64,000 bases of DNA from Geomonas paludis (GTDB lineage Bacteria > Desulfobacterota > Desulfuromonadia > Geobacterales > Geobacteraceae): positions 930,001-994,000 of the forward strand of contig NZ_BLXY01000002.1 in the NCBI RefSeq assembly GCF_014193585.1, given 5' to 3'. The translations under genes were made by a program, and so were the position numbers. A model generated the notes under the pieces. The model did not search any database, was not told the DNA's origin, and saw only the letters and a list, made by a program, of their open reading frames with translations. Positions 1 to 64,000 of the stretch are shown here, piece after piece. Positions within the stretch are counted from its first letter, which is position 1; each line of letters starts with the position of its first letter.

Positions 1-90
1 GCTGTTCAGCGCGTTCAGGCTCCCCGGGCGGTTCACGGTGACGGTCGCCACACCTTCGGCGATCTCGCAAAGGATGTTCTGGTTTTCCAT
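1..90 (-). CDS. Enoyl-CoA hydratase/crotonase family protein (N-terminal 30 codons, cut by window edge)
   Basis: Thirty codons read on the minus strand from an ATG at 90 to the window edge, giving MENQNILCEIAEGV followed by ATVTVNRPGSLNALNS. The NRP...NALN pattern is the usual opening of crotonase-fold proteins, which hydrate enoyl-CoA or carry out related acyl-CoA chemistry. The start lies 21 bp after the stop of the 3-hydroxyacyl-CoA dehydrogenase gene. It is therefore the third gene of a thiolase, dehydrogenase, hydratase operon for beta-oxidation or butyrate-type metabolism. Exact substrate cannot be read from this fragment. Confidence 0.75.
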   Translation of the reverse strand, partial: MENQNILCEIAEGVATVTVNRPGSLNALNS

Positions 91-111
91 GATGATCGCT
101 CCCCCCGGGCC

Positions 112-963
<852 letters not shown>

Positions 964-1002
964 GTCATCCTCCTATCAAAACTTGGATTCTTGAAGTGCG
1001 GG

Positions 1003-2178
1003 TCAAACCCTCTCGAATACTACCGCGACTGCCTCGCCTCCGCCGATGCAAAGGGTGGCGAGCCCGTAGCGGGCGTTGCGCCGGTGCAGTTCGCGCACCA
1101 CCGTCGCCGCCAGCCTGCCGCCGCTGGCGCCGATGGGATGGCCGATGGCGCAGGCGCCGCCGTTCACGTTCACCTTCTCCGGGTCCAGGTTCAGATCCTT
1201 GATGGCGATCATGGCGACAAGGGCGAAGGCTTCGTTCACCTCGAAAAGGTCGATGTCTTTGGTCTTCAGGCCCGCCTTGGCGCAGGCGACCTCGATGGCC
1301 CCGACCGGCGCCTCGGTGTAGCGCTCGGGATGGAGGCTGCAGGTGGCATGGGCGACGATGCGCGCCTTGGGCTTCAGGTTGAGGCGCTTCACCGCGTCGG
1401 CGCCGGCCAGCAGCGAGAAGGCCGCACCGTCGTTGATGGTGGAGGCGTTGGCGGCGGTGATGGTGCCGTCTTTCCTGAAGACCGGCTTCAGGGCGGGGAG
1501 CTTGGCGAAGTCCACCTTGAAAGGCTCCTCGTCCTCGGCCACGGTCACCTCGCCGCCGCGCCCCTTTTTCAGCACCGGCACGATCTCGTCCTTGAAGATA
1601 CCGCCGCGGACCGCTTCCTGGGCCCGGGTGTAGGAGCGGATGGTGAACTGGTCCTGGGCCTCGCGGGAAAGGGCGTGCCGCGCGGCAGCCTCTTCGGCGA
1701 TGTCGCCCATGTGCCGACCGGAGTACGGGTCCTGCAGGCCGTCGTAGATCATCAGGTCGGTGAGCTCGCCGTGCCCCATGCGGTAGCCGTAGCGCGCCTT
1801 CTTCAGTACGAAGGGGGCGAGCGACATGTTCTCCATCCCTCCCGCGATAACCACCTCGGAATCACCCAGCATGATGGAACCTGCGCCGAGCATGATCGAC
1901 TTCAAGCCGCTGCCGCAGACCTTGTTGATGGTGAGCGCGTGCGCGGCGTCGGGGATGCCGGCGTAGCGCATGGCCTGGCGGGCGGGAGCCTGCCCGACCC
2001 CGGCGCCGAGAACCTGGCCGGCGATGACCTCGTCGACCTGGGCCGGATTGAGATCGGCCCGCTCCAGGAGCGCCTTGATCACGGTCCCCCCCAGCACGGG
2101 CGCTTCAACGTCGGACAACGCGCCGCCAAAAGAGCCAAAGGGGGTTCTCAGCGATTCCACTACGAAGACGTCTTGCAT
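1003..2178 (-). CDS. Acetyl-CoA C-acetyltransferase (thiolase)
   Basis: A 391-residue thiolase with all three catalytic residues: C88 in NKVCGSG (acyl acceptor), H347 in GHPIGASGG and C377 in CIGGGE. The length and the C-terminal CIGGGEA block match biosynthetic/degradative acetoacetyl-CoA thiolases. These condense two acetyl-CoA or cleave acetoacetyl-CoA. It is the first gene of a minus-strand operon with 3-hydroxybutyryl-CoA dehydrogenase and a crotonase. The ATG is preceded by GGGAGGAAACG. About 50 bp upstream is a promoter whose spacer contains the 16-bp MerR-type motif shared with the CoA-transferase gene at 11878-13437. Confidence 0.93.
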   Translation of the reverse strand: MQDVFVVESLRTPFGSFGGALSDVEAPVLGGTVIKALLERADLNPAQVDEVIAGQVLGAGVGQAPARQAMRYAGIPDAAHALTINKVCGSGLKSIMLGAGSIMLGDSEVVIAGGMENMSLAPFVLKKARYGYRMGHGELTDLMIYDGLQDPYSGRHMGDIAEEAAARHALSREAQDQFTIRSYTRAQEAVRGGIFKDEIVPVLKKGRGGEVTVAEDEEPFKVDFAKLPALKPVFRKDGTITAANASTINDGAAFSLLAGADAVKRLNLKPKARIVAHATCSLHPERYTEAPVGAIEVACAKAGLKTKDIDLFEVNEAFALVAMIAIKDLNLDPEKVNVNGGACAIGHPIGASGGRLAATVVRELHRRNARYGLATLCIGGGEAVAVVFERV

Positions 2179-2210
2179 CGTTTCCTCCCGGTGATGATGT
2201 GTTGACTACA

Positions 2211-2239
2211 ACTTTATCTATCGTTTACGTTAAAGTCAA
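2211..2239 (-). promoter_or_regulatory. Predicted promoter of the thiolase operon with embedded LiuR-like operator
   Basis: On the minus strand TTGACT (2239-2234) and TAAAGT (2216-2211) are separated by 17 bp, a plausible sigma-70 promoter 33 bp before the thiolase ATG. The 16-bp motif TTTACGTTAAAGTCAA (plus strand 2224-2239) overlaps the -35 and fills the spacer. The same motif with one change occurs at 13783-13798, and a weaker one at 13921-13936, beside a MerR-family gene. The motif resembles the operator known for LiuR regulators of branched-chain acyl-CoA degradation. The assignment is inference. Confidence 0.55.
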
Positions 2240-2375
2240 GCAAAAGTATAACAAGATTCTAAATTCATGATCTTATTGTACCCTAACACCCGAGCCGCCG
2301 CAGCAGGGTGCGGAAAAAGCACCAACCGCCATGCCACAAACATGCGTAAATACAAAAAAATATCAACTTAACCAC

Positions 2376-2403
2376 AAAAAAGGGGCTCGACATGACGAGC
2401 CCC
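2376..2403 (-). terminator. Rho-independent terminator after the M24 peptidase gene
   Basis: Perfect 8-bp stem GGGGCTCG/CGAGCCCC with a 6-nt loop, followed on the minus strand by a run of six T. It lies 28 bp past the stop of the peptidase gene, so it ends the nitroreductase/peptidase transcript. Confidence 0.85.
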
Positions 2404-2431
2404 ACCGTAAAACAAAAATTGTTTTCCACGT

Positions 2432-3598
2432 TTACACAAAGGCGATATCGTCGGGCAGATCCGTGATTTTCACCCCACCATCCGGCGCCACAGCAAACGT
2501 GTTTTCGATACCTATAACGCCCAAACCGGGGAGCACGAACTTGGGTTCAATGGCGATGGTCTGGCCAGCACGGAGTTGGGACTTGAATCCCTGGGCCAGC
2601 ACGGGGAACTCGTCCAGTTCGAGCCCCACCCCGTGTCCGACGAACTTGGCATTCTCGCCAGGCGCCCCCATGAAGTTGCGCGCAAGTCCGGCGCTTTCCG
2701 CGATATCCGCGGCCTGGGCGAAAAGATCCTCGCACACCGCGCCCGGCTTCAGGTTCTCGGTCAGGTGCTGCTGGATCCGCAGCGAGGTGTCGAAGGCCCG
2801 CTGCAGCTCGGGCGCGAGCCGACCCACCACGAACATGCGGGTCATGTCCACGATGTAGCCGTTGAAGACCCCGGTATAGTCCACCAGCACCGGTACGTTG
2901 GCCTCGATGGCATCGGTCGAGGCGCCATGGGGTGAGGCGTTGGAGAGCCCACGGCCGGTGACCGCGCCATCGAAGAAACCGGGATTGCCGGCGCCGGCGC
3001 TGACCGCCAGCCCCTGGAACAACTCCTGGTTGTAGGCGCGCATGCGCACGAACCCTTCTCCTCCCGCTTTGCGCAGACGGTATTCGAACTCGGCGGCGAG
3101 GTCCAACTCGCGCATCCCCTCTTTCAGGAAACCGGGCACCTCCTTGAACACACCGCACAGCCTGGCGCCGCTTTCGCGCATCCGCTCCAGCTCCAGCTCG
3201 GACTTTACGCTACGCAGTTCCCGGTTCAGGGGGGAGACATCCACGAACTCCACCCCGGGAAGTAGCTTCGCGTAGTACTGGTACTGCTGCACCGGCGCCA
3301 CGTCGAAGGTGAAGCCGATCCGCTTTGCCTTGGGCGGGAACTGGGAAGCGAACTCCTTACTGGAGGGAAAGGGGCGCGTGTCGTCGATGACGCTTTCGGC
3401 CTGGGCCCGGAAGTAGCTTTTGCGCACCATCAGGCGCGGCTTCCCTTCCGCGGGCACGAACAGCGCGGAGTTCTGGCGCGTGCCGGAAAAGTAGTAGATG
3501 TCGATGGGATAGATGAACAGGGCGCCGTCGATGCCTTGTCCCCTCAGTCCATCCTGCAGCCGGGCTATCCTTTGCTCCGATTCGGTCTTGGTCAGCAT
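2432..3598 (-). CDS. M24 family metallopeptidase (Xaa-Pro aminopeptidase-like)
   Basis: A 388-residue protein with a creatinase/prolidase N-terminal domain (about 1-135) and a pita-bread peptidase domain (about 140-388). All five metal ligands of the M24 family are present: D240, D251, H322, E351 and E365. It probably removes N-terminal residues before proline or cleaves X-Pro dipeptides in the cytoplasm; no signal peptide is visible. Its start overlaps the end of the nitroreductase gene by 7 bp, so the two are translationally coupled. A strong terminator follows. The exact peptide substrate cannot be told from sequence. Confidence 0.88.
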   Translation of the reverse strand: MLTKTESEQRIARLQDGLRGQGIDGALFIYPIDIYYFSGTRQNSALFVPAEGKPRLMVRKSYFRAQAESVIDDTRPFPSSKEFASQFPPKAKRIGFTFDVAPVQQYQYYAKLLPGVEFVDVSPLNRELRSVKSELELERMRESGARLCGVFKEVPGFLKEGMRELDLAAEFEYRLRKAGGEGFVRMRAYNQELFQGLAVSAGAGNPGFFDGAVTGRGLSNASPHGASTDAIEANVPVLVDYTGVFNGYIVDMTRMFVVGRLAPELQRAFDTSLRIQQHLTENLKPGAVCEDLFAQAADIAESAGLARNFMGAPGENAKFVGHGVGLELDEFPVLAQGFKSQLRAGQTIAIEPKFVLPGLGVIGIENTFAVAPDGGVKITDLPDDIAFV

Positions 3599-4125
3599 GC
3601 GCTCCCCCAGTCGTTGTGATAGGCGATCTCCGCCAGGTCCTTGCGAGGCCGGGCCTTGGGCTCCTGGTCCGGGTAGCCCAGCGGCGTCACGCCCACGACC
3701 CGTATCCCGTCCGGGATGCCGAGCGACTCCTTCAGGGTCCGCTCGTCGAAGAGCCCCATCCAGCAGGTGCCAAGGCCGAGGCCATGCGCGGCCAGGCAGA
3801 TGTGCTCGAAGGCGATGGCAGTGTCGGCGACGTAGTACTCGATGCCATTCTCGACCCCGGACTGAGCCGGATCGGCGCAGACGACGATGGTCACCGGCGC
3901 CTGCGTGAGCGCCTTCTTGCCGGGGTTGTCATCGGGGAAAGCGTCGAGCAGCGCGCTTCGTTTGCCGCCCGCCGAGAGCACCAGGAAGCGCCAGCACTGC
4001 ATGTTCTTCCACGAAGGGGCCAAGCGCCCCGCATCGAGCACTTGGCTCACCTTGTCCCACTCCACCGGGGTGTCGCGGTACTTCCTGATGCTGCGTCTGT
4101 CGTTTATGGCTTGAAAGACATCCAC
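3592..4125 (-). CDS. Nitroreductase family protein (FMN-dependent oxidoreductase)
   Basis: A 177-residue flavin reductase-type protein. The N-terminal INDRRSIRKYRDTPV block is the FMN phosphate-binding signature of the NfsA/NfnB superfamily. APSWKNMQCWRFLV and the later GLGTCWMG segment are also typical. Proteins of this kind reduce nitroaromatics, quinones or other small acceptors using NAD(P)H. It is first in a two-gene operon with the M24 peptidase, overlapping it by 7 bp. The natural substrate is unknown. A C-terminal YPDQEPKARPRKDLAEI segment is common in the anaerobe subfamily. Confidence 0.85.
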   Translation of the reverse strand: MDVFQAINDRRSIRKYRDTPVEWDKVSQVLDAGRLAPSWKNMQCWRFLVLSAGGKRSALLDAFPDDNPGKKALTQAPVTIVVCADPAQSGVENGIEYYVADTAIAFEHICLAAHGLGLGTCWMGLFDERTLKESLGIPDGIRVVGVTPLGYPDQEPKARPRKDLAEIAYHNDWGSAC

Positions 4126-4438
4126 GGTTTGTCCTCCTCGTTCTTGCTCGTTGTCTCTTCTGCTGCTGATTCCGGAAGCGATGCTTCCCCCTCCCTGTCC
4201 CTCCCCCTCCGGGGGAGGGAACCAGCGGGCGTCCGGTTAGAAGGTTGCAGCGACTAAAAAAGTCCCCCCTCCCCTCGCGGGAGGGGGTTAGGGGGTGGGG
4301 GCAGGTGCCACATTTGCGGTCATGGCAAGGTCACCCCCCCCTGCCCCCTCCCGCCTTTACGGGACGAAGCGCTTCGGCGCGCAGGCCCGTCAAGGGAGGG
4401 GGAGATCTGAAAACTGGCGCCGGCGCGGGAGCTTTCCG
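4126..4438. repeat. Intergenic GC-rich dispersed repeats
   Basis: No gene is seen here. The stretch holds C/G-tract inverted repeats, for example CCCCCTCCGGGGGAGGG near 4204-4220, CCCCTCCCCTCGCGGGAGGGG near 4265-4287 and a CCCCTGCCCCCTCCCGCC block near 4337-4356. A closely similar block (CCTCCCTGTCCCTCCCCCTC) recurs at 8404-8423 downstream of the symporter gene. These are probably dispersed repeat copies lying between transcription units. They could fold into hairpins, but no T-run terminator is evident. Confidence 0.6.
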
Positions 4439-7400
4439 CTACATGTTGCGCCGGTACTCGCCGCCCACCTCGTAGAGGGCCCGGGTGATCTGCCCCAGCG
4501 AGGCGCACTGCACCGTCTCCATCAGTTCGGCGAAGATGTTGCCGCCGCTCACCGCCGTATCCTGGAGCCGCTTCAGGGCAAGCGGCGCCTCGTCCTTGTG
4601 CCGCTCCTGGAAGGCGCGCAGGTTCCTGATCTGCTGCTCCTTCTCCTCGACGGTGGCACGGGCCAACTCTCCCGGGATCTGGTAACCCTCCTCGCCCGCG
4701 CGCGGGTTGAGGAAGGTGTTGACGCCGATGATGGGGAGCTCGCCGGAGTGCTTTCTCGCCTCGTAGAGCATGGACTCGTCCTGGATCTTGCTGCGCTGGT
4801 ACTGGGTCTCCATCGCCCCCAGCACGCCGCCGCGCTGGTCGATCCTCTCGAACTCGGCCAGGACCGCCTCCTCCACCAGGTCGGTCAGCTCGTCGATGAT
4901 GAAGGCACCCTGGAGGGGATTCTCGTTCTTGGCCAGCCCAAGCTCCTTGGTGATGATCATCTGCACGGCCATGGCCCGGCGCACCGACTCCTCCGACGGC
5001 GTGGTGACCGCCTCGTCGTAGGCGTTGGTGTGCAGCGAATTGCAGTTGTCGTAGAGGGCCATCAGGGCCTGCAGCGTGGTGCGGATGTCGTTGAAATCCA
5101 TCTCCTGGGCATGCAGCGACCGGCCGCTGGTCTGGATGTGGTACTTGAGCTTTTGGCTGCGGTCGTTGGCGCCGTACTTCTCCCGCATCACCACAGCCCA
5201 GATGCGCCGGGCCACGCGGCCGATCACGGTGTACTCGGGGTCGAGGCCGTTGCTGAAGAAGAAGGAGAGGTTCGGCGCGAAGTCGTCGATGTGCATGCCC
5301 CGCGACAGGTAGTACTCGACGTAGGTGAAGCCGTTGGAGAGCGTGAAGGCGAGCTGCGAGATGGGGTTGGCCCCGGCCTCGGCGATGTGGTAGCCGCTGA
5401 TGGAGACCGAGTAGTAGTTGCGCACCTGCTGCTCGATGAAGTACTGCTGGATGTCCCCCATCATCCTGAGTGCGAATTCGGTGGAGAAGATGCAGGTGTT
5501 CTGCCCCTGGTCCTCCTTGAGGATGTCGGCCTGGACGGTACCGCGCACGGTCTGCAGGGTGCGGGCCTTCAGCTCGGCGAACTCCGCGGCCAACGGCTCG
5601 CGCCCCTGCACGGTCTTGAACTGGGCCAACTGCTGCCTGATGGCCGCGTTGAAGAAGAAGGCCAGCATGATGGGCGCCGGGCCGTTGATGGTGATGGAGA
5701 CGCTGGTCGAAGGGGCGCAGAGGTCGAAGCCGGCGTAGAGCTTCTCCATGTCCTCGACGGTACAGATGGAGACCCCGCTCTCGCCCACCTTGCCGTAGAT
5801 GTCGGGCGGGTAATCCGGATCCTCGCCGTAAAGGGTCACGCTGTCGAAGGCCGTTGAGAGGCGCTTGGCGCCGTCGTCCTGGCAGAGATAATGGAAGCGC
5901 CGGTTGGTCCGCTCCGGGGTCCCCTCACCGGCGAACTGACGCTTGGGGTCCTCCTCGGCGCGCTTGAAGGGGAAGACGCCAGCGGTGAACGGGAAGAAGC
6001 CGGGGAGGTTCTCCTTCATGGACCACTTGACGATCTCCCCCCAGTCCTGGTAGTCGGGGAGGCAGACCTTGGGAATCTTCGTCCCGGAAAGGGACGTGGT
6101 GTAGAGCTCGGTGCGGATCTCCTTGTCGCGCACGCGGGTGACCTGGGCGTCCTGGCGGTAGCACTCCTTGAGCGACTTCCAGCCGTCGATGATGCGCCGC
6201 GGCTCCTCCTGCAGCTTCGCGGAAAAGGCTCCCATCAGTTGCTCCAGCTCGGCGATGGCCCCCTCACCCTTGACCGCGGCCCTGGCCCCGGAAAGCTGGA
6301 ACAGGGTGCGCGCGACACCGGCCTGCTCCTCCACATCCTTGCGGTAGCCGCGCACGGCCTGCACGATCTCCCCCAGGTAGTGCACCCGGTCGGGCGGGAT
6401 GATGTACTGCTTCAGGCTCTCGCGTTCGGTGACCTCCAGGCGGGAGTTCCACCCCACGTCCTTCTTCTCGTTGACCCGGTCCAAAAGGGCCCGGTAGAGC
6501 ACGTTGGTGCCGGGATCGTTGAATTGCGAGGCGATGGTGCCGTAGACCGGGAGTTCCGCATCCGGTATCTCGAAGAGGTTGCGGTTGCGGCGGTACTGCT
6601 TGCGCACGTTGCGCAGCGCGTCCTCGGCCCCCTTGCGCTCGAACTTGTTGAGCGCCACCAGGTCGGCGAAATCGAGCATGTCGATCTTCTCGAGCTGCGT
6701 CGGGGCGCCGAACTCGCAGGTCATCACGTAGAGCGAGACGTCGCAGATCTCCACCACCCCGGCATCCCCCTGCCCGATCCCCGAGGTCTCCACGATGACC
6801 AGGTCGAAGCCGGAGGCGCGCACCACGTCGAGGGCGTCGCGTATCGCCGCCGACAGCTCCGAGCGGGAATCGCGGGTGGCCAGGGAACGCATGTAGATGC
6901 GGTCGCTGTTGATGGAGTTCATCCTGATCCGGTCGCCCAACAGCGCCCCGCCGGTACGCTGCCGGGACGGGTCCACCGCCAGGATGGCCACGCTCTTCTC
7001 CGGGAAGTCCCTGATGAAGCGGCGCACCAGTTCGTCGGTGAGCGAGCTTTTCCCGGCCCCGCCGGTCCCGGTCACCCCGACCACCGGGACGTCGCGCCCC
7101 ATGGCCCGGATCCGGTCCCGTACCGCCCCGTACCCCTCGCTTTGGTCGTGGACCGCCTGCTCGGCCAGGGTGATCAGCGTGTTGACGGCGCGGATGTCGC
7201 GCTCCTTGAGCCGCTCGATCTCCCGGTCGGTGTCGCGCTGCGGGGTGAAGTCGCACAGCTCCAGCATGTGGTTGATCATCCCCTGCAGCCCCATGCGCCT
7301 GCCGTCCTCGGGGGAGAAGATCTTGCTCACGCCGTACGACTCGATCTCGCGGACCTCCTCCGGGACGATCACGCCGCCGCCCCCTCCGAAGACCCTGATG

Positions 7401-7687
7401 TGGTCGGCGCCGCGCTCGCGGAGCAGGTCGCAGATGTACTTGAAGAACGGGACATGCCCCCCCTGGTAGCAGCTCACCGCGATACCCTGGGCGTCCTCCT
7501 GGATGGCGGCGGTGACGATGGCGTCCACGGAGCGGTTGTGTCCCAGGTGGATCACCTCCGCGCCCGAGGCCTGGAGCATCCGCCGGATGATGTTGGTGGC
7601 GGCGTCGTGCCCGTCGAAGAGACTGGTCGCGGTGACGAATCGTACCTTGAGTCTGGAGCGATAAGGCTCCGCAGCGGCTATGTGCAT
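4439..7687 (-). CDS. icmF: Fused acyl-CoA mutase IcmF (B12-binding, G-protein chaperone and mutase domains)
   Basis: A 1082-residue single-chain enzyme. The N-terminal cobalamin-binding domain (about 12-145) has D25-x-H27 and the GGGGG loop near 100-105. A MeaB-like GTPase domain (about 170-420) has the P-loop GTGGAGKS at 207-214 and an NKFE base-recognition motif. The C-terminal TIM-barrel mutase domain starts near 545 and includes [13 protein letters not shown]. This order is the hallmark of IcmF, which isomerises isobutyryl-CoA/n-butyryl-CoA (and in some members pivalyl-CoA) with adenosylcobalamin, with the G domain acting as chaperone. The gene lies 31 bp downstream of a small Cys-rich protein and is probably cotranscribed with it. 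Butyryl-CoA chemistry fits the thiolase/dehydrogenase operon nearby. Confidence 0.95.
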
Positions 7688-7718
7688 GTCGTTCCTCCTT
7701 GCGGGGTGGTCTTTACGG

Positions 7719-8297
7719 CTAATCGGTTTTCAAGGTGAACTCCCAGGCGCACCAGAACTCTTCGGGGTGCGGGTCGGGAGGGCAGGCAATGCAGCGGGTG
7801 GTGATGCGCGGGTCGATGGTCCGGGCGAACTCCGAGTATTCGACGATGCCCACCGACTTGCAGGGGTGGTCCGCGAGCCCCTTGCGCTTCCGGGCGGACT
7901 GCACGCGGCAGTCGAGCATGCGGAACACGGCCCGGGTGTCGCTCACCTCGATGCATTCCTGGAGGTTCAAGCGGGCGTAGAAGCGGTGTTTGAGGCACTC
8001 CACCAGGGCGGGGATGCCGCCGCCCGGCTTCATGGAGAGCCGCTCCATGATGCGCTTCGCCTCGATGACCGTGAACAGGCGCCACGCGTCGGTGTCGATG
8101 TCCACCGCCACGTCCATGCCGTACTTTTGCTCCAGCGACTGGAACCAGACCCCGTCGTGGGCGAGCCAGTTCTTGGCGTCGTCGACGATGATCCTGACCA
8201 GTTCCTCCTTGCTGAGCGAGTAGAGGAGTTGGATCCCCTCGTCCCCCGCCGGCGGCTCAACGGCCGCTATTTCCTGCAGGTTGTTAGCGTGTGTCAC
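7719..8297 (-). CDS. Conserved hypothetical protein with Cys-rich C-terminus (possibly DUF6125), IcmF neighbour
   Basis: The best start is a GTG at 8297 preceded by AAGGAGGTGAACCC, giving 192 residues. An upstream in-frame ATG at 8366 lacks a ribosome site and runs into repeat DNA. The protein has an N-terminal helical part with WLAHDGVWF and a C-terminal part with several cysteines ([29 protein letters not shown]) that could bind metal or a cofactor. It lies immediately upstream of icmF in the same direction. From memory the sequence resembles the family called DUF6125. A role with the mutase is suggested only by the operon. No function is known to me. Confidence 0.7.
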
Positions 8298-8550
8298 GGG
8301 TTCACCTCCTTGTCGGTTGTATATCGAAGCTGTCCCCTGCTGTCCCTCCCGGAGGGGCGCTGGCATGCGGCTCTATAGGAAGGAGAGCAGCGGGAATCTT
8401 TCCCCCTCCCTGTCCCTCCCCCTCCGGGGCGGGGACGCGTTCGCGCCCGTTCCCCGGAGGCAGAAGACAACTCGCCTGGCTGGTGAAAGCCAGCGGCCCC
8501 TCCCCCCGGAGGGGGGAGGTCGGGAGGGGGGGCCGGTTTGGTGTAAAGAG
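8298..8550. repeat. Intergenic GC-rich repeats between symporter and icmF operons
   Basis: It contains the same CCTCCCTGTCCCTCCCCCTC element found at 4191-4210, plus a CCCTCCCCCCGGAGGGGGGAGG inverted-repeat block near 8500-8520. No coding feature is supported. The last 15 bp before 8297 carry the ribosome site of the downstream gene. Confidence 0.55.
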
Positions 8551-10563
8551 CTAGTGGTCGGCCGCCTTGGCGATGCCGATGCCGGTATTCTGGCGCACGT
8601 CGATCTCGTCGAACATCTCCTCGGCGCGACGCTCCCTGAAGAGCAGACAACCGAAGAAGGCGGCCAGGAAGCCCAGCGGCACCGAGACGATGCCCGGGTT
8701 CTTGAGCGGGAAGATCGGGGCGTCCAGCCCGACCATGGACTTGCCGTCCTTGTTCTTCACGTACTCCGCACGCGACTTCTCCAGGGCCTGCAGTTCCTTC
8801 TCGGCCAGCACCGCACCACCCGCCTGCTTCTTCTCCAGGGTCTCCACCACCTTCTTGGCGTCGGCAGCGACCTTCTTGGGATAGGTCATCACCGGGGAAA
8901 CCATGACCAGGGCCAGGGCGGAGACGGTCCCCACCACCAGGCCGGAGACGATGCCCGCCGTGTTGAACTTGCGCCAGAACAGGGAGAACATGATCACCGG
9001 GAAGTTGCCGGAAGCCGCGACCGCAAACGCCAGCGCCACCAGGGCCACCACGTTCTCCTTCTCCGCCATGAGCCCCATCACGATGGCCGAGGTGCCCACG
9101 AAGAGAGAGGTGATGCGCGCCACCTTCACCTGCAGCTGCTGGTCCGCCTTGCCGTCCTTGATGATGTTGACGTAGACGTCGTGGGCGATGGCGGCGGAGG
9201 CGGCCAGCACCAGGCCGGAGACCACGGCGAGGATGGTCGCGAAGGCGACCGCGCAGATGAAGGCGAGGAAGATGTCGCCGCCGAGGCTCCCCGGGCCGCC
9301 GCCCATGTGCTGGGCCAGGAGCAGGGTAGCCATGTTGCCCCCCTTGTCCACGGCGGAGATCGCCTGCGGGGTGAGGTAGAGCGCGGCGCCGAAGCCGATC
9401 ACGCTGATCATGAAGAAGAAGCTGGAGTTGAGGAAGAGCGCCACGATGATGGATTTGCGCGCATCTTTGGCGCTGGGAACGGTGAAGAAGCGCATCAGGA
9501 TGTGCGGCAGCCCCGCGGCGCCCAGCGCCCAGGCGAGGCCCAGCGAGATCTGGTCCAGGGGATTCTTCAGGAACAGGCCGGGCTCCAGGAACCTCTGCCC
9601 GTAGTCGACCCCGGGTTTCGCGATGACGTCCTTCAGCACGTTCATGCGCACGTGCTCCTGGATGGCGCTGTTACTGACCACGTCGGTGAAGAAGCCGACC
9701 GGGTTGAAGCCGGCCTTGATGGCGACCAGCAGGCACAGGATGGTGGTGGCCCCCATAAGGAGCGACGCCTTGATGATCTGCACCCAGGTGGTGGCCTTCA
9801 TGCCGCCGAAGACGACGTAGGCGACCATGAGCGCGCCGACGCCGATAACGGAGACGCGGTAGGGGATGTTCAGGAGCATCTGCATCAGCTTGCCGGCGCC
9901 GACCATCTGGGCGATCAGGTAGAAGATGGAGACCGTCACCGTGGAGAGCGCCGCCACGCCGCGCACCACCTTGGGCGAACTTCTGAAGGAAAGGATGTCC
10001 CCCAGCGTGTATTTGCCGGCGTTGCGGCAGGGCTCGGCGATCACCAGCAGGATGGCGATGAAGGAGAACATCGGTCCCACGGCGTACATGAAGCCGTCGA
10101 TGCCGTAGAGCGAGATGAGCCCCGACATCCCCAGGAAGGAGGCGGCGGACATGTAGTCCCCGGCGATGGCCCAGCCGTTCTGGAAGCCGGTGATACCGCC
10201 GCCGGCGGTGTAGAAATCCGCGGCGGTCTGCGTCTTCTTGGCGGCCCAGACTACGACCCCCATGGTGACGGCGATGATCAGGGCGAACATGCCGATGGTG
10301 ATGCCGCGGTTGGGCGTGATCTTGGCCGGTGCGCCGCCCCCCTTGGCCGGCGCGGTGGCGGCCTTGGCGGCAACGCCCGCGGCGGGAACCGCCGTCTGAG
10401 TGGCTGCGGCAGCGGCAGGTGCGGCGGCCTGAGAAACTGCGGCAGTGGCTGATGCGGCGGCCTGGGGAGCCGCGGCGGTGGCGGACGGCTGGGCGCAGAC
10501 GGCGGCCACGCCGAACATCGATAGCGACAGTGCTACGGTTAAAGCGGCGATCCTCTTTTTCAT
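8551..10563 (-). CDS. actP: Sodium:solute symporter, ActP (acetate permease)-like
   Basis: The ATG at 10563 follows a GAGGGGGACCAGGT ribosome site and gives 670 residues. A hydrophobic signal-like N-terminus (about 1-25) is followed by an unusual Ala/Pro-rich, low-complexity stretch (about 26-70). The SSS-family core follows, with more than ten membrane segments. DFYTAGGGITGFQNGWAIAGDYMSAASFLG is recognisable and typical of ActP/DhlC cation-acetate symporters. It probably imports acetate or another short organic acid with Na+ or H+. The DUF485 gene directly upstream is the usual partner. An IclR regulator and a CoA-transferase gene follow upstream, consistent with an acetate-uptake and activation cluster. 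Confidence 0.88.
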   Translation of the reverse strand: MKKRIAALTVALSLSMFGVAAVCAQPSATAAAPQAAASATAAVSQAAAPAAAAATQTAVPAAGVAAKAATAPAKGGGAPAKITPNRGITIGMFALIIAVTMGVVVWAAKKTQTAADFYTAGGGITGFQNGWAIAGDYMSAASFLGMSGLISLYGIDGFMYAVGPMFSFIAILLVIAEPCRNAGKYTLGDILSFRSSPKVVRGVAALSTVTVSIFYLIAQMVGAGKLMQMLLNIPYRVSVIGVGALMVAYVVFGGMKATTWVQIIKASLLMGATTILCLLVAIKAGFNPVGFFTDVVSNSAIQEHVRMNVLKDVIAKPGVDYGQRFLEPGLFLKNPLDQISLGLAWALGAAGLPHILMRFFTVPSAKDARKSIIVALFLNSSFFFMISVIGFGAALYLTPQAISAVDKGGNMATLLLAQHMGGGPGSLGGDIFLAFICAVAFATILAVVSGLVLAASAAIAHDVYVNIIKDGKADQQLQVKVARITSLFVGTSAIVMGLMAEKENVVALVALAFAVAASGNFPVIMFSLFWRKFNTAGIVSGLVVGTVSALALVMVSPVMTYPKKVAADAKKVVETLEKKQAGGAVLAEKELQALEKSRAEYVKNKDGKSMVGLDAPIFPLKNPGIVSVPLGFLAAFFGCLLFRERRAEEMFDEIDVRQNTGIGIAKAADH

Positions 10564-10595
10564 ACCTGGTCCCCCTCTTTGATTGATGGACGCGT

Positions 10596-10901
10596 CTATT
10601 GCAAGGCTTCCAGCAGCTGCTTGGTGAGTCGATCGAAGGTCTTGTTGGCGACGTGGGCGTAGTAGATCGCCACGCCGATGGCCATGACGAACTGGGACAG
10701 GATGAAGAGGTACCCGAAGTTGATGGGGCCGATGACCTTGACCCTGAAGGCCTCGGGGAAGTAGCCGGAGATGACCGGGAGCAGGAGGTAGTAGATGGTC
10801 GAGATGATCCACCAGCTGAAGAGGAAGTTCCGTTTCCTGCGCTTTAGCTCGATGAACTTGCTGTGGTTGGCGATTGCTTCCCATTGCTGTTTTTCCGACA
10901 T
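10596..10901 (-). CDS. DUF485 family inner-membrane protein (YjcH-like)
   Basis: The start was taken as ATG 10901 (MSEKQQWEAI...), with AAGGAG eight bases upstream. An in-frame GTG at 10910 directly abuts that site and is less likely. The 101-residue protein has two membrane spans (about 25-48 and 57-80) with a charged N-terminus and FIELKRRKRNFLFSWW before the first span, typical of DUF485. These proteins are almost always encoded just before ActP-type symporters, as here (32 bp gap), and are thought to assist them. Confidence 0.87.
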   Translation of the reverse strand: MSEKQQWEAIANHSKFIELKRRKRNFLFSWWIISTIYYLLLPVISGYFPEAFRVKVIGPINFGYLFILSQFVMAIGVAIYYAHVANKTFDRLTKQLLEALQ

Positions 10902-11014
10902 GGCCGTCACTCCTTCTGTTAGGGTTACCAGCGTCTGGAAGCGGCGCCGCCGCTTCCCTGTTCATTCCCCGGCCTGCGCCGGGGGGCCAATAGCTCCAAA
11001 GAGGTCTCGGTATT

Positions 11015-11854
11015 TCAGGGACGGGCGTAGCCGAACCTGGCGGAGAGGAGTTCCGCGCTCAGCCGCAGGGAAGGGATGATCTCCTGCTCCAGCCGGTCCC
11101 CCAAAAGCCGGAAGGACGGCCCGATCAGCATCAGGGCCCCCACCACCTTGCCGGCGTAGTCCCGGACCGCCACCGCCACGGTCACGACGCCGTCCCCCAT
11201 GCCGCTGCACTCCACCGCGACCCCGTGCTCCCTGATCTGCTCCAGTTCGATGCGCAGCTTGGCAAGGTCCGGTTGCTCCCCCCGGCCGCCGCGCCACCTC
11301 CGGCCGATCTGCTCCAAGAGGTCCCAGGAATCGATGGCCCGCATCACCTTCCCGGCGGCGTTGGCGAAAAAGGGGAAGCGCCTTCCAACCAGCGGCTCCC
11401 CCCGCTCCTGCCGCAGGGGGTCCACCATGTCCAGCAGCAGCACCTCGTCCCCCTTGGAAACCGCCATGTAGACCGCCTCGTTGTGGCGGCGGGCCAGGGC
11501 TTCCAGTACCGGCCGGGCATCCTTCAGGATCGTCACCTCGAGCTCGTCGTCGTGCTCGGACAGCACCGACCGGACCACCGGCCCCAGCACGCTGCTGTTG
11601 CGGACGTTGTGCAACAGGGTGCGGGCGAGTTTCCTGGCGCGGCTCTCGTCGTACTTGCCGCTCTGTATCGCGCACTGCACCAGCCCCTTGTCCTCCAAAA
11701 GCGCCAACAGGAGCCGCGCCCGGTACGGGGTGATGCCCGCCTGGCGCGCCAGCGCCGACAGGGAACATCCCTTGCCCCGGGCGGCGACTATCTCGAGCAG
11801 TTCAACCGCCTTCTGCAACTCGTCAGTGGAAAGCTCACCGTTCTCACGTTCCAT
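11015..11854 (-). CDS. IclR-family transcriptional regulator
   Basis: A 279-residue protein with an N-terminal winged helix (about 12-75; LLEIVAARGKGCSLSALARQAG) and a C-terminal effector-binding domain (about 95-270). The latter includes CSGMGDGVVTVAVAVRDYAGK and a GPSFRL segment, the latter a common feature of IclR ligand domains. Family members bind small organic acids and repress or activate catabolic operons. It lies between the symporter/DUF485 pair and the CoA-transferase gene, all on the minus strand, so it is a natural candidate to control either. Its start is 23 bp from the stop of the CoA-transferase gene, which suggests cotranscription with it. Confidence 0.85.
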   Translation of the reverse strand: MERENGELSTDELQKAVELLEIVAARGKGCSLSALARQAGITPYRARLLLALLEDKGLVQCAIQSGKYDESRARKLARTLLHNVRNSSVLGPVVRSVLSEHDDELEVTILKDARPVLEALARRHNEAVYMAVSKGDEVLLLDMVDPLRQERGEPLVGRRFPFFANAAGKVMRAIDSWDLLEQIGRRWRGGRGEQPDLAKLRIELEQIREHGVAVECSGMGDGVVTVAVAVRDYAGKVVGALMLIGPSFRLLGDRLEQEIIPSLRLSAELLSARFGYARP

Positions 11855-11877
11855 GACTCCACCCTCTCCCGGTCCAG

Positions 11878-13437
11878 CTAGTTCCAGTTGTCGATCTTCA
11901 TGGTCCCTTTTTCCGCGAGGTGCTGCTGCATCTTGAACACCTTGAAGAGCAGGTGCGGCTCATGGCCGACGTTGAGCTCGCAGCACTCGCGCCTGGCCCG
12001 CTCGTAGTATTCCTGCATCAGCGGCTTGTAGTCCGGGTGGACGCATTTGCTGATGATGGTCTTCGCGCGTTCCTGGGGCGAGAGGCCACGCAGGTCGGCG
12101 AGTCCCTGCTCGGTGACCAGGACGTCCAGGTCGTGCTCGGTGTGGTCGACGTGCGGCGCCATGGGAACCACGCAGGTGATGCCGGTGGGGTCGGTCTTCG
12201 AGGGGCGCGTGGACGGGGTGTGCATGATGGAGAGGTAGGCGTTCCTGAGGAAGTCGCCGGAGCCGCCGATGCCGTTGATCATGCGGGTCCCCCCCACGAG
12301 CGTGGAGTTGGCGTGGCCGTAGATGTCGAATTCCACCGGCGTGTTCATGGCGATCACGCCGAGGCGGCGGATCGGCTCCGGGTTGTTGCTGATCTGCATG
12401 GGGCGCAGCACGACCTTCTGGACGTAGAAATCCCAGTTGTCGTAAAGCCGCTTGAAGCCCTGCTCGGAGAGGGAGAGCGAGGTGGAGGAGGCAAAATCGA
12501 GTTTGCCGGAGTCGAAGAAGTCCAGCATGGTGTCCTGGATGACCTCGGTCCACACCTTGACGTTGGAGAAAGGCCCCTTGACCATGCCCCCCACCACCGC
12601 GTTGGCGATGTTGCCGACGCCGGACTGCAGCGGCAGGAGGTTCTTCGGCAGCCGCCCCGCCTTCACCTCGAACTGGAAGAAGTCGAGAATGTGCGCGGCG
12701 ATCTGCTCCGAGGTCTCGTCGGGGTCGGAGAGGGCGCGCCCCTTGTCCGGCAGGCGCGACTCCACGATGGCGAGGATCTTGTCGGGATCGCAGGGAACGT
12801 AGGGGGAACCGATGCGGTCGTCGACCCTGCTGATCAGGTAGGGCTTCTTGTAGGGAGGGCGCTCGGTCATGACGATGTCGTGGATCCCCTCGAACGAGGG
12901 AATGGCGGTGTTGATCTCGATGATCAGCTTGTCCGAGTGCTGGATCACTTCCGTGGCGCAGCCGATGGAGCCACCGAGGATGATGTGGCCTTCCTCGGTG
13001 ATGCCGCTGGCCTCGATGAGCCCCAGGTCGAAGCCGCCCCCCCTCTCCTTGGTGTAGAACCCGTAGGCCAGGTCCTGCGCGTAGACGGAGAGGTGCTTGT
13101 CCCCCATGCGCACCGTGCCGTTGTTGACCTGCTTCTGCACCACCTTGCCGGTCTGGTAGGGCCAGCGTTTGTCGGTCATCAAAAGCGAAGCCCAGCGGTC
13201 CTCGATCTCGGCCCCGATGGAAGCGCCGATGAAGAGGTTGAAACGCATCTTGCCCTGGAGGTTGTTTTTCTCCACGTAATCGGCCAGCGCGGCCGGCACC
13301 ACCTTGGGATAGCCCACCGGGGTGAAGCCGGACCAGCCCAGGTCCATGCCGTTGCGGAAGAAGGGGATGGTGTCCTCGGGGCTCATGATTCGGGTATGCA
13401 GGCTCGTCTTTCGAATCCTTTTATGCAGCTCGCTCAT
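11878..13437 (-). CDS. Acetyl-CoA hydrolase/CoA-transferase family protein (succinyl-CoA:acetate CoA-transferase type)
   Basis: A 519-residue protein of the class I CoA-transferase type (Ach1/Cat1/AarC/ScpC). The catalytic glutamate segment KVWTEVIQD, the FASSTSLSLS segment and GIGGSGDFLRNAYLSI are all conserved. It transfers CoA between acetate, succinate or propionate, so it can activate acetate using TCA-cycle succinyl-CoA, as known in Geobacter. The neighbouring ActP-like symporter and IclR regulator support acetate or propionate use. Its probable promoter lies about 330 bp upstream (13770-13798) and contains a MerR-type operator. ATG 13437 is preceded by GGAGGTTGAA. Confidence 0.9.
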   Translation of the reverse strand: MSELHKRIRKTSLHTRIMSPEDTIPFFRNGMDLGWSGFTPVGYPKVVPAALADYVEKNNLQGKMRFNLFIGASIGAEIEDRWASLLMTDKRWPYQTGKVVQKQVNNGTVRMGDKHLSVYAQDLAYGFYTKERGGGFDLGLIEASGITEEGHIILGGSIGCATEVIQHSDKLIIEINTAIPSFEGIHDIVMTERPPYKKPYLISRVDDRIGSPYVPCDPDKILAIVESRLPDKGRALSDPDETSEQIAAHILDFFQFEVKAGRLPKNLLPLQSGVGNIANAVVGGMVKGPFSNVKVWTEVIQDTMLDFFDSGKLDFASSTSLSLSEQGFKRLYDNWDFYVQKVVLRPMQISNNPEPIRRLGVIAMNTPVEFDIYGHANSTLVGGTRMINGIGGSGDFLRNAYLSIMHTPSTRPSKTDPTGITCVVPMAPHVDHTEHDLDVLVTEQGLADLRGLSPQERAKTIISKCVHPDYKPLMQEYYERARRECCELNVGHEPHLLFKVFKMQQHLAEKGTMKIDNWN

Positions 13438-13769
13438 TTCAACCTCCGTTATTTAATGAAGCACTTTGAGATCAAGATTCGGGGAACCAGTTAGCCATAC
13501 AAGCTGAAATAACAGGTAAATTTTCAAGACCAGCAGCTTCAAAACATAGGTTTGACATGCATAGATACGCCTCCCAATCTGCCGGGATCAGCTGCAGCTT
13601 GCCGCGCACAACGCCACCACGTACCGCACAAAACCGCACCCGTCCTCCATGAACACATTTGACGCCAAGGGCAGATGTGCACCGGAGTTTCCTTTGCAGC
13701 ACCGGCGAAACAATCAGCAAGTGGCGGCTTTACGGCACTTTTTATACGGCAACCGGACATCGCGGTAAA
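13438..13769. other. Long untranslated leader region of the CoA-transferase gene
   Basis: About 330 bp between the predicted promoter and the CoA-transferase ATG. Short open frames exist on the minus strand, but they lack a convincing ribosome site or recognisable protein motif. I see no known riboswitch pattern. If the promoter at 13770-13798 is right, the transcript has an unusually long 5' leader. Confidence 0.4.
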
Positions 13770-13798
13770 AAAATAACAGTCGTTTACGTTAATGTCAA
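13770..13798 (-). promoter_or_regulatory. Predicted promoter with LiuR-like operator, upstream of the CoA-transferase gene
   Basis: On the minus strand a consensus TTGACA (13798-13793) and TATTTT (13775-13770) are 17 bp apart. The 16-bp motif TTTACGTTAATGTCAA (13783-13798) overlaps them exactly as its near-copy does at the thiolase promoter (2224-2239). The shared arrangement over two promoters 11.5 kb apart supports a common regulator, most simply the MerR protein encoded at 13941. Confidence 0.55.
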
Positions 13799-13884
13799 CA
13801 GTAAATAAAACAGAATTATATAAAATTGGTTTCGCGGCTTGTTTCCGTCCGACCGCCGCGCGTTTTCTCCGCACCGAGTATTGG

Positions 13885-13936
13885 TTGACAAAAGAGGGGG
13901 CTTAGCTGAGAATGTCGCAATTTACGTAAAGGTGAA
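13885..13936 (+). promoter_or_regulatory. Predicted promoter and self-operator of the MerR gene
   Basis: TTGACA at 13885-13890 and GAGAAT at 13908-13913 are 17 bp apart. Just downstream, TTTACGTAAAGGTGAA (13921-13936) matches the 16-bp operator motif at 13 of 16 positions. It also contains the AAAGG ribosome site for ATG 13941. Binding there would give autoregulation at the level of initiation. Confidence 0.45.
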
Positions 13937-13940
13937 ACAA

Positions 13941-14357
13941 ATGACGAACGTGCAGAAGGAAGGCGAGACCATCGTTTCGATCAGCGACTTGGCGAAGGAC
14001 CTGGGGCTGACGACGAGGACACTGCGTTACTGGGAAGAGGTGGGGATTGTCGAATCAGTTGAGCGGCAGGACGGCGCCACCAGGGGGTACACCCCCTACT
14101 ACGTCAGAAGGATAAAGTTCATCATCAAGCTCAAAGAGTTGGGGCTGACCATCAAGGAAATGCAGGATCTGTACGCCGCCTACGGGGACGCCAAACAGAC
14201 GGAAAAGATGATCCCGCGCCTCATACAGATACTGGACCTGCATGTGAACAAGGTGGATGAAAAGATGGCGCAACTGGCATCGTTAAGGCAGGACATCGTG
14301 GGGTATCGCCAGAAGATGATGAAGCAGTTCGCGCTCTCCAACGAAAGGGAGCAGTAG
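13941..14357 (+). CDS. MerR-family transcriptional regulator (LiuR-like)
   Basis: The start at ATG 13941 gives 138 residues. The winged-helix DNA-binding domain (about 11-80) contains ISDLAKDLGLTTRTLRYWEEVGIV and RGYTPYYVRRIKFI, typical MerR features. A long dimerisation helix (about 95-130) follows. No metal-binding cysteines are present, so it is not a metal sensor. Its length and type fit LiuR/PsrA-linked acyl-CoA regulators. It is divergent from the CoA-transferase gene, and shared 16-bp motifs point to that gene, the thiolase operon and itself as targets. The ligand, perhaps an acyl-CoA, is unknown. Confidence 0.85.
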   Translation: MTNVQKEGETIVSISDLAKDLGLTTRTLRYWEEVGIVESVERQDGATRGYTPYYVRRIKFIIKLKELGLTIKEMQDLYAAYGDAKQTEKMIPRLIQILDLHVNKVDEKMAQLASLRQDIVGYRQKMMKQFALSNEREQ

Positions 14358-14389
14358 GCGGTCTGCTGCTGCCCCCCTCCAACCGCCTA

Positions 14390-16957
14390 TCAATCCTGCA
14401 GCGTTTCCTTCAGTTTCCGGCCCAGCGACAGCAGGTCGAAAGGCTTCTGTATGAAATGCCTTCCCTCGTCCACCACGCCGCGCTGGGCCACCAGGTCCCT
14501 GGTGTATCCCGACATGAACAGCACCTTGAGGCCGGGACGGAAGGCCTCGATGGCATCGACCATCTCCTTGCCGTTCATCCCCGGCATCACCACGTCGGTG
14601 AGGATGGCATCGATGCGCGTCCCCCCGTCCCTGCAGATGGCGATGGCCTCGTCGGCGCCCGAGGCATGGATCACCGTGTAGCCCAGGTCCCGCAGCGCGC
14701 GCAGCGTCATCTTGCGCACCAGGGCATCGTCTTCGACCAGCAGGATGGTTCCCGAACCGACCAGCGCCGCTTCGACCGCCTCGCCCTCGCCGGCCGCGGC
14801 GGCTCCGGCGCACCTGGGAAAGTTGATCTGGAAGATGCTCCCCTGCCCCGGCTCGCTGTAGACGTTGATGAAGCCGTTATGCTGGCGCACGATGCCGTAG
14901 ACGGTCGCCAGCCCCAGTCCGGTCCCCTTCCCCACCTCCTTGGTAGTGAAGAAAGGCTCGAAGATGCGATCCAGGGTGTCGCGGTCCATGCCGCAGCCGG
15001 TATCGCTCACCGAAAGCTGGACGTAGTCGCCCGGCGAAGCATCGAGGTGGTACTGGCTGTAGCTTTTGTCCACGGTGACATTGGCAGTCGCCACGGTAAG
15101 CACCCCGCCCTTCTCCATGGCGTCCCGGGCGTTCACCGCCAGGTTGACCAGGATCTGGTCCAGCTGCGTCACGTCGGCATTGACCGGCCAGAGGTCGGGG
15201 GCGGGGTGGAAGGTCATCTTGATGTCCTCCCCGATTAGCCGCCCCAGCGTTTTCTGCATCTCAGCGAAGTGCTCGTTCAGGTTCACTTCCCGCGGCGCGA
15301 TCACCTCGTTGCGTGAGAAGGCCAGCAGCTGCCGGGTGATGTCGCTGGAGCGCTTGGCGGCGTGGATGATCTGGTCCAGGTCCTGCCACAGCGGAGTCCC
15401 CTCCTCTGCCTCGCGCAGCGCCAGTTGCGCGCATCCCAGGATCACGCTCAACATGTTGTTGAAGTCGTGCGCCACCCCGCCGGCCAGGCGCCCGATGGAC
15501 TCCATCTTCTGCGACTGGAACAGCTGGGTTTCTAGGAGCTTGCGCTGGGTGATGTCCTCCTTGACCGCCAGGTAATGGGTGATGACCCCGTTTCTGTCCC
15601 TGATGGGCGACACGGTGGCGTGCTCGGAGAAGAGCTCGCCGTTCTTCTTCTTGTTGAGAAACTCCCCTTCCCACACCTTGCCGCCGGCTATGGTCTGCCA
15701 CAGTTTCCGGGACTCCTCCGGATCCGATTTTCCCGACTTCAAAAAGCGCGGGTTGCGGCCGGCGACCTCCTCCAGCGTGTACCCCGTCAACTGGACGAAT
15801 TTCGGGTTGACGAACTCGATGCGCCCGGAGGTGTCGGTGATGACGATGGAGACCGGGCTTTGCTCCACCACCTGGGAGAGCTTGCGCAGGGATTCCTCGT
15901 CCCGCTTGCGCTCCGTGATGTCCTGCATGATGCCGTCGATGTGGGCCAGCACACCCCGGTCGTCGAAGGTGGGGCGCGTGCTCAGGTTGACCCAGATTTT
16001 GGTGCCGTCGCTGCGGTAGAACTCCACCTCGAAGTTCTTCACGCTCTGCCGCTGGTTCATCATGCGGTACAGATCGTCGCGCCGCCTGGGATCGACGTAG
16101 AGCTGCGGCCCGATGTCCACCACGTTTTCCAGCACTTCCTCCGGGGTCTGGTAACCGAGTATGGCGGCGGTGGCGACGTTACAGCTGAGAAACCTCCCCT
16201 CCGGCGTGGTCTGGAAGATCCCCTCCATCGCGTTTTCGAAGATGCCGCGGTACTTGGCCTCGGCGAGCCGCTCCTGCTCCAGCGCCTTCTTCATGCCGGC
16301 GTAGTGGATCAGGTTCTCGATCGCGGAGGAAAGGAGCCCGACCAGGTTGCCGATGCCGAACAGGGCCTCCTCGCCGTCGCTGACCCTGCGGTTGAACTCG
16401 GCGTTCTCCGCGGAGTTTCCCACCGCGATGAGCGCTACGGGATCGGCAGGGTTGCCCAGCGAACAGAGCAGATACTCGTTCATCAACAGCTTGGCGCGGT
16501 ACTCGGAGAGCGCGTGCTGCCGTGAGCCTTCGGTGCAGATGCGGTAGGTCTCGCCGCCAAAGAGCGGAGAGAGGAAGGGGGCCTTGCGGGGGATGCTCAG
16601 GGATGAAACGGCGCTCTCCTCCTCGGCATCGTAGTAGCCGTCCCAGGCACAGACCGCGTAGGCGGCGCCGTCGTCACCTTTCTGGAAGATGAGCACCCGC
16701 TCGTAGTTGAGGCTGTTGATGGCGTAGCCGGTGGCGAGTTCGAAGATGGCCGGGAGGTCGCCGCAGGTGGAGAGCTTGCGGCTCAGGTCGTAGAGCTCGC
16801 TGTACTCCTTGACCTGGGCATCCAGCTGCTCCTGGTAGTCGTAGAGCCTGCTTTCGGCCTTGACCAGCCTCTTCACCTGTTCCGACAGGATCTCGTTCTC
16901 GCGGCGCAGCTGCTCCAGCTCGGCTGCCGGCACCATGTCTTTTGCGGACTCGTTCAT
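14390..16957 (-). CDS. Hybrid sensor histidine kinase (coiled coil, GAF-like, two PAS, kinase, receiver)
   Basis: An 855-residue cytoplasmic hybrid kinase with no membrane segments. In order it has an N-terminal coiled coil (about 10-60), a GAF-like region (about 60-225), PAS (about 232-352), PAS (about 358-475), HisKA with H497 in GGVAHDFNN, an HATPase domain with GTGLGLATVYG, and a receiver with D788 and the conserved Lys near 838. It lies 13 bp downstream of a FIST-domain gene, which probably supplies the sensory input. The partner protein receiving the phosphate is not in this operon. Confidence 0.9.
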   Translation of the reverse strand: MNESAKDMVPAAELEQLRRENEILSEQVKRLVKAESRLYDYQEQLDAQVKEYSELYDLSRKLSTCGDLPAIFELATGYAINSLNYERVLIFQKGDDGAAYAVCAWDGYYDAEEESAVSSLSIPRKAPFLSPLFGGETYRICTEGSRQHALSEYRAKLLMNEYLLCSLGNPADPVALIAVGNSAENAEFNRRVSDGEEALFGIGNLVGLLSSAIENLIHYAGMKKALEQERLAEAKYRGIFENAMEGIFQTTPEGRFLSCNVATAAILGYQTPEEVLENVVDIGPQLYVDPRRRDDLYRMMNQRQSVKNFEVEFYRSDGTKIWVNLSTRPTFDDRGVLAHIDGIMQDITERKRDEESLRKLSQVVEQSPVSIVITDTSGRIEFVNPKFVQLTGYTLEEVAGRNPRFLKSGKSDPEESRKLWQTIAGGKVWEGEFLNKKKNGELFSEHATVSPIRDRNGVITHYLAVKEDITQRKLLETQLFQSQKMESIGRLAGGVAHDFNNMLSVILGCAQLALREAEEGTPLWQDLDQIIHAAKRSSDITRQLLAFSRNEVIAPREVNLNEHFAEMQKTLGRLIGEDIKMTFHPAPDLWPVNADVTQLDQILVNLAVNARDAMEKGGVLTVATANVTVDKSYSQYHLDASPGDYVQLSVSDTGCGMDRDTLDRIFEPFFTTKEVGKGTGLGLATVYGIVRQHNGFINVYSEPGQGSIFQINFPRCAGAAAAGEGEAVEAALVGSGTILLVEDDALVRKMTLRALRDLGYTVIHASGADEAIAICRDGGTRIDAILTDVVMPGMNGKEMVDAIEAFRPGLKVLFMSGYTRDLVAQRGVVDEGRHFIQKPFDLLSLGRKLKETLQD

Positions 16958-16970
16958 TTGGTCTTTCAGC

Positions 16971-18161
16971 TTAGTACACCACGGTGACTACTGAGGTGAA
17001 GTTGTGGAAACAGTTGTACTTGCGGATCGGCCCGATCTCGCCGTAGGTGTAGAAGCCAAGCCACGGCACCTTTCCCCCCAGGTCGCGCTGCAGGGACTGC
17101 ACCAGGTCCATGCGCTCCTGCTCCTTGAACACCACCCGCCCCCGCCCCATGCATTCGAACTGCAGCACGAACTTGGGCGGGTCGCCGCAGAGCTGCTCCT
17201 TGATCTGCCGCGGTATCGAGCGCAGGCCGTTCATCATCAGTTCCTTGTCGCGCCGCACGATCCAGAGCTCGGTTCCTTCGGCGACGTCGGACTGGATGGT
17301 GACGGAGCCGTCGCGGTCGTCCTTGTCGGTTATGTAGCGGATGAAGTACTCCTCGTACCCCTGGCGCAGGTGTTCCGGCGTCTTGAAGCCCAGGCACAGG
17401 TTCAGGGTCGCCTTGTTCCACTTGATGGCCCACTCCTCGTCCAGGTACTCCTTGAGCACCTCCAGGGCCGCCACCCCGTCGATCTCGTAGATGATGTTCC
17501 CCTTGCTGCGGGTGATGGTCCGCTTGGTTCCCACCGGGACGCAGCCGTGGTTGATCCCCCAGGCCACCTGCCCCTTGCCGGACATGACCACGCAGCAGGC
17601 CCCGTCACTGAGCACCTGGTCGTCGTGGTACTGGTAGGTCTTGCGCGAGGCCCAGTTGTCGGCGGCCAGCCCGCCGAAGATGGGGAGCCGTGCCGGCGGG
17701 GCAAGCCCTCCCTCGAAGGCGGCCACGAAGGGGTCGAAGTCGAAGGCGAGCCCGTCCGCCAGCAGGAAGAAGGCGCGGCTGTCCGGTGCCACCAGCGGCG
17801 CGATCTTCTCGGCCAGCCGCTGGCCGGCGACATCGCCCCCCTCCCCTATCCCCGATATGGAGGCGATGGCGAAACGCAACTCGTCGGAGGCTATCGCCAT
17901 GACGCCGACGGCGAAGTTGGATTCGGCGACATCCTGCTGCGCGATGATCCCTTCACCGGAGCAGCCGCACAGCGGCGCGCCGGCGGTAGCCTCGCGGATG
18001 GCGGCGATCAACCGCTGCTGGTGGTACCCCACCGTGGCGAAGACCATGACGAAGTCCGGCCTGGCCACCCCCGCCTGTTCCAGTGCGCTGCGGGCCGCCT
18101 CGTGCCCCGCCTCGACCGGGTTTTTCCGCATGCTGAACCCTATTCCTACCGACGTCCCCAT
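16971..18161 (-). CDS. FIST domain sensory protein
   Basis: The start was chosen at ATG 18161 because GGGAGG lies just ahead; an in-frame ATG at 18173 has no such site. The 396-residue protein has FIST_N (about 30-220; VFATVGYHQQRLIAAIREA, CGCSGEGI) and FIST_C (about 225-375) domains. These domains are known in signal transduction and are proposed to bind small ligands such as amino acids. It has no signal peptide or enzymatic output. The hybrid kinase gene starts 13 bp downstream and a DUF3187 outer-membrane gene ends 35 bp upstream, all in one direction. A ligand-sensing role feeding the kinase is inference. Confidence 0.88.
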   Translation of the reverse strand: MGTSVGIGFSMRKNPVEAGHEAARSALEQAGVARPDFVMVFATVGYHQQRLIAAIREATAGAPLCGCSGEGIIAQQDVAESNFAVGVMAIASDELRFAIASISGIGEGGDVAGQRLAEKIAPLVAPDSRAFFLLADGLAFDFDPFVAAFEGGLAPPARLPIFGGLAADNWASRKTYQYHDDQVLSDGACCVVMSGKGQVAWGINHGCVPVGTKRTITRSKGNIIYEIDGVAALEVLKEYLDEEWAIKWNKATLNLCLGFKTPEHLRQGYEEYFIRYITDKDDRDGSVTIQSDVAEGTELWIVRRDKELMMNGLRSIPRQIKEQLCGDPPKFVLQFECMGRGRVVFKEQERMDLVQSLQRDLGGKVPWLGFYTYGEIGPIRKYNCFHNFTSVVTVVY

Positions 18162-18196
18162 ACATCCTCCCATCGCCGGGTTAAAACCGAAAACCT

Positions 18197-19246
18197 TTAG
18201 AACTGGTGCCCCACCCCAAGGTGCAGCGCCACGTCGGGAGAGGCGCCGACGGTGACGTCCTCGCTCAGGGCGATATCCAGGGTGGTGCGTGGCGAGAACG
18301 CGACGGTCCCGCCGAAGATGACCTGCATGGCGCCGGAGCTCAGCTCCGAGAATGCGCTGTCCCTGAAGAAGGCGCTGTGACCGGACAGTTGCGCCTTCAA
18401 GGCGAAGCCGTCGGCGGGAGCCCACCCCAGCCCCAGGGTGCCGAAGCCGGCCAGGTTATTGTGCTGGTCCTTCAGCACCTGCCCGTCGGTCATCGCCAGG
18501 CCGCCGGCGGCCGCGAAAACGGTGGCATGTCCCCATCGGCCCGGCAGGGCATAATCGCTGCTGCCGGTGAGCCACAGGGCGAGATCGGTGCTGCCGCTGC
18601 CGGTCAGACGCGAACTGCTTCCGGTGGGGAGCTTGAGGCTTCCCCGTAGCGCGACGGCGACCGGGTTGACGCCGCCATCGCGGTAGAGCTGCCATGCCCC
18701 GTTGAACCTCACATCGCCGATCCCCAGACCGTCGCGGTCCATCTCCAGGCGCTGCTGTCCGTCCCTGGCGTACGCGAAGCGGAGCTGCCCCTTGGGGGCG
18801 TCCGGCCTCTGCCCCTGGGGGAGGCCGAAGAACTCGTGCCAGTCCTCGATGAAGCCGTCGAAGATGCCGCCGTTGTAGGCGACCAGCGGGAGGTCCATCC
18901 CCACCTCCCCCCCTTGCCCGACACCGTAGCGCAGCGCCAGCGTGATGCGCTCCCCCTCGCCATCCACGAGGAGCGTCTCCCGGGCCGTTTCCCGCTTCAG
19001 GTAGCTGTTGGCGACATCCACGGCCACAAGCGTCCATGCCTTCCCCGTCCGCTGCACGACCGCGCTTTCCGCAGCAGGAAGCCCGTAGATCTGGACCAGC
19101 GGGCTTTGGTTGAAGGTGTAAAACGGCGTGATCGCCAGCGGTTCCGCCTGGCAGGGACGCCCCCAGACTGCGAGCAGTAGCACCGCAGCACATAAGACTC
19201 TCTTAATCGGAGAGCGCATCGTCATTGAAAAGGACATGGTTGTCAT
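18197..19246 (-). CDS. DUF3187 family outer-membrane protein
   Basis: A 349-residue protein with an N-terminal signal peptide (about 1-34, ending near CQAEPLAI). It has alternating beta-strand segments and ends with a terminal Phe (GVGHQF), the usual outer-membrane barrel signature. LKLPTGSSSRLTGSGSTDLAL is a typical DUF3187 motif. The function of the family is not known. It is the first gene of an operon with a FIST sensor and a hybrid kinase. Several Met codons lie close together at the start (MTTMSFSMTM), and ATG 19228 is an alternative. Confidence 0.8.
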   Translation of the reverse strand: MTTMSFSMTMRSPIKRVLCAAVLLLAVWGRPCQAEPLAITPFYTFNQSPLVQIYGLPAAESAVVQRTGKAWTLVAVDVANSYLKRETARETLLVDGEGERITLALRYGVGQGGEVGMDLPLVAYNGGIFDGFIEDWHEFFGLPQGQRPDAPKGQLRFAYARDGQQRLEMDRDGLGIGDVRFNGAWQLYRDGGVNPVAVALRGSLKLPTGSSSRLTGSGSTDLALWLTGSSDYALPGRWGHATVFAAAGGLAMTDGQVLKDQHNNLAGFGTLGLGWAPADGFALKAQLSGHSAFFRDSAFSELSSGAMQVIFGGTVAFSPRTTLDIALSEDVTVGASPDVALHLGVGHQF

Positions 19247-19364
19247 AGCGGGTCCGGTGGACTGGTAGATGTAGACGGTTCAACAGATGGTACATGAGGT
19301 TGAAGATAATGGCAAACAAAGCTGAAGGTAATGGCTCACACTGCGGCAGGGGGAAAGCGGCATG

Positions 19365-19393
19365 AAAAAAGGCTGTCCGCTGGCGGACAGCCC
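19365..19393 (-). terminator. Rho-independent terminator after the YtxH gene
   Basis: The stem GGCTGTCCGC/GCGGACAGCC has a 2-nt loop and is followed on the minus strand by TTTTTT. It lies about 30 bp past the YtxH-like stop and closes the holin/DUF3618/YtxH operon. Confidence 0.85.
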
Positions 19394-19424
19394 CTGCTCG
19401 AACTTACCGGCTCAACACCCGGCG

Positions 19425-19700
19425 TTAGTGATACTGTTCCCTTTCCTCAATATTTGAAGATAACTCCGACACTTTTTCTTCCGCGTATTCCCGCCCTCTG
19501 CGCAGGTTCCGGTTCAGCTTGTCCTGGGCCTCAGCCGTGAGCCCTTTCATCTTGGCGATGGCATCCCCGGTCACGTCGGATACCTTCTCTCTCATTTCGT
19601 GCCCTGTCTTCGGGGCGTAGAGCAGGGCCAGCCCGGCGCCTACCAGTGCCCCTGCCGAAAAGCTGACTACCTCAGCCGTGGTGCTCGCGTGTCTTCTCAT
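19425..19700 (-). CDS. YtxH domain-containing envelope stress-type protein
   Basis: A 91-residue protein with one N-terminal membrane segment (about 12-30; FSAGALVGAGLALLYAPKTG), followed by an amphipathic helical tail rich in Glu, Lys and Arg. GAGLALLYAPKTG is the family hallmark. Such proteins occur in general-stress operons and are of unknown function. It is last in a three-gene operon with a holin-like (DUF1469-type) protein and a DUF3618 protein, before a strong terminator. Confidence 0.85.
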   Translation of the reverse strand: MRRHASTTAEVVSFSAGALVGAGLALLYAPKTGHEMREKVSDVTGDAIAKMKGLTAEAQDKLNRNLRRGREYAEEKVSELSSNIEEREQYH

Positions 19701-19721
19701 GACGTCCTCCTTTGCTGCGTT

Positions 19722-20312
19722 CTACACTCTGCGGGTCTTGTGGGTGTACCAGTAGTTCCCCAGAGCAGCTCCGATCGTTGTCGCCAGCCCGCGCCACGCG
19801 ACCTTTTCCCCTTCCCTCGGGGTGCCGCTTTTCTCTGAGGCTCTCTTGCCTCCCAGGAACGCCTTGGCCGCAGTCGCTGCCAAGGACCATCCCGATACCG
19901 GCACCTTCTCCTTCCCTTTCCCGCCGCCAAGCTTGCGCATCAGCAGCCACATCGCGCTGGCACTGGCCGCGCGCGCCACTGCGGGAACAGGATGCTGTAC
20001 CTCAATCACGTGTTTCCTGGCGGTTGCGTGTTTCATCCTGTCGCGCACCCGCCTGTTCCCCAGCAGCATCAGCAGCGCGCTCCCTCCGACCAGCGAGGCC
20101 TGCACCGTGGTCCGCTCGGCCAGTTCCAGGGCTTTGGCGATGGTCTGCCAGGCAAAGAGTTTCGCCTTCCGCACACCCCGCCGCTTCAGGTACTGCGGGG
20201 AAAGTCTCTGTTCGAGGCTCTGCACCGTTTGGGTTATATCGCTTTCCGTGTGCCGGATTTGCTCGCGAATCCTCTCCGGCGACTGCTCGTGAACTTTAAC
20301 GTTTTCGCCCAT
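19722..20312 (-). CDS. DUF3618 domain-containing protein
   Basis: A 196-residue protein whose N-terminal 50 residues (SPERIREQIRHTESDITQTV, then QSLEQRLSP) match DUF3618. A weakly hydrophobic segment follows at about 80-95 (VGGSALLMLLGN), and a basic, low-complexity C-terminus. ATG 20312 has AAGGAG upstream. The gene overlaps the upstream holin-like gene by 79 bp in another frame. Partners of this domain are usually YtxH and DUF1469 proteins, as here, and are thought to act at the cell envelope. Function unknown. Confidence 0.82.
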   Translation of the reverse strand: MGENVKVHEQSPERIREQIRHTESDITQTVQSLEQRLSPQYLKRRGVRKAKLFAWQTIAKALELAERTTVQASLVGGSALLMLLGNRRVRDRMKHATARKHVIEVQHPVPAVARAASASAMWLLMRKLGGGKGKEKVPVSGWSLAATAAKAFLGGKRASEKSGTPREGEKVAWRGLATTIGAALGNYWYTHKTRRV

Positions 20313-20677
20313 TGTACCGTCTCCTTCAAAGCCCCCACCGTCTGTTCGGGCTTCGCGTCCATCTCCTTCACGTCCTTACCGCCTTTGAGGACCAGGACCG
20401 CTCCGATGGCGATCAGGCCCAGGGCCACCACCAGTGCTGCACCCCACGCCGGCATCACCGTCGCCAGCCCCAGGACGATGGCCGCCAGGAGCACGAGGAA
20501 CCCGGTATAGAGCAGTACCCCGCCCACTCCGATGGCGGCGCCGTCCTTGGCCAGAGCAACAAGCTTCTCTTTCATCTCCGCCGTGAAAAGGTCCAGTTCC
20601 TGCCGGAAAAGTACCCGCACCTCCCCGGTCAGCTCGGACACCAGTTCGCCAATAGTCTTTTCACCTTTATCCGCCAT
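20234..20677 (-). CDS. Phage holin family / DUF1469-like membrane protein
   Basis: ATG 20677 was chosen for its AAAGGAGG site; it gives 147 residues. The N-terminal amphipathic part (GELVSELTGEVRVLFRQELD) precedes two membrane helices (about 48-72 and 78-100), the pattern of the Phage_holin_3_6/DUF1469 group. Despite the name this is not prophage: the operon with DUF3618 and YtxH is a common chromosomal envelope set. The last 26 codons lie over the start of the DUF3618 gene and have a basic, non-conserved look (TSSRRRGFASKS). A lost stop codon may have lengthened the protein. Confidence 0.82.
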   Translation of the reverse strand: MADKGEKTIGELVSELTGEVRVLFRQELDLFTAEMKEKLVALAKDGAAIGVGGVLLYTGFLVLLAAIVLGLATVMPAWGAALVVALGLIAIGAVLVLKGGKDVKEMDAKPEQTVGALKETVQWAKTLKFTSSRRRGFASKSGTRKAI

Positions 20678-21039
20678 GGCAGCCTCCTTTCGCCGCTGGA
20701 AGATCATCTCTCAACCAATCATTGGTACAGGTTAATGTTAAGGATTTTCCATTTTAATTGCAAGGCTATTGCCGGGTGCTGCGCCAGGGGCTGGCCAAGG
20801 GAGGGGGCTGGCGCGCACCGAGGACGCCGTTCATCCCCGCTGCCGAGCCGCAGCTGCGCCCGGCGGGTTCCGGTCACGATAGGCAATGGAAAAATCGTGC
20901 GGACTGTGTTACTGTCGCACCCCTCCCGCCGTATACACAATTTGCTGGCATATTTTTCTCGATTAGTAGACAATTAGAAAAACTCAATAAGCAGTTCTGT
21001 CACAACTTTTTATTGCAATGCAAGGAGAAGGAGCGTGTC
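20678..21039. other. Divergent intergenic region
   Basis: About 360 bp between two divergently transcribed units. The ends are AT-rich and the centre GC-rich. It holds the ribosome sites of both flanking genes (AAAGGAGG at the holin side, AAGGAGAAGGAG before 21040). I see no gene, RNA motif or clear operator. Confidence 0.4.
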
Positions 21040-21405
21040 ATGAGTACCAAAAAAGAGTTCACAGCGTATACCCCGGATGAGCTGAGGGAGCTATATAAGG
21101 AGGATCCGGCCCTTTTCGACCAACTGGCGGCTGAGGCTTTACAGAAGGCATGCGTGGCGAGAACCCCCGAAAAAAGCCTGAAACTCCAGCAGATGCAGTG
21201 GTCGATGACCATGCAGATGCGCAAGGCAAGCAGCAACCTCGGCAGGATGCACATCATGGAGAACATCTTTTACACCCAGGTCTACGGCAAGGAGGGGCAA
21301 CTGGAGCAACTGGTGGACAACTGCAACTCCCTGCTGCGCACCATCGGCAAGAAGCAGCAGATCATGGGGAAGGAAGAGGAGACCATCAAGCTACGCAGGG
21401 TGTAA
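21040..21405 (+). CDS. DUF3135-like hypothetical protein
   Basis: ATG 21040 is preceded by AAGGAGAAGGAGCGTGTC, giving 121 residues. The protein is soluble and mostly helical. YTPDELRELYKEDPALFDQL and LKLQQMQWSMTMQMRKASSN resemble the DUF3135 family (short cytosolic proteins of unknown role). The upstream, longer open frame lacks a ribosome site. It is a single-gene unit closed by a strong terminator at 21442-21491. Confidence 0.7.
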   Translation: MSTKKEFTAYTPDELRELYKEDPALFDQLAAEALQKACVARTPEKSLKLQQMQWSMTMQMRKASSNLGRMHIMENIFYTQVYGKEGQLEQLVDNCNSLLRTIGKKQQIMGKEEETIKLRRV

Positions 21406-21441
21406 CGGTGCACACGTAACTTGGCGGACTGCTGTTTAACG

Positions 21442-21491
21442 AAAAAGAGCCATCAGAGCCCGACAAAGTCGGCCTTGGTGGCTCTTTTTTT
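21442..21491 (+). terminator. Rho-independent terminator after the DUF3135-like gene
   Basis: Long stem with outer arms AAAAAGAGCCA/TGGCTCTTTTT and inner GACaaaGTC, followed by T residues. The A-rich 5' arm means it could also act on the minus strand. Confidence 0.85.
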
Positions 21492-21515
21492 GGGGCTCTA
21501 TACGTCGCGGCAGAA

Positions 21516-21620
21516 GGGACTGGCTCCGACAGGTGCCTGTCCCTTTAGCGGAACGCTGTTTTCGGCTCCGCCCCCCTTCCCAGCTACTAAGGGGGACAGG
21601 CACCTGCGGAGCCAGTCCCC
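21516..21620. repeat. REPIN-like inverted pair of dispersed repeats
   Basis: Two 28-29 bp imperfect palindromes (GGGACTGGCTCC...GGTGCCTGTCCC at 21516-21543 and its inverse at 21592-21620) face each other 48 bp apart. The same units occur as pairs at 42045-42149 and 47443-47757, with a shared AGCGTTCCGCTA-type flank. They look like REP doublets mobilised by a RAYT transposase encoded elsewhere. Confidence 0.7.
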
Positions 21621-21673
21621 TCCATCAGAGGGGGGACAGGGGGGGATTTGCCTTGAGATGCTGCCCCTGCCGC

Positions 21674-22723
21674 TTACCTTCCCCCGCAGCAGCCGGCGAA
21701 GAAGGCGTCGAGACCGGCGATCCACCCCTGCCTGATCTGGTCCGGCACGAAGCTCGCCTCGAAGCTGTTGCGCGCCAACTGGTACGCCTCCCGCGCCCCC
21801 AGTTCCGGCAGCGCCTCGAAGGTGGCCGCGAAATTCTCGTTCAGGTAGCCGCCGAAGTAGGCGGGATCGTCGGAGTTGATGGTGGCGACGATCCCCGCCG
21901 CCAGGAGCCTGGCAAGGTTGTGGCGTCCCAGGTCCGGGAACACCGCCAGTTTCACGTTCGACAGCGGGCATACCGTCAGCGCGATCCGCTCCGCCGCGAG
22001 ACGGCAGACCAGCTGCGGGTCTTCCAGGCAGCGCACGCCGTGATCGATCCTTTCCGCCTGCAACAGGTCCAAGGCGTCGGATATGTAGGAGGCCGGCCCC
22101 TCCTCCCCGGCGTGGGCCACCCGCCTGAGCCCCAACTCCCGGCACCGGGCGAAAACTGTCGCGAACTTTTCCGGGGGGTTGCCGCGCTCACCGCTGTCGA
22201 GACCGACGCCGATGAACTTGTCGCGAAACGGCAACGCCTGCTCCAGGGTGGCAAAGGCATCGGCCTCACTCAGGTGACGCAGGAAACAAAGGATGAGCGA
22301 GGCGGAGATGCCCAGTTCCTCGCGCCCGCGCTGCACGGCGCGGTCCAGCCCGTTGATCACCGTCGCGAAGGGAACGCCCCTGGCGGTGTGGGTCTGCGGA
22401 TCGAAGAAGATCTCCGAGTGGATGACGTTGTCGGCCTTGGCCCGGTTCAGGTAGCTCCAGGCCATGTCGAAAAAATCCTCCTCGGTCTGCAGCACCCCGG
22501 CGCCGGCATAATAGATGTCGAGAAAGCTCTGCAAGTCGGTGAAGGCATAGGCGGCGCGCAGGGCCTCAATGGAGGGATAGGCGAGTTCGATCCCGTTTTT
22601 GCGGGCCATGGCGAAGATCAGTTCCGGCTCCAGGGAGCCCTCGATGTGGATATGCAACTCCGCCTTGGGCATGCGGCGCACGATGTCCGCCAGTTCCTGG
22701 CGCGGGATCGATTCCAGGTTCAT
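21674..22723 (-). CDS. Adenosine deaminase family protein (possibly adenine deaminase)
   Basis: A 349-residue TIM-barrel metal hydrolase that deaminates adenosine or adenine. It keeps the Zn ligands HIH (residues 24-26), the catalytic HAGEEG, RIDHGVR and the NSDDPAYF aspartates. [11 protein letters not shown], rather than the CPTSN of classical adenosine deaminases, is typical of the fungal-type adenine deaminase branch, so adenine may be the real substrate. It stands alone on the minus strand, with REPIN-like repeats at its 3' side. Confidence 0.85.
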
Positions 22724-23146
22724 ACTCTACTCCGGTAGTGGTTCGTTGTGCGCCCTGAGGCGCGGACCAGGGATACTGCCACAACTATACCCTCACGACC
22801 AACACCTTTCGCGGCTGGCCCAATTATAAAAGATCAACCGTTTCTGTCAGCAACTGGAGGTCGCACCTTGACGGTGAAGGGTACTCACCCGCCGCCATCA
22901 GGCATTGCCTGCAGTCCCCGCCGTCGTGCCCCCGTTTTTGGGGGCAATAGGCCTCTTGATGAACGACTCCTCCATACCGTATATGTGTCCTGCGGCGAGC
23001 GCGCGTCGCGACGGCGTCATGTTCCTGCTCAAGTGCAGGCCGATAGTGCCGAAAACAGTTGTATGGGCGCGGATTTTCGCGTGGCGGGCAGTTTCGGAAA
23101 TGGGATCAAAGCTGGGGCGGGCTGCGGAACCCGCATGGAGAGAAGG
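22724..23146. other. Intergenic region upstream of an ABC-binding-type sensor gene
   Basis: A 423-bp divergent region. It contains a perfect hairpin (GCCCCC/GGGGGC at 22928-22945 around a T5 loop). Open frames cross it on both strands but without start signals. I looked for, and did not find, the conserved core of a cyclic-di-GMP riboswitch. No gene is supported. Confidence 0.35.
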
Positions 23147-24517
23147 ATGACCGGGACCTGGTTCTTGAACCGCCTGCTGCACATGATGATCGGCGTCTGC
23201 CTGCTGGGGTGGGTGGCCGGCGCCGACTGCGCCGAACCCGTCAGAAAGAAGGTCCTGGTCCTCAACTCCTACCATTCCGGCTACAAAGGGTCCGACGACG
23301 CCGTAGCAGGGATCAAGGAGACACTGCTGCGGGCGCTGCCGGAAACGGAGATCCAGGTCGAGTACCTGGACTCGAAAAACAACAGCGGCAAGGAATTCGA
23401 TGCCAAAGTCGTCGACCTGCTCAGGTTCAAATACCAGCAGCGCCACTTCGACCTGATTCTCTCCACCGACGACTATGCCTTCAACGTCATTGAAGCGCAC
23501 CGCCCGCAACTGTTCGGCGCCACACCGGTCGTCTTCTGCGGCACCAACTCATTCGACGGCTCCAGGCTTGCCGGCAAGCGTGGCATCGTCGGCATCGACG
23601 AGCGCCCCAGCTTCAAGGCCACCCTCGACCTCATCTTTGCCCTCCATCCCGCGACCAGAAACATCGTCGTCATCCGTGACGATTCCGTCACCGGCCAGTT
23701 GAACGAGATGGAGTTTCGCAAGGCCGCGGCGCAACTTAAGGACAAGGCCACCTTCTCCGACTGGGCCGGGCTGCGTCTGGACCAATTCATCAGCCGGACC
23801 AGGGAGCTAAAACCCGGCAGCGTCATCGTCTATTTCGCCTCCTTCGTGCAGGACGGAAACGGCGACCGGGTCTCCAGCAACGAGGCGCTGCGCAGGATCT
23901 CCAGCGCCAGCCCGGTCCCGGTGTACGGCGGCTGGGAATTCAACCTGGGCAAAGGCATCGTGGGCGGGCGGCTGCTGAACCTGCGCGAGCATGGTGCCGC
24001 AGCGGCGACGCTGGCCGTGCGGGTGCTAAGAGGGGAGTCGGTTGACGCCCTCCCCCCGGTCACGCCCAGCCCCAACAAGGATATGTTCGACTACAACGAG
24101 TTGCGGCGCTTCGGGATCGCACAGGGAAAGCTGCCGGCCGACAGCATCATCATCAACCGCCCCCCGGGCTACGTCTACAGCCACCGGGTCGAGATGCTCT
24201 CCACCATATCCGTGCTGCTTTTGCTGGCCCTCGCCACGAGCTTCGTCAAACTGGTCAACAGCCGCAAGCACCTCCAGGTCCACCGGGACGCCCTGGTGCA
24301 GCGCAACGAGGAGCTCGAACAGGCCCTGTCCAAGGTAAAGGTACTGGAGGGGATCATCCCGGTCTGCATGTACTGCAAGAAGGTCAGGAAAGACGAGCGG
24401 AGCTGGCAGCAGATGGAGTCCTACATATCCCAGCACACCGAGGCCCAGTTCAGCCACGGCATCTGCCCGACCTGTTTCGACGACAATTTCTCCGGCAAGA
24501 AGCCCAAGCAGTTGTAG
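23147..24517 (+). CDS. Periplasmic ABC-substrate-binding-like sensor protein with C-terminal Cys cluster
   Basis: Start at ATG 23147, with GGAGAGAAGG just upstream; 456 residues. The signal/anchor is at about 8-25. A periplasmic domain of the ABC_sub_bind type (about 30-325; VLVLNSYHSGYKGSDD, FVQDGNGDRVSSNEALRRI) is followed by one membrane span (about 350-370) and a coiled coil. The end carries a cysteine motif (IPVCMYCKKVRKDERSWQQM, then FSHGICPTCFDDN). That end motif is common at the C-terminus of delta-proteobacterial PAS/kinase proteins and may bind metal. No kinase, GGDEF or HAMP output domain is present. It may work with the PAS kinase encoded 300 bp downstream. Confidence 0.75.
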   Translation: MTGTWFLNRLLHMMIGVCLLGWVAGADCAEPVRKKVLVLNSYHSGYKGSDDAVAGIKETLLRALPETEIQVEYLDSKNNSGKEFDAKVVDLLRFKYQQRHFDLILSTDDYAFNVIEAHRPQLFGATPVVFCGTNSFDGSRLAGKRGIVGIDERPSFKATLDLIFALHPATRNIVVIRDDSVTGQLNEMEFRKAAAQLKDKATFSDWAGLRLDQFISRTRELKPGSVIVYFASFVQDGNGDRVSSNEALRRISSASPVPVYGGWEFNLGKGIVGGRLLNLREHGAAAATLAVRVLRGESVDALPPVTPSPNKDMFDYNELRRFGIAQGKLPADSIIINRPPGYVYSHRVEMLSTISVLLLLALATSFVKLVNSRKHLQVHRDALVQRNEELEQALSKVKVLEGIIPVCMYCKKVRKDERSWQQMESYISQHTEAQFSHGICPTCFDDNFSGKKPKQL

Positions 24518-24820
24518 GACCGCCCCTTTTCCGGGTCGCCAGCACGGCGACCTGCGCCCGTCACTCTCCCCGCCGGCCCAACCCGCCCCCGGAGGCCCGC
24601 CAGTAGAATACCACTCCGTATGACGGCGTGCCGCATCCCTCGCCCCCCCGATTGCCGCACGACTCGTGCGAAAAAGACTTTCAGCCTGTACTTCAATATG
24701 ATATACGAATCGATATAGACGATAGATAGCAATGATCGGATCAATCACGACCGCGACCGGATTGATCTCGCCCAGCCGTCAAGGCCACTGAACGTCGTTT
24801 GGCAAGGAGAGTGTGAGTAT
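24518..24820. other. Intergenic region before a PAS kinase gene
   Basis: A 303-bp gap. The first half is GC-rich with no stable terminator. The second half (24680-24730) is AT-rich, with the tandem-like runs ATATGATATACGAATCGATATAG, and probably contains the promoter of the kinase gene. No gene is seen. Confidence 0.35.
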
Positions 24821-26542
24821 ATGTTGTCGCGGATCAAAAAAGATCGCCGGTACTCCCTGATCACGGGCAGCGCCCTGATACTGGCGTCCTGGCTCGTGGA
24901 CAGTTTTCTCGATGCCGTGGTGTTTTCCGAAGGGACCTTCCTTGAGCAGTTGCTGCACCCCAAGGTGCAGGAGCTGACCTACCGTCTCCAAACCATCTTC
25001 TTTCTGCTGGTTTTCATGGCCTGTGCCTGCCGCAAGTCGACAAAGATGCAAGAAACAACCTCTGCGCTGGAAGACAGCCTGGCCAAACTGGCACTGGAAA
25101 AAAGCCGTACCGAAGCCATCCTCGCCAGTGTGCCCGACGCGGTGACGGTCCAGGACCGGGACTTCAGGATCCTGTACCAGAATCCGCAGGCCAGGCAGTT
25201 CAAGGGCGAGCGCGTGGGGGAGCATTGCTACAGCGCCTACCACGACAGGGATGACGTCTGCCCGGGTTGCGCCGTCGACGACTGTTTCAAAGATGGCCAG
25301 CCGCACCGGCAGGAGGTGACCCATGTCATCGACGGGCAGACGCGTCACATCGAGAGCGCAGCCGCCCCGCTGGTGGATGCCACGGGCGCCGTCACCGCGG
25401 CCATCGAACTGGTACGTGACGTGACCGAGCGCAAGAACAGGGAGAATATGCTGAAAAAGCAGTTCGCCGCCATGGAAGCATCCATGGACGGCATCGCCCT
25501 GTTGACCCCCGCCGGCGATTACCTCTACCTCAACAGGGCGCACGCGGAAATCTACGGCTACCCCTCGCAGCAGGAGCTGTTCGGCCAGAGCTGGAAGAAG
25601 CTGTACACCGACGAGGAGCGCCTACGGCTGGAGCCGCTCGTCTTTGGGGCCTTCGAGAAGGGACACGGCTGGCGCGGCGAGGCGACCGGGCTCAAGAAAG
25701 ACGGCACCCTGTTCCCCCAGGAGATATCCCTGTCGCTTCTGGAAGATGGAGGCATCATCTGCGTGGTGCGCGACATCTCGGAGCGCCGGGCATCGGAGCA
25801 GGAGATCCGCACGCTGAACGCGAGCCTGCGCCAGCAGACCCTCGACCTGCAGGCCACCAACCGGGAACTGGAAGCCTTCAGCTACTCGCTGTCGCACGAC
25901 CTGCGCACGCCCCTTACCACGGTCTACGCGGCCGGCCAGGCCCTGGCTGACATGTACCGCGACCTGCTCGACGAAACCGGCCACTGTCTCGTCGATGCCA
26001 TCCACACCGGCTGCGAAAACATGGAGCAGTTCATCGAGGCGATGCTGGTGCTGTTCCGGGTGACGAGAACGGAGCTAAGTTGCGAGGAAGTCGACCTGGG
26101 GCGTGTGGCGGATGACATCATTGCCGAACTGCGCATGTACGACCTGCAACGCTCGCTGGACTGGCGCAACCAGGCGGGCATGACGGCTTGGTGCGACCCC
26201 CATCTGGCCCGGGTTCTGCTGCAGAACCTGCTGGGCAACGCCTGGAAGTACACCTCCAGGAACGAACATACCATGATCGAGTTCGGACAGAGGCTTTGCG
26301 ACGACAAGTACGAGTTCTTCGTGCGCGACAACGGCATCGGTTTCGAGACGAGCGACGCCGAAAAGATCTTCAAGCCTTTCCAGCGCCTGCGCCCCTCCAG
26401 CGATTTTCCCGGCACCGGGGTGGGGCTGGCCACCGTGTTCAGGATCGTCGACCGGCACGGCGGCACGGTCCGCGCCGAGGGCGAGCCCGGCAAAGGCGCC
26501 TCTTTCTACTTCACCCTGCAGGGTCCGCAGCACCACATCTAA
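24821..26542 (+). CDS. Membrane PAS sensor histidine kinase
   Basis: A 573-residue kinase. Two N-terminal membrane segments (about 12-34 and 57-71) are followed by PAS 1 (about 95-205), which has a cysteine cluster CYSAYHDRDDVCPGC near 136-150. PAS 2 (about 212-325), a coiled coil, HisKA with H359 in SLSHDLRTPL and an HATPase domain (DNGIGF, GTGVGLATV) come next. There is no receiver domain. The PAS cysteines could bind a cofactor or sense redox. AAGGAG lies 14 bp before the ATG. No cognate regulator is adjacent. Confidence 0.9.
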   Translation: MLSRIKKDRRYSLITGSALILASWLVDSFLDAVVFSEGTFLEQLLHPKVQELTYRLQTIFFLLVFMACACRKSTKMQETTSALEDSLAKLALEKSRTEAILASVPDAVTVQDRDFRILYQNPQARQFKGERVGEHCYSAYHDRDDVCPGCAVDDCFKDGQPHRQEVTHVIDGQTRHIESAAAPLVDATGAVTAAIELVRDVTERKNRENMLKKQFAAMEASMDGIALLTPAGDYLYLNRAHAEIYGYPSQQELFGQSWKKLYTDEERLRLEPLVFGAFEKGHGWRGEATGLKKDGTLFPQEISLSLLEDGGIICVVRDISERRASEQEIRTLNASLRQQTLDLQATNRELEAFSYSLSHDLRTPLTTVYAAGQALADMYRDLLDETGHCLVDAIHTGCENMEQFIEAMLVLFRVTRTELSCEEVDLGRVADDIIAELRMYDLQRSLDWRNQAGMTAWCDPHLARVLLQNLLGNAWKYTSRNEHTMIEFGQRLCDDKYEFFVRDNGIGFETSDAEKIFKPFQRLRPSSDFPGTGVGLATVFRIVDRHGGTVRAEGEPGKGASFYFTLQGPQHHI

Positions 26543-26620
26543 ACGTCGCGTCCACACACAGTACGTTTTGCGGCCGCCTGCCAAGCACAGCCTGCAGCCC
26601 TTGGCGACCCGACAGACTGA

Positions 26621-27367
26621 TCACCGCCTCATCAGCGCGAACACGCCCCAGCCCAGGTATTCACGCGTGTAGGTGGCGTAGCGTTCCGGTTCCGAGGTCA
26701 GTTGGGATCGAACCTCGTTGAATAGCTCGTCATCGCGATTGGCCTCTAGCCAGCGGCGCATGGTGAGCCATTTAGCCGCCTCGTACCTGTCCCAGCCGTC
26801 CTGGTCAGCCAGAACCATTTCCACGACGTCGTATCCCAAGCGGGAAAACGACGCGAGCAGTTCAGGAAGCATAAGAAAATCGGAGATTGAGCCGGCGTGA
26901 CACTGCTTGGCAACGTCCTCCGACGGCGGTAATTGCCGCCAGTAGGGCTCGCCGATGAGGATGATCCCTCCGGCGCACAGGCTGCGCGCCAGGAGCTCGA
27001 TGGTGCCGGCGGCTCCCCCGCCGATCCAGGTGGCACCGATACAGGCCGCCACTCCGACCTTCGCATCGGAGACGTATCCCGCGGCATCGCCGTGGATAAA
27101 CTCGACCCGATCTGCGACGCCGAGTTCGACAGCACGGCGTTTGGCCTGTTCCGAAAACAACTGGCTCAGGTCGATACCTGTGCCGACGATGCCGTGATCA
27201 CGCGCCCAGGTGCACAGCATCTCTCCCGATCCGCTGCCCAGATCGAGCACCCGGGTCCCCGCCTCCAGACGCAGTGCCGCGCCGAGCGTGGCAAGCTTTT
27301 CCGGCGTGATGGGGTTATGGATGCGATGGGCGCTTTCTGTGATGTTGAAGATCCGCGGGATGTCCAT
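26621..27367 (-). CDS. Class I SAM-dependent methyltransferase
   Basis: A 248-residue protein with motif I VLDLGSGSGEMLCTWA (about 40-55), an acidic post-I region (GTGIDLS) and a Pro-rich motif near 137 (LIGEPYW). It resembles the Methyltransf_25/11 group that methylates small molecules. It is divergent from a small rhodanese gene (59 bp between starts). The substrate is not predictable. Confidence 0.85.
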   Translation of the reverse strand: MDIPRIFNITESAHRIHNPITPEKLATLGAALRLEAGTRVLDLGSGSGEMLCTWARDHGIVGTGIDLSQLFSEQAKRRAVELGVADRVEFIHGDAAGYVSDAKVGVAACIGATWIGGGAAGTIELLARSLCAGGIILIGEPYWRQLPPSEDVAKQCHAGSISDFLMLPELLASFSRLGYDVVEMVLADQDGWDRYEAAKWLTMRRWLEANRDDELFNEVRSQLTSEPERYATYTREYLGWGVFALMRR

Positions 27368-27425
27368 TGTGGCAATTCCTTTCGAGCGTAATGTGGTGCA
27401 GGCTGACCATCAAAAGGGAGAAGAA

Positions 27426-27734
27426 ATGGAGCCGAAAGAACTTCTGGAACGGATGAAACGAAACAAAGGACCTGTCATAGTCGATGTCCGGACCGGATTG
27501 GAGTTTCGCAGAGGGCACATTTGCGGTGCGCACCATGCCCCGACCTGGAAGATCTTTCTGGGCCTGGCAAAGTTGCCGGCTGACCGTGGCACGGAACTCG
27601 TGGTGACCTGTGAACACGGTCCCCGGGCGCAGATAACGCAAAAGATCCTGCATAGCCGCGGCTATCACAATGTCACCCTGCTTTCCGGCCACATGGCCGG
27701 CTGGCGGCGCTCAGGAATGCCTGTGGTAAAGTGA
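27426..27734 (+). CDS. Single-domain rhodanese-like protein
   Basis: ATG 27426 follows AAAAGGGAGAAGAA, giving 102 residues, exactly one rhodanese domain. VIVDVRTGLEFRRGHI is the CH2A motif, and the active-site loop is CEHGPRA with the catalytic Cys present near residue 61. It would transfer sulfane sulfur or bind a persulfide. The loop, longer and more charged than the classical CxxGxR, fits small cytoplasmic sulfurtransferases. It is divergent from the methyltransferase gene and converges with the homocysteine methyltransferase family gene. Confidence 0.88.
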   Translation: MEPKELLERMKRNKGPVIVDVRTGLEFRRGHICGAHHAPTWKIFLGLAKLPADRGTELVVTCEHGPRAQITQKILHSRGYHNVTLLSGHMAGWRRSGMPVVK

Positions 27735-27751
27735 CACGAGGCTGCCCAGAC

Positions 27752-28702
27752 TCAGGAGTAAGTGGGAGTCCGCAGTCGTGTGGCCAGAGCTGAGAGATGA
27801 CGGCCGTCCGTGCCGCAGCACCCACCAAGGATCTTCAACCCGAGCTCCCTGCCCAAGGCGGCCACGGATTTCCCAAATGCCTCCGGTTCCTGCTCCACGA
27901 GAGCGGAGCTGTTGTCCAAGTCTTCCGGGCTAAGAGCCGCCGTATTGGCCAGAAGACCGATGACTCGCTGGCGCACTTCTGCAGACGAATTGGTCTCATG
28001 CAGTAGCGCAGACCTGGCAAAGGTCACATGGGTGCAATTGATCATGAACGCGAGCGGTTTGGGATTGGCTACGGCGTCGATTACCGCGATGGCTTCCTTT
28101 AGCGGCGTGCCATCGAGGAGGGTGCCGGTTGGTCGGACCACGAAACTCACGATGTAAGGTTTTCCCGTCTTGGCCAGCGCCATGGCAAGGCCGGTGGCTT
28201 CACTCAGAGCCGGCAGAGTGGCCGCCAGGAGAAAGTCCACCGTCGTCGCCGCAAGTTTTTCCGCCTGCCACGCATGATATTCCGCGGCCTGGTTTTCCGG
28301 GAGAGCCTCGTCGGGGTGGTACGCGTCACCTTTACAACTCATCAACCCGCAGATGAGGATCTTGTCGGCGTATCCCTGGTAGCTCTGTCTCAGACCTTCC
28401 AGAAAAGCCGCGTTGTCGCCGTTTAGGTCGGTGCCATCGAGACCGGCCGCGGCGATCCGCTCCCTGCTCGCCCGCCATGTCGGTGTAGACATGAGGAGAG
28501 GCAGCCCGGCTTGGCAGCCGATGTCCAGGTACTCCCGGCAGATCCCCTCCAGCGCCCTCCGCTTATCATCATCATAGATAAAAGCCGAGTTCACGATGAA
28601 AGGATCAAGCTCCAATCCCTTCTTGCGGCGCAGGCGCTCGATAACGGCGCCCTCGCCAAGGATGAAGGAGTATCGGCTAAGAAAGGCGTCGATGGTGTTC
28701 AC
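27752..28702 (-). CDS. Homocysteine S-methyltransferase family protein
   Basis: GTG 28702 was preferred because GGGAGG lies six bases upstream; 316 residues. The TIM-barrel has the zinc-binding cysteines of the family: INCTH near 230 and GGCCGTD near 301-307. LGEGAVIERL at the start is typical. Members transfer a methyl group from S-methylmethionine, SAM or betaine to homocysteine. The methyl donor here is unknown. Its start lies within the last 26 bp of the upstream NTF2-like gene, so translation is probably coupled. Confidence 0.85.
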   Translation of the reverse strand: MNTIDAFLSRYSFILGEGAVIERLRRKKGLELDPFIVNSAFIYDDDKRRALEGICREYLDIGCQAGLPLLMSTPTWRASRERIAAAGLDGTDLNGDNAAFLEGLRQSYQGYADKILICGLMSCKGDAYHPDEALPENQAAEYHAWQAEKLAATTVDFLLAATLPALSEATGLAMALAKTGKPYIVSFVVRPTGTLLDGTPLKEAIAVIDAVANPKPLAFMINCTHVTFARSALLHETNSSAEVRQRVIGLLANTAALSPEDLDNSSALVEQEPEAFGKSVAALGRELGLKILGGCCGTDGRHLSALATRLRTPTYS

Positions 28703-29177
28703 TGTCTGCCTCCCTTCTTCCAAGCACAGCCTGCTGATAGCTGGCCAGTAATTCCGGTTCTTCGATGGAACCGTGGTGGTGTACCTGGCGCCACTGTCCG
28801 TTGATCAGTCTGAAGATTCTGCTTGTGCGAATCCGCATTTGAAGGACGATATCCCCGGTCTTGAATGTACCGCGTTCACGGCCGACAACGTAAAACAATT
28901 CGCCTGCATCGTGCAGGGTGTAGTCGTAAAACTCGAAGTAATAGTTAGAAGTGCTCCCAAAGAGCCGCTCGTAGACAGACCTGATCTCCTCCCAGCCTCT
29001 CTTGATCCCACCAAGTGGATTGTCCATTGCTGCTTCGTCACCTTGCAGCCAGTTCTGCGACATCAGTTCCATGTCCCTTGAGTTAAGGGCCTCATAAAAC
29101 TGCGACAGGGCTCTCAACATCGGTGATAGCTCGTCCTTGTTCTCTTTCCCTGTAACGGGAGTGTTTTCTATTTTCAT
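28677..29177 (-). CDS. Nuclear transport factor 2 (SnoaL-like) family protein
   Basis: ATG 29177 with GAGGAACAGACC upstream gives 166 residues. A longer frame upstream is antisense noise over the ATPase region. The NTF2 fold is suggested by LSQFYEALNSRDMELMSQNW, NPLGGIKRGWEEIRSVYERL and the HHHGS end motif of ketosteroid-isomerase-like proteins. Catalytic role unknown; such proteins are often small-molecule binding or isomerising enzymes. It is first in a two-gene unit overlapping the homocysteine methyltransferase family gene by 26 bp. Confidence 0.8.
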   Translation of the reverse strand: MKIENTPVTGKENKDELSPMLRALSQFYEALNSRDMELMSQNWLQGDEAAMDNPLGGIKRGWEEIRSVYERLFGSTSNYYFEFYDYTLHDAGELFYVVGRERGTFKTGDIVLQMRIRTSRIFRLINGQWRQVHHHGSIEEPELLASYQQAVLGRREADSEHHRRLS

Positions 29178-29359
29178 GGTCTGTTCCTCGCCTACGACCG
29201 GGGAGTGGACCGGGCGGTATTGCCCAGGTCCAACCTCATGGTTGGCAATGCCATTGTCGACAACAGCTCGAATTAGCACGTAAGCGAACCAAGGAGATTG
29301 CGGCATGAGCAACAAAAATAAACATCTTGGATCGTCTCTCGATGATTTCCTTTTCGTCT

Positions 29360-32092
29360 TCAAAAACGGTTTCTGATCCATTTGTCCATTGATATCACCG
29401 GCAGCACGACAGCGCCTGCTGCCATGGCATACAACCAGCCTCTGGCGTCGAGCGGTGCCGAAGTAAAAAGTGCCTGCAGAGGCGGCAAGTAGATGAAACA
29501 GGAATGGAGCAGTAGCAGGAGGCCGATGCCGATATAGACGGACGGATTGCTGAACACGCCCTGGATCAGGAGAGAGTTGCGCAGGGACCGGCAGTTGAGC
29601 AGATAGAATACCTGGGTGAAGGTGATGCCGGTAACGCACATAGTCTGTGCTTCGGCCAGCGCCAGAGCGTGCCGGGCGGCCGTCACCGGTTCAGGCCCGA
29701 TGATCCGGAAATACTCCCAGAGAAACAGGCCGCAGGCAGATGCGGACATAAGCAGGGCCACCATGATGAGGCGTGCAACAATGAAACCCGAAAAAACCGG
29801 CTCATCCGGGGATCGGGGCATGCGCCGCATTGCATTAGGGTCCAGCACCTCGAAGGCCAGCGGGATCGAGAGAGTAACACTTGCCACCAGGTTGATCCAG
29901 AGAGTCTGGCTGGGGGACATGGCCATTAACAGCTCATTAACCCCGTCGACCCGCACCGTGGGGAAAAAAAACATGGATGCCGTCAGAGTGCAGGCCAGAC
30001 CAAGATTGGTGGGGAGCACGAATGCCAGGGATTTTAAGAGGTTGTCGTAGACCCGACGTCCCTCTTCCACCGCTGCGGTGATGGAAGCGAAATTGTCATC
30101 CATCAGGACAACCTTGGCCGCCTCCTTGGATACCGCCGTGCCGGTAATCCCCATGGCGATTCCTATGTCGGCCCGCTTGAGCGCCGGGGCGTCGTTGACT
30201 CCGTCGCCGGTCATGGCAACCACGTGGCGCTGCGTTTGGAGAGCCTGCACGAGCCGGATTTTATGTTCCGGTGCCACGCGGGCGAATACATTGGTACTCA
30301 TGACAGCCGACCGGAGTTCCGTTTCAGAAAGGTCATCGAGGTCGCGACCTGTCAGGGCAACCTGCCCATGCTGCAGCAGACCGAGTTGCCGGCCGATGGC
30401 TTCCGCCGTCACGGGATGGTCGCCGGTGATCATCTTGACCGTGATGCCGGCACTATGGCAGATCCTGATGGCGTCCACGGCTTCGCTACGCGGAGGATCG
30501 ATCATGCAGAGCAGTCCGGAAAATTGCAGCCCTTTTGCAACATCAGCAGGGGAAATCTCTTCTGCCGCAACGTTGCGGCGTTGGGCAAAAGCAATAACCC
30601 TCATCCCCTGGCGTGCGTAGGTGGCCATGGCTTCATTCACTGTTTGCTGCTCCGTTTCGTCCAGGCCGCAGCGATCAATGACTGCTTCCGGTGCCCCCTT
30701 GAGCAGGATGCGGTTTTCGCCGTCAATCCGGTTCAGGGTGGCCATGAATTTCGTGTCGGACTCGAAAGGGATAACGTCAAGACGCAGGTGGCGACTGCGA
30801 AAGTCATTGGCATTCACCCCCGCTTTCTGACAGGCAACCACCAGAGCGGCTTCTGTCGGATCGCCGGTGATGGCCCAGCCATCACCCTCGGGACGAAGCG
30901 CGGAATCATTGCACAGGACGGCAATGGAGAACAGTTCCTCCAGTTCCGGAGAAAATCTCGACAATCGGACGCCATCATGTTCGATCTCGCCTTCCGGGGC
31001 GTAGCCGATACCGGAAAACCGGTATTCGTGCCCTTCCAGCCATGCCACCTGGACCGTCATCTCATTGCGGGTCAGGGTACCGGTCTTGTCAGAGCAGATG
31101 ATGGTTGTGGAGCCCAGTGTTTCCACCGCCGGAAGATGACGGACAACAGCATGTCGTTCGGCCATCCGTCGGACGCCGATAGCGAGGCAGATCGTAATAA
31201 CCGCCGGCAACCCCTCGGGAATCGCTGCCACGGCCAGGGAAACGGCAACCATGAGGGATTCGCCGACCGGGGCATCCTTGATCCAGATACCGAAAGCGAT
31301 CAAAACCGCTACAACAACAACCACGGCGATGGTGATGCCGGTAGTGACCTTGGCCAGCTGTCGCGTCAGCGGGGTCTCCAGTTGCGTGGTCTGATTGAGA
31401 AGTGCATTGATTCTCCCCAATTCCGTCCAGTTCCCCGTGGCGACAACCACGCCGGTGGCCGTACCTTGGACCACCATGGTTCCGCTGTAGGCCATGCAAA
31501 AACGGTCGCCCAGCGGCGAGTTCGGCAGCACCTCATCGGAACGCTTTGCCACCGGCAGAGACTCGCCGGTAAGGGCGGCTTCTTCGACGAGCAGGTTCTT
31601 GACCCGGATCAGCCGCAAATCGGCCGGCACTTTGTCTCCGCTCTGCAATGTTACAACGTCGCCGGGTACCAATCCGTCGGCCGGCACCGCGATGGGCTGA
31701 CCGTCCCTCAGGACCGTCGCCGATTCGGGAATCATGGCAGCAAGCGCCTCGATAGCTTTGCCGGCCCGATATTCCTGAATGAAGCCGATGATGGCATTGA
31801 TCACGACTGCGCCGAATACGACAGCAGCGTCGGTGGGCTTTTTAAGGGCAAGGGCGAGAACGCCTGCCGCAAGGAGCAGCCATCCGATAGGATTGTTGAT
31901 CTGTCGCCAGAAGATCAGCCACGGGCTTGTTCCGGCGCTCCGGTCAAGGGTATTGGCACCGAAGCGCTGCAATCTTTCTGTGACTTCCCTGTCATTCAAT
32001 CCATCCGGATCTGTACCCAGTCGGGTCATCACTTCCTGATCGGATGACGCATGCCACGCAATTTCACCCGACTGTGCTGGACTCTTGTGCAT
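29360..32092 (-). CDS. P-type cation-transporting ATPase (P2-type, Ca2+/Na+/H+ group)
   Basis: ATG 32092 with an AGGAG site 10 bp upstream gives 910 residues; a TTG at 32116 is the alternative. Domains in order are a cation ATPase N-terminal domain (about 10-80), the actuator with LTGESLPV, M4 with PEGLPAV, the phosphorylation motif DKTGTLT near 340, TGDGVNDAPAL, and six C-terminal membrane segments. PEGLP in M4 and the NLVASVTLSIPLAFE M6 segment are typical of the P2 group. The transported ion cannot be fixed from this. It is monocistronic. Confidence 0.92.
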   Translation of the reverse strand: MHKSPAQSGEIAWHASSDQEVMTRLGTDPDGLNDREVTERLQRFGANTLDRSAGTSPWLIFWRQINNPIGWLLLAAGVLALALKKPTDAAVVFGAVVINAIIGFIQEYRAGKAIEALAAMIPESATVLRDGQPIAVPADGLVPGDVVTLQSGDKVPADLRLIRVKNLLVEEAALTGESLPVAKRSDEVLPNSPLGDRFCMAYSGTMVVQGTATGVVVATGNWTELGRINALLNQTTQLETPLTRQLAKVTTGITIAVVVVVAVLIAFGIWIKDAPVGESLMVAVSLAVAAIPEGLPAVITICLAIGVRRMAERHAVVRHLPAVETLGSTTIICSDKTGTLTRNEMTVQVAWLEGHEYRFSGIGYAPEGEIEHDGVRLSRFSPELEELFSIAVLCNDSALRPEGDGWAITGDPTEAALVVACQKAGVNANDFRSRHLRLDVIPFESDTKFMATLNRIDGENRILLKGAPEAVIDRCGLDETEQQTVNEAMATYARQGMRVIAFAQRRNVAAEEISPADVAKGLQFSGLLCMIDPPRSEAVDAIRICHSAGITVKMITGDHPVTAEAIGRQLGLLQHGQVALTGRDLDDLSETELRSAVMSTNVFARVAPEHKIRLVQALQTQRHVVAMTGDGVNDAPALKRADIGIAMGITGTAVSKEAAKVVLMDDNFASITAAVEEGRRVYDNLLKSLAFVLPTNLGLACTLTASMFFFPTVRVDGVNELLMAMSPSQTLWINLVASVTLSIPLAFEVLDPNAMRRMPRSPDEPVFSGFIVARLIMVALLMSASACGLFLWEYFRIIGPEPVTAARHALALAEAQTMCVTGITFTQVFYLLNCRSLRNSLLIQGVFSNPSVYIGIGLLLLLHSCFIYLPPLQALFTSAPLDARGWLYAMAAGAVVLPVISMDKWIRNRF

Positions 32093-32403
32093 CTTATGGC
32101 TGCTCCTGTTGGCCAACGGTCATGAGGCGCAGCAGGTTCACCGCTGCCGTCGATGGTCAGACATCTATTTTAAGCATCGACTGTGCTTTTGCAAACGAAC
32201 TGACCGTCGTGGCAATGTCATAGGATGGTGTCGCACAGGAAGAAAAGTCAACGAAATCGCCGCTACCCAAAATTCGTTCGTCTGCAGACTCATGGGTGTC
32301 GTGCCTTTTTGATAGCAGAGCAACTAATCCGCCAGCATTCCTGACGAGTCCACCTCCACGAAGGTCTTCCCGTTGTCCTTGTTCAATTCCCGCCTCTCCA
32401 GAT
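32093..32403. other. Intergenic region with a possible gene remnant
   Basis: A 311-bp gap between the ATPase and acetyltransferase genes. No intact gene. The part nearest the acetyltransferase holds a short out-of-frame coding remnant (see 32324-32450). Confidence 0.35.
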
Positions 32404-32450
32404 TCACCAGACATTTGAACCCTGATTTCCGATAGGGGCATCTGGGGTCA
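32324..32450 (-). pseudogene. C-terminal remnant of an unidentified Cys-containing protein
   Basis: In the frame one off the acetyltransferase, the minus strand reads KQADPRCPYRKSGFKCLVNL, then ERRELNKDNGKTFVEVDSSG and MLAD before a stop at 32324. The CxxxxxxxxC pair and the protein-like composition suggest the tail of a lost gene joined to the acetyltransferase's 3' end. No start codon or family was recognised. Low confidence. Confidence 0.3.
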
Positions 32451-33012
32451 GCCTGTTTGCCTCGGTACGGGTAGAACAAGCCAGCCAGTAATAGCTGCTG
32501 TTGTTGAACTGGAACTCGTTCAAAACAGACAAACCAAGCTTTTTGGTATGAGCCGAAAGCGAGCGAGGGTTTGTTTTGTTTATGAAGGTGACAAGGATGG
32601 GGTACCTTTGGGACATCGACTCCAGGGCGTATGCAAAGATCTTCTCGAGAACACCGGCGCCTCTAACCGTTGTGTCGATACAGATTGGGCCGTATTGGTA
32701 TGAATTCTCGGCACTCAACGTTTCCCCGTTGAACTTGTAATTGTGGAGTTGACCGATCATGTATGCCTTAACCGGGTATGTCGACCAGAAATGCCACGAT
32801 GCAGCCATTACGTAGGCAACTACTACGCCATCATCTTTCGCAATGAACAGGCCGTTTTCACCTAGAATCAACTCTGACAGCTGATCCTTGGTAAAAGCAG
32901 TTGTAACAAAACCGTCCTTTTTATCTTCCTCTTTTATCGTATCGATCTGAAATTTGCTGTGCAACGCCAATACACCGTCGATATCCAAAAGGTCTGCAAG
33001 CTTCAATTGCAT
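32404..33012 (-). CDS. GNAT-like N-acetyltransferase
   Basis: ATG 33012, with CAGGAG nine bases upstream, gives 202 residues. The fold is suggested by the N-terminal LADLLDIDGVLALHSKF helix, the central VAYVMAASW strand, an acetyl-CoA loop in place of the usual Q/RxxGxG/A (VRGAGVLEKIFAYAL) and NPRSLSAHTKKLG near the end. The gene is less GC-rich than its neighbours. Just upstream is an attC-like element (33043-33083), so it may be a gene cassette. The C-terminal residues after TEANRL may come from fusion with foreign sequence. Confidence 0.7.
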   Translation of the reverse strand: MQLKLADLLDIDGVLALHSKFQIDTIKEEDKKDGFVTTAFTKDQLSELILGENGLFIAKDDGVVVAYVMAASWHFWSTYPVKAYMIGQLHNYKFNGETLSAENSYQYGPICIDTTVRGAGVLEKIFAYALESMSQRYPILVTFINKTNPRSLSAHTKKLGLSVLNEFQFNNSSYYWLACSTRTEANRLTPDAPIGNQGSNVW

Positions 33013-33042
33013 CTGAATCTCCTGATGATCCCGGAATAGCAC

Positions 33043-33083
33043 GTCCAACTTTCTTGTTGGGCCCTTCCTTCGGGCAGTTGCTG
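33043..33083 (-). other. Possible degenerate attC-like site upstream of the GNAT gene
   Basis: On the minus strand it reads CAGCAAC, an inner hairpin GCCC/GGGC, and then GTTGGAC, which fits the GTTRRRY right core. It is shorter (41 bp) than the attC sites at 37-40 kb, and a matching site after the GNAT gene was not found. Low confidence. Confidence 0.3.
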
Positions 33084-33110
33084 GTGCCTTTTTTTGTGCC
33101 TTTGCGCAGC

Positions 33111-33139
33111 TTGTCTTTTTGTAATCGTTCGACTACAAT
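33111..33139 (+). promoter_or_regulatory. Predicted higBA promoter
   Basis: TTGTCT (33111-33116) and TACAAT (33134-33139) are spaced 17 bp. The -10 ends 6 bp before the toxin ATG, so transcription would start at or beside the start codon, giving a leaderless message. Confidence 0.5.
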
Positions 33140-33145
33140 AGCGAC

Positions 33146-33442
33146 ATGTACATCGTCAAGACCCTTCCCGAATTTGACGCTTGGCTAAATGGCATCAAAG
33201 ACCGCACCACTCGGTTACGGCTGGCTCGACGCCTTGACAAGGCCCAGCGAGGCAATCTCGGTGATGTCAAATCCGTTGGCCACGGCGTTTTCGAGATGCG
33301 TGAATTCTTTGGCTCCGGCTGGCGAATGTACTACATAGAACGTGGCAACATGCTTATCGTTATGCTCGGCGGTGGGGACAAGTCCACACAAGCAGCCGAC
33401 ATTGCCATTGCCTTCGAGCGAGCAGCCAGATTGGAGGATTGA
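33146..33442 (+). CDS. Type II toxin, RelE/HigB-like addiction module killer protein
   Basis: A 98-residue protein of the phage-derived Gp49/HigB group. FDAWLNGIKDRTTRLRLARR, GNLGDVKSVGHGVFEMREFF and WRMYYIERG are typical. Such toxins are ribosome-dependent mRNA interferases. The antitoxin gene follows 3 bp downstream, the toxin-first order usual for HigBA. The GC content and codon choice are lower than in flanking metabolic genes, in keeping with an accessory island. Confidence 0.92.
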   Translation: MYIVKTLPEFDAWLNGIKDRTTRLRLARRLDKAQRGNLGDVKSVGHGVFEMREFFGSGWRMYYIERGNMLIVMLGGGDKSTQAADIAIAFERAARLED

Positions 33443-33445
33443 CCC

Positions 33446-33748
33446 ATGCCGAAAAAAATCGTTGTATCCGGCCTGCCAGAATTTGATCTTGCCACGCAGT
33501 TAAAAAGCGAGGCCGACATTGCGGCGTATATCACCATGGTGATTGAGGAAGGTGACGCAGCAGAGTTGGCCCATACCTTAGGAGTAGCCGCACGAGCGCG
33601 CGGCATGGCTGAAATTGCTCAGGCTGCCGGGCTGACTCGCGAGGCCCTGTACAAAGCCTTGCGTCCCGGAGCTCATCCACGCTTCGACACCATCAGCCGA
33701 GTTTGTTCCGCCCTTGGAGTCCGCTTGGTAGCTCAGCCTCGCCATTAG
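33446..33748 (+). CDS. HigA-like antitoxin (addiction module antidote, helix-turn-helix)
   Basis: A 100-residue protein with a Cro/C1-type helix-turn-helix (about 58-95; MAEIAQAAGLTREALYKALR). FDLATQLKSEADIAAYI at the start is typical of the antidote family paired with Gp49-type toxins. It neutralises the toxin and probably represses the shared promoter at 33111-33139. It lies 3 bp after the toxin stop. Confidence 0.92.
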   Translation: MPKKIVVSGLPEFDLATQLKSEADIAAYITMVIEEGDAAELAHTLGVAARARGMAEIAQAAGLTREALYKALRPGAHPRFDTISRVCSALGVRLVAQPRH

Positions 33749-33797
33749 ACCTCGCCCTTTTACCTGGGGACATGGGGACGGGGACATGGGGGGACAT

Positions 33798-33871
33798 GGG
33801 GACGCCCATGATTTCATGCGTTTCTTCGGACGTCATGGCAATGAGAAACGCATAATTTCATGGGCGTCCCC
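33798..33871. repeat. 74-bp large palindrome with 28-bp arms
   Basis: Arms at 33798-33825 (GGGGACGCCCATGATTTCAT...) and 33844-33871 are reverse complements with two mismatches, around an 18-bp loop. Fragments of the same GGGCGTCCCC end repeat just after it (33880-33890), and GGGGACATGGGG-type runs precede it. This is the look of a RAYT/IS200-associated repeat or small non-autonomous element. It lies between converging higA and caspase-like genes and could also block readthrough. Confidence 0.65.
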
Positions 33872-33939
33872 CTATCAGATGGGCGTCCCCCTATCAGAAA
33901 CCTGCCCCTCAGGCCTCTGCGCCTTTTCTCGGTAGGACG

Positions 33940-36933
33940 TTATCTGATCGTGGCCAAGGTGAAATCGGCAATGAACCCCGGCTTCATGACATCGGGCTCC
34001 TGCCGGTTATTGGTCAGTCTCTTGACCCGGCGATTCACGTACAAGTTAAGGTTGGCCACCGTGACCACCCCCTCATTGTTCACATCGGCCTTGCCGCTCA
34101 ACCCTTCCAGTAGCGCCTTGGTAAAGGCGCCATTGTTCCAGGCCTCGTCTTCGTAGGAAAACTGGGAACCCGAGGATGAGGCGAACACCACGACCCCCCT
34201 CTCGGCCGAACCGAGTTCATTGCCGACCCTGGTCATATCCCATCCGGTCCTGATGCCACCGGCAAGGCTGCCGCTGTGGCAGGTATCGAGGAAGATCACT
34301 GCCTTCCCCTTCAGGATGCTCAAGGTGTTCCTGATGTCCGAAAAGACCAGCCCGGTGTAGTCAAGCTCGTCCAGGTCCGTATCCGCAGGCAGGAAGTAGT
34401 AGAAGCCGGCCGCATCGTTCACCCCGTGACCCGCCAGAAAGATCATTCCCACATCGTTGGCGGTGACCTCCTTCTTCAACCAGGCCAGCCCGCTGATGAT
34501 CTCCCGCTTGGTCCCGTTCGGGAGCATCTTGACCTGCACCTCGCGGTACAACCTCCCTGCCTGCGTCTTCTGCGCCGCGGCAAAATCCTCCGCATCCTTG
34601 GCGGCAAACCGCAGGTTGAGCCCCTTGTCGCGATAGTCGCTGACCCCGACCGCCAGGAGAAAGAGCCGGGACTGTGGCTGACGTTTGGCCGCCGGTTCGC
34701 CCTTCAGAGCGATGACCGCCCGAGGCACAGGTTCCGATTCCTTTCCCCGCCAGTTCACCCGCACAGACCCCGGTACCGATGGCGCATGGCGATTTTCGGC
34801 AATGATGCTGACCACGCAGTCGCGGCTGGGGATAGCGATGGTCACGGTCTGTTCCGCTTCGCCGGCGGCAGCGGGGAACACGGTGACCGGCCTGCCGTCC
34901 ACCATGACCCGGATGCTGGTGGCCGGTGCGTCGGTCGGGGCGCGGACGGTGTAATGGATGGCCAGCGTACTTTCGACGGCAATGACGTTGTCGTCAGGGG
35001 CGGTGATCGCCACCACCGGCGGCAGGAACCGGGAGATGGCAGCCTCCTTCCGTGCCCCTCCGCGGGCCGCATCGGCCAGGCGCACCGCCTCGTCTTCGTC
35101 GCCCGTCCCTACGATCCTGGCGATGATATCGGGACGGTACCGGGTCTCCCTGAAGCGCGAAGCCGGATAAAAGTCGGCCGCTGCATCCTTGCCCCTGTTC
35201 AGATGCCAGCCAATCAGTTCTTCCCCCCCCAGAGAGGCGTCGTAGTACCCTGAGGCGGTCCAGAGGATCCAGCGTTTCCTGTCGGCGTGGGGGAAAAAGG
35301 CCAGCAGCTCCTTGCCGTCGCGGTAGCGATACCAGCGGATGGTGCCGTCGCCGCAGGCGACCACGGCCAGATTTCCCTTCCGGTCAATATTGACGGCCCA
35401 GGCATCGCCGGGAACGGGGACACTCCACTGTTCACCCCCGCGTTTATCGAATCGGCGCAGTGCCCAACTGGTACCGAGCAGGAACGACTCCCGGTCCGGG
35501 GCAATGGCCAGGGACCGGGAGAGCTCGAATTGGTCCAGCGGGAGCGGCGAGCCGGAAAGGGCGGGTTCCGGGGTGTTCTTCCAGCGAGTGATCGGTAGGG
35601 AAGAGGTGTCCGGCGGGGTGAGCCCGCTCCGGGCGGAGTCGAGGCTCAGAGAACGGTCCGCGAGGGAGAAGGTCCCCCGTTCCGTGCCGTATTCCTTATA
35701 GCCGAACTGAATGGTACCCCCGTCTTCCGAGAGGAGCAGATCCCTCGACGTCCCCCGGAAGTCCGCCAGTTCCGGCAGAATCAGCAGTCGCCGGACGCCA
35801 TCCGCCCCCAACACACCAATGGTAGGATCGGCGGCGCCATAGGCGAGTCCTCCGTCGGGCAGGGGCGCCAGAGCCGTAATCACGTTGGAGACGCCGGACT
35901 CCCGATCACGGTATGCCCCCTTTCCGCCTCCTGGCCAGCTGCGGATACAGACACTGCCATCAACAAGCAGCCTCCCCCCGCCGTATAGGGTGCGTCCGTC
36001 TGCTGACCAGGCAACCGAAGCAAAAGCGCCGTTCGCCCCTCCGGTATCCGCAGCGTTGACCAGCCCCAGGTCCGACGATGCGAGGACACTGACAGCGGCG
36101 GTGTCATCGAAACAGACCGCAATTTGGGCCCCATCGGGGGAAAACCGGACCGAAAAGGGTCGCTCCCCCCCCGGCACCTTCCTGATAATCATCGGAGTCG
36201 CGGCAACCGCCCCCCCTTCACCTTTGCCCCAGGACGTGGTGTCATACACCCGCACCATGCCATCGTAACAGGCAGTCACCAGCCGGTTCCCGTCTGGAGA
36301 GAAGTGAGCGCCGTATGCAGGTCTGTCGTAGGCGACATCCCTGGCTGTCAGGCGTAGCCCCACGGAAGAGGCTCGCCCCCCATCACCGGCAGGAGACACG
36401 GTAAAAATGCGGACGCCGCCATCACCCAGTGTCGCCGCAAGAAAACGGCCATCGGGTGAAAAGGCCAGTTGCAGGATCACGTTGCCCAGCCCCCCGGCTC
36501 TTCCCACCAGGCGACCGTCGGTGCGGGAGAAAAGGTAGACGGTATGGCCGGTAGTGCTGCCAGCTTCCGTCCATCCCCCAGCGGCCACCAAGGCGCCATC
36601 GGGGGTGATGGCAACGCTGTACAGCTTCCCTTCTTTTCCCGGAGCGATGGGGGGGCGAAGGATGCGGGCCGGTTGCAGTTGCGGTCCGGGCGATCCGCCG
36701 GACTCTTTGCCGATGCTGGCCAGATCCCAGACCCGCACGGTCTTGTCGTTGGACGCCGATACAAGCCAGCGGCCTCCCTTGTCCACGTCGATCCGGTTGA
36801 TCATCTCCATATGCATCCCGGTTTCGACACGCAGCATCGGTTCGGTGGTCGGAACAGGCGCGGCTCGTCCCGCCAGGGGGCAACTGCAGACCAGCAGGAG
36901 CATGGTGATCAGGGAGACAGCAAAACGCTTCAT
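33940..36933 (-). CDS. Exported WD40-repeat protein with C-terminal caspase-like (C14) peptidase domain
   Basis: ATG 36933 with AAAGGATGTTCC upstream gives 997 residues. A signal peptide is at about 1-25. WD40-type beta-propeller repeats (about 30-460, e.g. DKGGRWLVSASNDKTVRVWD and FSPDGNRLVTACYDGMVRVYD) are followed by a linker with a beta-sandwich-like part (about 640-720). A caspase/metacaspase-type domain follows (about 745-990) with LFLLAVGVSDYRD, the catalytic His in LAGHGV and Cys in DTCHSG. Such proteins cleave substrates after activation. In bacteria they are linked to programmed death or stress but are mostly uncharacterised. It is monocistronic and adjoins an integron cassette array, though it carries no matching attC of its own. 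Confidence 0.9.
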   Translation of the reverse strand: MKRFAVSLITMLLLVCSCPLAGRAAPVPTTEPMLRVETGMHMEMINRIDVDKGGRWLVSASNDKTVRVWDLASIGKESGGSPGPQLQPARILRPPIAPGKEGKLYSVAITPDGALVAAGGWTEAGSTTGHTVYLFSRTDGRLVGRAGGLGNVILQLAFSPDGRFLAATLGDGGVRIFTVSPAGDGGRASSVGLRLTARDVAYDRPAYGAHFSPDGNRLVTACYDGMVRVYDTTSWGKGEGGAVAATPMIIRKVPGGERPFSVRFSPDGAQIAVCFDDTAAVSVLASSDLGLVNAADTGGANGAFASVAWSADGRTLYGGGRLLVDGSVCIRSWPGGGKGAYRDRESGVSNVITALAPLPDGGLAYGAADPTIGVLGADGVRRLLILPELADFRGTSRDLLLSEDGGTIQFGYKEYGTERGTFSLADRSLSLDSARSGLTPPDTSSLPITRWKNTPEPALSGSPLPLDQFELSRSLAIAPDRESFLLGTSWALRRFDKRGGEQWSVPVPGDAWAVNIDRKGNLAVVACGDGTIRWYRYRDGKELLAFFPHADRKRWILWTASGYYDASLGGEELIGWHLNRGKDAAADFYPASRFRETRYRPDIIARIVGTGDEDEAVRLADAARGGARKEAAISRFLPPVVAITAPDDNVIAVESTLAIHYTVRAPTDAPATSIRVMVDGRPVTVFPAAAGEAEQTVTIAIPSRDCVVSIIAENRHAPSVPGSVRVNWRGKESEPVPRAVIALKGEPAAKRQPQSRLFLLAVGVSDYRDKGLNLRFAAKDAEDFAAAQKTQAGRLYREVQVKMLPNGTKREIISGLAWLKKEVTANDVGMIFLAGHGVNDAAGFYYFLPADTDLDELDYTGLVFSDIRNTLSILKGKAVIFLDTCHSGSLAGGIRTGWDMTRVGNELGSAERGVVVFASSSGSQFSYEDEAWNNGAFTKALLEGLSGKADVNNEGVVTVANLNLYVNRRVKRLTNNRQEPDVMKPGFIADFTLATIR

Positions 36934-37015
36934 GGAACATCCTTTGGGGTTATGTAGAATCGACATGATGATTTGCAATTGTTCCCCATATGGTGAGGAT
37001 TACGTTTTGAGAGGC

Positions 37016-37067
37016 ATAAAACGGGCGGCGGGGCATCAGCGGATACCGCTGTCGCCGCTGGTTGGCA
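37016..37067 (-). other. Integron attC site, 3' of the metallophosphoesterase cassette
   Basis: On the minus strand it begins with TGCCAAC directly at the gene's stop, followed by stems GCGGCG/CGCCGC and CAGCGG/CCGCTG. It ends with a poor right core (GTTTTAT). It would be the last attC of the array. The left core matches the cassette's own front (GTTGGCC) at 6 of 7 positions. Confidence 0.55.
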
Positions 37068-37940
37068 TCAGGTTAGTGTCAATACTGTTGCTTCAGGCAT
37101 GCAGTTCAGCCTGACCGGCGCAAGTAGACATCCCACGCCCCGGGAAACGTAAGTCTGTCGTTCTTCGTCTCGAACCAGACCTTGACGATATTTCTGTCCG
37201 AATTTCGAAGGGATGACAGGCTGACCAATAAACGGTACTACAACTTGACCGCCATGGGTATGACCTGACAACACTAAATCAATGCGCTCTTTTGAAAGAG
37301 AAATGTCATCGTTGATATCTGGGTTGTGGCTTAGAAGAATCTTGATCGAATCTCTGTTTATTCCCTCGCATGCTGCCGAAAGGGAGCAGCTTGATTCCCA
37401 ATAATCGTCGACACCGAGAAGGTGAAAGGACGCTCCTGACTTTTTAAGCTCGACATTGGTGTTCCTAAGCCAGGTCACGCCAACTCGCTTGCTGAGCGTG
37501 TCACAAATCGCCTTAACCGACGCCGACCCGCTCCAGAAGTCGTGATTTCCTAAAACTCCATAAATCCCCATAGGCGCTTTCAACTGTGAGAGGGCGATTG
37601 CGCAGCGTTCTAAATATTGGAGTTTAAACTCTCCGATGGAACCTGAAAGGAATTTGGTGGAACCGGAGATGAAATCGCCGGTGAGGACAATAATGTCAGG
37701 GCGTTCCGACATCACTAAGTCGGCAGCGGCCTTTATCAAATCTTTAGATACGATGAATGATGAATGAAAGTCTGTCAGGAGGCCAATCTTCATTCCTTGA
37801 AGCGGAGCTGGCAGCTGCTTGATTCTTACCGGAACCCGGACAAGTTCAACCTGTGCACCGGTCGAATTGAAATAGCCCTTTCCAAGCGTTGCGACAATTA
37901 GGCCTCGAAATGAATATTTTAGAAAGTCACGTCGGTTCAA
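37068..37940 (-). CDS. Tat-exported metallophosphoesterase (integron cassette gene)
   Basis: TTG 37940 was chosen because GGAAAGAG lies ahead and it starts exactly at a Tat signal (LNRRDFLKYSFRGLIVATLG); 290 residues. All calcineurin-like motifs are present: TDFHSS, LTGDFISG, GNHDFW, LLSHNPD and SGHTHGGQV. It resembles the YaeI/YkuE-type phosphodiesterases, which act on lipids or small phosphoesters outside the cytoplasm. The gene sits between attC sites (37016-37067 and 37960-38062) and is AT-richer than the genome. It is therefore probably a mobile cassette gene. Confidence 0.88.
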   Translation of the reverse strand: MNRRDFLKYSFRGLIVATLGKGYFNSTGAQVELVRVPVRIKQLPAPLQGMKIGLLTDFHSSFIVSKDLIKAAADLVMSERPDIIVLTGDFISGSTKFLSGSIGEFKLQYLERCAIALSQLKAPMGIYGVLGNHDFWSGSASVKAICDTLSKRVGVTWLRNTNVELKKSGASFHLLGVDDYWESSCSLSAACEGINRDSIKILLSHNPDINDDISLSKERIDLVLSGHTHGGQVVVPFIGQPVIPSKFGQKYRQGLVRDEERQTYVSRGVGCLLAPVRLNCMPEATVLTLT

Positions 37941-37959
37941 ATTATTCTCTTTCCTTTTC

Positions 37960-38062
37960 GGCCAACGGCTCGGCCTTGACCGGTGGAGCACCAGGCTCCT
38001 TTCAGCTTTCCGCAAACTCTCAGGGATTGCGAAGTCCTGGTCTACGCGCTTGATTGGGACAC
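37960..38062 (-). other. Probable attC site between YCII and metallophosphoesterase cassettes
   Basis: The right core GTTGGCC (37966-37960) and the preceding GGTCAAGGCCGAGCC segment are clear and match the site at 39015-39086. The inner hairpin GGAGCC/GGTGCTCC is present. The left core is degenerate (CCCAAT rather than CCCAAC), so the outer limit is uncertain. Confidence 0.5.
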
Positions 38063-38121
38063 CTTCTTCTAGTTATCAATTTATCAATGCCAGGTTCGGC
38101 AGTTTCCTGGTTGTCCCGACC

Positions 38122-38463
38122 TCATGACTCTGGATCAAACCCGAATACTCGAAGCTCCTGATCACAGCGACACGCTCTCGCGATACGTGCGGCCCATGCG
38201 ATGGCCTCCCTTCTTGAAGGCAGCTCAAGTACAGTGAAACCACCATTGAGCTGAGGCGCCCATGGGTAGCCTCCCTCAGCGACTGAACCATTGGCCGAAA
38301 CAAGAACGGGCGGTACTGTTTCATCAATACCACCGCCGAAAACGTAGACGCCCGCCTCCTTCGCCTCGCGCATTACGGCATGAGCATCTCGACCAACCGC
38401 CTCCCGCTCACTGTCGGGTACATTCATTGCGACACTGGGAAATGAAATTAGATATTTTGCCAT
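38122..38463 (-). CDS. YCII-related family protein (integron cassette gene)
   Basis: A 113-residue protein similar to DGPF/YCII-type small proteins: LISFPSVAMNV, DAHAVMREAKEAGVYVFGGGI, and GFTVLELPSRREAIAWAARIARAC. The fold is a ferredoxin-like barrel related to dehydrochlorinase, with no known activity for this branch. It is bounded by attC sites and oriented like the other cassettes, which suggests expression from a shared upstream promoter. Confidence 0.75.
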   Translation of the reverse strand: MAKYLISFPSVAMNVPDSEREAVGRDAHAVMREAKEAGVYVFGGGIDETVPPVLVSANGSVAEGGYPWAPQLNGGFTVLELPSRREAIAWAARIARACRCDQELRVFGFDPES

Positions 38464-38503
38464 GATCTTCTTTGTTCAAGAACGGTTAGTTGATACAGGT
38501 CAT

Positions 38504-38563
38504 GCCCAACGGCTCGCCGCTGAGCCGTGAGCGTCAGCAGTCGGCTCCAGTGGCGTGTTGGCG
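38504..38563 (-). other. Integron attC site
   Basis: 60-bp imperfect palindrome. The left core CGCCAAC (38563-38557) starts one base past the DUF4826 stop, the right core is GTTGGGC (38510-38504), and the stems are GCCACTGGAGCCG against CGGCTCAGCGGC. The left core is the exact complement of the front of the same cassette (GTTGGCG at 39021-39015), as expected for a cassette that was once circular. Confidence 0.85.
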
Positions 38564-38564
38564 G

Positions 38565-39002
38565 TCACTCCTCCCAGACAGATTCATCCTCTGCAAACTG
38601 CGCGAGAAGTTCTGAACGCCTTTTCAGAAGATCTCCCAGCATTGGCCAGTCTTTTGGAGTACCGATCTTAATGGCTGGGTGAGATTCGCCTCGCAACAGG
38701 TACCCTGAAACTTCTCCCCATACTTCTGCAAACCTTCGCATCGCTTCTCTTGGATGCTTTACCATCTCAGCTGAAATATAGTCTGTCGGCAAGTCTCCGG
38801 TGATGGCCCACCACCCAACCCAACCTGGGCTTTTCTTGCTTTCTATTGCCCAGATCGCAACGTATGGCGGAACATGCCATGCTGGCCACTCTCCAATCTC
38901 TCCGTGGTCAACGTTTTGCTCTTTCAGGTACTCCTCAACCCGGGAACGTTGCTCTGCACACCACCGTTCCTCAATCTCTGGATTTTCATAATCTTCAGTC
39001 AT
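38565..39002 (-). CDS. DUF4826 family protein (integron cassette gene)
   Basis: ATG 39002 with AGAAGGAAAATC upstream gives 145 residues. It is a small soluble protein with several Trp in WPAWHVPPYVAIWAIES and GWVGWWAITGDLPTDYI, the signature of DUF4826. Function unknown. It lies between attC sites with perfectly complementary cassette ends. Codon use is more AT-rich than in neighbouring core genes. Confidence 0.82.
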   Translation of the reverse strand: MTEDYENPEIEERWCAEQRSRVEEYLKEQNVDHGEIGEWPAWHVPPYVAIWAIESKKSPGWVGWWAITGDLPTDYISAEMVKHPREAMRRFAEVWGEVSGYLLRGESHPAIKIGTPKDWPMLGDLLKRRSELLAQFAEDESVWEE

Positions 39003-39014
39003 GATTTTCCTTCT

Positions 39015-39086
39015 CGCCAACGTGGCCGGCCTTGACCCGCCCGCCCGGCCTTCTCGGGCGGTCGGCGTCTAAGGACGTGGTTAGAT
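39015..39086 (-). other. Integron attC site
   Basis: Left core ATCTAAC (39086-39080), right core GTTGGCG (39021-39015), long inner stem CGCCCG/CGGGCG with flanking GTCAAGG. The left core is the exact complement of the front of the Imm63-like cassette (GTTAGAT at 39546-39540). Confidence 0.8.
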
Positions 39087-39530
39087 TCCTTTGTCTCGCC
39101 TCATTCGATTAACAGCCTTCGTTGGTTCATCATCGTATGGTGCGCGTCGCAAGACTTCGGCAATCTCCTCCCTCAAACGAGCAGCCATTTTTGAACTGAT
39201 CCTTGTCATCAATTCAATCTGCTTCGGAAAAGCGATTCTCCGGCAGTCTTGATCTTCGATTCGACTTTTTAACTCGTACGCGAAAGCTAAGTTATGTGTT
39301 GCGTCTTCGAAGATCCAGTACAGCAACTCGTCGTAGTCATTGGTTGTTTTTCTCTCAAGCTCTTGGCCTCGCTCCACAACTACATAGTGGTATCCAAGCT
39401 CGTTCACTTCAATGTGCGGGTACCCGAAGTCTCTCGTTCTGCCATATGTCGGCAGATCATTTGTCGAAGCGCCAATTAGTTTGGCTAGAAGTGTCACTTC
39501 AGCCTTTATTTCATTTAGTTTTTTCATCAT
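39081..39530 (-). CDS. Immunity protein 63 (Imm63)-like protein (integron cassette gene)
   Basis: A 149-residue protein with DFGYPHIEVNELGYHYVVVE and ELLYWIFEDATHNLAFAYEL, similar to what I recall of the Imm63 family. Imm proteins neutralise polymorphic toxins. No partner toxin is nearby, so it would be an orphan immunity cassette. The gene overlaps the left core of its attC by 6 bp and follows an attC directly upstream. ATG 39530 has GGAAGAAC upstream; the next Met is an alternative. Confidence 0.65.
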   Translation of the reverse strand: MMKKLNEIKAEVTLLAKLIGASTNDLPTYGRTRDFGYPHIEVNELGYHYVVVERGQELERKTTNDYDELLYWIFEDATHNLAFAYELKSRIEDQDCRRIAFPKQIELMTRISSKMAARLREEIAEVLRRAPYDDEPTKAVNRMRRDKGI

Positions 39531-39539
39531 TGTTCTTCC

Positions 39540-39601
39540 ATCTAACGGTGTGGCCGCTGAGCCGCGAGCGTCAGCGAGACGGCTCCAGTGGCGTGTTGGA
39601 A
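39540..39601 (-). other. Integron attC site
   Basis: 62-bp site with left core TTCCAAC (39601-39595), right core GTTAGAT (39546-39540) and stems GCCACTGGAGCCG/CGGCTCAGCGGC nearly identical to the site at 38504-38563. The left core exactly complements the front of the membrane-protein cassette (GTTGGAA at 39917-39911). The 3' end of that cassette's gene runs into the site. Confidence 0.85.
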
Positions 39602-39909
39602 CTCCTTCGCATTCTCCAGTATAGGATGGAGAAGATACTGATAGAGTACATCACTAAAGCAACAATAATGAACTTGCCTACGTTGTCGTTATTGAAGCCT
39701 TCCCACCCACTGATCGGCTCCGGAATCACATACTCGTAAAGGTACATAGGCCAGAATGTGAGCATGTTTAATATTTCGTGAATGTTCTTGCTTAATTGCT
39801 TTATTCCGTTTTTTTCTGCGGCTTCACTTGCCAACACCAAGAGGGCCAGTGTGCCTGGTGGAATAATGATCGAAGCCAATATGATTTTTGCTGTTTTCAT
39901 AAATTTCAT
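39571..39909 (-). CDS. Small two-span membrane protein (integron cassette gene)
   Basis: A 112-residue protein of no recognised family. It has hydrophobic segments at about 8-26 (ILASIIIPPGTLALLVLA) and 78-97 (FIIVALVMYSISIFSILYW). Its end NTPLEPSR is encoded by the attC itself, as is common for cassette proteins. ATG 39909 lies at the edge of the preceding attC; ATG 39900 is an alternative. Toward the integrase remnant it is the first surviving cassette. Confidence 0.6.
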   Translation of the reverse strand: MKFMKTAKIILASIIIPPGTLALLVLASEAAEKNGIKQLSKNIHEILNMLTFWPMYLYEYVIPEPISGWEGFNNDNVGKFIIVALVMYSISIFSILYWRMRRSSNTPLEPSR

Positions 39910-39910
39910 G

Positions 39911-39966
39911 TTCCAACGAGTCAGAGTTTATGCGGCGCGCAGCCGCCGCGTAAACTTTTGTTGAAC
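39911..39966 (-). other. Integron attC site, first of the array
   Basis: 56 bp: left core GTTCAAC (39966-39960), stem GTTTACGCGGCG/CGCCGCATAAAC with a GCTGCG loop, and right core GTTGGAA (39917-39911). It is the clearest hairpin of the array. The cassette that supplied its left half is not recognisable, so that cassette has probably been lost or decayed. Confidence 0.85.
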
Positions 39967-40474
39967 GAAGCCGCTGCCTGCTGGCTATCTGGATTTTTAG
40001 CACCGGTTTTCTGTTTTTGGCGTGTGGATAATACGGTCTTTATGAGAGGATTTCAATAGCGATTGTGGCAAAGGGATCGGGATCTCTGCCTTTATTGGAC
40101 CTTCAGGCAATTTCTCCGGCAACTATAAGGACTATTTTTGCCAGTCCGGGCACACCTATAGGGATGCGCCTGGTACTCCACGCGCCGCCCCTTTCGTTTT
40201 ACCAGCTACCTTCACTCGCCCCTTGGTGGGCTCCTCGATCTGGAAATCCAGCCGACAACAACCATCACGCCTGCGCAGCATGGACATGCCGCTGACGAGC
40301 TCTGCGTGCTTACCGGTTCTTCTTCTCTTTCCCTGGGTTGCCTTTGCGCCAACAGCAACTGCAGCCGCTTTAGAGCCCGTCGGTTCGCTGGACTCAACAG
40401 ACCGTAGTAACGAACCTTGTGGAATCGGGAGGGACGCAGACCTGAGTCCCCAGAATTCCCCGATGAACCTTTCT
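39967..40474. other. Gap between the cassette array and the recombinase remnant
   Basis: About 510 bp with no convincing intact gene. In a working integron this interval would hold attI, the cassette promoter and the 5' two thirds of intI. Open frames cross it, but they show no recombinase motifs; a short hydrophobic reading near 40300-40380 has no homologue I know. It looks like decayed or replaced sequence. Confidence 0.4.
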
Positions 40475-40618
40475 GCGACCCACCTGCTGCAAGCGAACTA
40501 CGACATTCGCCTCATCCAGAAACTCCTGGGCCATTCCAGCCTGAAGACGACCATGATCTACACCCACTGCGTCCCCGTCCTGACGCTGCAAGCACCGAAA
40601 AGCCCGTTGGATTTTTGA
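40475..40618 (+). pseudogene. C-terminal remnant of an integron-type tyrosine recombinase (intI pseudogene)
   Basis: About 47 codons read [20 protein letters not shown], then [11 protein letters not shown], ending KSPLDF and a stop. They contain the LLGH box and the catalytic tyrosine in TTMIYTH of XerC/IntI recombinases, and the SPLD ending typical of IntI. The preceding HxLRH box is not recognisable and the rest of the gene is missing. The plus-strand orientation, opposite to the cassettes and beside the first attC, is where intI sits in an integron. A non-integron Xer-like origin cannot be excluded. Confidence 0.7.
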
Positions 40619-40636
40619 TGGCCCGAGCAACAAGGG

Positions 40637-40846
40637 GCGCGTTTTCTGATTTTACGAGCACGTTTCATGATTTTGTGATCACGTTTCACGATTTTCGAGG
40701 GACGTTTTGTGATTTTACGATGGCGTTTCACGATTTTGTCGGGTAGTTTTCCGATTTTGCGATCACGTTTTCTGATTTTAGGGGCACGTTTTGCGATTTC
40801 ATGGGGACGTTTACTGATTTTGACGCGACGTTTCACCATTTTACCG
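40637..40846. repeat. Tandem array of ten 21-bp units
   Basis: Ten adjacent 21-bp units with the core ACGTTTCATGATTTT, diverged at the other positions, and no partial unit lost. Because 21 is a multiple of three, both strands stay open. The minus strand encodes heptads of the type KIVKRDR (from an ATG at 40844), the plus strand TFHDFVI heptads. It starts 19 bp after the recombinase remnant. It may be a minisatellite or the core of a small repetitive protein; no ribosome site decides. Confidence 0.8.
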
Positions 40847-40943
40847 GCTAATGCTCGCAAACCGCACTGCAAGGGGGGGGAGTTTGGGGGCGAGTGCCAC
40901 CACCGAACCCGCGGGTAGTCGATGGTGGCACTGGAGAGGAGAG

Positions 40944-41570
40944 CTAAATCGCCATCATGCTGATGAAGGTGGACCAAGGCCCTGCGTCACGGGCACCAAC
41001 AGCCCTGATCCTGAAGTAGTAGAGCCGGCCGGGCGTGAGACCGGTTATTTCGATTTTGTTGATCTTGCCCGAGGTCGCATGGTGCCTCCAACTCGCCTCC
41101 GCGAGCGGGTCGCCCTCACAGACCCAGATCTCGTAACTCCTGGCACCCTTCACCGCGGACCCGCGGGCGATGATGCTGCGCCCCTCGTACATCATCCTGA
41201 AGTTCCCCGGCACCGAGAGGCCCGCAGCGGAGCCCCGTTTACCGGCATTCTGATGCACCAGACCCAGTTTTTGCGGGATGCTCGGGTCGTGCTTGCCGGT
41301 GAGGGTCGCCATGCCGGTGACGAGGCTCATCTTGGCGATGTGGTCGTTACGGGCCGCCTCCAGTTCCGGCTCCTTGTCATGGGCGCCGTCCACAACCTGG
41401 TGGAAGAGACTGCGGTGCCGGTCACGGGCCTCTTGTAACTTCTCCTGGTTGGGCAAGACATCATAGATGCTTTGCATGATGGAGGGATCCTTGCTCAAGC
41501 TGGTGAGGAGATCGTCGGATGCGCGGATGATTTCGTCGTCCTTCCCCCAGCCGTCACGATTTTTACTCAT
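40944..41570 (-). CDS. Fibronectin type III-like domain protein
   Basis: ATG 41570 with GGAGGTAAAGCC upstream gives 208 residues. The N-terminal half is helical and charged (DDEIIRASDDLLTSLSKDPS). The C-terminal half (about 115-205) is a beta-rich FnIII-like module with ARSYEIWVCEGDP, TGLTPGRLYYFRIRAVGARDAGPWS. No signal peptide is visible, which is unusual for FnIII. Similar proteins occur in Geobacter near repeats. Function unknown. Confidence 0.7.
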   Translation of the reverse strand: MSKNRDGWGKDDEIIRASDDLLTSLSKDPSIMQSIYDVLPNQEKLQEARDRHRSLFHQVVDGAHDKEPELEAARNDHIAKMSLVTGMATLTGKHDPSIPQKLGLVHQNAGKRGSAAGLSVPGNFRMMYEGRSIIARGSAVKGARSYEIWVCEGDPLAEASWRHHATSGKINKIEITGLTPGRLYYFRIRAVGARDAGPWSTFISMMAI

Positions 41571-42157
41571 GGCTTTACCTCCGTTTACTGAATTAAAAAC
41601 CTCCAATACCGTAACATGCAGAACGGTCATTTCAAGAGCAAAACTTAGGGAGGAGAACCGAAAGCAAAATTAACGCAAAGGCGCGAAGGCGCAAAGAACG
41701 GCGATAGCTTAAGGATCACATGGCGGGCGTATGGGGAGGGGCGATGACGCTACTGACTGGCGGATGGAAACCCTCACCCCCATCACGCTTTTGAAAACTA
41801 CATGCACGAAATCACAGTGGCCACGGCGCACGGGAGGCGGTGCTGGGGCGAGTTGACGTAGCGGGCGCAAAAAGAGGGCGAATGATTATTCGCCCCTACG
41901 GTGTGAGTGGCAGCGTCCTCAGCGCATCGCGAGGTCACTCAAATCCCCCCTGCCCCCCCTTCGCAAAAGGGGGGGACCTGCGTTCGTCTGAGCACTTGTG
42001 GCAACACCTCCGCGTTTCCCGGAATTCCCAAAGGGGGGACGCTAGGGGGCTGGCTCCGCCAGGTGCCTGTCCCCTTTTTGCTTAAGGAAGGCGGCTGAGC
42101 TGAAAGGAGCGTGCCGCTAAAGGGACAGGCACCTCACGGAGCCTGTCCCTTCTGCTG
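41571..42157. repeat. Intergenic repeats including a REPIN-like pair (42045-42149)
   Basis: No gene. It contains an AACGCAAAGGCGCGAAGGCGC run (41672-41692), a GGGCGAATGATTATTCGCCC palindrome (41877-41896) and C/G-tract repeats near 41947-41980. It also has an inverted pair of the same palindromic units seen at 21516-21620: 42045-42074 and 42121-42149, with CTGAGCTGAAAGGAGCGTGC between them, a sequence repeated at 47703. Confidence 0.65.
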
Positions 42158-44056
42158 TTAGAGCTTGAACTTGCCGACGATGCGCTGCAGTTCGCCGGAG
42201 AGCTCGGAGAGACGGGAGGCGGACTGGGCGGAATCCTGGGCGCCGCTGGCGGTCTCCTGGACCACGGCGGTCACCTGCTGGATGTTGTTGGTGATCTCAC
42301 CGGTGGTGGCGCCCTGCTCCTCGGCGGCGGTGGCAATCTGGCTCACCTGGGCGGTGACGTCGTTCACCTGCTCCAGGATCTTCTTCAGTGCCCCCTCCAA
42401 CTGCTCGGCCTCGGCGGCGCCCTGCTCGGTGCCGCGCACCCCTTCCTCCATGGAGGTGATGGCATCCCTGGTCTCCTGCTGGATCGCCTTGATCATGTCG
42501 CCGATCTCCTTGGTGGCGCGGGTGGTGCGCTCGGCTAAAGCCCGCACTTCGTCGGCGACGACGGCAAAACCCCGCCCCTGCTCGCCGGCGCGGGCGGCCT
42601 CGATGGCTGCGTTCAGGGCCAGCAGGTTGGTTTGGTCGGCGATGTCCTCGATAGTCGCCACTATGGCGCCGATCTGCTCGGAGCGCTCGCCGAGTGAGGA
42701 GATACGGTCGGCGTTCTGGCGGGTCTGACGGCCGCGGTAGCGGATCCCTTCCACGGTGCTGGAAACGACCTTGAACCCTTCCTGGGTGGTGTCGGCGGCG
42801 TGCTGCGCGCTGTCGGCGGCACGGTGACAGTTGCTGGCGATGTCGGCGGCGGTGGCGGCCATCTCCTCGCTGGCGGTGGCCACGGTGGCGGTCTGCCCGG
42901 CCACGGACTCGGCGCCCACGGATATGGACATCGAGGTGGAGGTGAGCGCGTTGGATTCGGAGGCAAGCGACCGGGAGGCGGAGGCGATCTGGGAGATGAT
43001 GCTCCCCATGTTCTCCACGAAGGTGTTGAGCTTCTCGGCCAGAAGCCCGATCTCGTCGCTGCGGTGCCCGACGTCGACCCTCTTGGTCAGATCCCCCTCC
43101 CCTTCGGCAAGGTCGGCAACACGGTGACAGAGCACACCCAGCGGGCTCAGCAACCTCATCACGATAAAGAAGATCACGGCGATGCCGCCGGCCAGGAAGA
43201 TGACGCCGATGATCATGAGCGCCCGCACCTGCTTGTTGACCGGTGCGAAGACGTCGGCCTTGTCGGCGGTGACGCAGATGTACCAGTCCGCGGCGGGGAT
43301 GCGCGCGTAGGAGGCGATCTTGGCTACGTCCCCCATCTGGTACTCGATGCTCCCGCTGGGAGCGGCCGCAAGTTTCGCGCTCAGGTCGGCCAGCCCGGAC
43401 GTCACTTCCTGGAACTTCTTCTTGAGCACCAGTTCCTTCTTCGGATGCACCAGGATCTTCCCGGTCTTGTCCATGATGAAGGCGTAGCCGGTGCTGCCGA
43501 CCTTCACGTTCAACACCTGCTTGATGACGTCGTCGAGCATGATGTCGGAGCTCAAGACGCCGGTAAAGCTCCCGCCGGCCGTGATGGGCGCGATGAAGGA
43601 GATGATGGTCTTGCCGGTCTGGGCATCGACGTACGGCTCGGTCTGGGATACCTTCATCTCGGCCTTGGCCTTCTCGTACCACGGCCTCTTGCGGTGGTCC
43701 CACCCCGCATCGGGGATCCAGCCGTCGGAGGAGATGAACACGCCGTTCTCGTAACCGGGATAGACGGTGGAGAAGCCGCCGGCATCGGCCAAAAGCTTCA
43801 CCATGCTCATTTGCTGGTCTTTTGACTGTCCCGGCTCCTTGGATAACTCCTTGGCTCCTGCAGCGATAATGGCCTGTTTGCTCAACAGCCATGAGTTGAC
43901 GCTGGCGGCGTTGTCGCTGGCAAGGGACTCCTGGGAGGCATGCACCATGGTGCCCATGATCTTGCGCGAACTGCTGGTGGCGGTAACGACCAAGGCAACG
44001 ATCGCTACGGCAAAAGCGACCACGACGGTAAGATTCACCTTGTTTCTCAGGTTCAT
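42158..44056 (-). CDS. Methyl-accepting chemotaxis protein with periplasmic Cache domain
   Basis: A 632-residue chemoreceptor: membrane segment at about 8-27, periplasmic double-Cache domain (about 35-275; [40 protein letters not shown]), second membrane segment (about 279-302), HAMP (about 305-357) and signalling domain (about 360-632). The signalling domain has the hairpin tip segment [20 protein letters not shown], nearly identical in all MCPs. dCache receptors often bind organic acids or amino acids. It is divergent from a solute-binding sensor kinase that may control a dicarboxylate carrier, so a related attractant is a reasonable guess. Confidence 0.93.
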
Positions 44057-44249
44057 AGGCCACCTCTCGTTTTCTTGCTAAAGGGATTTCTCATTCGTAT
44101 CATTTCGGAACAACCTGCAATGTGCTTGAGGACTTTAAGCGACAAAACAGGCAACATTGGTGCAAAATAATGCATCAGCCGCAGTCTTATTCCTGCCGGT
44201 GACGTCAGATGATCTTGCAAGCGGCGAATTTGAAAGATAAGCTGCATCC

Positions 44250-46022
44250 ATGCCATCAGCCAGCTACAGTGAGCGCCACAAACACCGCTATCGGCCCCTG
44301 CGCCTTTTCTTTGCCGCCCTCCTCTCCCTGTGCGCCCTATTGGGCGCCAACCCTGTTCACAGCGCCGATGCCACTCCGTCGCTGGTTATCGTCGGCGGCG
44401 ACCGCAGCTATCCTCCCTATGAGTTCCTGGACAAGGACGACAAGCCTACCGGCTACAACGTGGAACTGACCCGCGCCGTGGCACGGGTGATGGGGCTCAA
44501 GGTCGAAATCAGGCTGGGGGCGTGGTCGGAGAGGCGCCAGGACCTGGTCAGAGGGGACGTCGACCTGCTGGAGGGGATGTCCTACTCGGAGGAGCGCGCC
44601 AAAAGCGTAGACTTCTCGCCGCCGCACACCATCGTGCACCACTCCATCTTCGCCCGCAAAGGGGGGAACAGGCATCCCACCCTGGCTGACCTGCGCGGCA
44701 AGGAGGTCCTGGTGCTCAACGACGGTATCATGCAGGAGTTCCTGGCGGCACAGCGCATCGGCGCCAGGGTCATCCCGGTCCCCACCCATGCCGACGTGCT
44801 GCGCGCGCTGGCGTCGGGAAAGCACGACTTTGCGGTCATGGCGAAACTCCCCGGCCTGTACCTGATCCGGGAGCTGGGCCTTTCCAACCTGGAAGCGGTG
44901 GGCGACCCGGTATCGGCGCAGCAGTACTGCTTTGCGGTGAAGAAGGGGAACGCGGCGCTGTTGGCGCGTTTCAACGAGGGGCTCGCCATCCTGAAGAACA
45001 CCGGGGAGTACCAGAGGATCTACAACAGGTGGCTCGGGGTCCTGGAACCGCCGGGGCTGTCCTGGAGCGAGGTGTTCAGGTACGGGGCGGTGGTGGTGCT
45101 GCCGCTGATCCTTGTGGCCGGCGGCGCCGTGCTCTGGTCGCGCACCCTGGGGCGCGAGGTGGCGGCGCGTACGGCAGAACTGACCCGCGAGGTGGAGGAG
45201 CGCCGCCATGCCGAGGAGGAACTGAGAAACCGGCAGCAGCAGCTGGTCCAGGCCGACAAGATGGCGGCGCTGGGCATCCTGGTCTCCGGCGTGGCGCACG
45301 AGATCAACAACCCCAACGGCCTGATCCTATTGAACCTGCCGGTGGTGATGGAGGCGTTCCGGGACGCGGAGCCGATCCTGGAGGAATACTACGAGAAAAA
45401 CGGCGACTTCGAGTTCGGGGGGCTCGCTTACTCGCGCATGCGCGAAGCGCTTCCCAAGCTGATGCAGCAGATGCAGGAGGGGTCGCGGCGGGTGAAGCTG
45501 ATCGTCGAGGACTTGAAGGATTTCGCGAGACAGCAGGAGCCGGGACAGGCGGCGGAATTCGACCTCAACGAGACGGTGCAGGCGGCGCTGCGCCTGCTGG
45601 CCAACCTGGTGGAGAAGAGCACGGCACATTTCAGCGTGAGCCTCGGGGCCGGCATCCCGATGCTCAACGGCAGCGCCCAGCGCATCGAACAGGTGATCGT
45701 GAACTTGCTGGTGAACGCCTGCCAGGCGCTTCCCTCGCCGGAGCGGGGCATCGAGCTTCTCACCTGGTTCGAGGCTGACAGGAGGCAGGTGATCCTCGAG
45801 GTGCGGGACCAGGGGACCGGGATCGCGCCGGAGCACCTGCCGCGCCTCACCGATCCTTTCTTCACCACCAAGCGCGACAGCGGCGGCACCGGCCTCGGGC
45901 TGTCGGTGTCGAGCGGCATCGTCAAGGAGCACGGCGGCGAGCTCTCCTTCAGCTCCGCCCCCGGCGCAGGCACCACGGCACGGCTCACCTTCACGGTGCC
46001 CGACAAGGAGTCGACAGCATGA
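44250..46022 (+). CDS. Sensor histidine kinase with periplasmic solute-binding (SBP_bac_3) domain
   Basis: A 590-residue membrane kinase: signal/first span (about 17-38), periplasmic bacterial solute-binding family 3 domain (about 45-265; GGDRSYPPYEFLDKDDKPTG), second span (about 276-296), coiled coil, HisKA-type with H350 in VSGVAHEINNPNG, and HATPase (GTGLGLSVSSG). It senses an amino acid or organic acid outside the cell. The stop overlaps the ATG of the NtrC-type regulator (ATGA, 46019-46022), so the two form one two-component system. Confidence 0.92.
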   Translation: MPSASYSERHKHRYRPLRLFFAALLSLCALLGANPVHSADATPSLVIVGGDRSYPPYEFLDKDDKPTGYNVELTRAVARVMGLKVEIRLGAWSERRQDLVRGDVDLLEGMSYSEERAKSVDFSPPHTIVHHSIFARKGGNRHPTLADLRGKEVLVLNDGIMQEFLAAQRIGARVIPVPTHADVLRALASGKHDFAVMAKLPGLYLIRELGLSNLEAVGDPVSAQQYCFAVKKGNAALLARFNEGLAILKNTGEYQRIYNRWLGVLEPPGLSWSEVFRYGAVVVLPLILVAGGAVLWSRTLGREVAARTAELTREVEERRHAEEELRNRQQQLVQADKMAALGILVSGVAHEINNPNGLILLNLPVVMEAFRDAEPILEEYYEKNGDFEFGGLAYSRMREALPKLMQQMQEGSRRVKLIVEDLKDFARQQEPGQAAEFDLNETVQAALRLLANLVEKSTAHFSVSLGAGIPMLNGSAQRIEQVIVNLLVNACQALPSPERGIELLTWFEADRRQVILEVRDQGTGIAPEHLPRLTDPFFTTKRDSGGTGLGLSVSSGIVKEHGGELSFSSAPGAGTTARLTFTVPDKESTA

Positions 46023-47434
46023 CCACCACCCTCTATCCATCCTTCAGCATCCTGCTGGTGGACGACGAACCGGACTGGCTCTATTCCATGAGCATCACCC
46101 TGGAGCGCGCCGGGCTCACCAACATCATCACCTGCGCGGACAGCCGCGAGGCCCTGAAGATGATGACCGAGCACGCGGTGGGCGTGGTGCTGCTCGACCT
46201 CACCATGCCGCACCTCTCCGGGGAGGAACTCCTGGAGCGGATCGCGGAGGAGCATCCCGAGGTGACGGTGATCATCGTGAGCGGCCTGAACCAGCTGGAG
46301 ACCGCGGTGCACTGCATGAGAAGCGGCGCCTTCGACTACTACGTGAAGACCGCCGAGGAGGGTCGCATCGTCAAGGGGGTGAAGCGGGCGGTCCGGGAGA
46401 AGGAGCTGCAGCTGGAGAACCGGGAACTGAGAAACCGGTTCCTCTACGACCGGCTGGAGCACCCGGAGGCGTTTCGGGACATCGTGACCGGCGACAAGGG
46501 GATGCGTTCCATCTTCCAGTACGTCGAGGCGGTGGCGCTTTCTTCCCAGCCCATCCTGGTGACCGGGGAGAGCGGCGTCGGCAAGGAACTGATCGTTGCC
46601 GCCCTGCACCGGCTTTCCGGCAGGAAGGGGGAGCTGGTGGCGGTGAACGTGGCGGGACTGGACGACGCCATGGTTTCGGACACCCTGTTCGGGCACGTGA
46701 AGGGGGCCTATACCGGCGCGGGCGAGGCGAGAAAGGGGATGATCGAGCAGGCCGCCGACGGCACCCTGTTCCTGGACGAGATCGGGGACCTGAGCCTTGG
46801 CTCCCAGGTGAAGCTGTTGCGGCTCTTGCAGGAGGGTGAATACTATCCGATCGGCAGCGACCGCCCCCGGCGCATCCGGGCGCGGGTGGTGGTGGCGACG
46901 CACCAGGACCTGGCGGCGCGGCAGGCGGCGGGGCAGTTCCGGAACGACCTTTACTACCGTCTGCGGGCGCACCACCTGCACGTCCCGCCGTTGAGGAAGA
47001 GAAAGGACGACATACCGCTGCTGCTGGACCACTTCCTGGGGCTGGCGGCGCGGGAGTTCGGCAAGAAGAAGCCGACCCTGCCCAAAGAGCTCGCCGTGCT
47101 TTTGTCCACCTACGATTTCCCGGGCAACGTGCGCGAGCTGAAGGCGATGGTCTACGACGCGGTCAGCCTGCACCAGGGGGGCGTGCTCTCCATGGAGGCC
47201 TTCGTGCGCGCCATCGGGGAGCGGCCGGTGCAGGCGGCCGCGGAGCAGCCGGCGGAGCCTTCGGAGAATCCCTTTTTCGGGGTGGACCGGCTGCCGGGGT
47301 TCACCGAGGCGATCGATTTGCTGGTGGCCGAGGCGGTCAGGCGGGCGGAGGGGAACCAGTCCATTGCGGCGCGGCTGCTGGGGGTGTCGCAGCCTACGCT
47401 GAGCAAGAGGTTGAAGCAGCAGCGGGGGGAATGA
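46019..47434 (+). CDS. Sigma-54-dependent response regulator (NtrC/DctD family)
   Basis: A 471-residue regulator with a receiver (about 10-125, phosphoacceptor D60 in LLDLTMP), an AAA+ domain (about 150-385) and a Fis-type helix-turn-helix (about 430-468; NQSIAARLLGVSQPTLSKRL). The AAA+ domain has Walker A GESGVGKE at 183-190, GAYTGA at 229-234 (the sigma-54 contact loop; Y for F is a tolerated variant) and Walker B LFLDEIGD. Its ATG overlaps the sensor kinase stop. The likely target is the downstream Dcu-type carrier, whose promoter has a -24/-12 element and two dyad sites. Confidence 0.94.
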   Translation: MTTTLYPSFSILLVDDEPDWLYSMSITLERAGLTNIITCADSREALKMMTEHAVGVVLLDLTMPHLSGEELLERIAEEHPEVTVIIVSGLNQLETAVHCMRSGAFDYYVKTAEEGRIVKGVKRAVREKELQLENRELRNRFLYDRLEHPEAFRDIVTGDKGMRSIFQYVEAVALSSQPILVTGESGVGKELIVAALHRLSGRKGELVAVNVAGLDDAMVSDTLFGHVKGAYTGAGEARKGMIEQAADGTLFLDEIGDLSLGSQVKLLRLLQEGEYYPIGSDRPRRIRARVVVATHQDLAARQAAGQFRNDLYYRLRAHHLHVPPLRKRKDDIPLLLDHFLGLAAREFGKKKPTLPKELAVLLSTYDFPGNVRELKAMVYDAVSLHQGGVLSMEAFVRAIGERPVQAAAEQPAEPSENPFFGVDRLPGFTEAIDLLVAEAVRRAEGNQSIAARLLGVSQPTLSKRLKQQRGE

Positions 47435-47442
47435 TCGCGGAA

Positions 47443-47757
47443 GGGGGACTGGCTCCGTCAGGTGCCTGTCCCCTTTGATCTCCTCGTCAGGTGCCTGTCC
47501 CCTTTGCCTTTGATCTCGTTCCCAAGGTCCACCTTGGGAACGCAAAGCCTCTGCGAAGCTCCAACTTCCATCGGATGCAAAGCTGGAGCTTTGCGCCATA
47601 TGGGGTTCCCAAGCTGGAGCTTGGGAACCAGGAAAGCTGGCTGAGCTGAAAGAGCGTTCCCAAGCTGGAGCTTGGGAACCAGGGAAATACCGTTGGCAGC
47701 TGGCTGAGCTGAAAGAGCGTTCCGCTATAGGGACAGGCACCTGACGGAGCCTGTCCC
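47443..47757. repeat. Cluster of dispersed palindromic repeats, REPIN-like
   Basis: It holds REP units at 47443-47473, a partial copy at 47485-47502 and an inverted unit at 47730-47757, of the family also at 21.5 and 42.1 kb. Between them are four hairpins: CGTTCCCAAGG/CCTTGGGAACG at 47517-47542, GCAAAGCT/AGCTTTGC at 47577-47594, and GTTCCCAAGCT/AGCTTGGGAAC at 47605-47628 and again at 47656-47679. The CTGGCTGAGCTGAAAGAGCG flank occurs twice. No gene is seen. Confidence 0.7.
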
Positions 47758-47771
47758 TTCTGCTCATAGGG

Positions 47772-47789
47772 GTATTCCCTTGGGCATAC
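47772..47789 (+). promoter_or_regulatory. Upstream activator site 1 (predicted), dyad GTATTCCC-N2-GGGCATAC
   Basis: The sequence GTATTCCCTTGGGCATAC is a near-perfect dyad. A second copy with 15 of 18 identical bases lies at 47859-47876. Both are upstream of the -24/-12 element, at about -180 and -90, where NtrC-type enhancer sites usually lie. Confidence 0.5.
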
Positions 47790-47858
47790 TATGACGATTG
47801 TCATACATCCCCCTAACTGGCCGTAACTTCGTACCATTCCTCGCTCGATCCTTCCCCC

Positions 47859-47876
47859 CTATTCCCTGCGGCATAC
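47859..47876 (+). promoter_or_regulatory. Upstream activator site 2 (predicted)
   Basis: CTATTCCCTGCGGCATAC repeats site 1 at 47772-47789, 87 bp apart (about eight helical turns), on the same face of the helix. It is a probable binding site for the regulator encoded at 46019-47434. Confidence 0.5.
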
Positions 47877-47953
47877 CCCTCATGAGAAGCAGCGACCTCA
47901 TCACACCACGATAAGCTGCCGATTCCAGGACCTTTCCGGCTCCAGACCCCTCT

Positions 47954-47969
47954 TGGCATCGCCGATGCT
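47954..47969 (+). promoter_or_regulatory. Predicted sigma-54 (-24/-12) promoter of the Dcu-type carrier gene
   Basis: TGGCATCGCCGATGCT keeps the invariant GG and GC at the required spacing and matches the TGGCAC-N5-TTGCW consensus except at two positions. It lies 54 bp before the ATG, in front of which is GAGGGGAGAATCATC. The neighbouring NtrC-type regulator and upstream dyads support it. Confidence 0.6.
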
Positions 47970-48023
47970 ATGTACCGGTCATGGGCGATACTGCGCCCGA
48001 CCATCTCAGAGGGGAGAATCATC

Positions 48024-49664
48024 ATGTTCTGGCTAGAGTTCACAGTGGTACTGGCAGCTATCTTCGTCGGAGCAAGGCTGGGCGGCATCGGCCTCGGGGT
48101 CATGGGGGGCCTGGGTCTCGCCGTGCTCACGTTCCTGTTCCACCTGCAACCGACGGCACCCCCTATCGACGTGATGCTGATGATCGCCGCGGTGGTGACC
48201 GCCGCAGGCGTGCTGCAGGCGGCGGGCGGTCTGGACTACCTGGTCTCGCTGGCGGAAAGGATCCTCAGGAACAACCCGGACCGGATCACCTTCCTGGGAC
48301 CGATGGTCACCTACTTCTTCACCCTCTTCGCGGGGACCGGACACGTGGCCTACTCGGTGCTCCCGGTGATCGCCGAGGTGGCGCGCGAGACCGGCGTCCG
48401 CCCGGAGCGCCCCATGTCGATCTCGGTGATCGCCTCGCAGCAGGCCATCACGGCAAGCCCCATCGCGGCGGCGACGGTGGCTCTGCTTGGCCTTCTGGGT
48501 GGATCGGCCGCAAAGTTCGGCTTCAACGTGGAACTGATCGACATCCTCAAGGTCTGTATCCCCTCCACCTTCATCGGCGTCATCATCGCCGCCTTCGTCT
48601 CCAACAAGATGGGCCGCGACCTGGACAAGGATCCGGAGTACCAGAAACGCCTGCAGGAAGGGCTGGTCCCCCCGCCGCGCAACGCCGGTGCGGACAGCGC
48701 CAAGGTGAACGAGGCGATCGCCAATACGCCGGCGAGCGCCAAGGTGGCGGTGGCCCTGTTCCTGGTGGGGACCATCCTGGTGGTCCTCTTCGGCTCCTTC
48801 CCGCAGATGCGCCCGGAGTGGAGCGTGGGGAGCGACACCCGCATCAGCCACATCGTGGTGAAGAGCGAGACCGAGGCGAAACAGGTGCTCGCCCAGCTGA
48901 AATCAGGCGGCAACTTCTCAGACGTCGCCAAACAATGCTCCGTCGACGCCACTGCGACGACCGGCGGCGACCTCGGCTGGCAGGCCAAAGGGAAGATGAT
49001 CCCGGAGTTCGAGAAGGCCTGCGCGAAACTGAAGAAGCCGGGCGACCTCACCGAGGTGATCAAGACCCCGTTCGGCTACCACATCGTGAAGTTCGATGAC
49101 AAGCGCCCCGCCCAGAACAAGGAGAAGATGGGTATGCCGCACGTGATCGAGATCGTCATGCTGACCATCGCGGCGCTCATGCTGCTTCTGTGCAAGGTGA
49201 AGGTGTCCCGCGTGGTCGAGGGGAGCGTCTTCATCGCGGGCATCCAGGCGGTCATCGCCATCTTCGGCATCGCCTGGATGGGTGACACCTTCTTCCAGGG
49301 GAACATGGAGTTTTTGAGCGGCTCCATCAAGGGGATGGTCACCACCGCCCCGTGGCTCTTCGCCTTCGCCCTGTTCGTCCTCTCCATCCTGCTCTACAGC
49401 CAGGCCGCCACGGTCCGGGCGCTCATGCCGCTGGGGATCAGCCTGGGCATACCGGCACCGTTCCTGATCGCCATGTTCCCGGCGGTGAACGGCTACTTCT
49501 TCATCCCCAACTACCCGACCGTGGTCGCCGCCATCAACTTCGACCGCACCGGCACCACCGGCATCGGGCGCTACGTGCTGAACCACAGCTTCATGATCCC
49601 GGGGCTGGTCGCCACCTTCTCGTCCATCGGCATCGGGTTTCTGCTGGTGAAGCTGATGTTCTAG
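48024..49664 (+). CDS. Anaerobic C4-dicarboxylate transporter (DcuA/DcuB family) with an inserted parvulin-type PPIase domain
   Basis: A 546-residue protein; Dcu carriers are normally about 430-450. The N-terminal half (1-260) and C-terminal half (370-546) are Dcu-like: FWLEFTVVLAAIFVGARLGG, GTGHVAYSVLPVIAEVA, MPHVIEIVMLTIAALMLL and PNYPTVVAAINFDRTGTTGI. Residues about 272-364 are a rotamase domain: ISHIVVKSETEAKQVLAQLK, GGNFSDVAKQCS, GGDLGWQAKGKMIPEFEKA and TPFGYHIVKFDD, characteristic of PpiC/parvulin. The reading frame is continuous across both joints. It probably exchanges fumarate, malate, aspartate or succinate. It is predicted to be sigma-54 controlled by the two-component system upstream. 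Confidence 0.9.
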   Translation: MFWLEFTVVLAAIFVGARLGGIGLGVMGGLGLAVLTFLFHLQPTAPPIDVMLMIAAVVTAAGVLQAAGGLDYLVSLAERILRNNPDRITFLGPMVTYFFTLFAGTGHVAYSVLPVIAEVARETGVRPERPMSISVIASQQAITASPIAAATVALLGLLGGSAAKFGFNVELIDILKVCIPSTFIGVIIAAFVSNKMGRDLDKDPEYQKRLQEGLVPPPRNAGADSAKVNEAIANTPASAKVAVALFLVGTILVVLFGSFPQMRPEWSVGSDTRISHIVVKSETEAKQVLAQLKSGGNFSDVAKQCSVDATATTGGDLGWQAKGKMIPEFEKACAKLKKPGDLTEVIKTPFGYHIVKFDDKRPAQNKEKMGMPHVIEIVMLTIAALMLLLCKVKVSRVVEGSVFIAGIQAVIAIFGIAWMGDTFFQGNMEFLSGSIKGMVTTAPWLFAFALFVLSILLYSQAATVRALMPLGISLGIPAPFLIAMFPAVNGYFFIPNYPTVVAAINFDRTGTTGIGRYVLNHSFMIPGLVATFSSIGIGFLLVKLMF

Positions 49665-49863
49665 CCGCTTAAGCTCCCTCCCCATCCCCTCGCCCACCGG
49701 GAGAGGGTGGCCGCAGGCCGGGTGAGGGCGATGCCATAGGCAACGAGAGACGTAGCAGGAGAGAACAGGCACCCTCACCCCGCCCCTCTCCCAGAGGGAG
49801 AGGGAGGATGGGAGCGGGATCGACAATTACCCAAAAATTTCCTTTGAAAGGGAGTAACGAGCA
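49665..49863. repeat. Inverted GC-rich repeats between carrier and glutamate dehydrogenase genes
   Basis: CCCTCGCCCACCGGGAGAGGG with GGTGAGGG (49688-49728) and its inverse CCCTCACCCCGCCCCTCTCC with GAGGGAGAGGG (49772-49804) form a large inverted pair. GAAAGGGAGTAACGAGCA before 49864 supplies the next ribosome site. No gene. Confidence 0.6.
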
Positions 49864-52827
49864 ATGAAAACCACTACCGCCGCATTGAAGAGACTGAGCG
49901 CCGCTACCATGGAGAACCGCAGCTGGCTAATGGAGCAGTTCCCCCCCTATTTCTTCATCGCCATGAAGGACGAGCCCGAGGCGATGGCCATGCTGGAGCG
50001 CGAGATGGCGACGCTGGCCCACAACCGCCGGCTGGTGCTCGCGGACCGGGACAAGTGCCTGATCCAGGCGCTCCCCAACGTGCCGGGGTCGCTGTACGAC
50101 ACGCTGCGCCGCATCCCGGAACGCGAGATCTCCTACGCCATGATCGCCCACTCGGAGAGCCCGCTCCCCGGCAGCGACCGCACCCTGGAGATCCAGCGCT
50201 TCGAGTTCGATAGAAAGAGCAACAAGGAGATCCAGGACGGCGGGGACGTGGTCATCCCGGCGGGGATCCGCGCCAAGGTCGCCGCCTCGCTGCGCCAAAG
50301 CTACCCCGACTTCGTCATGGGGGAACTCGACCGCCTGCTGCGCATGCTCTGGCTCAACAACGAGAAGTACGTGCGCATGGCATGGCCGGAGCGGGTGGCC
50401 CAGGTGGTCAACCTGTACCAGAAGGGGGTCAAGGCCGGCGGGCTCTACCTGGACGTCGAGGAGATGGAGGGGGGGCGTGAATCGCGCATCCACTTCGCGG
50501 TGGGCAACCCGCCGCAAAACGACTTCCTGCTCCAGGTGATGGAGGTCTTCAACCGCCTGGACCTGGGGGTGAACCGCGCCTACTGCCTCACCATCTCCAA
50601 CGGCACCCACCCCTACTTCCTGGGGACCTTCTACGTGCGCCGCCGCGACGGCCACGTGCTCTCCCGCGACAGCGAACTGTTCAGCCGCCTGAAGGACGAG
50701 CTGTGCAACACCCAGATCCTCGCCACCACCTCGATCGCCTACCGCGACTTCGTCACCCGCGGGACCTTCAGCGGCAGGGAGGGGTCGCTCATCAACGCCT
50801 TCATCGCTTTCACCCACACCAACCTCGCCCACAACCAGCCGGACCGTTTCGGCCTGGACGACGTGAAGAGCGCCTTCTTCGCGCACCCCGAGATCGCCCT
50901 GCAACTGGCCGAGCTCTTCTCGGTCCGCTTCGACCCGGCCGTCAACGAGCGGGCGACGCGCTACGCCGAGAAGCTCGAGGAGACCGAGCGGCTGGTCTCC
51001 GACTACAACACCGGGCACCGCTACCTGGACGAGGTGCGCCGCGCCATCTTCCGCTGCTGCCTCATCTTCATCAAGCACACCCTGAAGACCAACTTCTACG
51101 TGCTGCAAAAACAGGCGCTCGCCTTCCGGCTCGATCCCTCCTACCTGACCGAACTGGGTGCGGACTTCACCTCGGACCTCCCCTCCGCCCTCCCCTTCCG
51201 GGTCACCTTCTTCTTCAGCCGCTTCGGTTTCGGCTACCACATCGGCTTCTCGGACATCGCCCGCGGCGGCTGGCGCACCGTCATCGCCAGAAACGGCGAC
51301 GACTTCATCACCAACGCCAACACCATCTTCCGGGAGAACTTCGTCCTGGCCCACACCCAGCACCTGAAGAACAAGGACATCTACGAGGGTGGCTCGAAAC
51401 TGGTGCTGATCCTGGACGCGGGAGACCTGCAGAGAAGCGGCGAGCGCGACCAGGAGGTGTTGCGCCTGTACAAGCTGCAGTACGGCGTCGCCAACGCCTT
51501 TTTGGACATCTTCGTCACCGACCACGGCGTGGCCAGGCTCCCGGCGGTGGTGGACTACTACCGTGAGGACGAGCCGATCGAGCTCGGGCCGGACGAGAAC
51601 ATGCACGATGCCATGATCGAGAGCATCGCCCGCATCTCCAAGGAGCGCGGCTACCTCCTGGGCATCGGCATCATGTCCAGCAAGAAGGTGGGGATCAACC
51701 ACAAGGAGTTCGGGGTCACCTCGACCGGCGTGGTCCGCTTCGCGGAGATCACCATGGCGGACCTGGGCATCGACATGGTGCACGACGCCTTCAGCGTCAA
51801 GTTCACCGGCGGCCCCAACGGGGACGTGGCGGGCAACGCCATGCGCATCATGCTGGAGCGCTACCCGAGGATGCAGATCCGCCTGATCCTGGACGGCACC
51901 GCGGCGCTGTTCGATCCGCAGGGTGCGCGCCACGGCGAACTGTCGCGCATGCTCCTCAAGGAGGACCTGGACGGCTTCAACCCGCAGGCGCTGCACGAAG
52001 GGGGCTTCATGCTCTTTAGAAGCGGCAGCAGGACCGAGGGGCTGAAGACCCTGTACCGCAAGGTGACCATGGGGGCGGACGGCCTTTGCGAGCAGTGGAT
52101 CTCCATCGACGAGTTCTCGCGCGAGTTCGGGGACCTGGTCTTCACCACCGAGGCCGACCTGTTCATCCCCGGCGGCGGGCGCCCGGAAACCATCGACGCC
52201 GGCAACTGGGAGCGCTTCTTCCTCCCCGACGGCACCCCTTCGGCGCGGGCCATCATCGAGGGGGCCAACTCCTTCATCACCCCGCAGGCGCGGGAGCTCT
52301 TGCAGAAACGGGGCGTCATCATCATGCGCGACGCCTCGGCCAACAAGTGCGGCGTGATCTCCTCCTCCTACGAGATCATCGCCAACCTGCTCATGAAGGA
52401 CAGCGAGTTCCTGGCCGACAAGGAGGAGTACGTGGCCGGGGTGATCGCCATACTGGAAAAGCGGGCCGCCGACGAGGCGCGGCTGATCCTCAAGCGCCAC
52501 CGCGAGAGCCCGGCGCGCCCCTGCACCGAGATCTCCGACGCCATCAGCACCGAGATCAACGGCCACTACGCGCGCCTGTTCCGCTTCTTCCAGGGGCGCC
52601 CCGAACTTTTGGCGCAGGCGCCGTTTCGCCGGGTGATCCTGGCGCACCTCCCCGCGCTGGTGGCCGACAAGGCGCTGTACCGCCGCAGGATCGCGACCCT
52701 GCCCCAGAAGTACCTCTGCGCCATCCTGGCGGCGGAGTTGGGCTCCTCCATGGTGTACCGGGGCGACCAGGAAACCGAGTTCGAGGACATCCTGCGGCTG
52801 CACATCGACCGCAACTTCGCCGCCTGA
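49864..52827 (+). CDS. NAD-specific glutamate dehydrogenase, large (about 110 kDa) type
   Basis: A 987-residue protein, larger than the 450-residue hexameric enzymes and shorter than the 1600-residue type. The N-terminal half (about 1-430) has no clear domain; it is an ACT-like regulatory part in related enzymes. The catalytic core (about 455-900) has GFSDIARGGWRTVIARNGDD, EGGSKLVLILDAGDL, the NAD fold GGPNGDVAGNAM and EGANSFITPQAREL. It deaminates glutamate to 2-oxoglutarate. It follows the dicarboxylate carrier after a repeat-filled gap, consistent with use of amino or dicarboxylic acids. Confidence 0.9.
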   Translation: MKTTTAALKRLSAATMENRSWLMEQFPPYFFIAMKDEPEAMAMLEREMATLAHNRRLVLADRDKCLIQALPNVPGSLYDTLRRIPEREISYAMIAHSESPLPGSDRTLEIQRFEFDRKSNKEIQDGGDVVIPAGIRAKVAASLRQSYPDFVMGELDRLLRMLWLNNEKYVRMAWPERVAQVVNLYQKGVKAGGLYLDVEEMEGGRESRIHFAVGNPPQNDFLLQVMEVFNRLDLGVNRAYCLTISNGTHPYFLGTFYVRRRDGHVLSRDSELFSRLKDELCNTQILATTSIAYRDFVTRGTFSGREGSLINAFIAFTHTNLAHNQPDRFGLDDVKSAFFAHPEIALQLAELFSVRFDPAVNERATRYAEKLEETERLVSDYNTGHRYLDEVRRAIFRCCLIFIKHTLKTNFYVLQKQALAFRLDPSYLTELGADFTSDLPSALPFRVTFFFSRFGFGYHIGFSDIARGGWRTVIARNGDDFITNANTIFRENFVLAHTQHLKNKDIYEGGSKLVLILDAGDLQRSGERDQEVLRLYKLQYGVANAFLDIFVTDHGVARLPAVVDYYREDEPIELGPDENMHDAMIESIARISKERGYLLGIGIMSSKKVGINHKEFGVTSTGVVRFAEITMADLGIDMVHDAFSVKFTGGPNGDVAGNAMRIMLERYPRMQIRLILDGTAALFDPQGARHGELSRMLLKEDLDGFNPQALHEGGFMLFRSGSRTEGLKTLYRKVTMGADGLCEQWISIDEFSREFGDLVFTTEADLFIPGGGRPETIDAGNWERFFLPDGTPSARAIIEGANSFITPQARELLQKRGVIIMRDASANKCGVISSSYEIIANLLMKDSEFLADKEEYVAGVIAILEKRAADEARLILKRHRESPARPCTEISDAISTEINGHYARLFRFFQGRPELLAQAPFRRVILAHLPALVADKALYRRRIATLPQKYLCAILAAELGSSMVYRGDQETEFEDILRLHIDRNFAA

Positions 52828-52863
52828 GCCCCCGTCCCCCTTCCCTCACCGCGGCACCCTTAC

Positions 52864-52887
52864 CAGCCCGCCGGCAACGGCGGGCTG
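52864..52887 (+). terminator. Probable terminator after the glutamate dehydrogenase gene
   Basis: Strong hairpin CAGCCCGCCG/CGGCGGGCTG with a GCAA tetraloop, followed by CTTTCGTTTG. The T-rich tail is imperfect, so termination is likely but not certain. Confidence 0.6.
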
Positions 52888-53071
52888 CTTTCGTTTGTGC
52901 AACAAGGTTTTGCTGCTATTATCATTAAGTTGCGCGCGGGCCGCCCCCGCTCAACCGCGTCCCCTCCCGTCAGGGGAGGGGAAGAGCCGGCGTCCGAACA
53001 ACACCGGGGCTCAACCTTTCTGGCCAACTGCCGATGAGGAGCGCATCGCACCGATCTTCCGGAGGAACGCA

Positions 53072-55609
53072 GTGTCTTACCTCAACGGCCCACATCCCCA
53101 CCCACGCAACCGCTCGGCGGCGGTACGCTACAGCGCCATCCTGTTCGCCACCTTCCTGGTCGTGTTCGGCCTGATAGTCTGGTTCACCGAAGGCAACAAC
53201 CTCAAGGCGAAGCAAAGCGACCTGGCCAGCAGGGCGCGGACCTTCAGCGGATCGCTGCAACTGACCCTGGAAGGGGACGCGAGCTACCTGGGGCTGTTGG
53301 CCCTGGACCGGGCCTCGGGCAAACTCACCCACGAGCTTTTCCAGGAGCGCGCCGGGCAGTACGTGCAGGCCCACCCCCAGCTGATCAACATCACCTGGGT
53401 CGACGCCGACTTCTTCATCACCGACGTGGCGCCGCTGGCACAGAACCAGCAGATCGTCGGCCTGCAGCTGAACCTCCCCGAGCCCAAGCGGGCCTCGGCC
53501 CTGGCCAAGCAACTGCGCAAGCCGGTCTATACCCGCCCCTTCGAGGCCATCCAGGGCCGCGCCTCCTTCGAGGTCTGGGTCCCGGTGTACCGCGGGGACA
53601 CCTTCCTCGGGCTCTTCGGAGGGATCTATTCCTGCGACAGGCTCCTGCAGCAGCTGATCGCCCATACCCAGCAGCGCCTGTACCACCTGAGCCTCACCGA
53701 CCCAAACGGCCGCCTTTTGGCCACCATGCCGCATGCCGCGCCCCTGGACCGGCACTTCGCCAAGGAGTGGGCGGTCACCGATCCGGAGAGCGGGGTGATG
53801 CTGCGGGTAACCCGCTACCAGGGGCGCACAGACTGGCGCCTGTACCTGTTGAAGGCGATCTCGCTCCTTTTGGTGCTGGGGATGTCCTACACGCTCTACA
53901 ACCTCAAGGTCGAAATCGAGGAGCGCAAGCACGCCGAGGAGGAGATCAAGAAGCAGGCCGCGCTTTTGGAAGAGGAAATCTCCGAGCGCCAGGCGGCCCA
54001 GGAATCGCTGCAGGAGCAGGCGGCGCTTCTGGAGGAGGAGATCACCGAGCGCTGGCAGGCGGAGGAGGCGCTCAGGGAGAGCGAGGAGCGGCTCAGGCTG
54101 CTGCTGGATTCCACCGGCGAGGCGATCTACGGCATCGACGTCGACGGCATCTGCACCTTCTGCAACCGGGCCTGCCTGAGGATGCTGGGCTACCAAAGCG
54201 ACAGCGATCTTTTGGGCAAGAACATCCACGACATCATGCACCACAGCTACCCCGACGGCCGCCCCATGCCCCAGGAGGAGTGCAGCGCCCACAACAGCAT
54301 GTTGCAGGGCAAGGGGAGCCACGTGGAAGACGAGGTGTTCTGGCGCGCCGACGGCAGCAGCTTCCCGGTTGAGTACTGGTCCTACCCCCAGGTGAAGGAG
54401 GCAAGGGTGGTGGGGGCCGTGGTGGCCTTCATCAACACCACCGAACGCAGGCACCTGGAAGAGCAGTTCCGCCAGTCGCAGAAGATGGAGTCGATCGGCC
54501 GTCTGGCCGGCGGGGTGGCCCACGACTTCAACAACATGCTGAGCGTCATCTCCGGCGCCGCCGAGCTTTCCAAGCGCAAGCTCGAGGACGGCGAGCCGAT
54601 CGGGCAATACCTGGAGCTGATCATCAACGCCGCCAGGCGCTCCGGCGACATCACCAGGCAGCTGTTGGCCTTCTCCCGCAAGGAGGTGGTGTCGCCCAAA
54701 CCGGTGCAGCTGAACCGGCTCATCGAGGACTCCATCAAGATCCTGACCAGGCTGATCAGCGAGGACGTGAAGCTCTCCTTCCATCCCGGCCCCGAGCTCT
54801 GGAGCGTCCTGATCGCCCCGTCGCAGGTGGACCAGATCCTGATGAACCTCGCGGTGAACGCCCGCGACGCCATGCCCGAGGGGGGCAGTCTCACCATCGA
54901 GACCGGCAACGTCAGGATCCCCAGCCACTACGCCTACCTGCATCCCGAGGCGAGGCCGGGGGACTACGTGCAGCTTACCGTGAGCGACACCGGCCATGGC
55001 ATGGACAAGGCGACCGCCGCCCACGTCTTCGAGCCCTTCTTCACCACCAAGGGACAGGGCAAGGGGACCGGACTGGGCCTCGCCACGGTGTACGGCATCG
55101 TCACCCAAAACGGCGGCTTCATCAACGTCTACAGCGAGCCGGGCCAGGGTGCCGTGTTCAAGATCTACCTGCCCCGCCTCCAGGAGAGCCCGGCGGCGCC
55201 GCAGGGGGACCGCCCCGAGGACGCCCCGCTGTCGGGGACGATCCTGCTGGTCGAGGACGAGGAGATGCTTTTGTGGCTCACCACGAGGCTCCTCGAGGAG
55301 ATGGGGCTCAAGGTGATCCAGGCGCAGAGCCCCCTGGAGGCGCTGGAGATCAGCCGGCAGCGCGGCGCCGAGATCGACCTGGTGCTGACCGACGTGGTGA
55401 TGCCGGAGATGAACGGCAGGGAGTTGTCGGAGCGGATCAGGGATAGCCTGCCGGAGATGAAGGTGCTCTTCATGTCCGGGCACACCTCCGACAACGTGAT
55501 CCAGCGCGGGGTGATAGAGGCCGGGATGCACTACATCCAGAAGCCCCTGGAAATGGAAAAGCTCAAGAGGAAGCTCTCGGAAATGCTGGCCAAGCGGCAA
55601 GAGCCTTGA
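53072..55609 (+). CDS. Membrane hybrid sensor histidine kinase (periplasmic sensor, PAS, kinase, receiver)
   Basis: GTG 53072 with GGAGG six bases upstream gives 845 residues; longer upstream frames lack a signal. Domains: membrane span (about 19-41), periplasmic Cache/CHASE-like sensor (about 42-262), second span (about 266-285), a coiled coil with a duplicated QAALLEEEI/ER unit (about 292-345), PAS (about 350-470), HisKA with His in GGVAHDFNNMLS, HATPase (GTGLGLATVYG) and a receiver (ILLVEDEEMLLWL, LTDVVMPEMNG). It is very similar in layout to the kinase at 14390-16957. The CheD gene starts 31 bp after the stop, suggesting cotranscription. Confidence 0.9.
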   Translation: MSYLNGPHPHPRNRSAAVRYSAILFATFLVVFGLIVWFTEGNNLKAKQSDLASRARTFSGSLQLTLEGDASYLGLLALDRASGKLTHELFQERAGQYVQAHPQLINITWVDADFFITDVAPLAQNQQIVGLQLNLPEPKRASALAKQLRKPVYTRPFEAIQGRASFEVWVPVYRGDTFLGLFGGIYSCDRLLQQLIAHTQQRLYHLSLTDPNGRLLATMPHAAPLDRHFAKEWAVTDPESGVMLRVTRYQGRTDWRLYLLKAISLLLVLGMSYTLYNLKVEIEERKHAEEEIKKQAALLEEEISERQAAQESLQEQAALLEEEITERWQAEEALRESEERLRLLLDSTGEAIYGIDVDGICTFCNRACLRMLGYQSDSDLLGKNIHDIMHHSYPDGRPMPQEECSAHNSMLQGKGSHVEDEVFWRADGSSFPVEYWSYPQVKEARVVGAVVAFINTTERRHLEEQFRQSQKMESIGRLAGGVAHDFNNMLSVISGAAELSKRKLEDGEPIGQYLELIINAARRSGDITRQLLAFSRKEVVSPKPVQLNRLIEDSIKILTRLISEDVKLSFHPGPELWSVLIAPSQVDQILMNLAVNARDAMPEGGSLTIETGNVRIPSHYAYLHPEARPGDYVQLTVSDTGHGMDKATAAHVFEPFFTTKGQGKGTGLGLATVYGIVTQNGGFINVYSEPGQGAVFKIYLPRLQESPAAPQGDRPEDAPLSGTILLVEDEEMLLWLTTRLLEEMGLKVIQAQSPLEALEISRQRGAEIDLVLTDVVMPEMNGRELSERIRDSLPEMKVLFMSGHTSDNVIQRGVIEAGMHYIQKPLEMEKLKRKLSEMLAKRQEP

Positions 55610-55640
55610 CGCGGGTCGCCAGCTACGCGGCGGGTGGGGC

Positions 55641-56237
55641 ATGAAGGTCGAGAAATACCAAAACGGCGAGCGGGTCACCATCGCGCCGGGCGAATTCTAC
55701 GTCACCGGGAAGCCCGGGGTGATCACCACCCTGCTCGGCTCCTGCATCGCCGCGTGCCTGTACGACCCGGGCCGGCGTCTGATCGGCATGAACCACTTCA
55801 TGCTGAGCAACCCGCGCTACTCCAAGGAGTTGCCGCTCAACATCACCGACGCGGGGCGCTACGGCATCCATGCCATGGACCTCTTGATCAACGCCATGAT
55901 GGCCAACGGGACCGACCGCTTCCGGATCAGGGCCAAGATCTTCGGGGGAGCCACCATCATCAACCCGGGCGCGGTCACCGACAACTTCTTCTGCGTGGGG
56001 CAGGTGAACTGCCGCTTCATCCTGCAGTACCTGGAAAAGGAACGGATACCGATCGACGCCATGGACATCGGCGGGGACTTCGGGAGGGTGATCCACTTCT
56101 CCAACGGCGACTTTTCCGTGCACCGCCGCAAGGTCGATTCAAGCCGCAGCAGCAAACTGGCCGAACGCGACCGCTACTGCTGGCAGAAGGCGATCGAGCA
56201 GCAACAGGCCGCGCTCACCGAGGTCGACCTGTGGTAA
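55641..56237 (+). CDS. cheD: Chemoreceptor glutamine deamidase CheD
   Basis: A 198-residue protein. The catalytic residues T29, C35 (LLGSCIAACLYD) and H52 (GMNHFML) keep the spacing of the characterised CheD of Thermotoga (T21, C27, H44). CheD deamidates receptor glutamines and interacts with CheC-type phosphatases. The C-terminal 40 residues are charged and unlike the usual core. It is not in a chemotaxis operon but follows a hybrid kinase at 31 bp. A chemoreceptor gene lies 12 kb away at 42158-44056. Confidence 0.92.
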   Translation: MKVEKYQNGERVTIAPGEFYVTGKPGVITTLLGSCIAACLYDPGRRLIGMNHFMLSNPRYSKELPLNITDAGRYGIHAMDLLINAMMANGTDRFRIRAKIFGGATIINPGAVTDNFFCVGQVNCRFILQYLEKERIPIDAMDIGGDFGRVIHFSNGDFSVHRRKVDSSRSSKLAERDRYCWQKAIEQQQAALTEVDLW

Positions 56238-56259
56238 ACGGGAAAGGAAGGACCAGCTG

Positions 56260-56721
56260 ATGAAGATGTACCTGATGAAGCAGGAACAGCTGCTGCCCCT
56301 GTCACCGGAACAGGCCTGGGAGTTTTTCGTGCACCCGGGCAACCTGCCGCGCATAACACCGCCCAACCTCGGCTTCAAGATCACCGGGGAGCTTCCCGAT
56401 AAGATGCACGCCGGCATGATCGTCACCTACACGGTGACCCCCTTTCTCGGGATGGCGGTCAACTGGGTCACCGAGATCACCCACATGCAGGAGCCGTACT
56501 TCTTCGTGGACGAACAGCGCTTCGGGCCGTACCGGATGTGGCATCACCAGCACATCTTCACGGAGACGCCGCAGGGGACGCTGATGACCGACCTGGTGCA
56601 CTACGTGCTCCCCTTCGGGCCCCTGGGGCGGGTCGCGGCGCCCCTGGTGGCGCGCCGGGTGCGCGGCATCTTCGACTACCGCCGCGAAGCCCTAGCCCGG
56701 GAACTGGGCTTTCCCGTGTAG
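56260..56721 (+). CDS. SRPBCC (START/Bet v1-like) family protein
   Basis: A 153-residue protein of the ligand-binding SRPBCC group (polyketide cyclase/CoxG-like). EQAWEFFVHPGNLPRITPPN and FVDEQRFGPYRMWHHQHIF are family motifs. It forms a hydrophobic pocket that binds lipophilic compounds; the ligand is unknown. It starts 22 bp after cheD, after AAAGGAAGGACCAGCTG, and is followed by a strong terminator. It is the last gene of the kinase-cheD unit. Confidence 0.8.
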   Translation: MKMYLMKQEQLLPLSPEQAWEFFVHPGNLPRITPPNLGFKITGELPDKMHAGMIVTYTVTPFLGMAVNWVTEITHMQEPYFFVDEQRFGPYRMWHHQHIFTETPQGTLMTDLVHYVLPFGPLGRVAAPLVARRVRGIFDYRREALARELGFPV

Positions 56722-56726
56722 ACCAG

Positions 56727-56758
56727 GGGCAGGCGCAAAAAGAGCCTGCCCATTTTTT
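56727..56758 (+). terminator. Rho-independent terminator after the SRPBCC gene
   Basis: The stem GGGCAGGC/GCCTGCCC has a 9-nt loop and is followed by ATTTTTT, six bases after the stop codon. Confidence 0.9.
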
Positions 56759-56954
56759 ATGCAAAAAGGTAAAAAACCATGATCTGCGGGGAGAAAGGAG
56801 TCCCATCCCAAAAGTTATCCACAGCCTTTTCCACCAAACTGTGTACAGCGAAGCCGCGCCCAGATGGGTGCTAGCTCCAGGGCGCTGTTTTTATGCACTT
56901 TCCCGCCATTTTGCGCAGCTTCGACATTATATTGACGAAAACTAATGTTGAAGA

Positions 56955-57248
56955 CTAGCCCTTGCCGCCCCAAAGCGGGTCGTCGAAGAACTGGCGCCTG
57001 AGCTGTTCGTCCGGGTTCTGCTCGTAGAACTCCTCTTCTGCAAAGGAAAAACGGTAGTCGGCAAGGTAGTCGAGCAGCACCCGGTAGGCGGCATTGACCT
57101 TCCTCATCTCGTCGCTGTCCGCCGGTGCCCCCAGGTCGGGATGATGTCTTTTCACCAGTTCGCGGTGCCGGTTCTTGATCTCCCTGAGGCTCGCCCGCTC
57201 CTCCAGGCCAAACACCGCCAGGGCCAGCTGCAACTCCTTGTAGGTCAT
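56955..57248 (-). CDS. Short J-domain (DnaJ-like) protein
   Basis: ATG 57248 overlaps the transaldolase stop (ATGA, 57245-57248), giving 97 residues. The J domain (about 3-65) has the HPD motif in VKRHHPDLGAP, and LREIKNRHRELVKRHHPD. No G/F or zinc domain follows. It ends with an acidic, Phe-rich tail (EEEFYEQNPDEQLRRQFFDD). J-domains recruit Hsp70. Its place as third gene after transketolase and transaldolase is unusual; a specific client is not evident. Confidence 0.85.
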   Translation of the reverse strand: MTYKELQLALAVFGLEERASLREIKNRHRELVKRHHPDLGAPADSDEMRKVNAAYRVLLDYLADYRFSFAEEEFYEQNPDEQLRRQFFDDPLWGGKG

Positions 57249-58393
57249 CCCCCTCCCTCCCGGCCTCCCGCGAGCGCCGCGCTCCGTTTCAGCTCGATGT
57301 TGCGCAACAGGCTGTCGTAGGGGCGGGCCAGCCGCTGCACCCCCTCGTCCTCCAGTTCCTGGGCCAGCCGGTCCGGGTCGATCCCCAGCGCGCAGAGCTG
57401 TTCCAGCAGGGCCTGGGCGTCCTGCGCCCCCAGGTCGAGCCGGCTCACCGGGCGCCCCCGCTCGCGGTAGGCGGCCAGCACGCCGGGGGACATGACCTGC
57501 ACCGTCTCCGGCCCGACCAACGCCTCGGGATAGCGCAGGTCGAAGCTCGCGGCTTCCTTCGCGCCCGAGCAGACCCAGGCCAGCCGCTGCGGTCTTCCCC
57601 CCCGCGCCGCCAGCGCCAGGAAGCGGCTGTCGCGGTGCATCTCGCGGTTCACGCCGCGCAGCACCTTGGCCAGGGCGATGCCCCCCTCCCCCCTGAGCGC
57701 CCCGGCCAGCACCCTGCCGGAGTCGCTCGCCAGCGCCACGCGGGAGAGAAGCGGCTCCAGCACCCGGTCGATCCCCCCCAGCGGCAGCCCCACCACCGAG
57801 GCCACCCGTTCCAGCGGCAGTCCGCGCGCGGCGCGCCGGGAGAGGCCGTCCAGGTACGCCTCGGCGACGGCGCGGTAACGGGGGACGCTGAAGACGGGAT
57901 CCACGCGCACGTTCACCGCCTCGCTCACAAGCTGGCGCAGGGCGGCCACCGCCTCGAGGGTGCCGGCCATCTTGATGAAGACGTTGGGGCGGTCGGCAAG
58001 GTCGCGCAAACGCCTGGCCTCCAGGACCATGGCGGAGGCGTCGTGGGCGAGGTGGGGGGAGAGCTCCAGGGTGACGAAACCGTCGCTGCCGCCGCTTTGC
58101 TGGTACACGGGAAGCAACAGGTCCGCCGCGGCCCTGACGTCGTCGACGAGCAGCGCGTCGTAGATGGAAAGCGGCGGGAGGCCGCTTTGGGCCAGATGCG
58201 CGATGTCGGCGTCGTAATCGCTTCCCGCGGCAATGGCATGTTCGAGGACGGCGGTGCTGCAGCCGACGCCGCTGACGCCGTCCTCCTGGATCAGGGCGAC
58301 CAGCTCCCCGGAGAGCAGGGCGCGGCGGCTGACGCCGTCGAGCCACACGCTCTGGCCGCACTGCAACAGCCTCGAGACCGGCGTATCCCTCAT
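57245..58393 (-). CDS. tal: Transaldolase (bacterial Tal, long type)
   Basis: ATG 58393 after AAGGAGCGACC gives 382 residues, the long form found in Geobacter and actinobacteria. The TIM-barrel Schiff-base lysine is in NVFIKMAGT, and ELSPHLAHD and DPVFSVPRYRAVAEAYLDGL are conserved. The enzyme exchanges dihydroxyacetone units between sedoheptulose-7-phosphate and glyceraldehyde-3-phosphate. It lies 49 bp downstream of transketolase and overlaps the J-domain gene by 4 bp. Together with transketolase it completes the non-oxidative pentose phosphate pathway. Confidence 0.9.
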   Translation of the reverse strand: MRDTPVSRLLQCGQSVWLDGVSRRALLSGELVALIQEDGVSGVGCSTAVLEHAIAAGSDYDADIAHLAQSGLPPLSIYDALLVDDVRAAADLLLPVYQQSGGSDGFVTLELSPHLAHDASAMVLEARRLRDLADRPNVFIKMAGTLEAVAALRQLVSEAVNVRVDPVFSVPRYRAVAEAYLDGLSRRAARGLPLERVASVVGLPLGGIDRVLEPLLSRVALASDSGRVLAGALRGEGGIALAKVLRGVNREMHRDSRFLALAARGGRPQRLAWVCSGAKEAASFDLRYPEALVGPETVQVMSPGVLAAYRERGRPVSRLDLGAQDAQALLEQLCALGIDPDRLAQELEDEGVQRLARPYDSLLRNIELKRSAALAGGREGGG

Positions 58394-58442
58394 GGTCGCT
58401 CCTTGCCGGGGCGCGCCCCGGACCGGCGCTACGCGCCGCGGT

Positions 58443-60515
<2,073 letters not shown>

Positions 60516-60760
60516 GGCGCTGCTCCTCGAGGTTGAAGTTGCGGGAGCATCGGCACTGTTTCCGCCACGCCTGTTCAGTGATCCCCACGGTAAGCTGTGG
60601 CGGGAACCTGCGATGCTTCCTGCCATGACTATAACAAGTGAAAGGGGAAATAGGAACTGAGTCCTCAATTGACAATGGACGAGTGACAATTGACAGTGTC
60701 TGCCGATCCTATGACTGCGCCTTTCATTCCCGATACAGTTTCAGCCCCGTCCGTCGCCGC
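60516..60760. other. Intergenic region upstream of tkt
   Basis: About 245 bp. It holds short direct repeats of the type TTGACAAT (60668-60690, three imperfect copies) of unknown meaning. The tkt promoter should lie here, but I see no clear -10/-35 pair. No gene. Confidence 0.35.
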
Positions 60761-61756
60761 CTATTCGGTGTTGTCGACGAAACGGAGCGCGGCCTCGGGC
60801 GAGCGCGCGCCGGCCACCTGGAAACCGCACACCGACTCGTCCAGGCGGCACCAGACTGTGTCGCACAGCTTAAGCCCCACCGCCTGCGCGTTCTCCTCCA
60901 GGTAGCGCAGGTGCCTGGTCCCGGGGATGGGGACGATGTCGCTGCCGCGGCGCAACAGCCAGGCGAGCGCCACCTGGGCCGGGGTGGCATCGTGGGCGCA
61001 GGCGAGTTCGTTGACCATGGAGACCAGGGTGAAGTTGTGGCGCAGGTTCTCGGCCAGAAAGCGCGGGTTCTTGCGGCGCCAGTCGCAGGGCTCCAGGTCG
61101 TCCGTGCTCCTGATCTTGCCGGCGAGAAATCCCCTCCCCATGGGGCTGTAGGCGACGAAGCCGATGCCCAGTTCGCGCAGGACCGGCAGGAGCTTGTCCT
61201 CCACCCCCCGCTCCCACAGCGAATATTCCGACTGCACCGCGGAAAGCGGGTGCACGGCGTGGGCGCGGCGCACGATGCCGGGGCCCACCTCGGAAAGGCC
61301 TATGTAGCGCACCTTCCCCTCGGCCACCAGTTGCGCCAGGGCGCCCACCGTTTCCTCGACCGGTACCGCCGGGTCCAGCCGGTGCTGGTAGTAGAGGTCG
61401 ATGTAGTCCGTCCCCAGGCGTTTCAGGGAGCCCTCGATGGACCTGCGCACCTGGGCGGGGCTGCTGTCGAGCCCGATCTGCCTGCCGTGCGGGCCGAAGC
61501 GCCAGGCGAACTTGGTGGCCAGCACCAGCTTCCGGCGCGGGACCTCCTTCAGCAGGCGTCCCAGCAGCTCCTCGTTGCAGAAGGGGCCGTAGACCTCGGC
61601 GGTATCCCAGAAGGTGATGCCCAGTTCGATGGCGCGGCGCAGCACCCGGATCGACTCGGTCAAGTCGCCGCTGCCGTAGCAGTAGGTCAACCCCCGGCAG
61701 CCAAGCCCCAGCGCCGACACCTCCAACCCCTGTCGGCCAAGTTTGCGTTTGTGCAT
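60761..61756 (-). CDS. Aldo/keto reductase
   Basis: A 331-residue NADPH-dependent (alpha/beta)8 oxidoreductase. It has the catalytic Asp/Tyr (WDTAEVYGPF, Y near 55), Lys (ATKFAW) and His (DLYYQHRLDP). LGLGCRGLTYCYGSGD at the start and the C-terminal IPGTRHLRYLEEN cofactor loop are as in the YajO/Gcy-type family. It reduces aldehydes or ketones; substrate unknown. GGAGGTTTCC lies before the start. No operon partner. Confidence 0.9.
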   Translation of the reverse strand: MHKRKLGRQGLEVSALGLGCRGLTYCYGSGDLTESIRVLRRAIELGITFWDTAEVYGPFCNEELLGRLLKEVPRRKLVLATKFAWRFGPHGRQIGLDSSPAQVRRSIEGSLKRLGTDYIDLYYQHRLDPAVPVEETVGALAQLVAEGKVRYIGLSEVGPGIVRRAHAVHPLSAVQSEYSLWERGVEDKLLPVLRELGIGFVAYSPMGRGFLAGKIRSTDDLEPCDWRRKNPRFLAENLRHNFTLVSMVNELACAHDATPAQVALAWLLRRGSDIVPIPGTRHLRYLEENAQAVGLKLCDTVWCRLDESVCGFQVAGARSPEAALRFVDNTE

Positions 61757-62063
61757 GGAAACCTCCTAAGAGCTTCAAATACCGTTCAAGGTTCAACGTT
61801 CAACGTTCGATGATGACATAGGCTCCGGCCACGACTTCCCGACGGCAACTGTTGCGCTCGCTGCTAACCTCCCAAGCCTTCGACCTTCAACCTCGCCCTC
61901 GCCCTCGAAACGTTGAACATTGAACGTTGAACGGGTTTTGCCTCTCCCCTCTCCGGCAACAAAAATAGCCCATACGGATATGGGCTATTTCTGCGGCAGG
62001 GTGGTCAGGATTGCCGAAGGCCAGGGTGCTGCAGGTGAGCGCGGGAGCCCTGGCCGGTCATGG
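61757..62063. other. Intergenic region with short inverted direct-repeat clusters
   Basis: GTTCAAGGTTCAACGTTCAA (61783-61802) and its inverse TTGAACATTGAACGTTGAAC (61912-61931) are paired repeats about 110 bp apart. The region also has a terminator at 61961-61990. The repeats resemble a dispersed intergenic element. No gene. Confidence 0.5.
61961..61990 (-). terminator. Rho-independent terminator after the OmpA-like gene
   Basis: Perfect 12-bp stem AAATAGCCCATA/TATGGGCTATTT with a CGGA loop, ending on the minus strand in TTTTTG. It lies about 75 bp past the OmpA stop. The symmetric A/T ends allow weak action on the plus strand too. Confidence 0.85.
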
Positions 62064-63485
62064 CTACTTGTTGACGACGCAGTCGATGATGGCGTTGATC
62101 CTGCGGTTTTGCTGCCGCCCTTCCGCCGTCTTGTTGTAGGCGATGGGGCGGGTGGACCCGAACCCTTTGGCGGAGAGGCGGGAGCGCTCGATACCGAAGT
62201 TCTTGACCAGGTAGTCGACCACGTTCTGGGCGCGCTGCTGGGACAGCTTCATGTTGTGGGCGGCATCGCCGGTGTTGTCGGTATGCCCCTCGATGACCGC
62301 GGTGGTGGTGGTGTAACGCTTCATGTAGTCGGCGACCTTGGCGATCTCATCGCGGTACTGCGGCTTGACCTCGGCCTTGCCGGAGTCGAAGTCGACCACC
62401 AGGGACATGCACAGCCGCTCCGGCGGGGTGACCTGCTGCACGTCGAAGGCGCAGTCGATGATGGCCTCGATACGGCGGTTCTTCTGCTTCCCTTCGTTGG
62501 TGGCGTTGTCGGCGATGGGGCGGGTGAAGCCGTACCCCTTGGCGGCAAGACGGGTGCGCTCGATGCCGTACTGCTCGGCCAGCACGTCGACCACGGCCTG
62601 GGCGCGGCGCTGGGAGAGATCCATGTTGTGGTTGTAGGAACCGACGTTGTCGGTGTGCCCCTCGATGACGGCGGTGGTGGTCGGATACTTCTTCATGAAG
62701 TTGCCCACCTGGGCGATCTGGTCGCGCAGCTCCTGGCGCACGATGGCCTTGTCGATGTCGAACTCACCCTGCAGGGTGATGCAGTACTTGTAGTGCCCCG
62801 GGGTCGGCTCGGCGGCGACCGGCTGCGGCTGCGGCTGGGCTTCGGGCTGCGCCGGCGGCGGGGTCTGGGCGACGGTGCCGCCCGGCTCGGCTGCCGCAGC
62901 CTTGGCGGGAGCGGCTTTCATGGTCCGCCCACCCATCACGAAGGTGAGGCCGATGCTGTATTCCCAGTTCCTGGCGATGTTCTCCTCGATGTCGGAGCTC
63001 TGGAAGTCGATGATGCGGCGGGCGTCGGCCCTGAAGGCGATGTCGTCGTTGAAGAACAGCTTGAAGCCGGCGCCGCCGTTGGCGGTGCCGTCGTGGAGGT
63101 TGGCGCCGTGGTACCTGATGGTGTACCCGCCGCCGCCCAGGGCCAGATAGGGGACGAAGGCCGACCTGGGCATGAAGTTCCAGATCAGGTCCAGGTGGTA
63201 GGAGTACATGCCGTTCTCGCGATCGGTGGCCTGGTCCTCCACCCTCAGGTAGCTCCCCACGAGCTCGGTGGCGAAGTTGTCGGTCCAGTCGTAGCCGAGC
63301 CGCAAACCACCGGTGATCCGGTTCTCCCTGTAGGTGCGCTGGGGCAGTTTCGAATCGTCGAAGATGTAGCCGCCGACGAAGGGGGAGATGGAGAACGCAC
63401 CCGCACGTTCTCCGGCGTGCGCCGTGGCGGCCAGCGCCATCACGGCCAGGACCATGATGCAGATGAAGCCGGTGATCTTTTTCAT
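62064..63485 (-). CDS. OmpA-family outer-membrane protein with two tandem OmpA domains
   Basis: A 473-residue protein: signal peptide (about 1-24, cut near AHAGERAG), N-terminal 8-strand barrel (about 28-185; FSISPFVGGYIFDDSKLPQR), an Ala/Pro/Gln-rich linker (about 195-225), then two OmpA_C peptidoglycan-binding domains. These are at about 228-345 (VIEGHTDNVGSYNHNMDLSQ) and 350-470 (VIEGHTDNTGDAAHNMKLSQ). The two OmpA domains are very alike, so they arose by duplication. It anchors the outer membrane to the cell wall. The ATG follows AAGGAGGCTACCACG; the leader is long. Confidence 0.92.
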   Translation of the reverse strand: MKKITGFICIMVLAVMALAATAHAGERAGAFSISPFVGGYIFDDSKLPQRTYRENRITGGLRLGYDWTDNFATELVGSYLRVEDQATDRENGMYSYHLDLIWNFMPRSAFVPYLALGGGGYTIRYHGANLHDGTANGGAGFKLFFNDDIAFRADARRIIDFQSSDIEENIARNWEYSIGLTFVMGGRTMKAAPAKAAAAEPGGTVAQTPPPAQPEAQPQPQPVAAEPTPGHYKYCITLQGEFDIDKAIVRQELRDQIAQVGNFMKKYPTTTAVIEGHTDNVGSYNHNMDLSQRRAQAVVDVLAEQYGIERTRLAAKGYGFTRPIADNATNEGKQKNRRIEAIIDCAFDVQQVTPPERLCMSLVVDFDSGKAEVKPQYRDEIAKVADYMKRYTTTTAVIEGHTDNTGDAAHNMKLSQQRAQNVVDYLVKNFGIERSRLSAKGFGSTRPIAYNKTAEGRQQNRRINAIIDCVVNK

Positions 63486-63737
63486 CGTGGTAGCCTCCTT
63501 GTTGAGAAGGATCGTCTCCCGATCCTCCCGCTAATTTTTTCGAGCCGGCCTCTGGCTGGCCCATCCCATCCCGGCCCTTGCCGGCGTGAAAGATCCTGTA
63601 ACCCGCTGATTCGATTCCCCGATGCCCCGTCGGGCAGTGCCGGAAAAATTAACGTTTACCAATATAGCTGCATTCGCTTCCGTGTCAACCTGCCAACCCG
63701 CGCTGGAAGCCGCTGCGCAAAGGCTGCACAGTCAGGT
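63486..63737. other. Upstream region of the OmpA-like gene
   Basis: About 250 bp with an A/T-rich part near 63648-63672, a likely promoter area, and a GC-rich leader with two hairpins (GGATCG/CGATCC at 63508-63524 and CCGGC/GCCGG near 63572-63583). A TTAACGTTTACC string at 63649-63660 only loosely resembles the MerR-type operator. No gene. Confidence 0.35.
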
Positions 63738-64000
63738 TTACTCGCCGCGATTGCGGGTCATGTCCCGGGCGGCCGGTACCTCCTGCGCCGGAAGGCCCGC
63801 CTCGAGGTATGCGGCGAGCCCTCCCGCCAGGGTCCGCGCCTGGAGACCGTTCTCCTTGAGCCATGCCGCCAGCTCCAGGGCAGGCTCGTCGTTGGGCAGA
63901 GCGGAGACCACCACGACCAGGCGGTCGCGCGGAAATTCCGGCAGCTGCCGGCGGGCCTCGTCGAAATCGACCCTGAGCCCCCCGCGCACCCGGTGCACGG
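63738..64000 (-). CDS. Rhodanese-like domain protein (5' end beyond window)
   Basis: The last 87 codons of a minus-strand gene that continues past the window. RVRGGLRVDFDEARRQLPEF, DRLVVVVSALPNDEPALELA, AAWLKENGLQARTLAGGLAA and YLEAGLP have the pattern of a rhodanese fold. The cysteine position in the loop is replaced by Ala/Leu (VSALPNDEPA), so it may lack sulfurtransferase activity. It is possibly the C-terminal domain of a larger protein. Confidence 0.6.
   Translation of the reverse strand, partial: VHRVRGGLRVDFDEARRQLPEFPRDRLVVVVSALPNDEPALELAAWLKENGLQARTLAGGLAAYLEAGLPAQEVPAARDMTRNRGE

Follow-up and report, generated by a model that had tools for sequence, protein, structure and literature searches.

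The DNA stretch analysed here (the window; 64,000 nt of Geomonas paludis, assembly GCF_014193585.1, contig NZ_BLXY01000002.1, positions 930,001-994,000 of the forward strand) very probably contains the remnant of an ancestral chromosomal Geomonas integron. The evidence consists of attC matches, complementary cassette cores, orthology of a recombinase piece, an intact orthologue at the syntenic locus, differing remnants in sister species and the failure to find a complete integron integrase (IntI) in the genome. An earlier note had proposed an inactivated integron in a Geobacteraceae chromosome. This reading has withstood three tests (an attC covariance search, a profile search with the recombinase piece and a comparison of the locus among relatives) and can be refined by a long integrase type, an IS91-type remnant, the apparent lack of the cassette promoter (Pc) and attI, and a larger extent. 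Comparisons were made across other Geomonas species (19 Geomonas genomes, including that of the window, G000, which is 99.99% complete); the array is numbered in window positions.

The cassettes and their attC sites

The five minus-strand open reading frames described for the array are all present. The gene at 39571-39909 encodes a 112-aa protein with no Pfam family. It is followed by genes for an Imm63-like immunity protein (39081-39530; PF15599, E-value: 2.2e-26), a DUF4826 protein (38565-39020; PF16108, E-value: 2.7e-27), a YCII-like protein (38122-38463; PF03795, 22.6 bits, under the cut-off of 24) and a YaeI-like metallophosphoesterase (37068-38015; PF00149, E-value: 1.6e-13; PRK11340, 167.8 bits, cut-off 188).

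The attC sites were scored with a covariance model, R2, that was built for this analysis (it is not IntegronFinder's) and trained on 38 sites from relatives only, omitting L114:5914, a near copy of the window's site at 39911. Its structure was set by hand from the alignment and leans towards that alignment; a previous model, R1, was discarded because RNAalifold found only four pairs in the attC alignment. In this alignment 84.0% of cells are paired (slid controls: 21-39%), a share that is partly built in because the training sites were picked by hairpin-demanding scans, and the covariation score is 0.406 versus 0.124 for shuffled alignments. The five top matches in the window are all on the cassette strand, and the best match outside the region scores 15.9 bits (at 62395). 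Rfam finds nothing in the window at gathering scores.

Each of the five genes had been said to be followed by a hairpin site bounded by RYYYAAC and GTTRRRY cores. This holds for three minus-strand sites that score well above background, namely those of the 39571 cassette (39540-39601; 35.9 bits, E-value: 3.9e-6), the Imm63 cassette (39015-39086; 53.7 bits, E-value: 3.4e-10) and the DUF4826 cassette (38504-38563; 29.1 bits, E-value: 1.4e-4). It does not hold for the other two, also on the minus strand, which are decayed but homologous to sites of relatives. The site at 37960-38059 (17.8 bits) is of a ~100-nt type, with AAT replacing AAC in the left core, and aligns with eight ~100-nt attC sites, including four on other contigs of the window's genome. 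The site at 37016-37067 has TGCCAAC as its R'' core and GTTTTAT, which departs from GTTRRRY, as its right core; its score of 13.9 bits is at background level, lower than that of the top match outside the region, and its left arm is homologous to L106:10163-10235 and L111:8105-8165.

A strict scan for equal cores within one site missed the array's sites and returned six window matches, all near 61.8 kb. Same-site core pairs are exact in 0 of 71 cases, and the proper comparison is between the front core of a cassette and its own end. Front heptamer and own left core had been reported to match exactly in three cassettes (39571, 39081 and 38565), and they do (three of five window cassettes). A comparison set was drawn from relatives plus L118, L119 and L120 from the window's own genome, taking only cassettes shorter than 2500 bases whose cores could be read. 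The match is exact in 20 of its 58 cassettes, whereas 2000 shuffles gave 1.99 on average and never more than 8. The chance of an exact match is thus ~3.4% per cassette, and that of three in five is ~4e-4 by hand arithmetic. The segment 38556/7-39040, which holds the DUF4826 cassette, also lies between attC sites in G001 (87% identity) and G003 (79%), and its homology to other species stops at the left core. Because two of the five have scores at or close to background, the reported sites might be taken for chance hairpins between ordinary genes. Given three scores of 29-54 bits, the core complementarity and homology that breaks at the cores, the probability of this is close to nil.

Cassette genes of the window are found at other places in other species. 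G015 has the DUF4826 gene alone (84%) and, on contig C12, an 87% copy of 38121-38479, hardly more than the YCII-like gene; neither has a good attC match beside it in that genome.

The variable region extends leftwards to about 29.2 kb. Its edge is marked by an attC-like site with a decayed right core (29190-29247, minus strand; 19.1 bits), and the conserved left flank begins at 29197 in G002 and 29213 in G017. Within it, a 1012-aa WD40-caspase protein (33940-36978, minus strand; Pfam WD40 and Peptidase_C14), with matches in 5 of the 19 genomes (that of the window included), is a candidate cassette product. The block 33044-33767 carries a plus-strand toxin-antitoxin-like pair (33146-33442 and 33446-33748; Pfam dnstrm_HI1420, with Gp49 just under cut-off). 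It is 94% identical to a copy in L120, on contig 3 of the same genome, which starts 14 bases behind an attC match; positions 33091-33767 have a 93% copy in G002. The neighbouring block 32394-33042 (minus strand) holds most of a 214-aa open reading frame (32404-33048; no Pfam match) and is 94% identical to L120:7663-7008. The second copies of these two blocks lie apart from each other. Between the blocks is a possible attC remnant of two cores only (GCCCAAC...GTTGGAC; 33043-33062, minus strand; 15.8 bits, background level).

The integrase remnant and the truncated first unit

The recombinase piece at 40475-40618 lies on the plus strand and comprises 47 codons and its own stop, corresponding to codons 429-475 of the 475-codon open frame of G010. 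Across these 47 aa it shares 91% identity with the intact integrase that G010 has at the syntenic locus. In a profile search the integron-integrase profile TIGR02249 is narrowly best (49.4 bits versus 46.0 for XerC), both scores staying under the curated cut-offs as the piece is so short. The identity pattern is clearer support than this margin. Long-type integrases with the ending THCVPV are 76-91% identical to the piece (20 of 20 loci). Six other integrases reach 52-63%, and another four 70-74% across an alignment of just 31-33 residues. Judged from these similarities, the piece is the C-terminus of a long integron integrase ('clade 15', Nemergut 2008) and not of the usual ~335-aa IntI; the assignment of the Geomonas long integrases to this clade is based on length and bacterial group rather than on a tree. 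The N-terminal extension is present in the intact G010 orthologue and deleted in the window, where codons 429-475 alone persist. A profile search of the window's own genome found no complete IntI over the TIGR02249 cut-off.

The piece had been placed beside the first attC site in divergent orientation. The orientation is confirmed, but the two do not adjoin: the nearest site (39911-39966) is ~0.5 kb away, with an IS91-type (Y2) transposase remnant in between. This remnant (40218-40436, minus strand) consists of the 73 C-terminal residues 288-360 of 361, no complete Y2 transposase being present in the window, and is 77% identical to L114:4579-5664, which has the Pfam domains Y2_Tnp and Zn_Tnp_IS91. 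The match to L114 ends at 40436, and the junction DNA at 40437-40474 matches none of the compared loci. In most loci homology to the integrase begins at 40474/40475, in two at 40469. In the right flank, outside the integron, TRF identifies a 21-bp tandem repeat array (40636-40850), and G002, G006, G010 and G017 have matching repeats at the corresponding position.

The attC-like site at 39911-39966 (minus strand; R'' GTTCAAC, R' GTTGGAA) scores 12.3 bits only. It is taken to be a junction since other copies cease to be homologous at this point: the match to L114 halts at GTT, and five copies diverge past GTT. In G010 the first unit ends at GTT. The attC model fails to recognise the hairpin ends of IS91-type units. 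The window has a truncated cassette with an IS91-type transposase between the piece and the array, and this cassette owns the first attC-like site. Its intact relative in L114 also encodes a 281-aa tyrosine recombinase. An early hypothesis was accordingly that the piece belonged to an IS91-type element, whose remnant adjoins it, as that element's accessory tyrosine recombinase, and that the cassettes are an unrelated attC cluster. This hypothesis was dropped and is very improbable. The piece is 49% identical to the 281-aa recombinase over 37 aa, compared with 76-91% to long IntI; it is opposite in direction to the transposase remnant, whereas the two genes of L114 are co-directed; and in G010, at the syntenic locus, the intact orthologue of the piece stands at the head of an attC array. 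The IS91-type remnant is real, but separate from the integrase piece.

As far as these searches can tell, the inferred Pc and an attI-like core are missing from the window. The attI-like core, inferred in this analysis, has no match anywhere in the window even with as many as 6 substitutions allowed, and is present in G010, G006, G003, G002 and contig 3 of the window's own genome. The leader with the inferred Pc has no match in the window and matches contigs 8, 3 and 17 of this genome.

Promoter-leader-attI modules, whole or partial, were examined at 29 loci (37 matches were listed and 30 taken, with L180 dropped for its overlap with L156). Twenty-four have the promoter and one has a complete integrase; a recombinase match in L176 was left uncounted as an integrase remnant. 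No attC site was found on the same strand within ~1.5 kb upstream of the modules, a test of whether they move as cassettes. Covariation in the leader hairpin is weak (2 of 13 pairs changed on both sides, a count reached by 413 of 500 shuffles). It is conceivable, though rather unlikely, that the Geomonas integron is changing from a device for gene capture into a fixed expression platform, with the promoter, a conserved leader hairpin and often attI kept at many chromosomal places and the adjacent intI repeatedly lost, often up to the promoter. On the same reading, a cassette with a Y2 transposase and a tyrosine recombinase of its own, of which the window's first unit is a truncated example, might also move cassettes without IntI.

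Loss of intI at the same locus in other species

Seven genomes were counted at the integron locus (that of the window, G010, G006, G017, G012, G003 and G002); G013:C3 (contig end) and G011:C2 (different left flank) were inspected for synteny and left uncounted. One has an intact intI, four have different remnants and two have essentially none. G010 encodes the intact long integrase between the same flanks as the window's piece, G006 retains residues 1-163 and 447-475, G017 1-34 and G012 1-23, and G003 and G002 have essentially no integrase left. Sister species have lost this integrase from one and the same locus by different routes. Gene order varies among the species compared: their arrays at the locus have no cassette gene in common with the window, except for the block 33091-33767 in G002. 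A TrwC-type relaxase frame was considered as a general partner of long IntI and rejected, as it lies beside 2 of 24 distinct loci (G011 and G002) within the sequence available around each.

The history proposed for the very probable integron remnant is as follows. In its working form the locus would have encoded a long IntI, extended by ~120 aa at its N-terminus, from a gene directed away from the array. This enzyme presumably inserted cassettes at attI beside the cassette promoter and excised or shuffled them via their attC hairpins. In the window's genome, what may have been a single deletion would have removed intI except for its last 47 codons, Pc, attI and most of the first cassette with its IS91-type transposase. 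The cassettes behind the deletion would have been stranded; two attC cores have mutated, and the array is presumably now immobile. Alternatively, an integrase acting in trans could still recombine the attC sites, making the array a reservoir rather than a fossil. Three sites look intact, a complete long IntI exists in 5 of the 19 genomes, and contig 3 of the window's genome holds 94% copies of two of the region's blocks. This is nevertheless improbable, since the 99.99% complete genome yielded no complete IntI and two attC cores are mutated.

Relation to known integrons

Xanthomonas integrons have an IntI of ordinary length. They lie downstream of ilvD, and intI has been inactivated in several species, leaving arrays behind, as outlined in PMC12444791. 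An ancestral locus in the genus, inactivation of intI in several species and stranded arrays are thus common to both genera. Geomonas differs in belonging to another phylum and in having many promoter-leader-attI loci without an integrase. In the available text of PMC2426708, the deltaproteobacterial 'clade 15' IntI is ~120 aa longer through a gene fusion; that text treats integrase genes, with function inferred from the shared fusion, and does not name Geomonas. The Geomonas long integrases come from the same bacterial group, and this analysis links them to attC arrays, an attI-like core and a promoter. A CALIN is an attC site cluster without an integron integrase (IntegronFinder 2.0, as described in PMC9024848), taken here as at least two attC sites with a conserved fold. 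Under model R2 the minus strand has three such sites (29.1-53.7 bits) and two decayed ones, and the window's array would probably be classed as a CALIN. Unlike a CALIN, it has a recognisable integrase remnant, the intact orthologue of which occupies this locus in a relative.

Repeated intI loss is already known from Xanthomonas, and Geomonas adds a case. It presents integron decay outside that genus, at a single locus of which one copy is intact and several others survive as different remnants. The attI-like core, the likely promoter and the attC model are resources for the little-studied long integron integrases, and they make the activity of long IntI and the cost of its upkeep testable in a soil bacterium.

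Integrase remnant and its complete relatives

The earlier note took positions 40475-40618 (+) for the C-terminal end of an integron integrase, and this identity is upheld. The window corresponds to G000:C2:930001-994000, and the NCBI taxonomy assigns Geomonas to the Geobacteraceae. The best profile for the piece is TIGR02249 (49.4 bits, reaching profile position 313 of 315), followed by XerC (46.0); both scores fall under the curated cut-offs, which is no surprise for a piece of 47 residues. Compared with 30 integrase loci of relatives, it shows 76-91% identity to 20 long-type loci with the ending THCVPV...SPLD, which are open frames of 452-523 codons in 19 cases and of 330 codons in one (lengths measured between stops; in the Geomonas G010 gene, codon 11 is the likely Met). 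The other ten are less similar (six: 52-63% over 46 residues; four: 70-74% over 31-33 residues). Nemergut et al. (2008, PMC2426708) describe clade 15 as Deltaproteobacterial integrases lengthened by about 120 aa through gene fusion. Judged by length and bacterial group rather than by a tree, the family of the piece would belong to this clade.

G010 has a complete integrase gene at this locus, with attC matches to its left and, to its right, the genes and 21-bp repeats that are also present in the window. A transposase gene (Pfam rve and HTH_21), which we take to be IS3-type, lies between these repeats and the integrase. In the window, the 21-bp tandem repeat (GATTTTnnnnnnACGTTTnnn; 40636-40850) separates the piece from the next gene, and matching repeats occupy the same place in several species. 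Six of eight long-integrase loci (11-12 kb fetched; G010, G011, G002, G037, G018 and G033) carry one or more attC matches of over 25 bits, placed and oriented as expected. In G026 there are two weak matches (18.5-18.7 bits), and in G015 there are none. At two loci, L045 and L046, of G011 and G002, the long integrase gene has as its neighbour an open frame for a TrwC-type relaxase-helicase, with Pfam TrwC found on the L046 copy.

attC sites and cassettes

An attC covariance model (R2) was built from 38 aligned sites, all from relatives (loci L041, L042, L044, L045, L046, L050, L106, L107, L114, L115 and L116). In the alignment, 84.0% of cells pair to form a hairpin whose left arm leaves two bases unpaired. 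Part of this pairing follows from the choice of sites, which were picked by scans requiring cores and a hairpin (one site by eye). Cells changed on both sides number 101 (35.8 in shuffles), and covariation is 0.406 (0.124 shuffled). The five best matches in the whole window are all on the minus strand: attC sites at 39015 (53.7 bits), 39540 (35.9 bits) and 38504 (29.1 bits), and attC-like sites at 29190 (19.1 bits) and 37960 (17.8 bits). Outside the region, no match exceeds 15.9 bits (62395). Of the five cassette sites proposed from the sequence, the three strongest stand, but the core at 37960 is damaged (AAT in place of AAC) and 37016 (13.9 bits), like a site at 39911 (12.3 bits), is not distinct from the rest by score. 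Eight attC sites of about 100 nt, of which four lie on other contigs of the own genome, can be aligned with the 37960 site. At 37016 the left arm is one that also occurs at two sites of relatives, and the right end is altered. A search of the own genome gave at least 11 matches at E up to 1 (lowest 24.5 bits); it is not exhaustive, since 150 of 5186 first-look candidates were scored and the window's 29.1-bit site is absent from the matches listed.

All five proposed minus-strand genes are present. The best Pfam assignments are metallophosphoesterase (37068), YCII-like (38122; under cut-off), DUF4826 (38565) and Imm63 (39081), and 39571 has none. If a cassette was once circular, the heptamer at its front should be the complement of one within its attC. 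Exact complementarity, as claimed for three cassettes, was reproduced by script (7/7 in three, then 5/7 and 4/7); the last value stems from a misread left core and becomes 6/7 with TGCCAAC, read by eye at the 37016 site. Among 58 cassettes of relatives and three other own-genome contigs, 20 are exact (2000 shuffles: mean 1.99, maximum 8).

Window 38556-39040 is found again in G001 (87%), and the stretch from 38557 onward in G003 (79%). In both, homology runs from within the preceding attC to the left core of the attC that belongs to the cassette itself, and the hairpin of the latter is unlike the one in the window. G015 has just the gene (38567-39022; 84%), which stands upstream of a complete long integrase in a locus (L049) with no R2 attC match. 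Positions 38121-38479, barely beyond the gene, recur in G015:C12 (87%), about 3 kb from one weak attC match (19.8 bits).

The IS91-type unit and the extent of the region

The earlier note placed the piece beside the first attC; the C-terminus of a Y2 transposase, in a truncated IS91-type unit (39911-40436), sits between piece and array. An intact relative in G010:C57 (L114:3580-5969) encodes two proteins, a tyrosine recombinase of 281 aa and a Y2 transposase of 361 aa. It begins with GTTGAAC immediately behind an attI-like core and closes with an attC-like hairpin opened by GTTCAAC; the G037 copy (L148) begins behind a 25.2-bit attC match. Window 39915-40424 recurs in G010:C57 (81%), stopping at GTT, and GTT is also the point beyond which five right ends, from three genomes, no longer agree. 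From these boundaries, the unit would fit a gene cassette. An IS91-type element targeting GTT would look the same, and the R2 model does not recognise the unit's ends.

Two blocks, 32394-33042 and 33044-33767, occur a second time in own contig 3 (94% in both cases), where they lie apart and the copy of the latter begins 14 bases behind an attC match. The affected region therefore exceeds the 37016-40618 first proposed; leftward it probably starts at about 29.2 kb, where the flank conserved in G002 begins. The enlarged region includes a 918-aa ORF (29360-32116). Also inside the variable region is the gene (33940-36978) for a protein of 1012 aa that combines WD40 repeats with a caspase domain; it has a weak PADLOC 'caspase' match and is matched in five of 19 Geomonas genomes, its own included. 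Neither gene has a demonstrated cassette boundary.

Integrase decay and retained leaders

Seven genomes share both flanks at this locus. The integrase is intact in G010. G006 retains codons 1-163 and 447-475 in one 195-codon open frame (L106:4226-4810), G017 codons 1-34, G012 codons 1-23 and the window codons 429-475; G003 keeps the leader as far as the start codon, and in G002 homology ends inside the last codons. Since the endpoints differ between genomes, they are most simply read, species tree aside, as separate losses. Among the 19 genus genomes, five have a complete long integrase (G010, G011, G018, G002 and G015), G013 has a divergent frame of 415 codons, and further fragments occur in G003, G005, G006, G014, G016 and G017. 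In the cited papers, nearly a third of intI genes are given as pseudogenes (Nemergut et al., PMC2426708), and intI of Xanthomonas as repeatedly inactivated after a single ancestral acquisition (PMC12444791). A search of a collection of openly licensed PMC papers gave none that combines Geomonas with integrons.

Comparison of G010 with other loci places an attI-like core (AATTTCCCACTAATAnGTnGTTG) ahead of the first cassette, and a promoter-like TTGACA-N17-TATATT near the intI start codon is directed at the cassettes. A conserved leader hairpin, GGGAGGATGGCCAG-TTTT-CTGGCCATCC, lies between promoter and core (L044:7021-7060 and homologues). Its covariation is weak, and its 5' arm sequence recurs directly before attI, so that an alternative pairing is possible. 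The leader-attI stretch, whole or in part, occurs at 37 places in 13 of 19 Geomonas genomes, though the shorter among them (35-85 bases) may not represent modules. It was not found in the window, nor in G011 and G015, both with a complete long integrase; the own genome has three matches, on contigs 8 (G000:C8:30622-30895), 3 (G000:C3:232064-232222) and 17 (41 bases only). Thirty matches were fetched (L153-L182), 29 of them distinct. The integrase is complete at one of these 29, an N-terminal remnant at seven and undetectable at 21. The promoter pattern is found at 24 (one mismatch permitted in TTGACA, spacer 16-18), the attI-like core at nine (up to 4 substitutions) and at least one attC match (E up to 0.1) at 20.

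The counterpart in working order is a chromosomal integron, of which the window retains the cassettes but no longer the machinery. At the leader-attI loci, the promoter may have been retained to express the cassettes.
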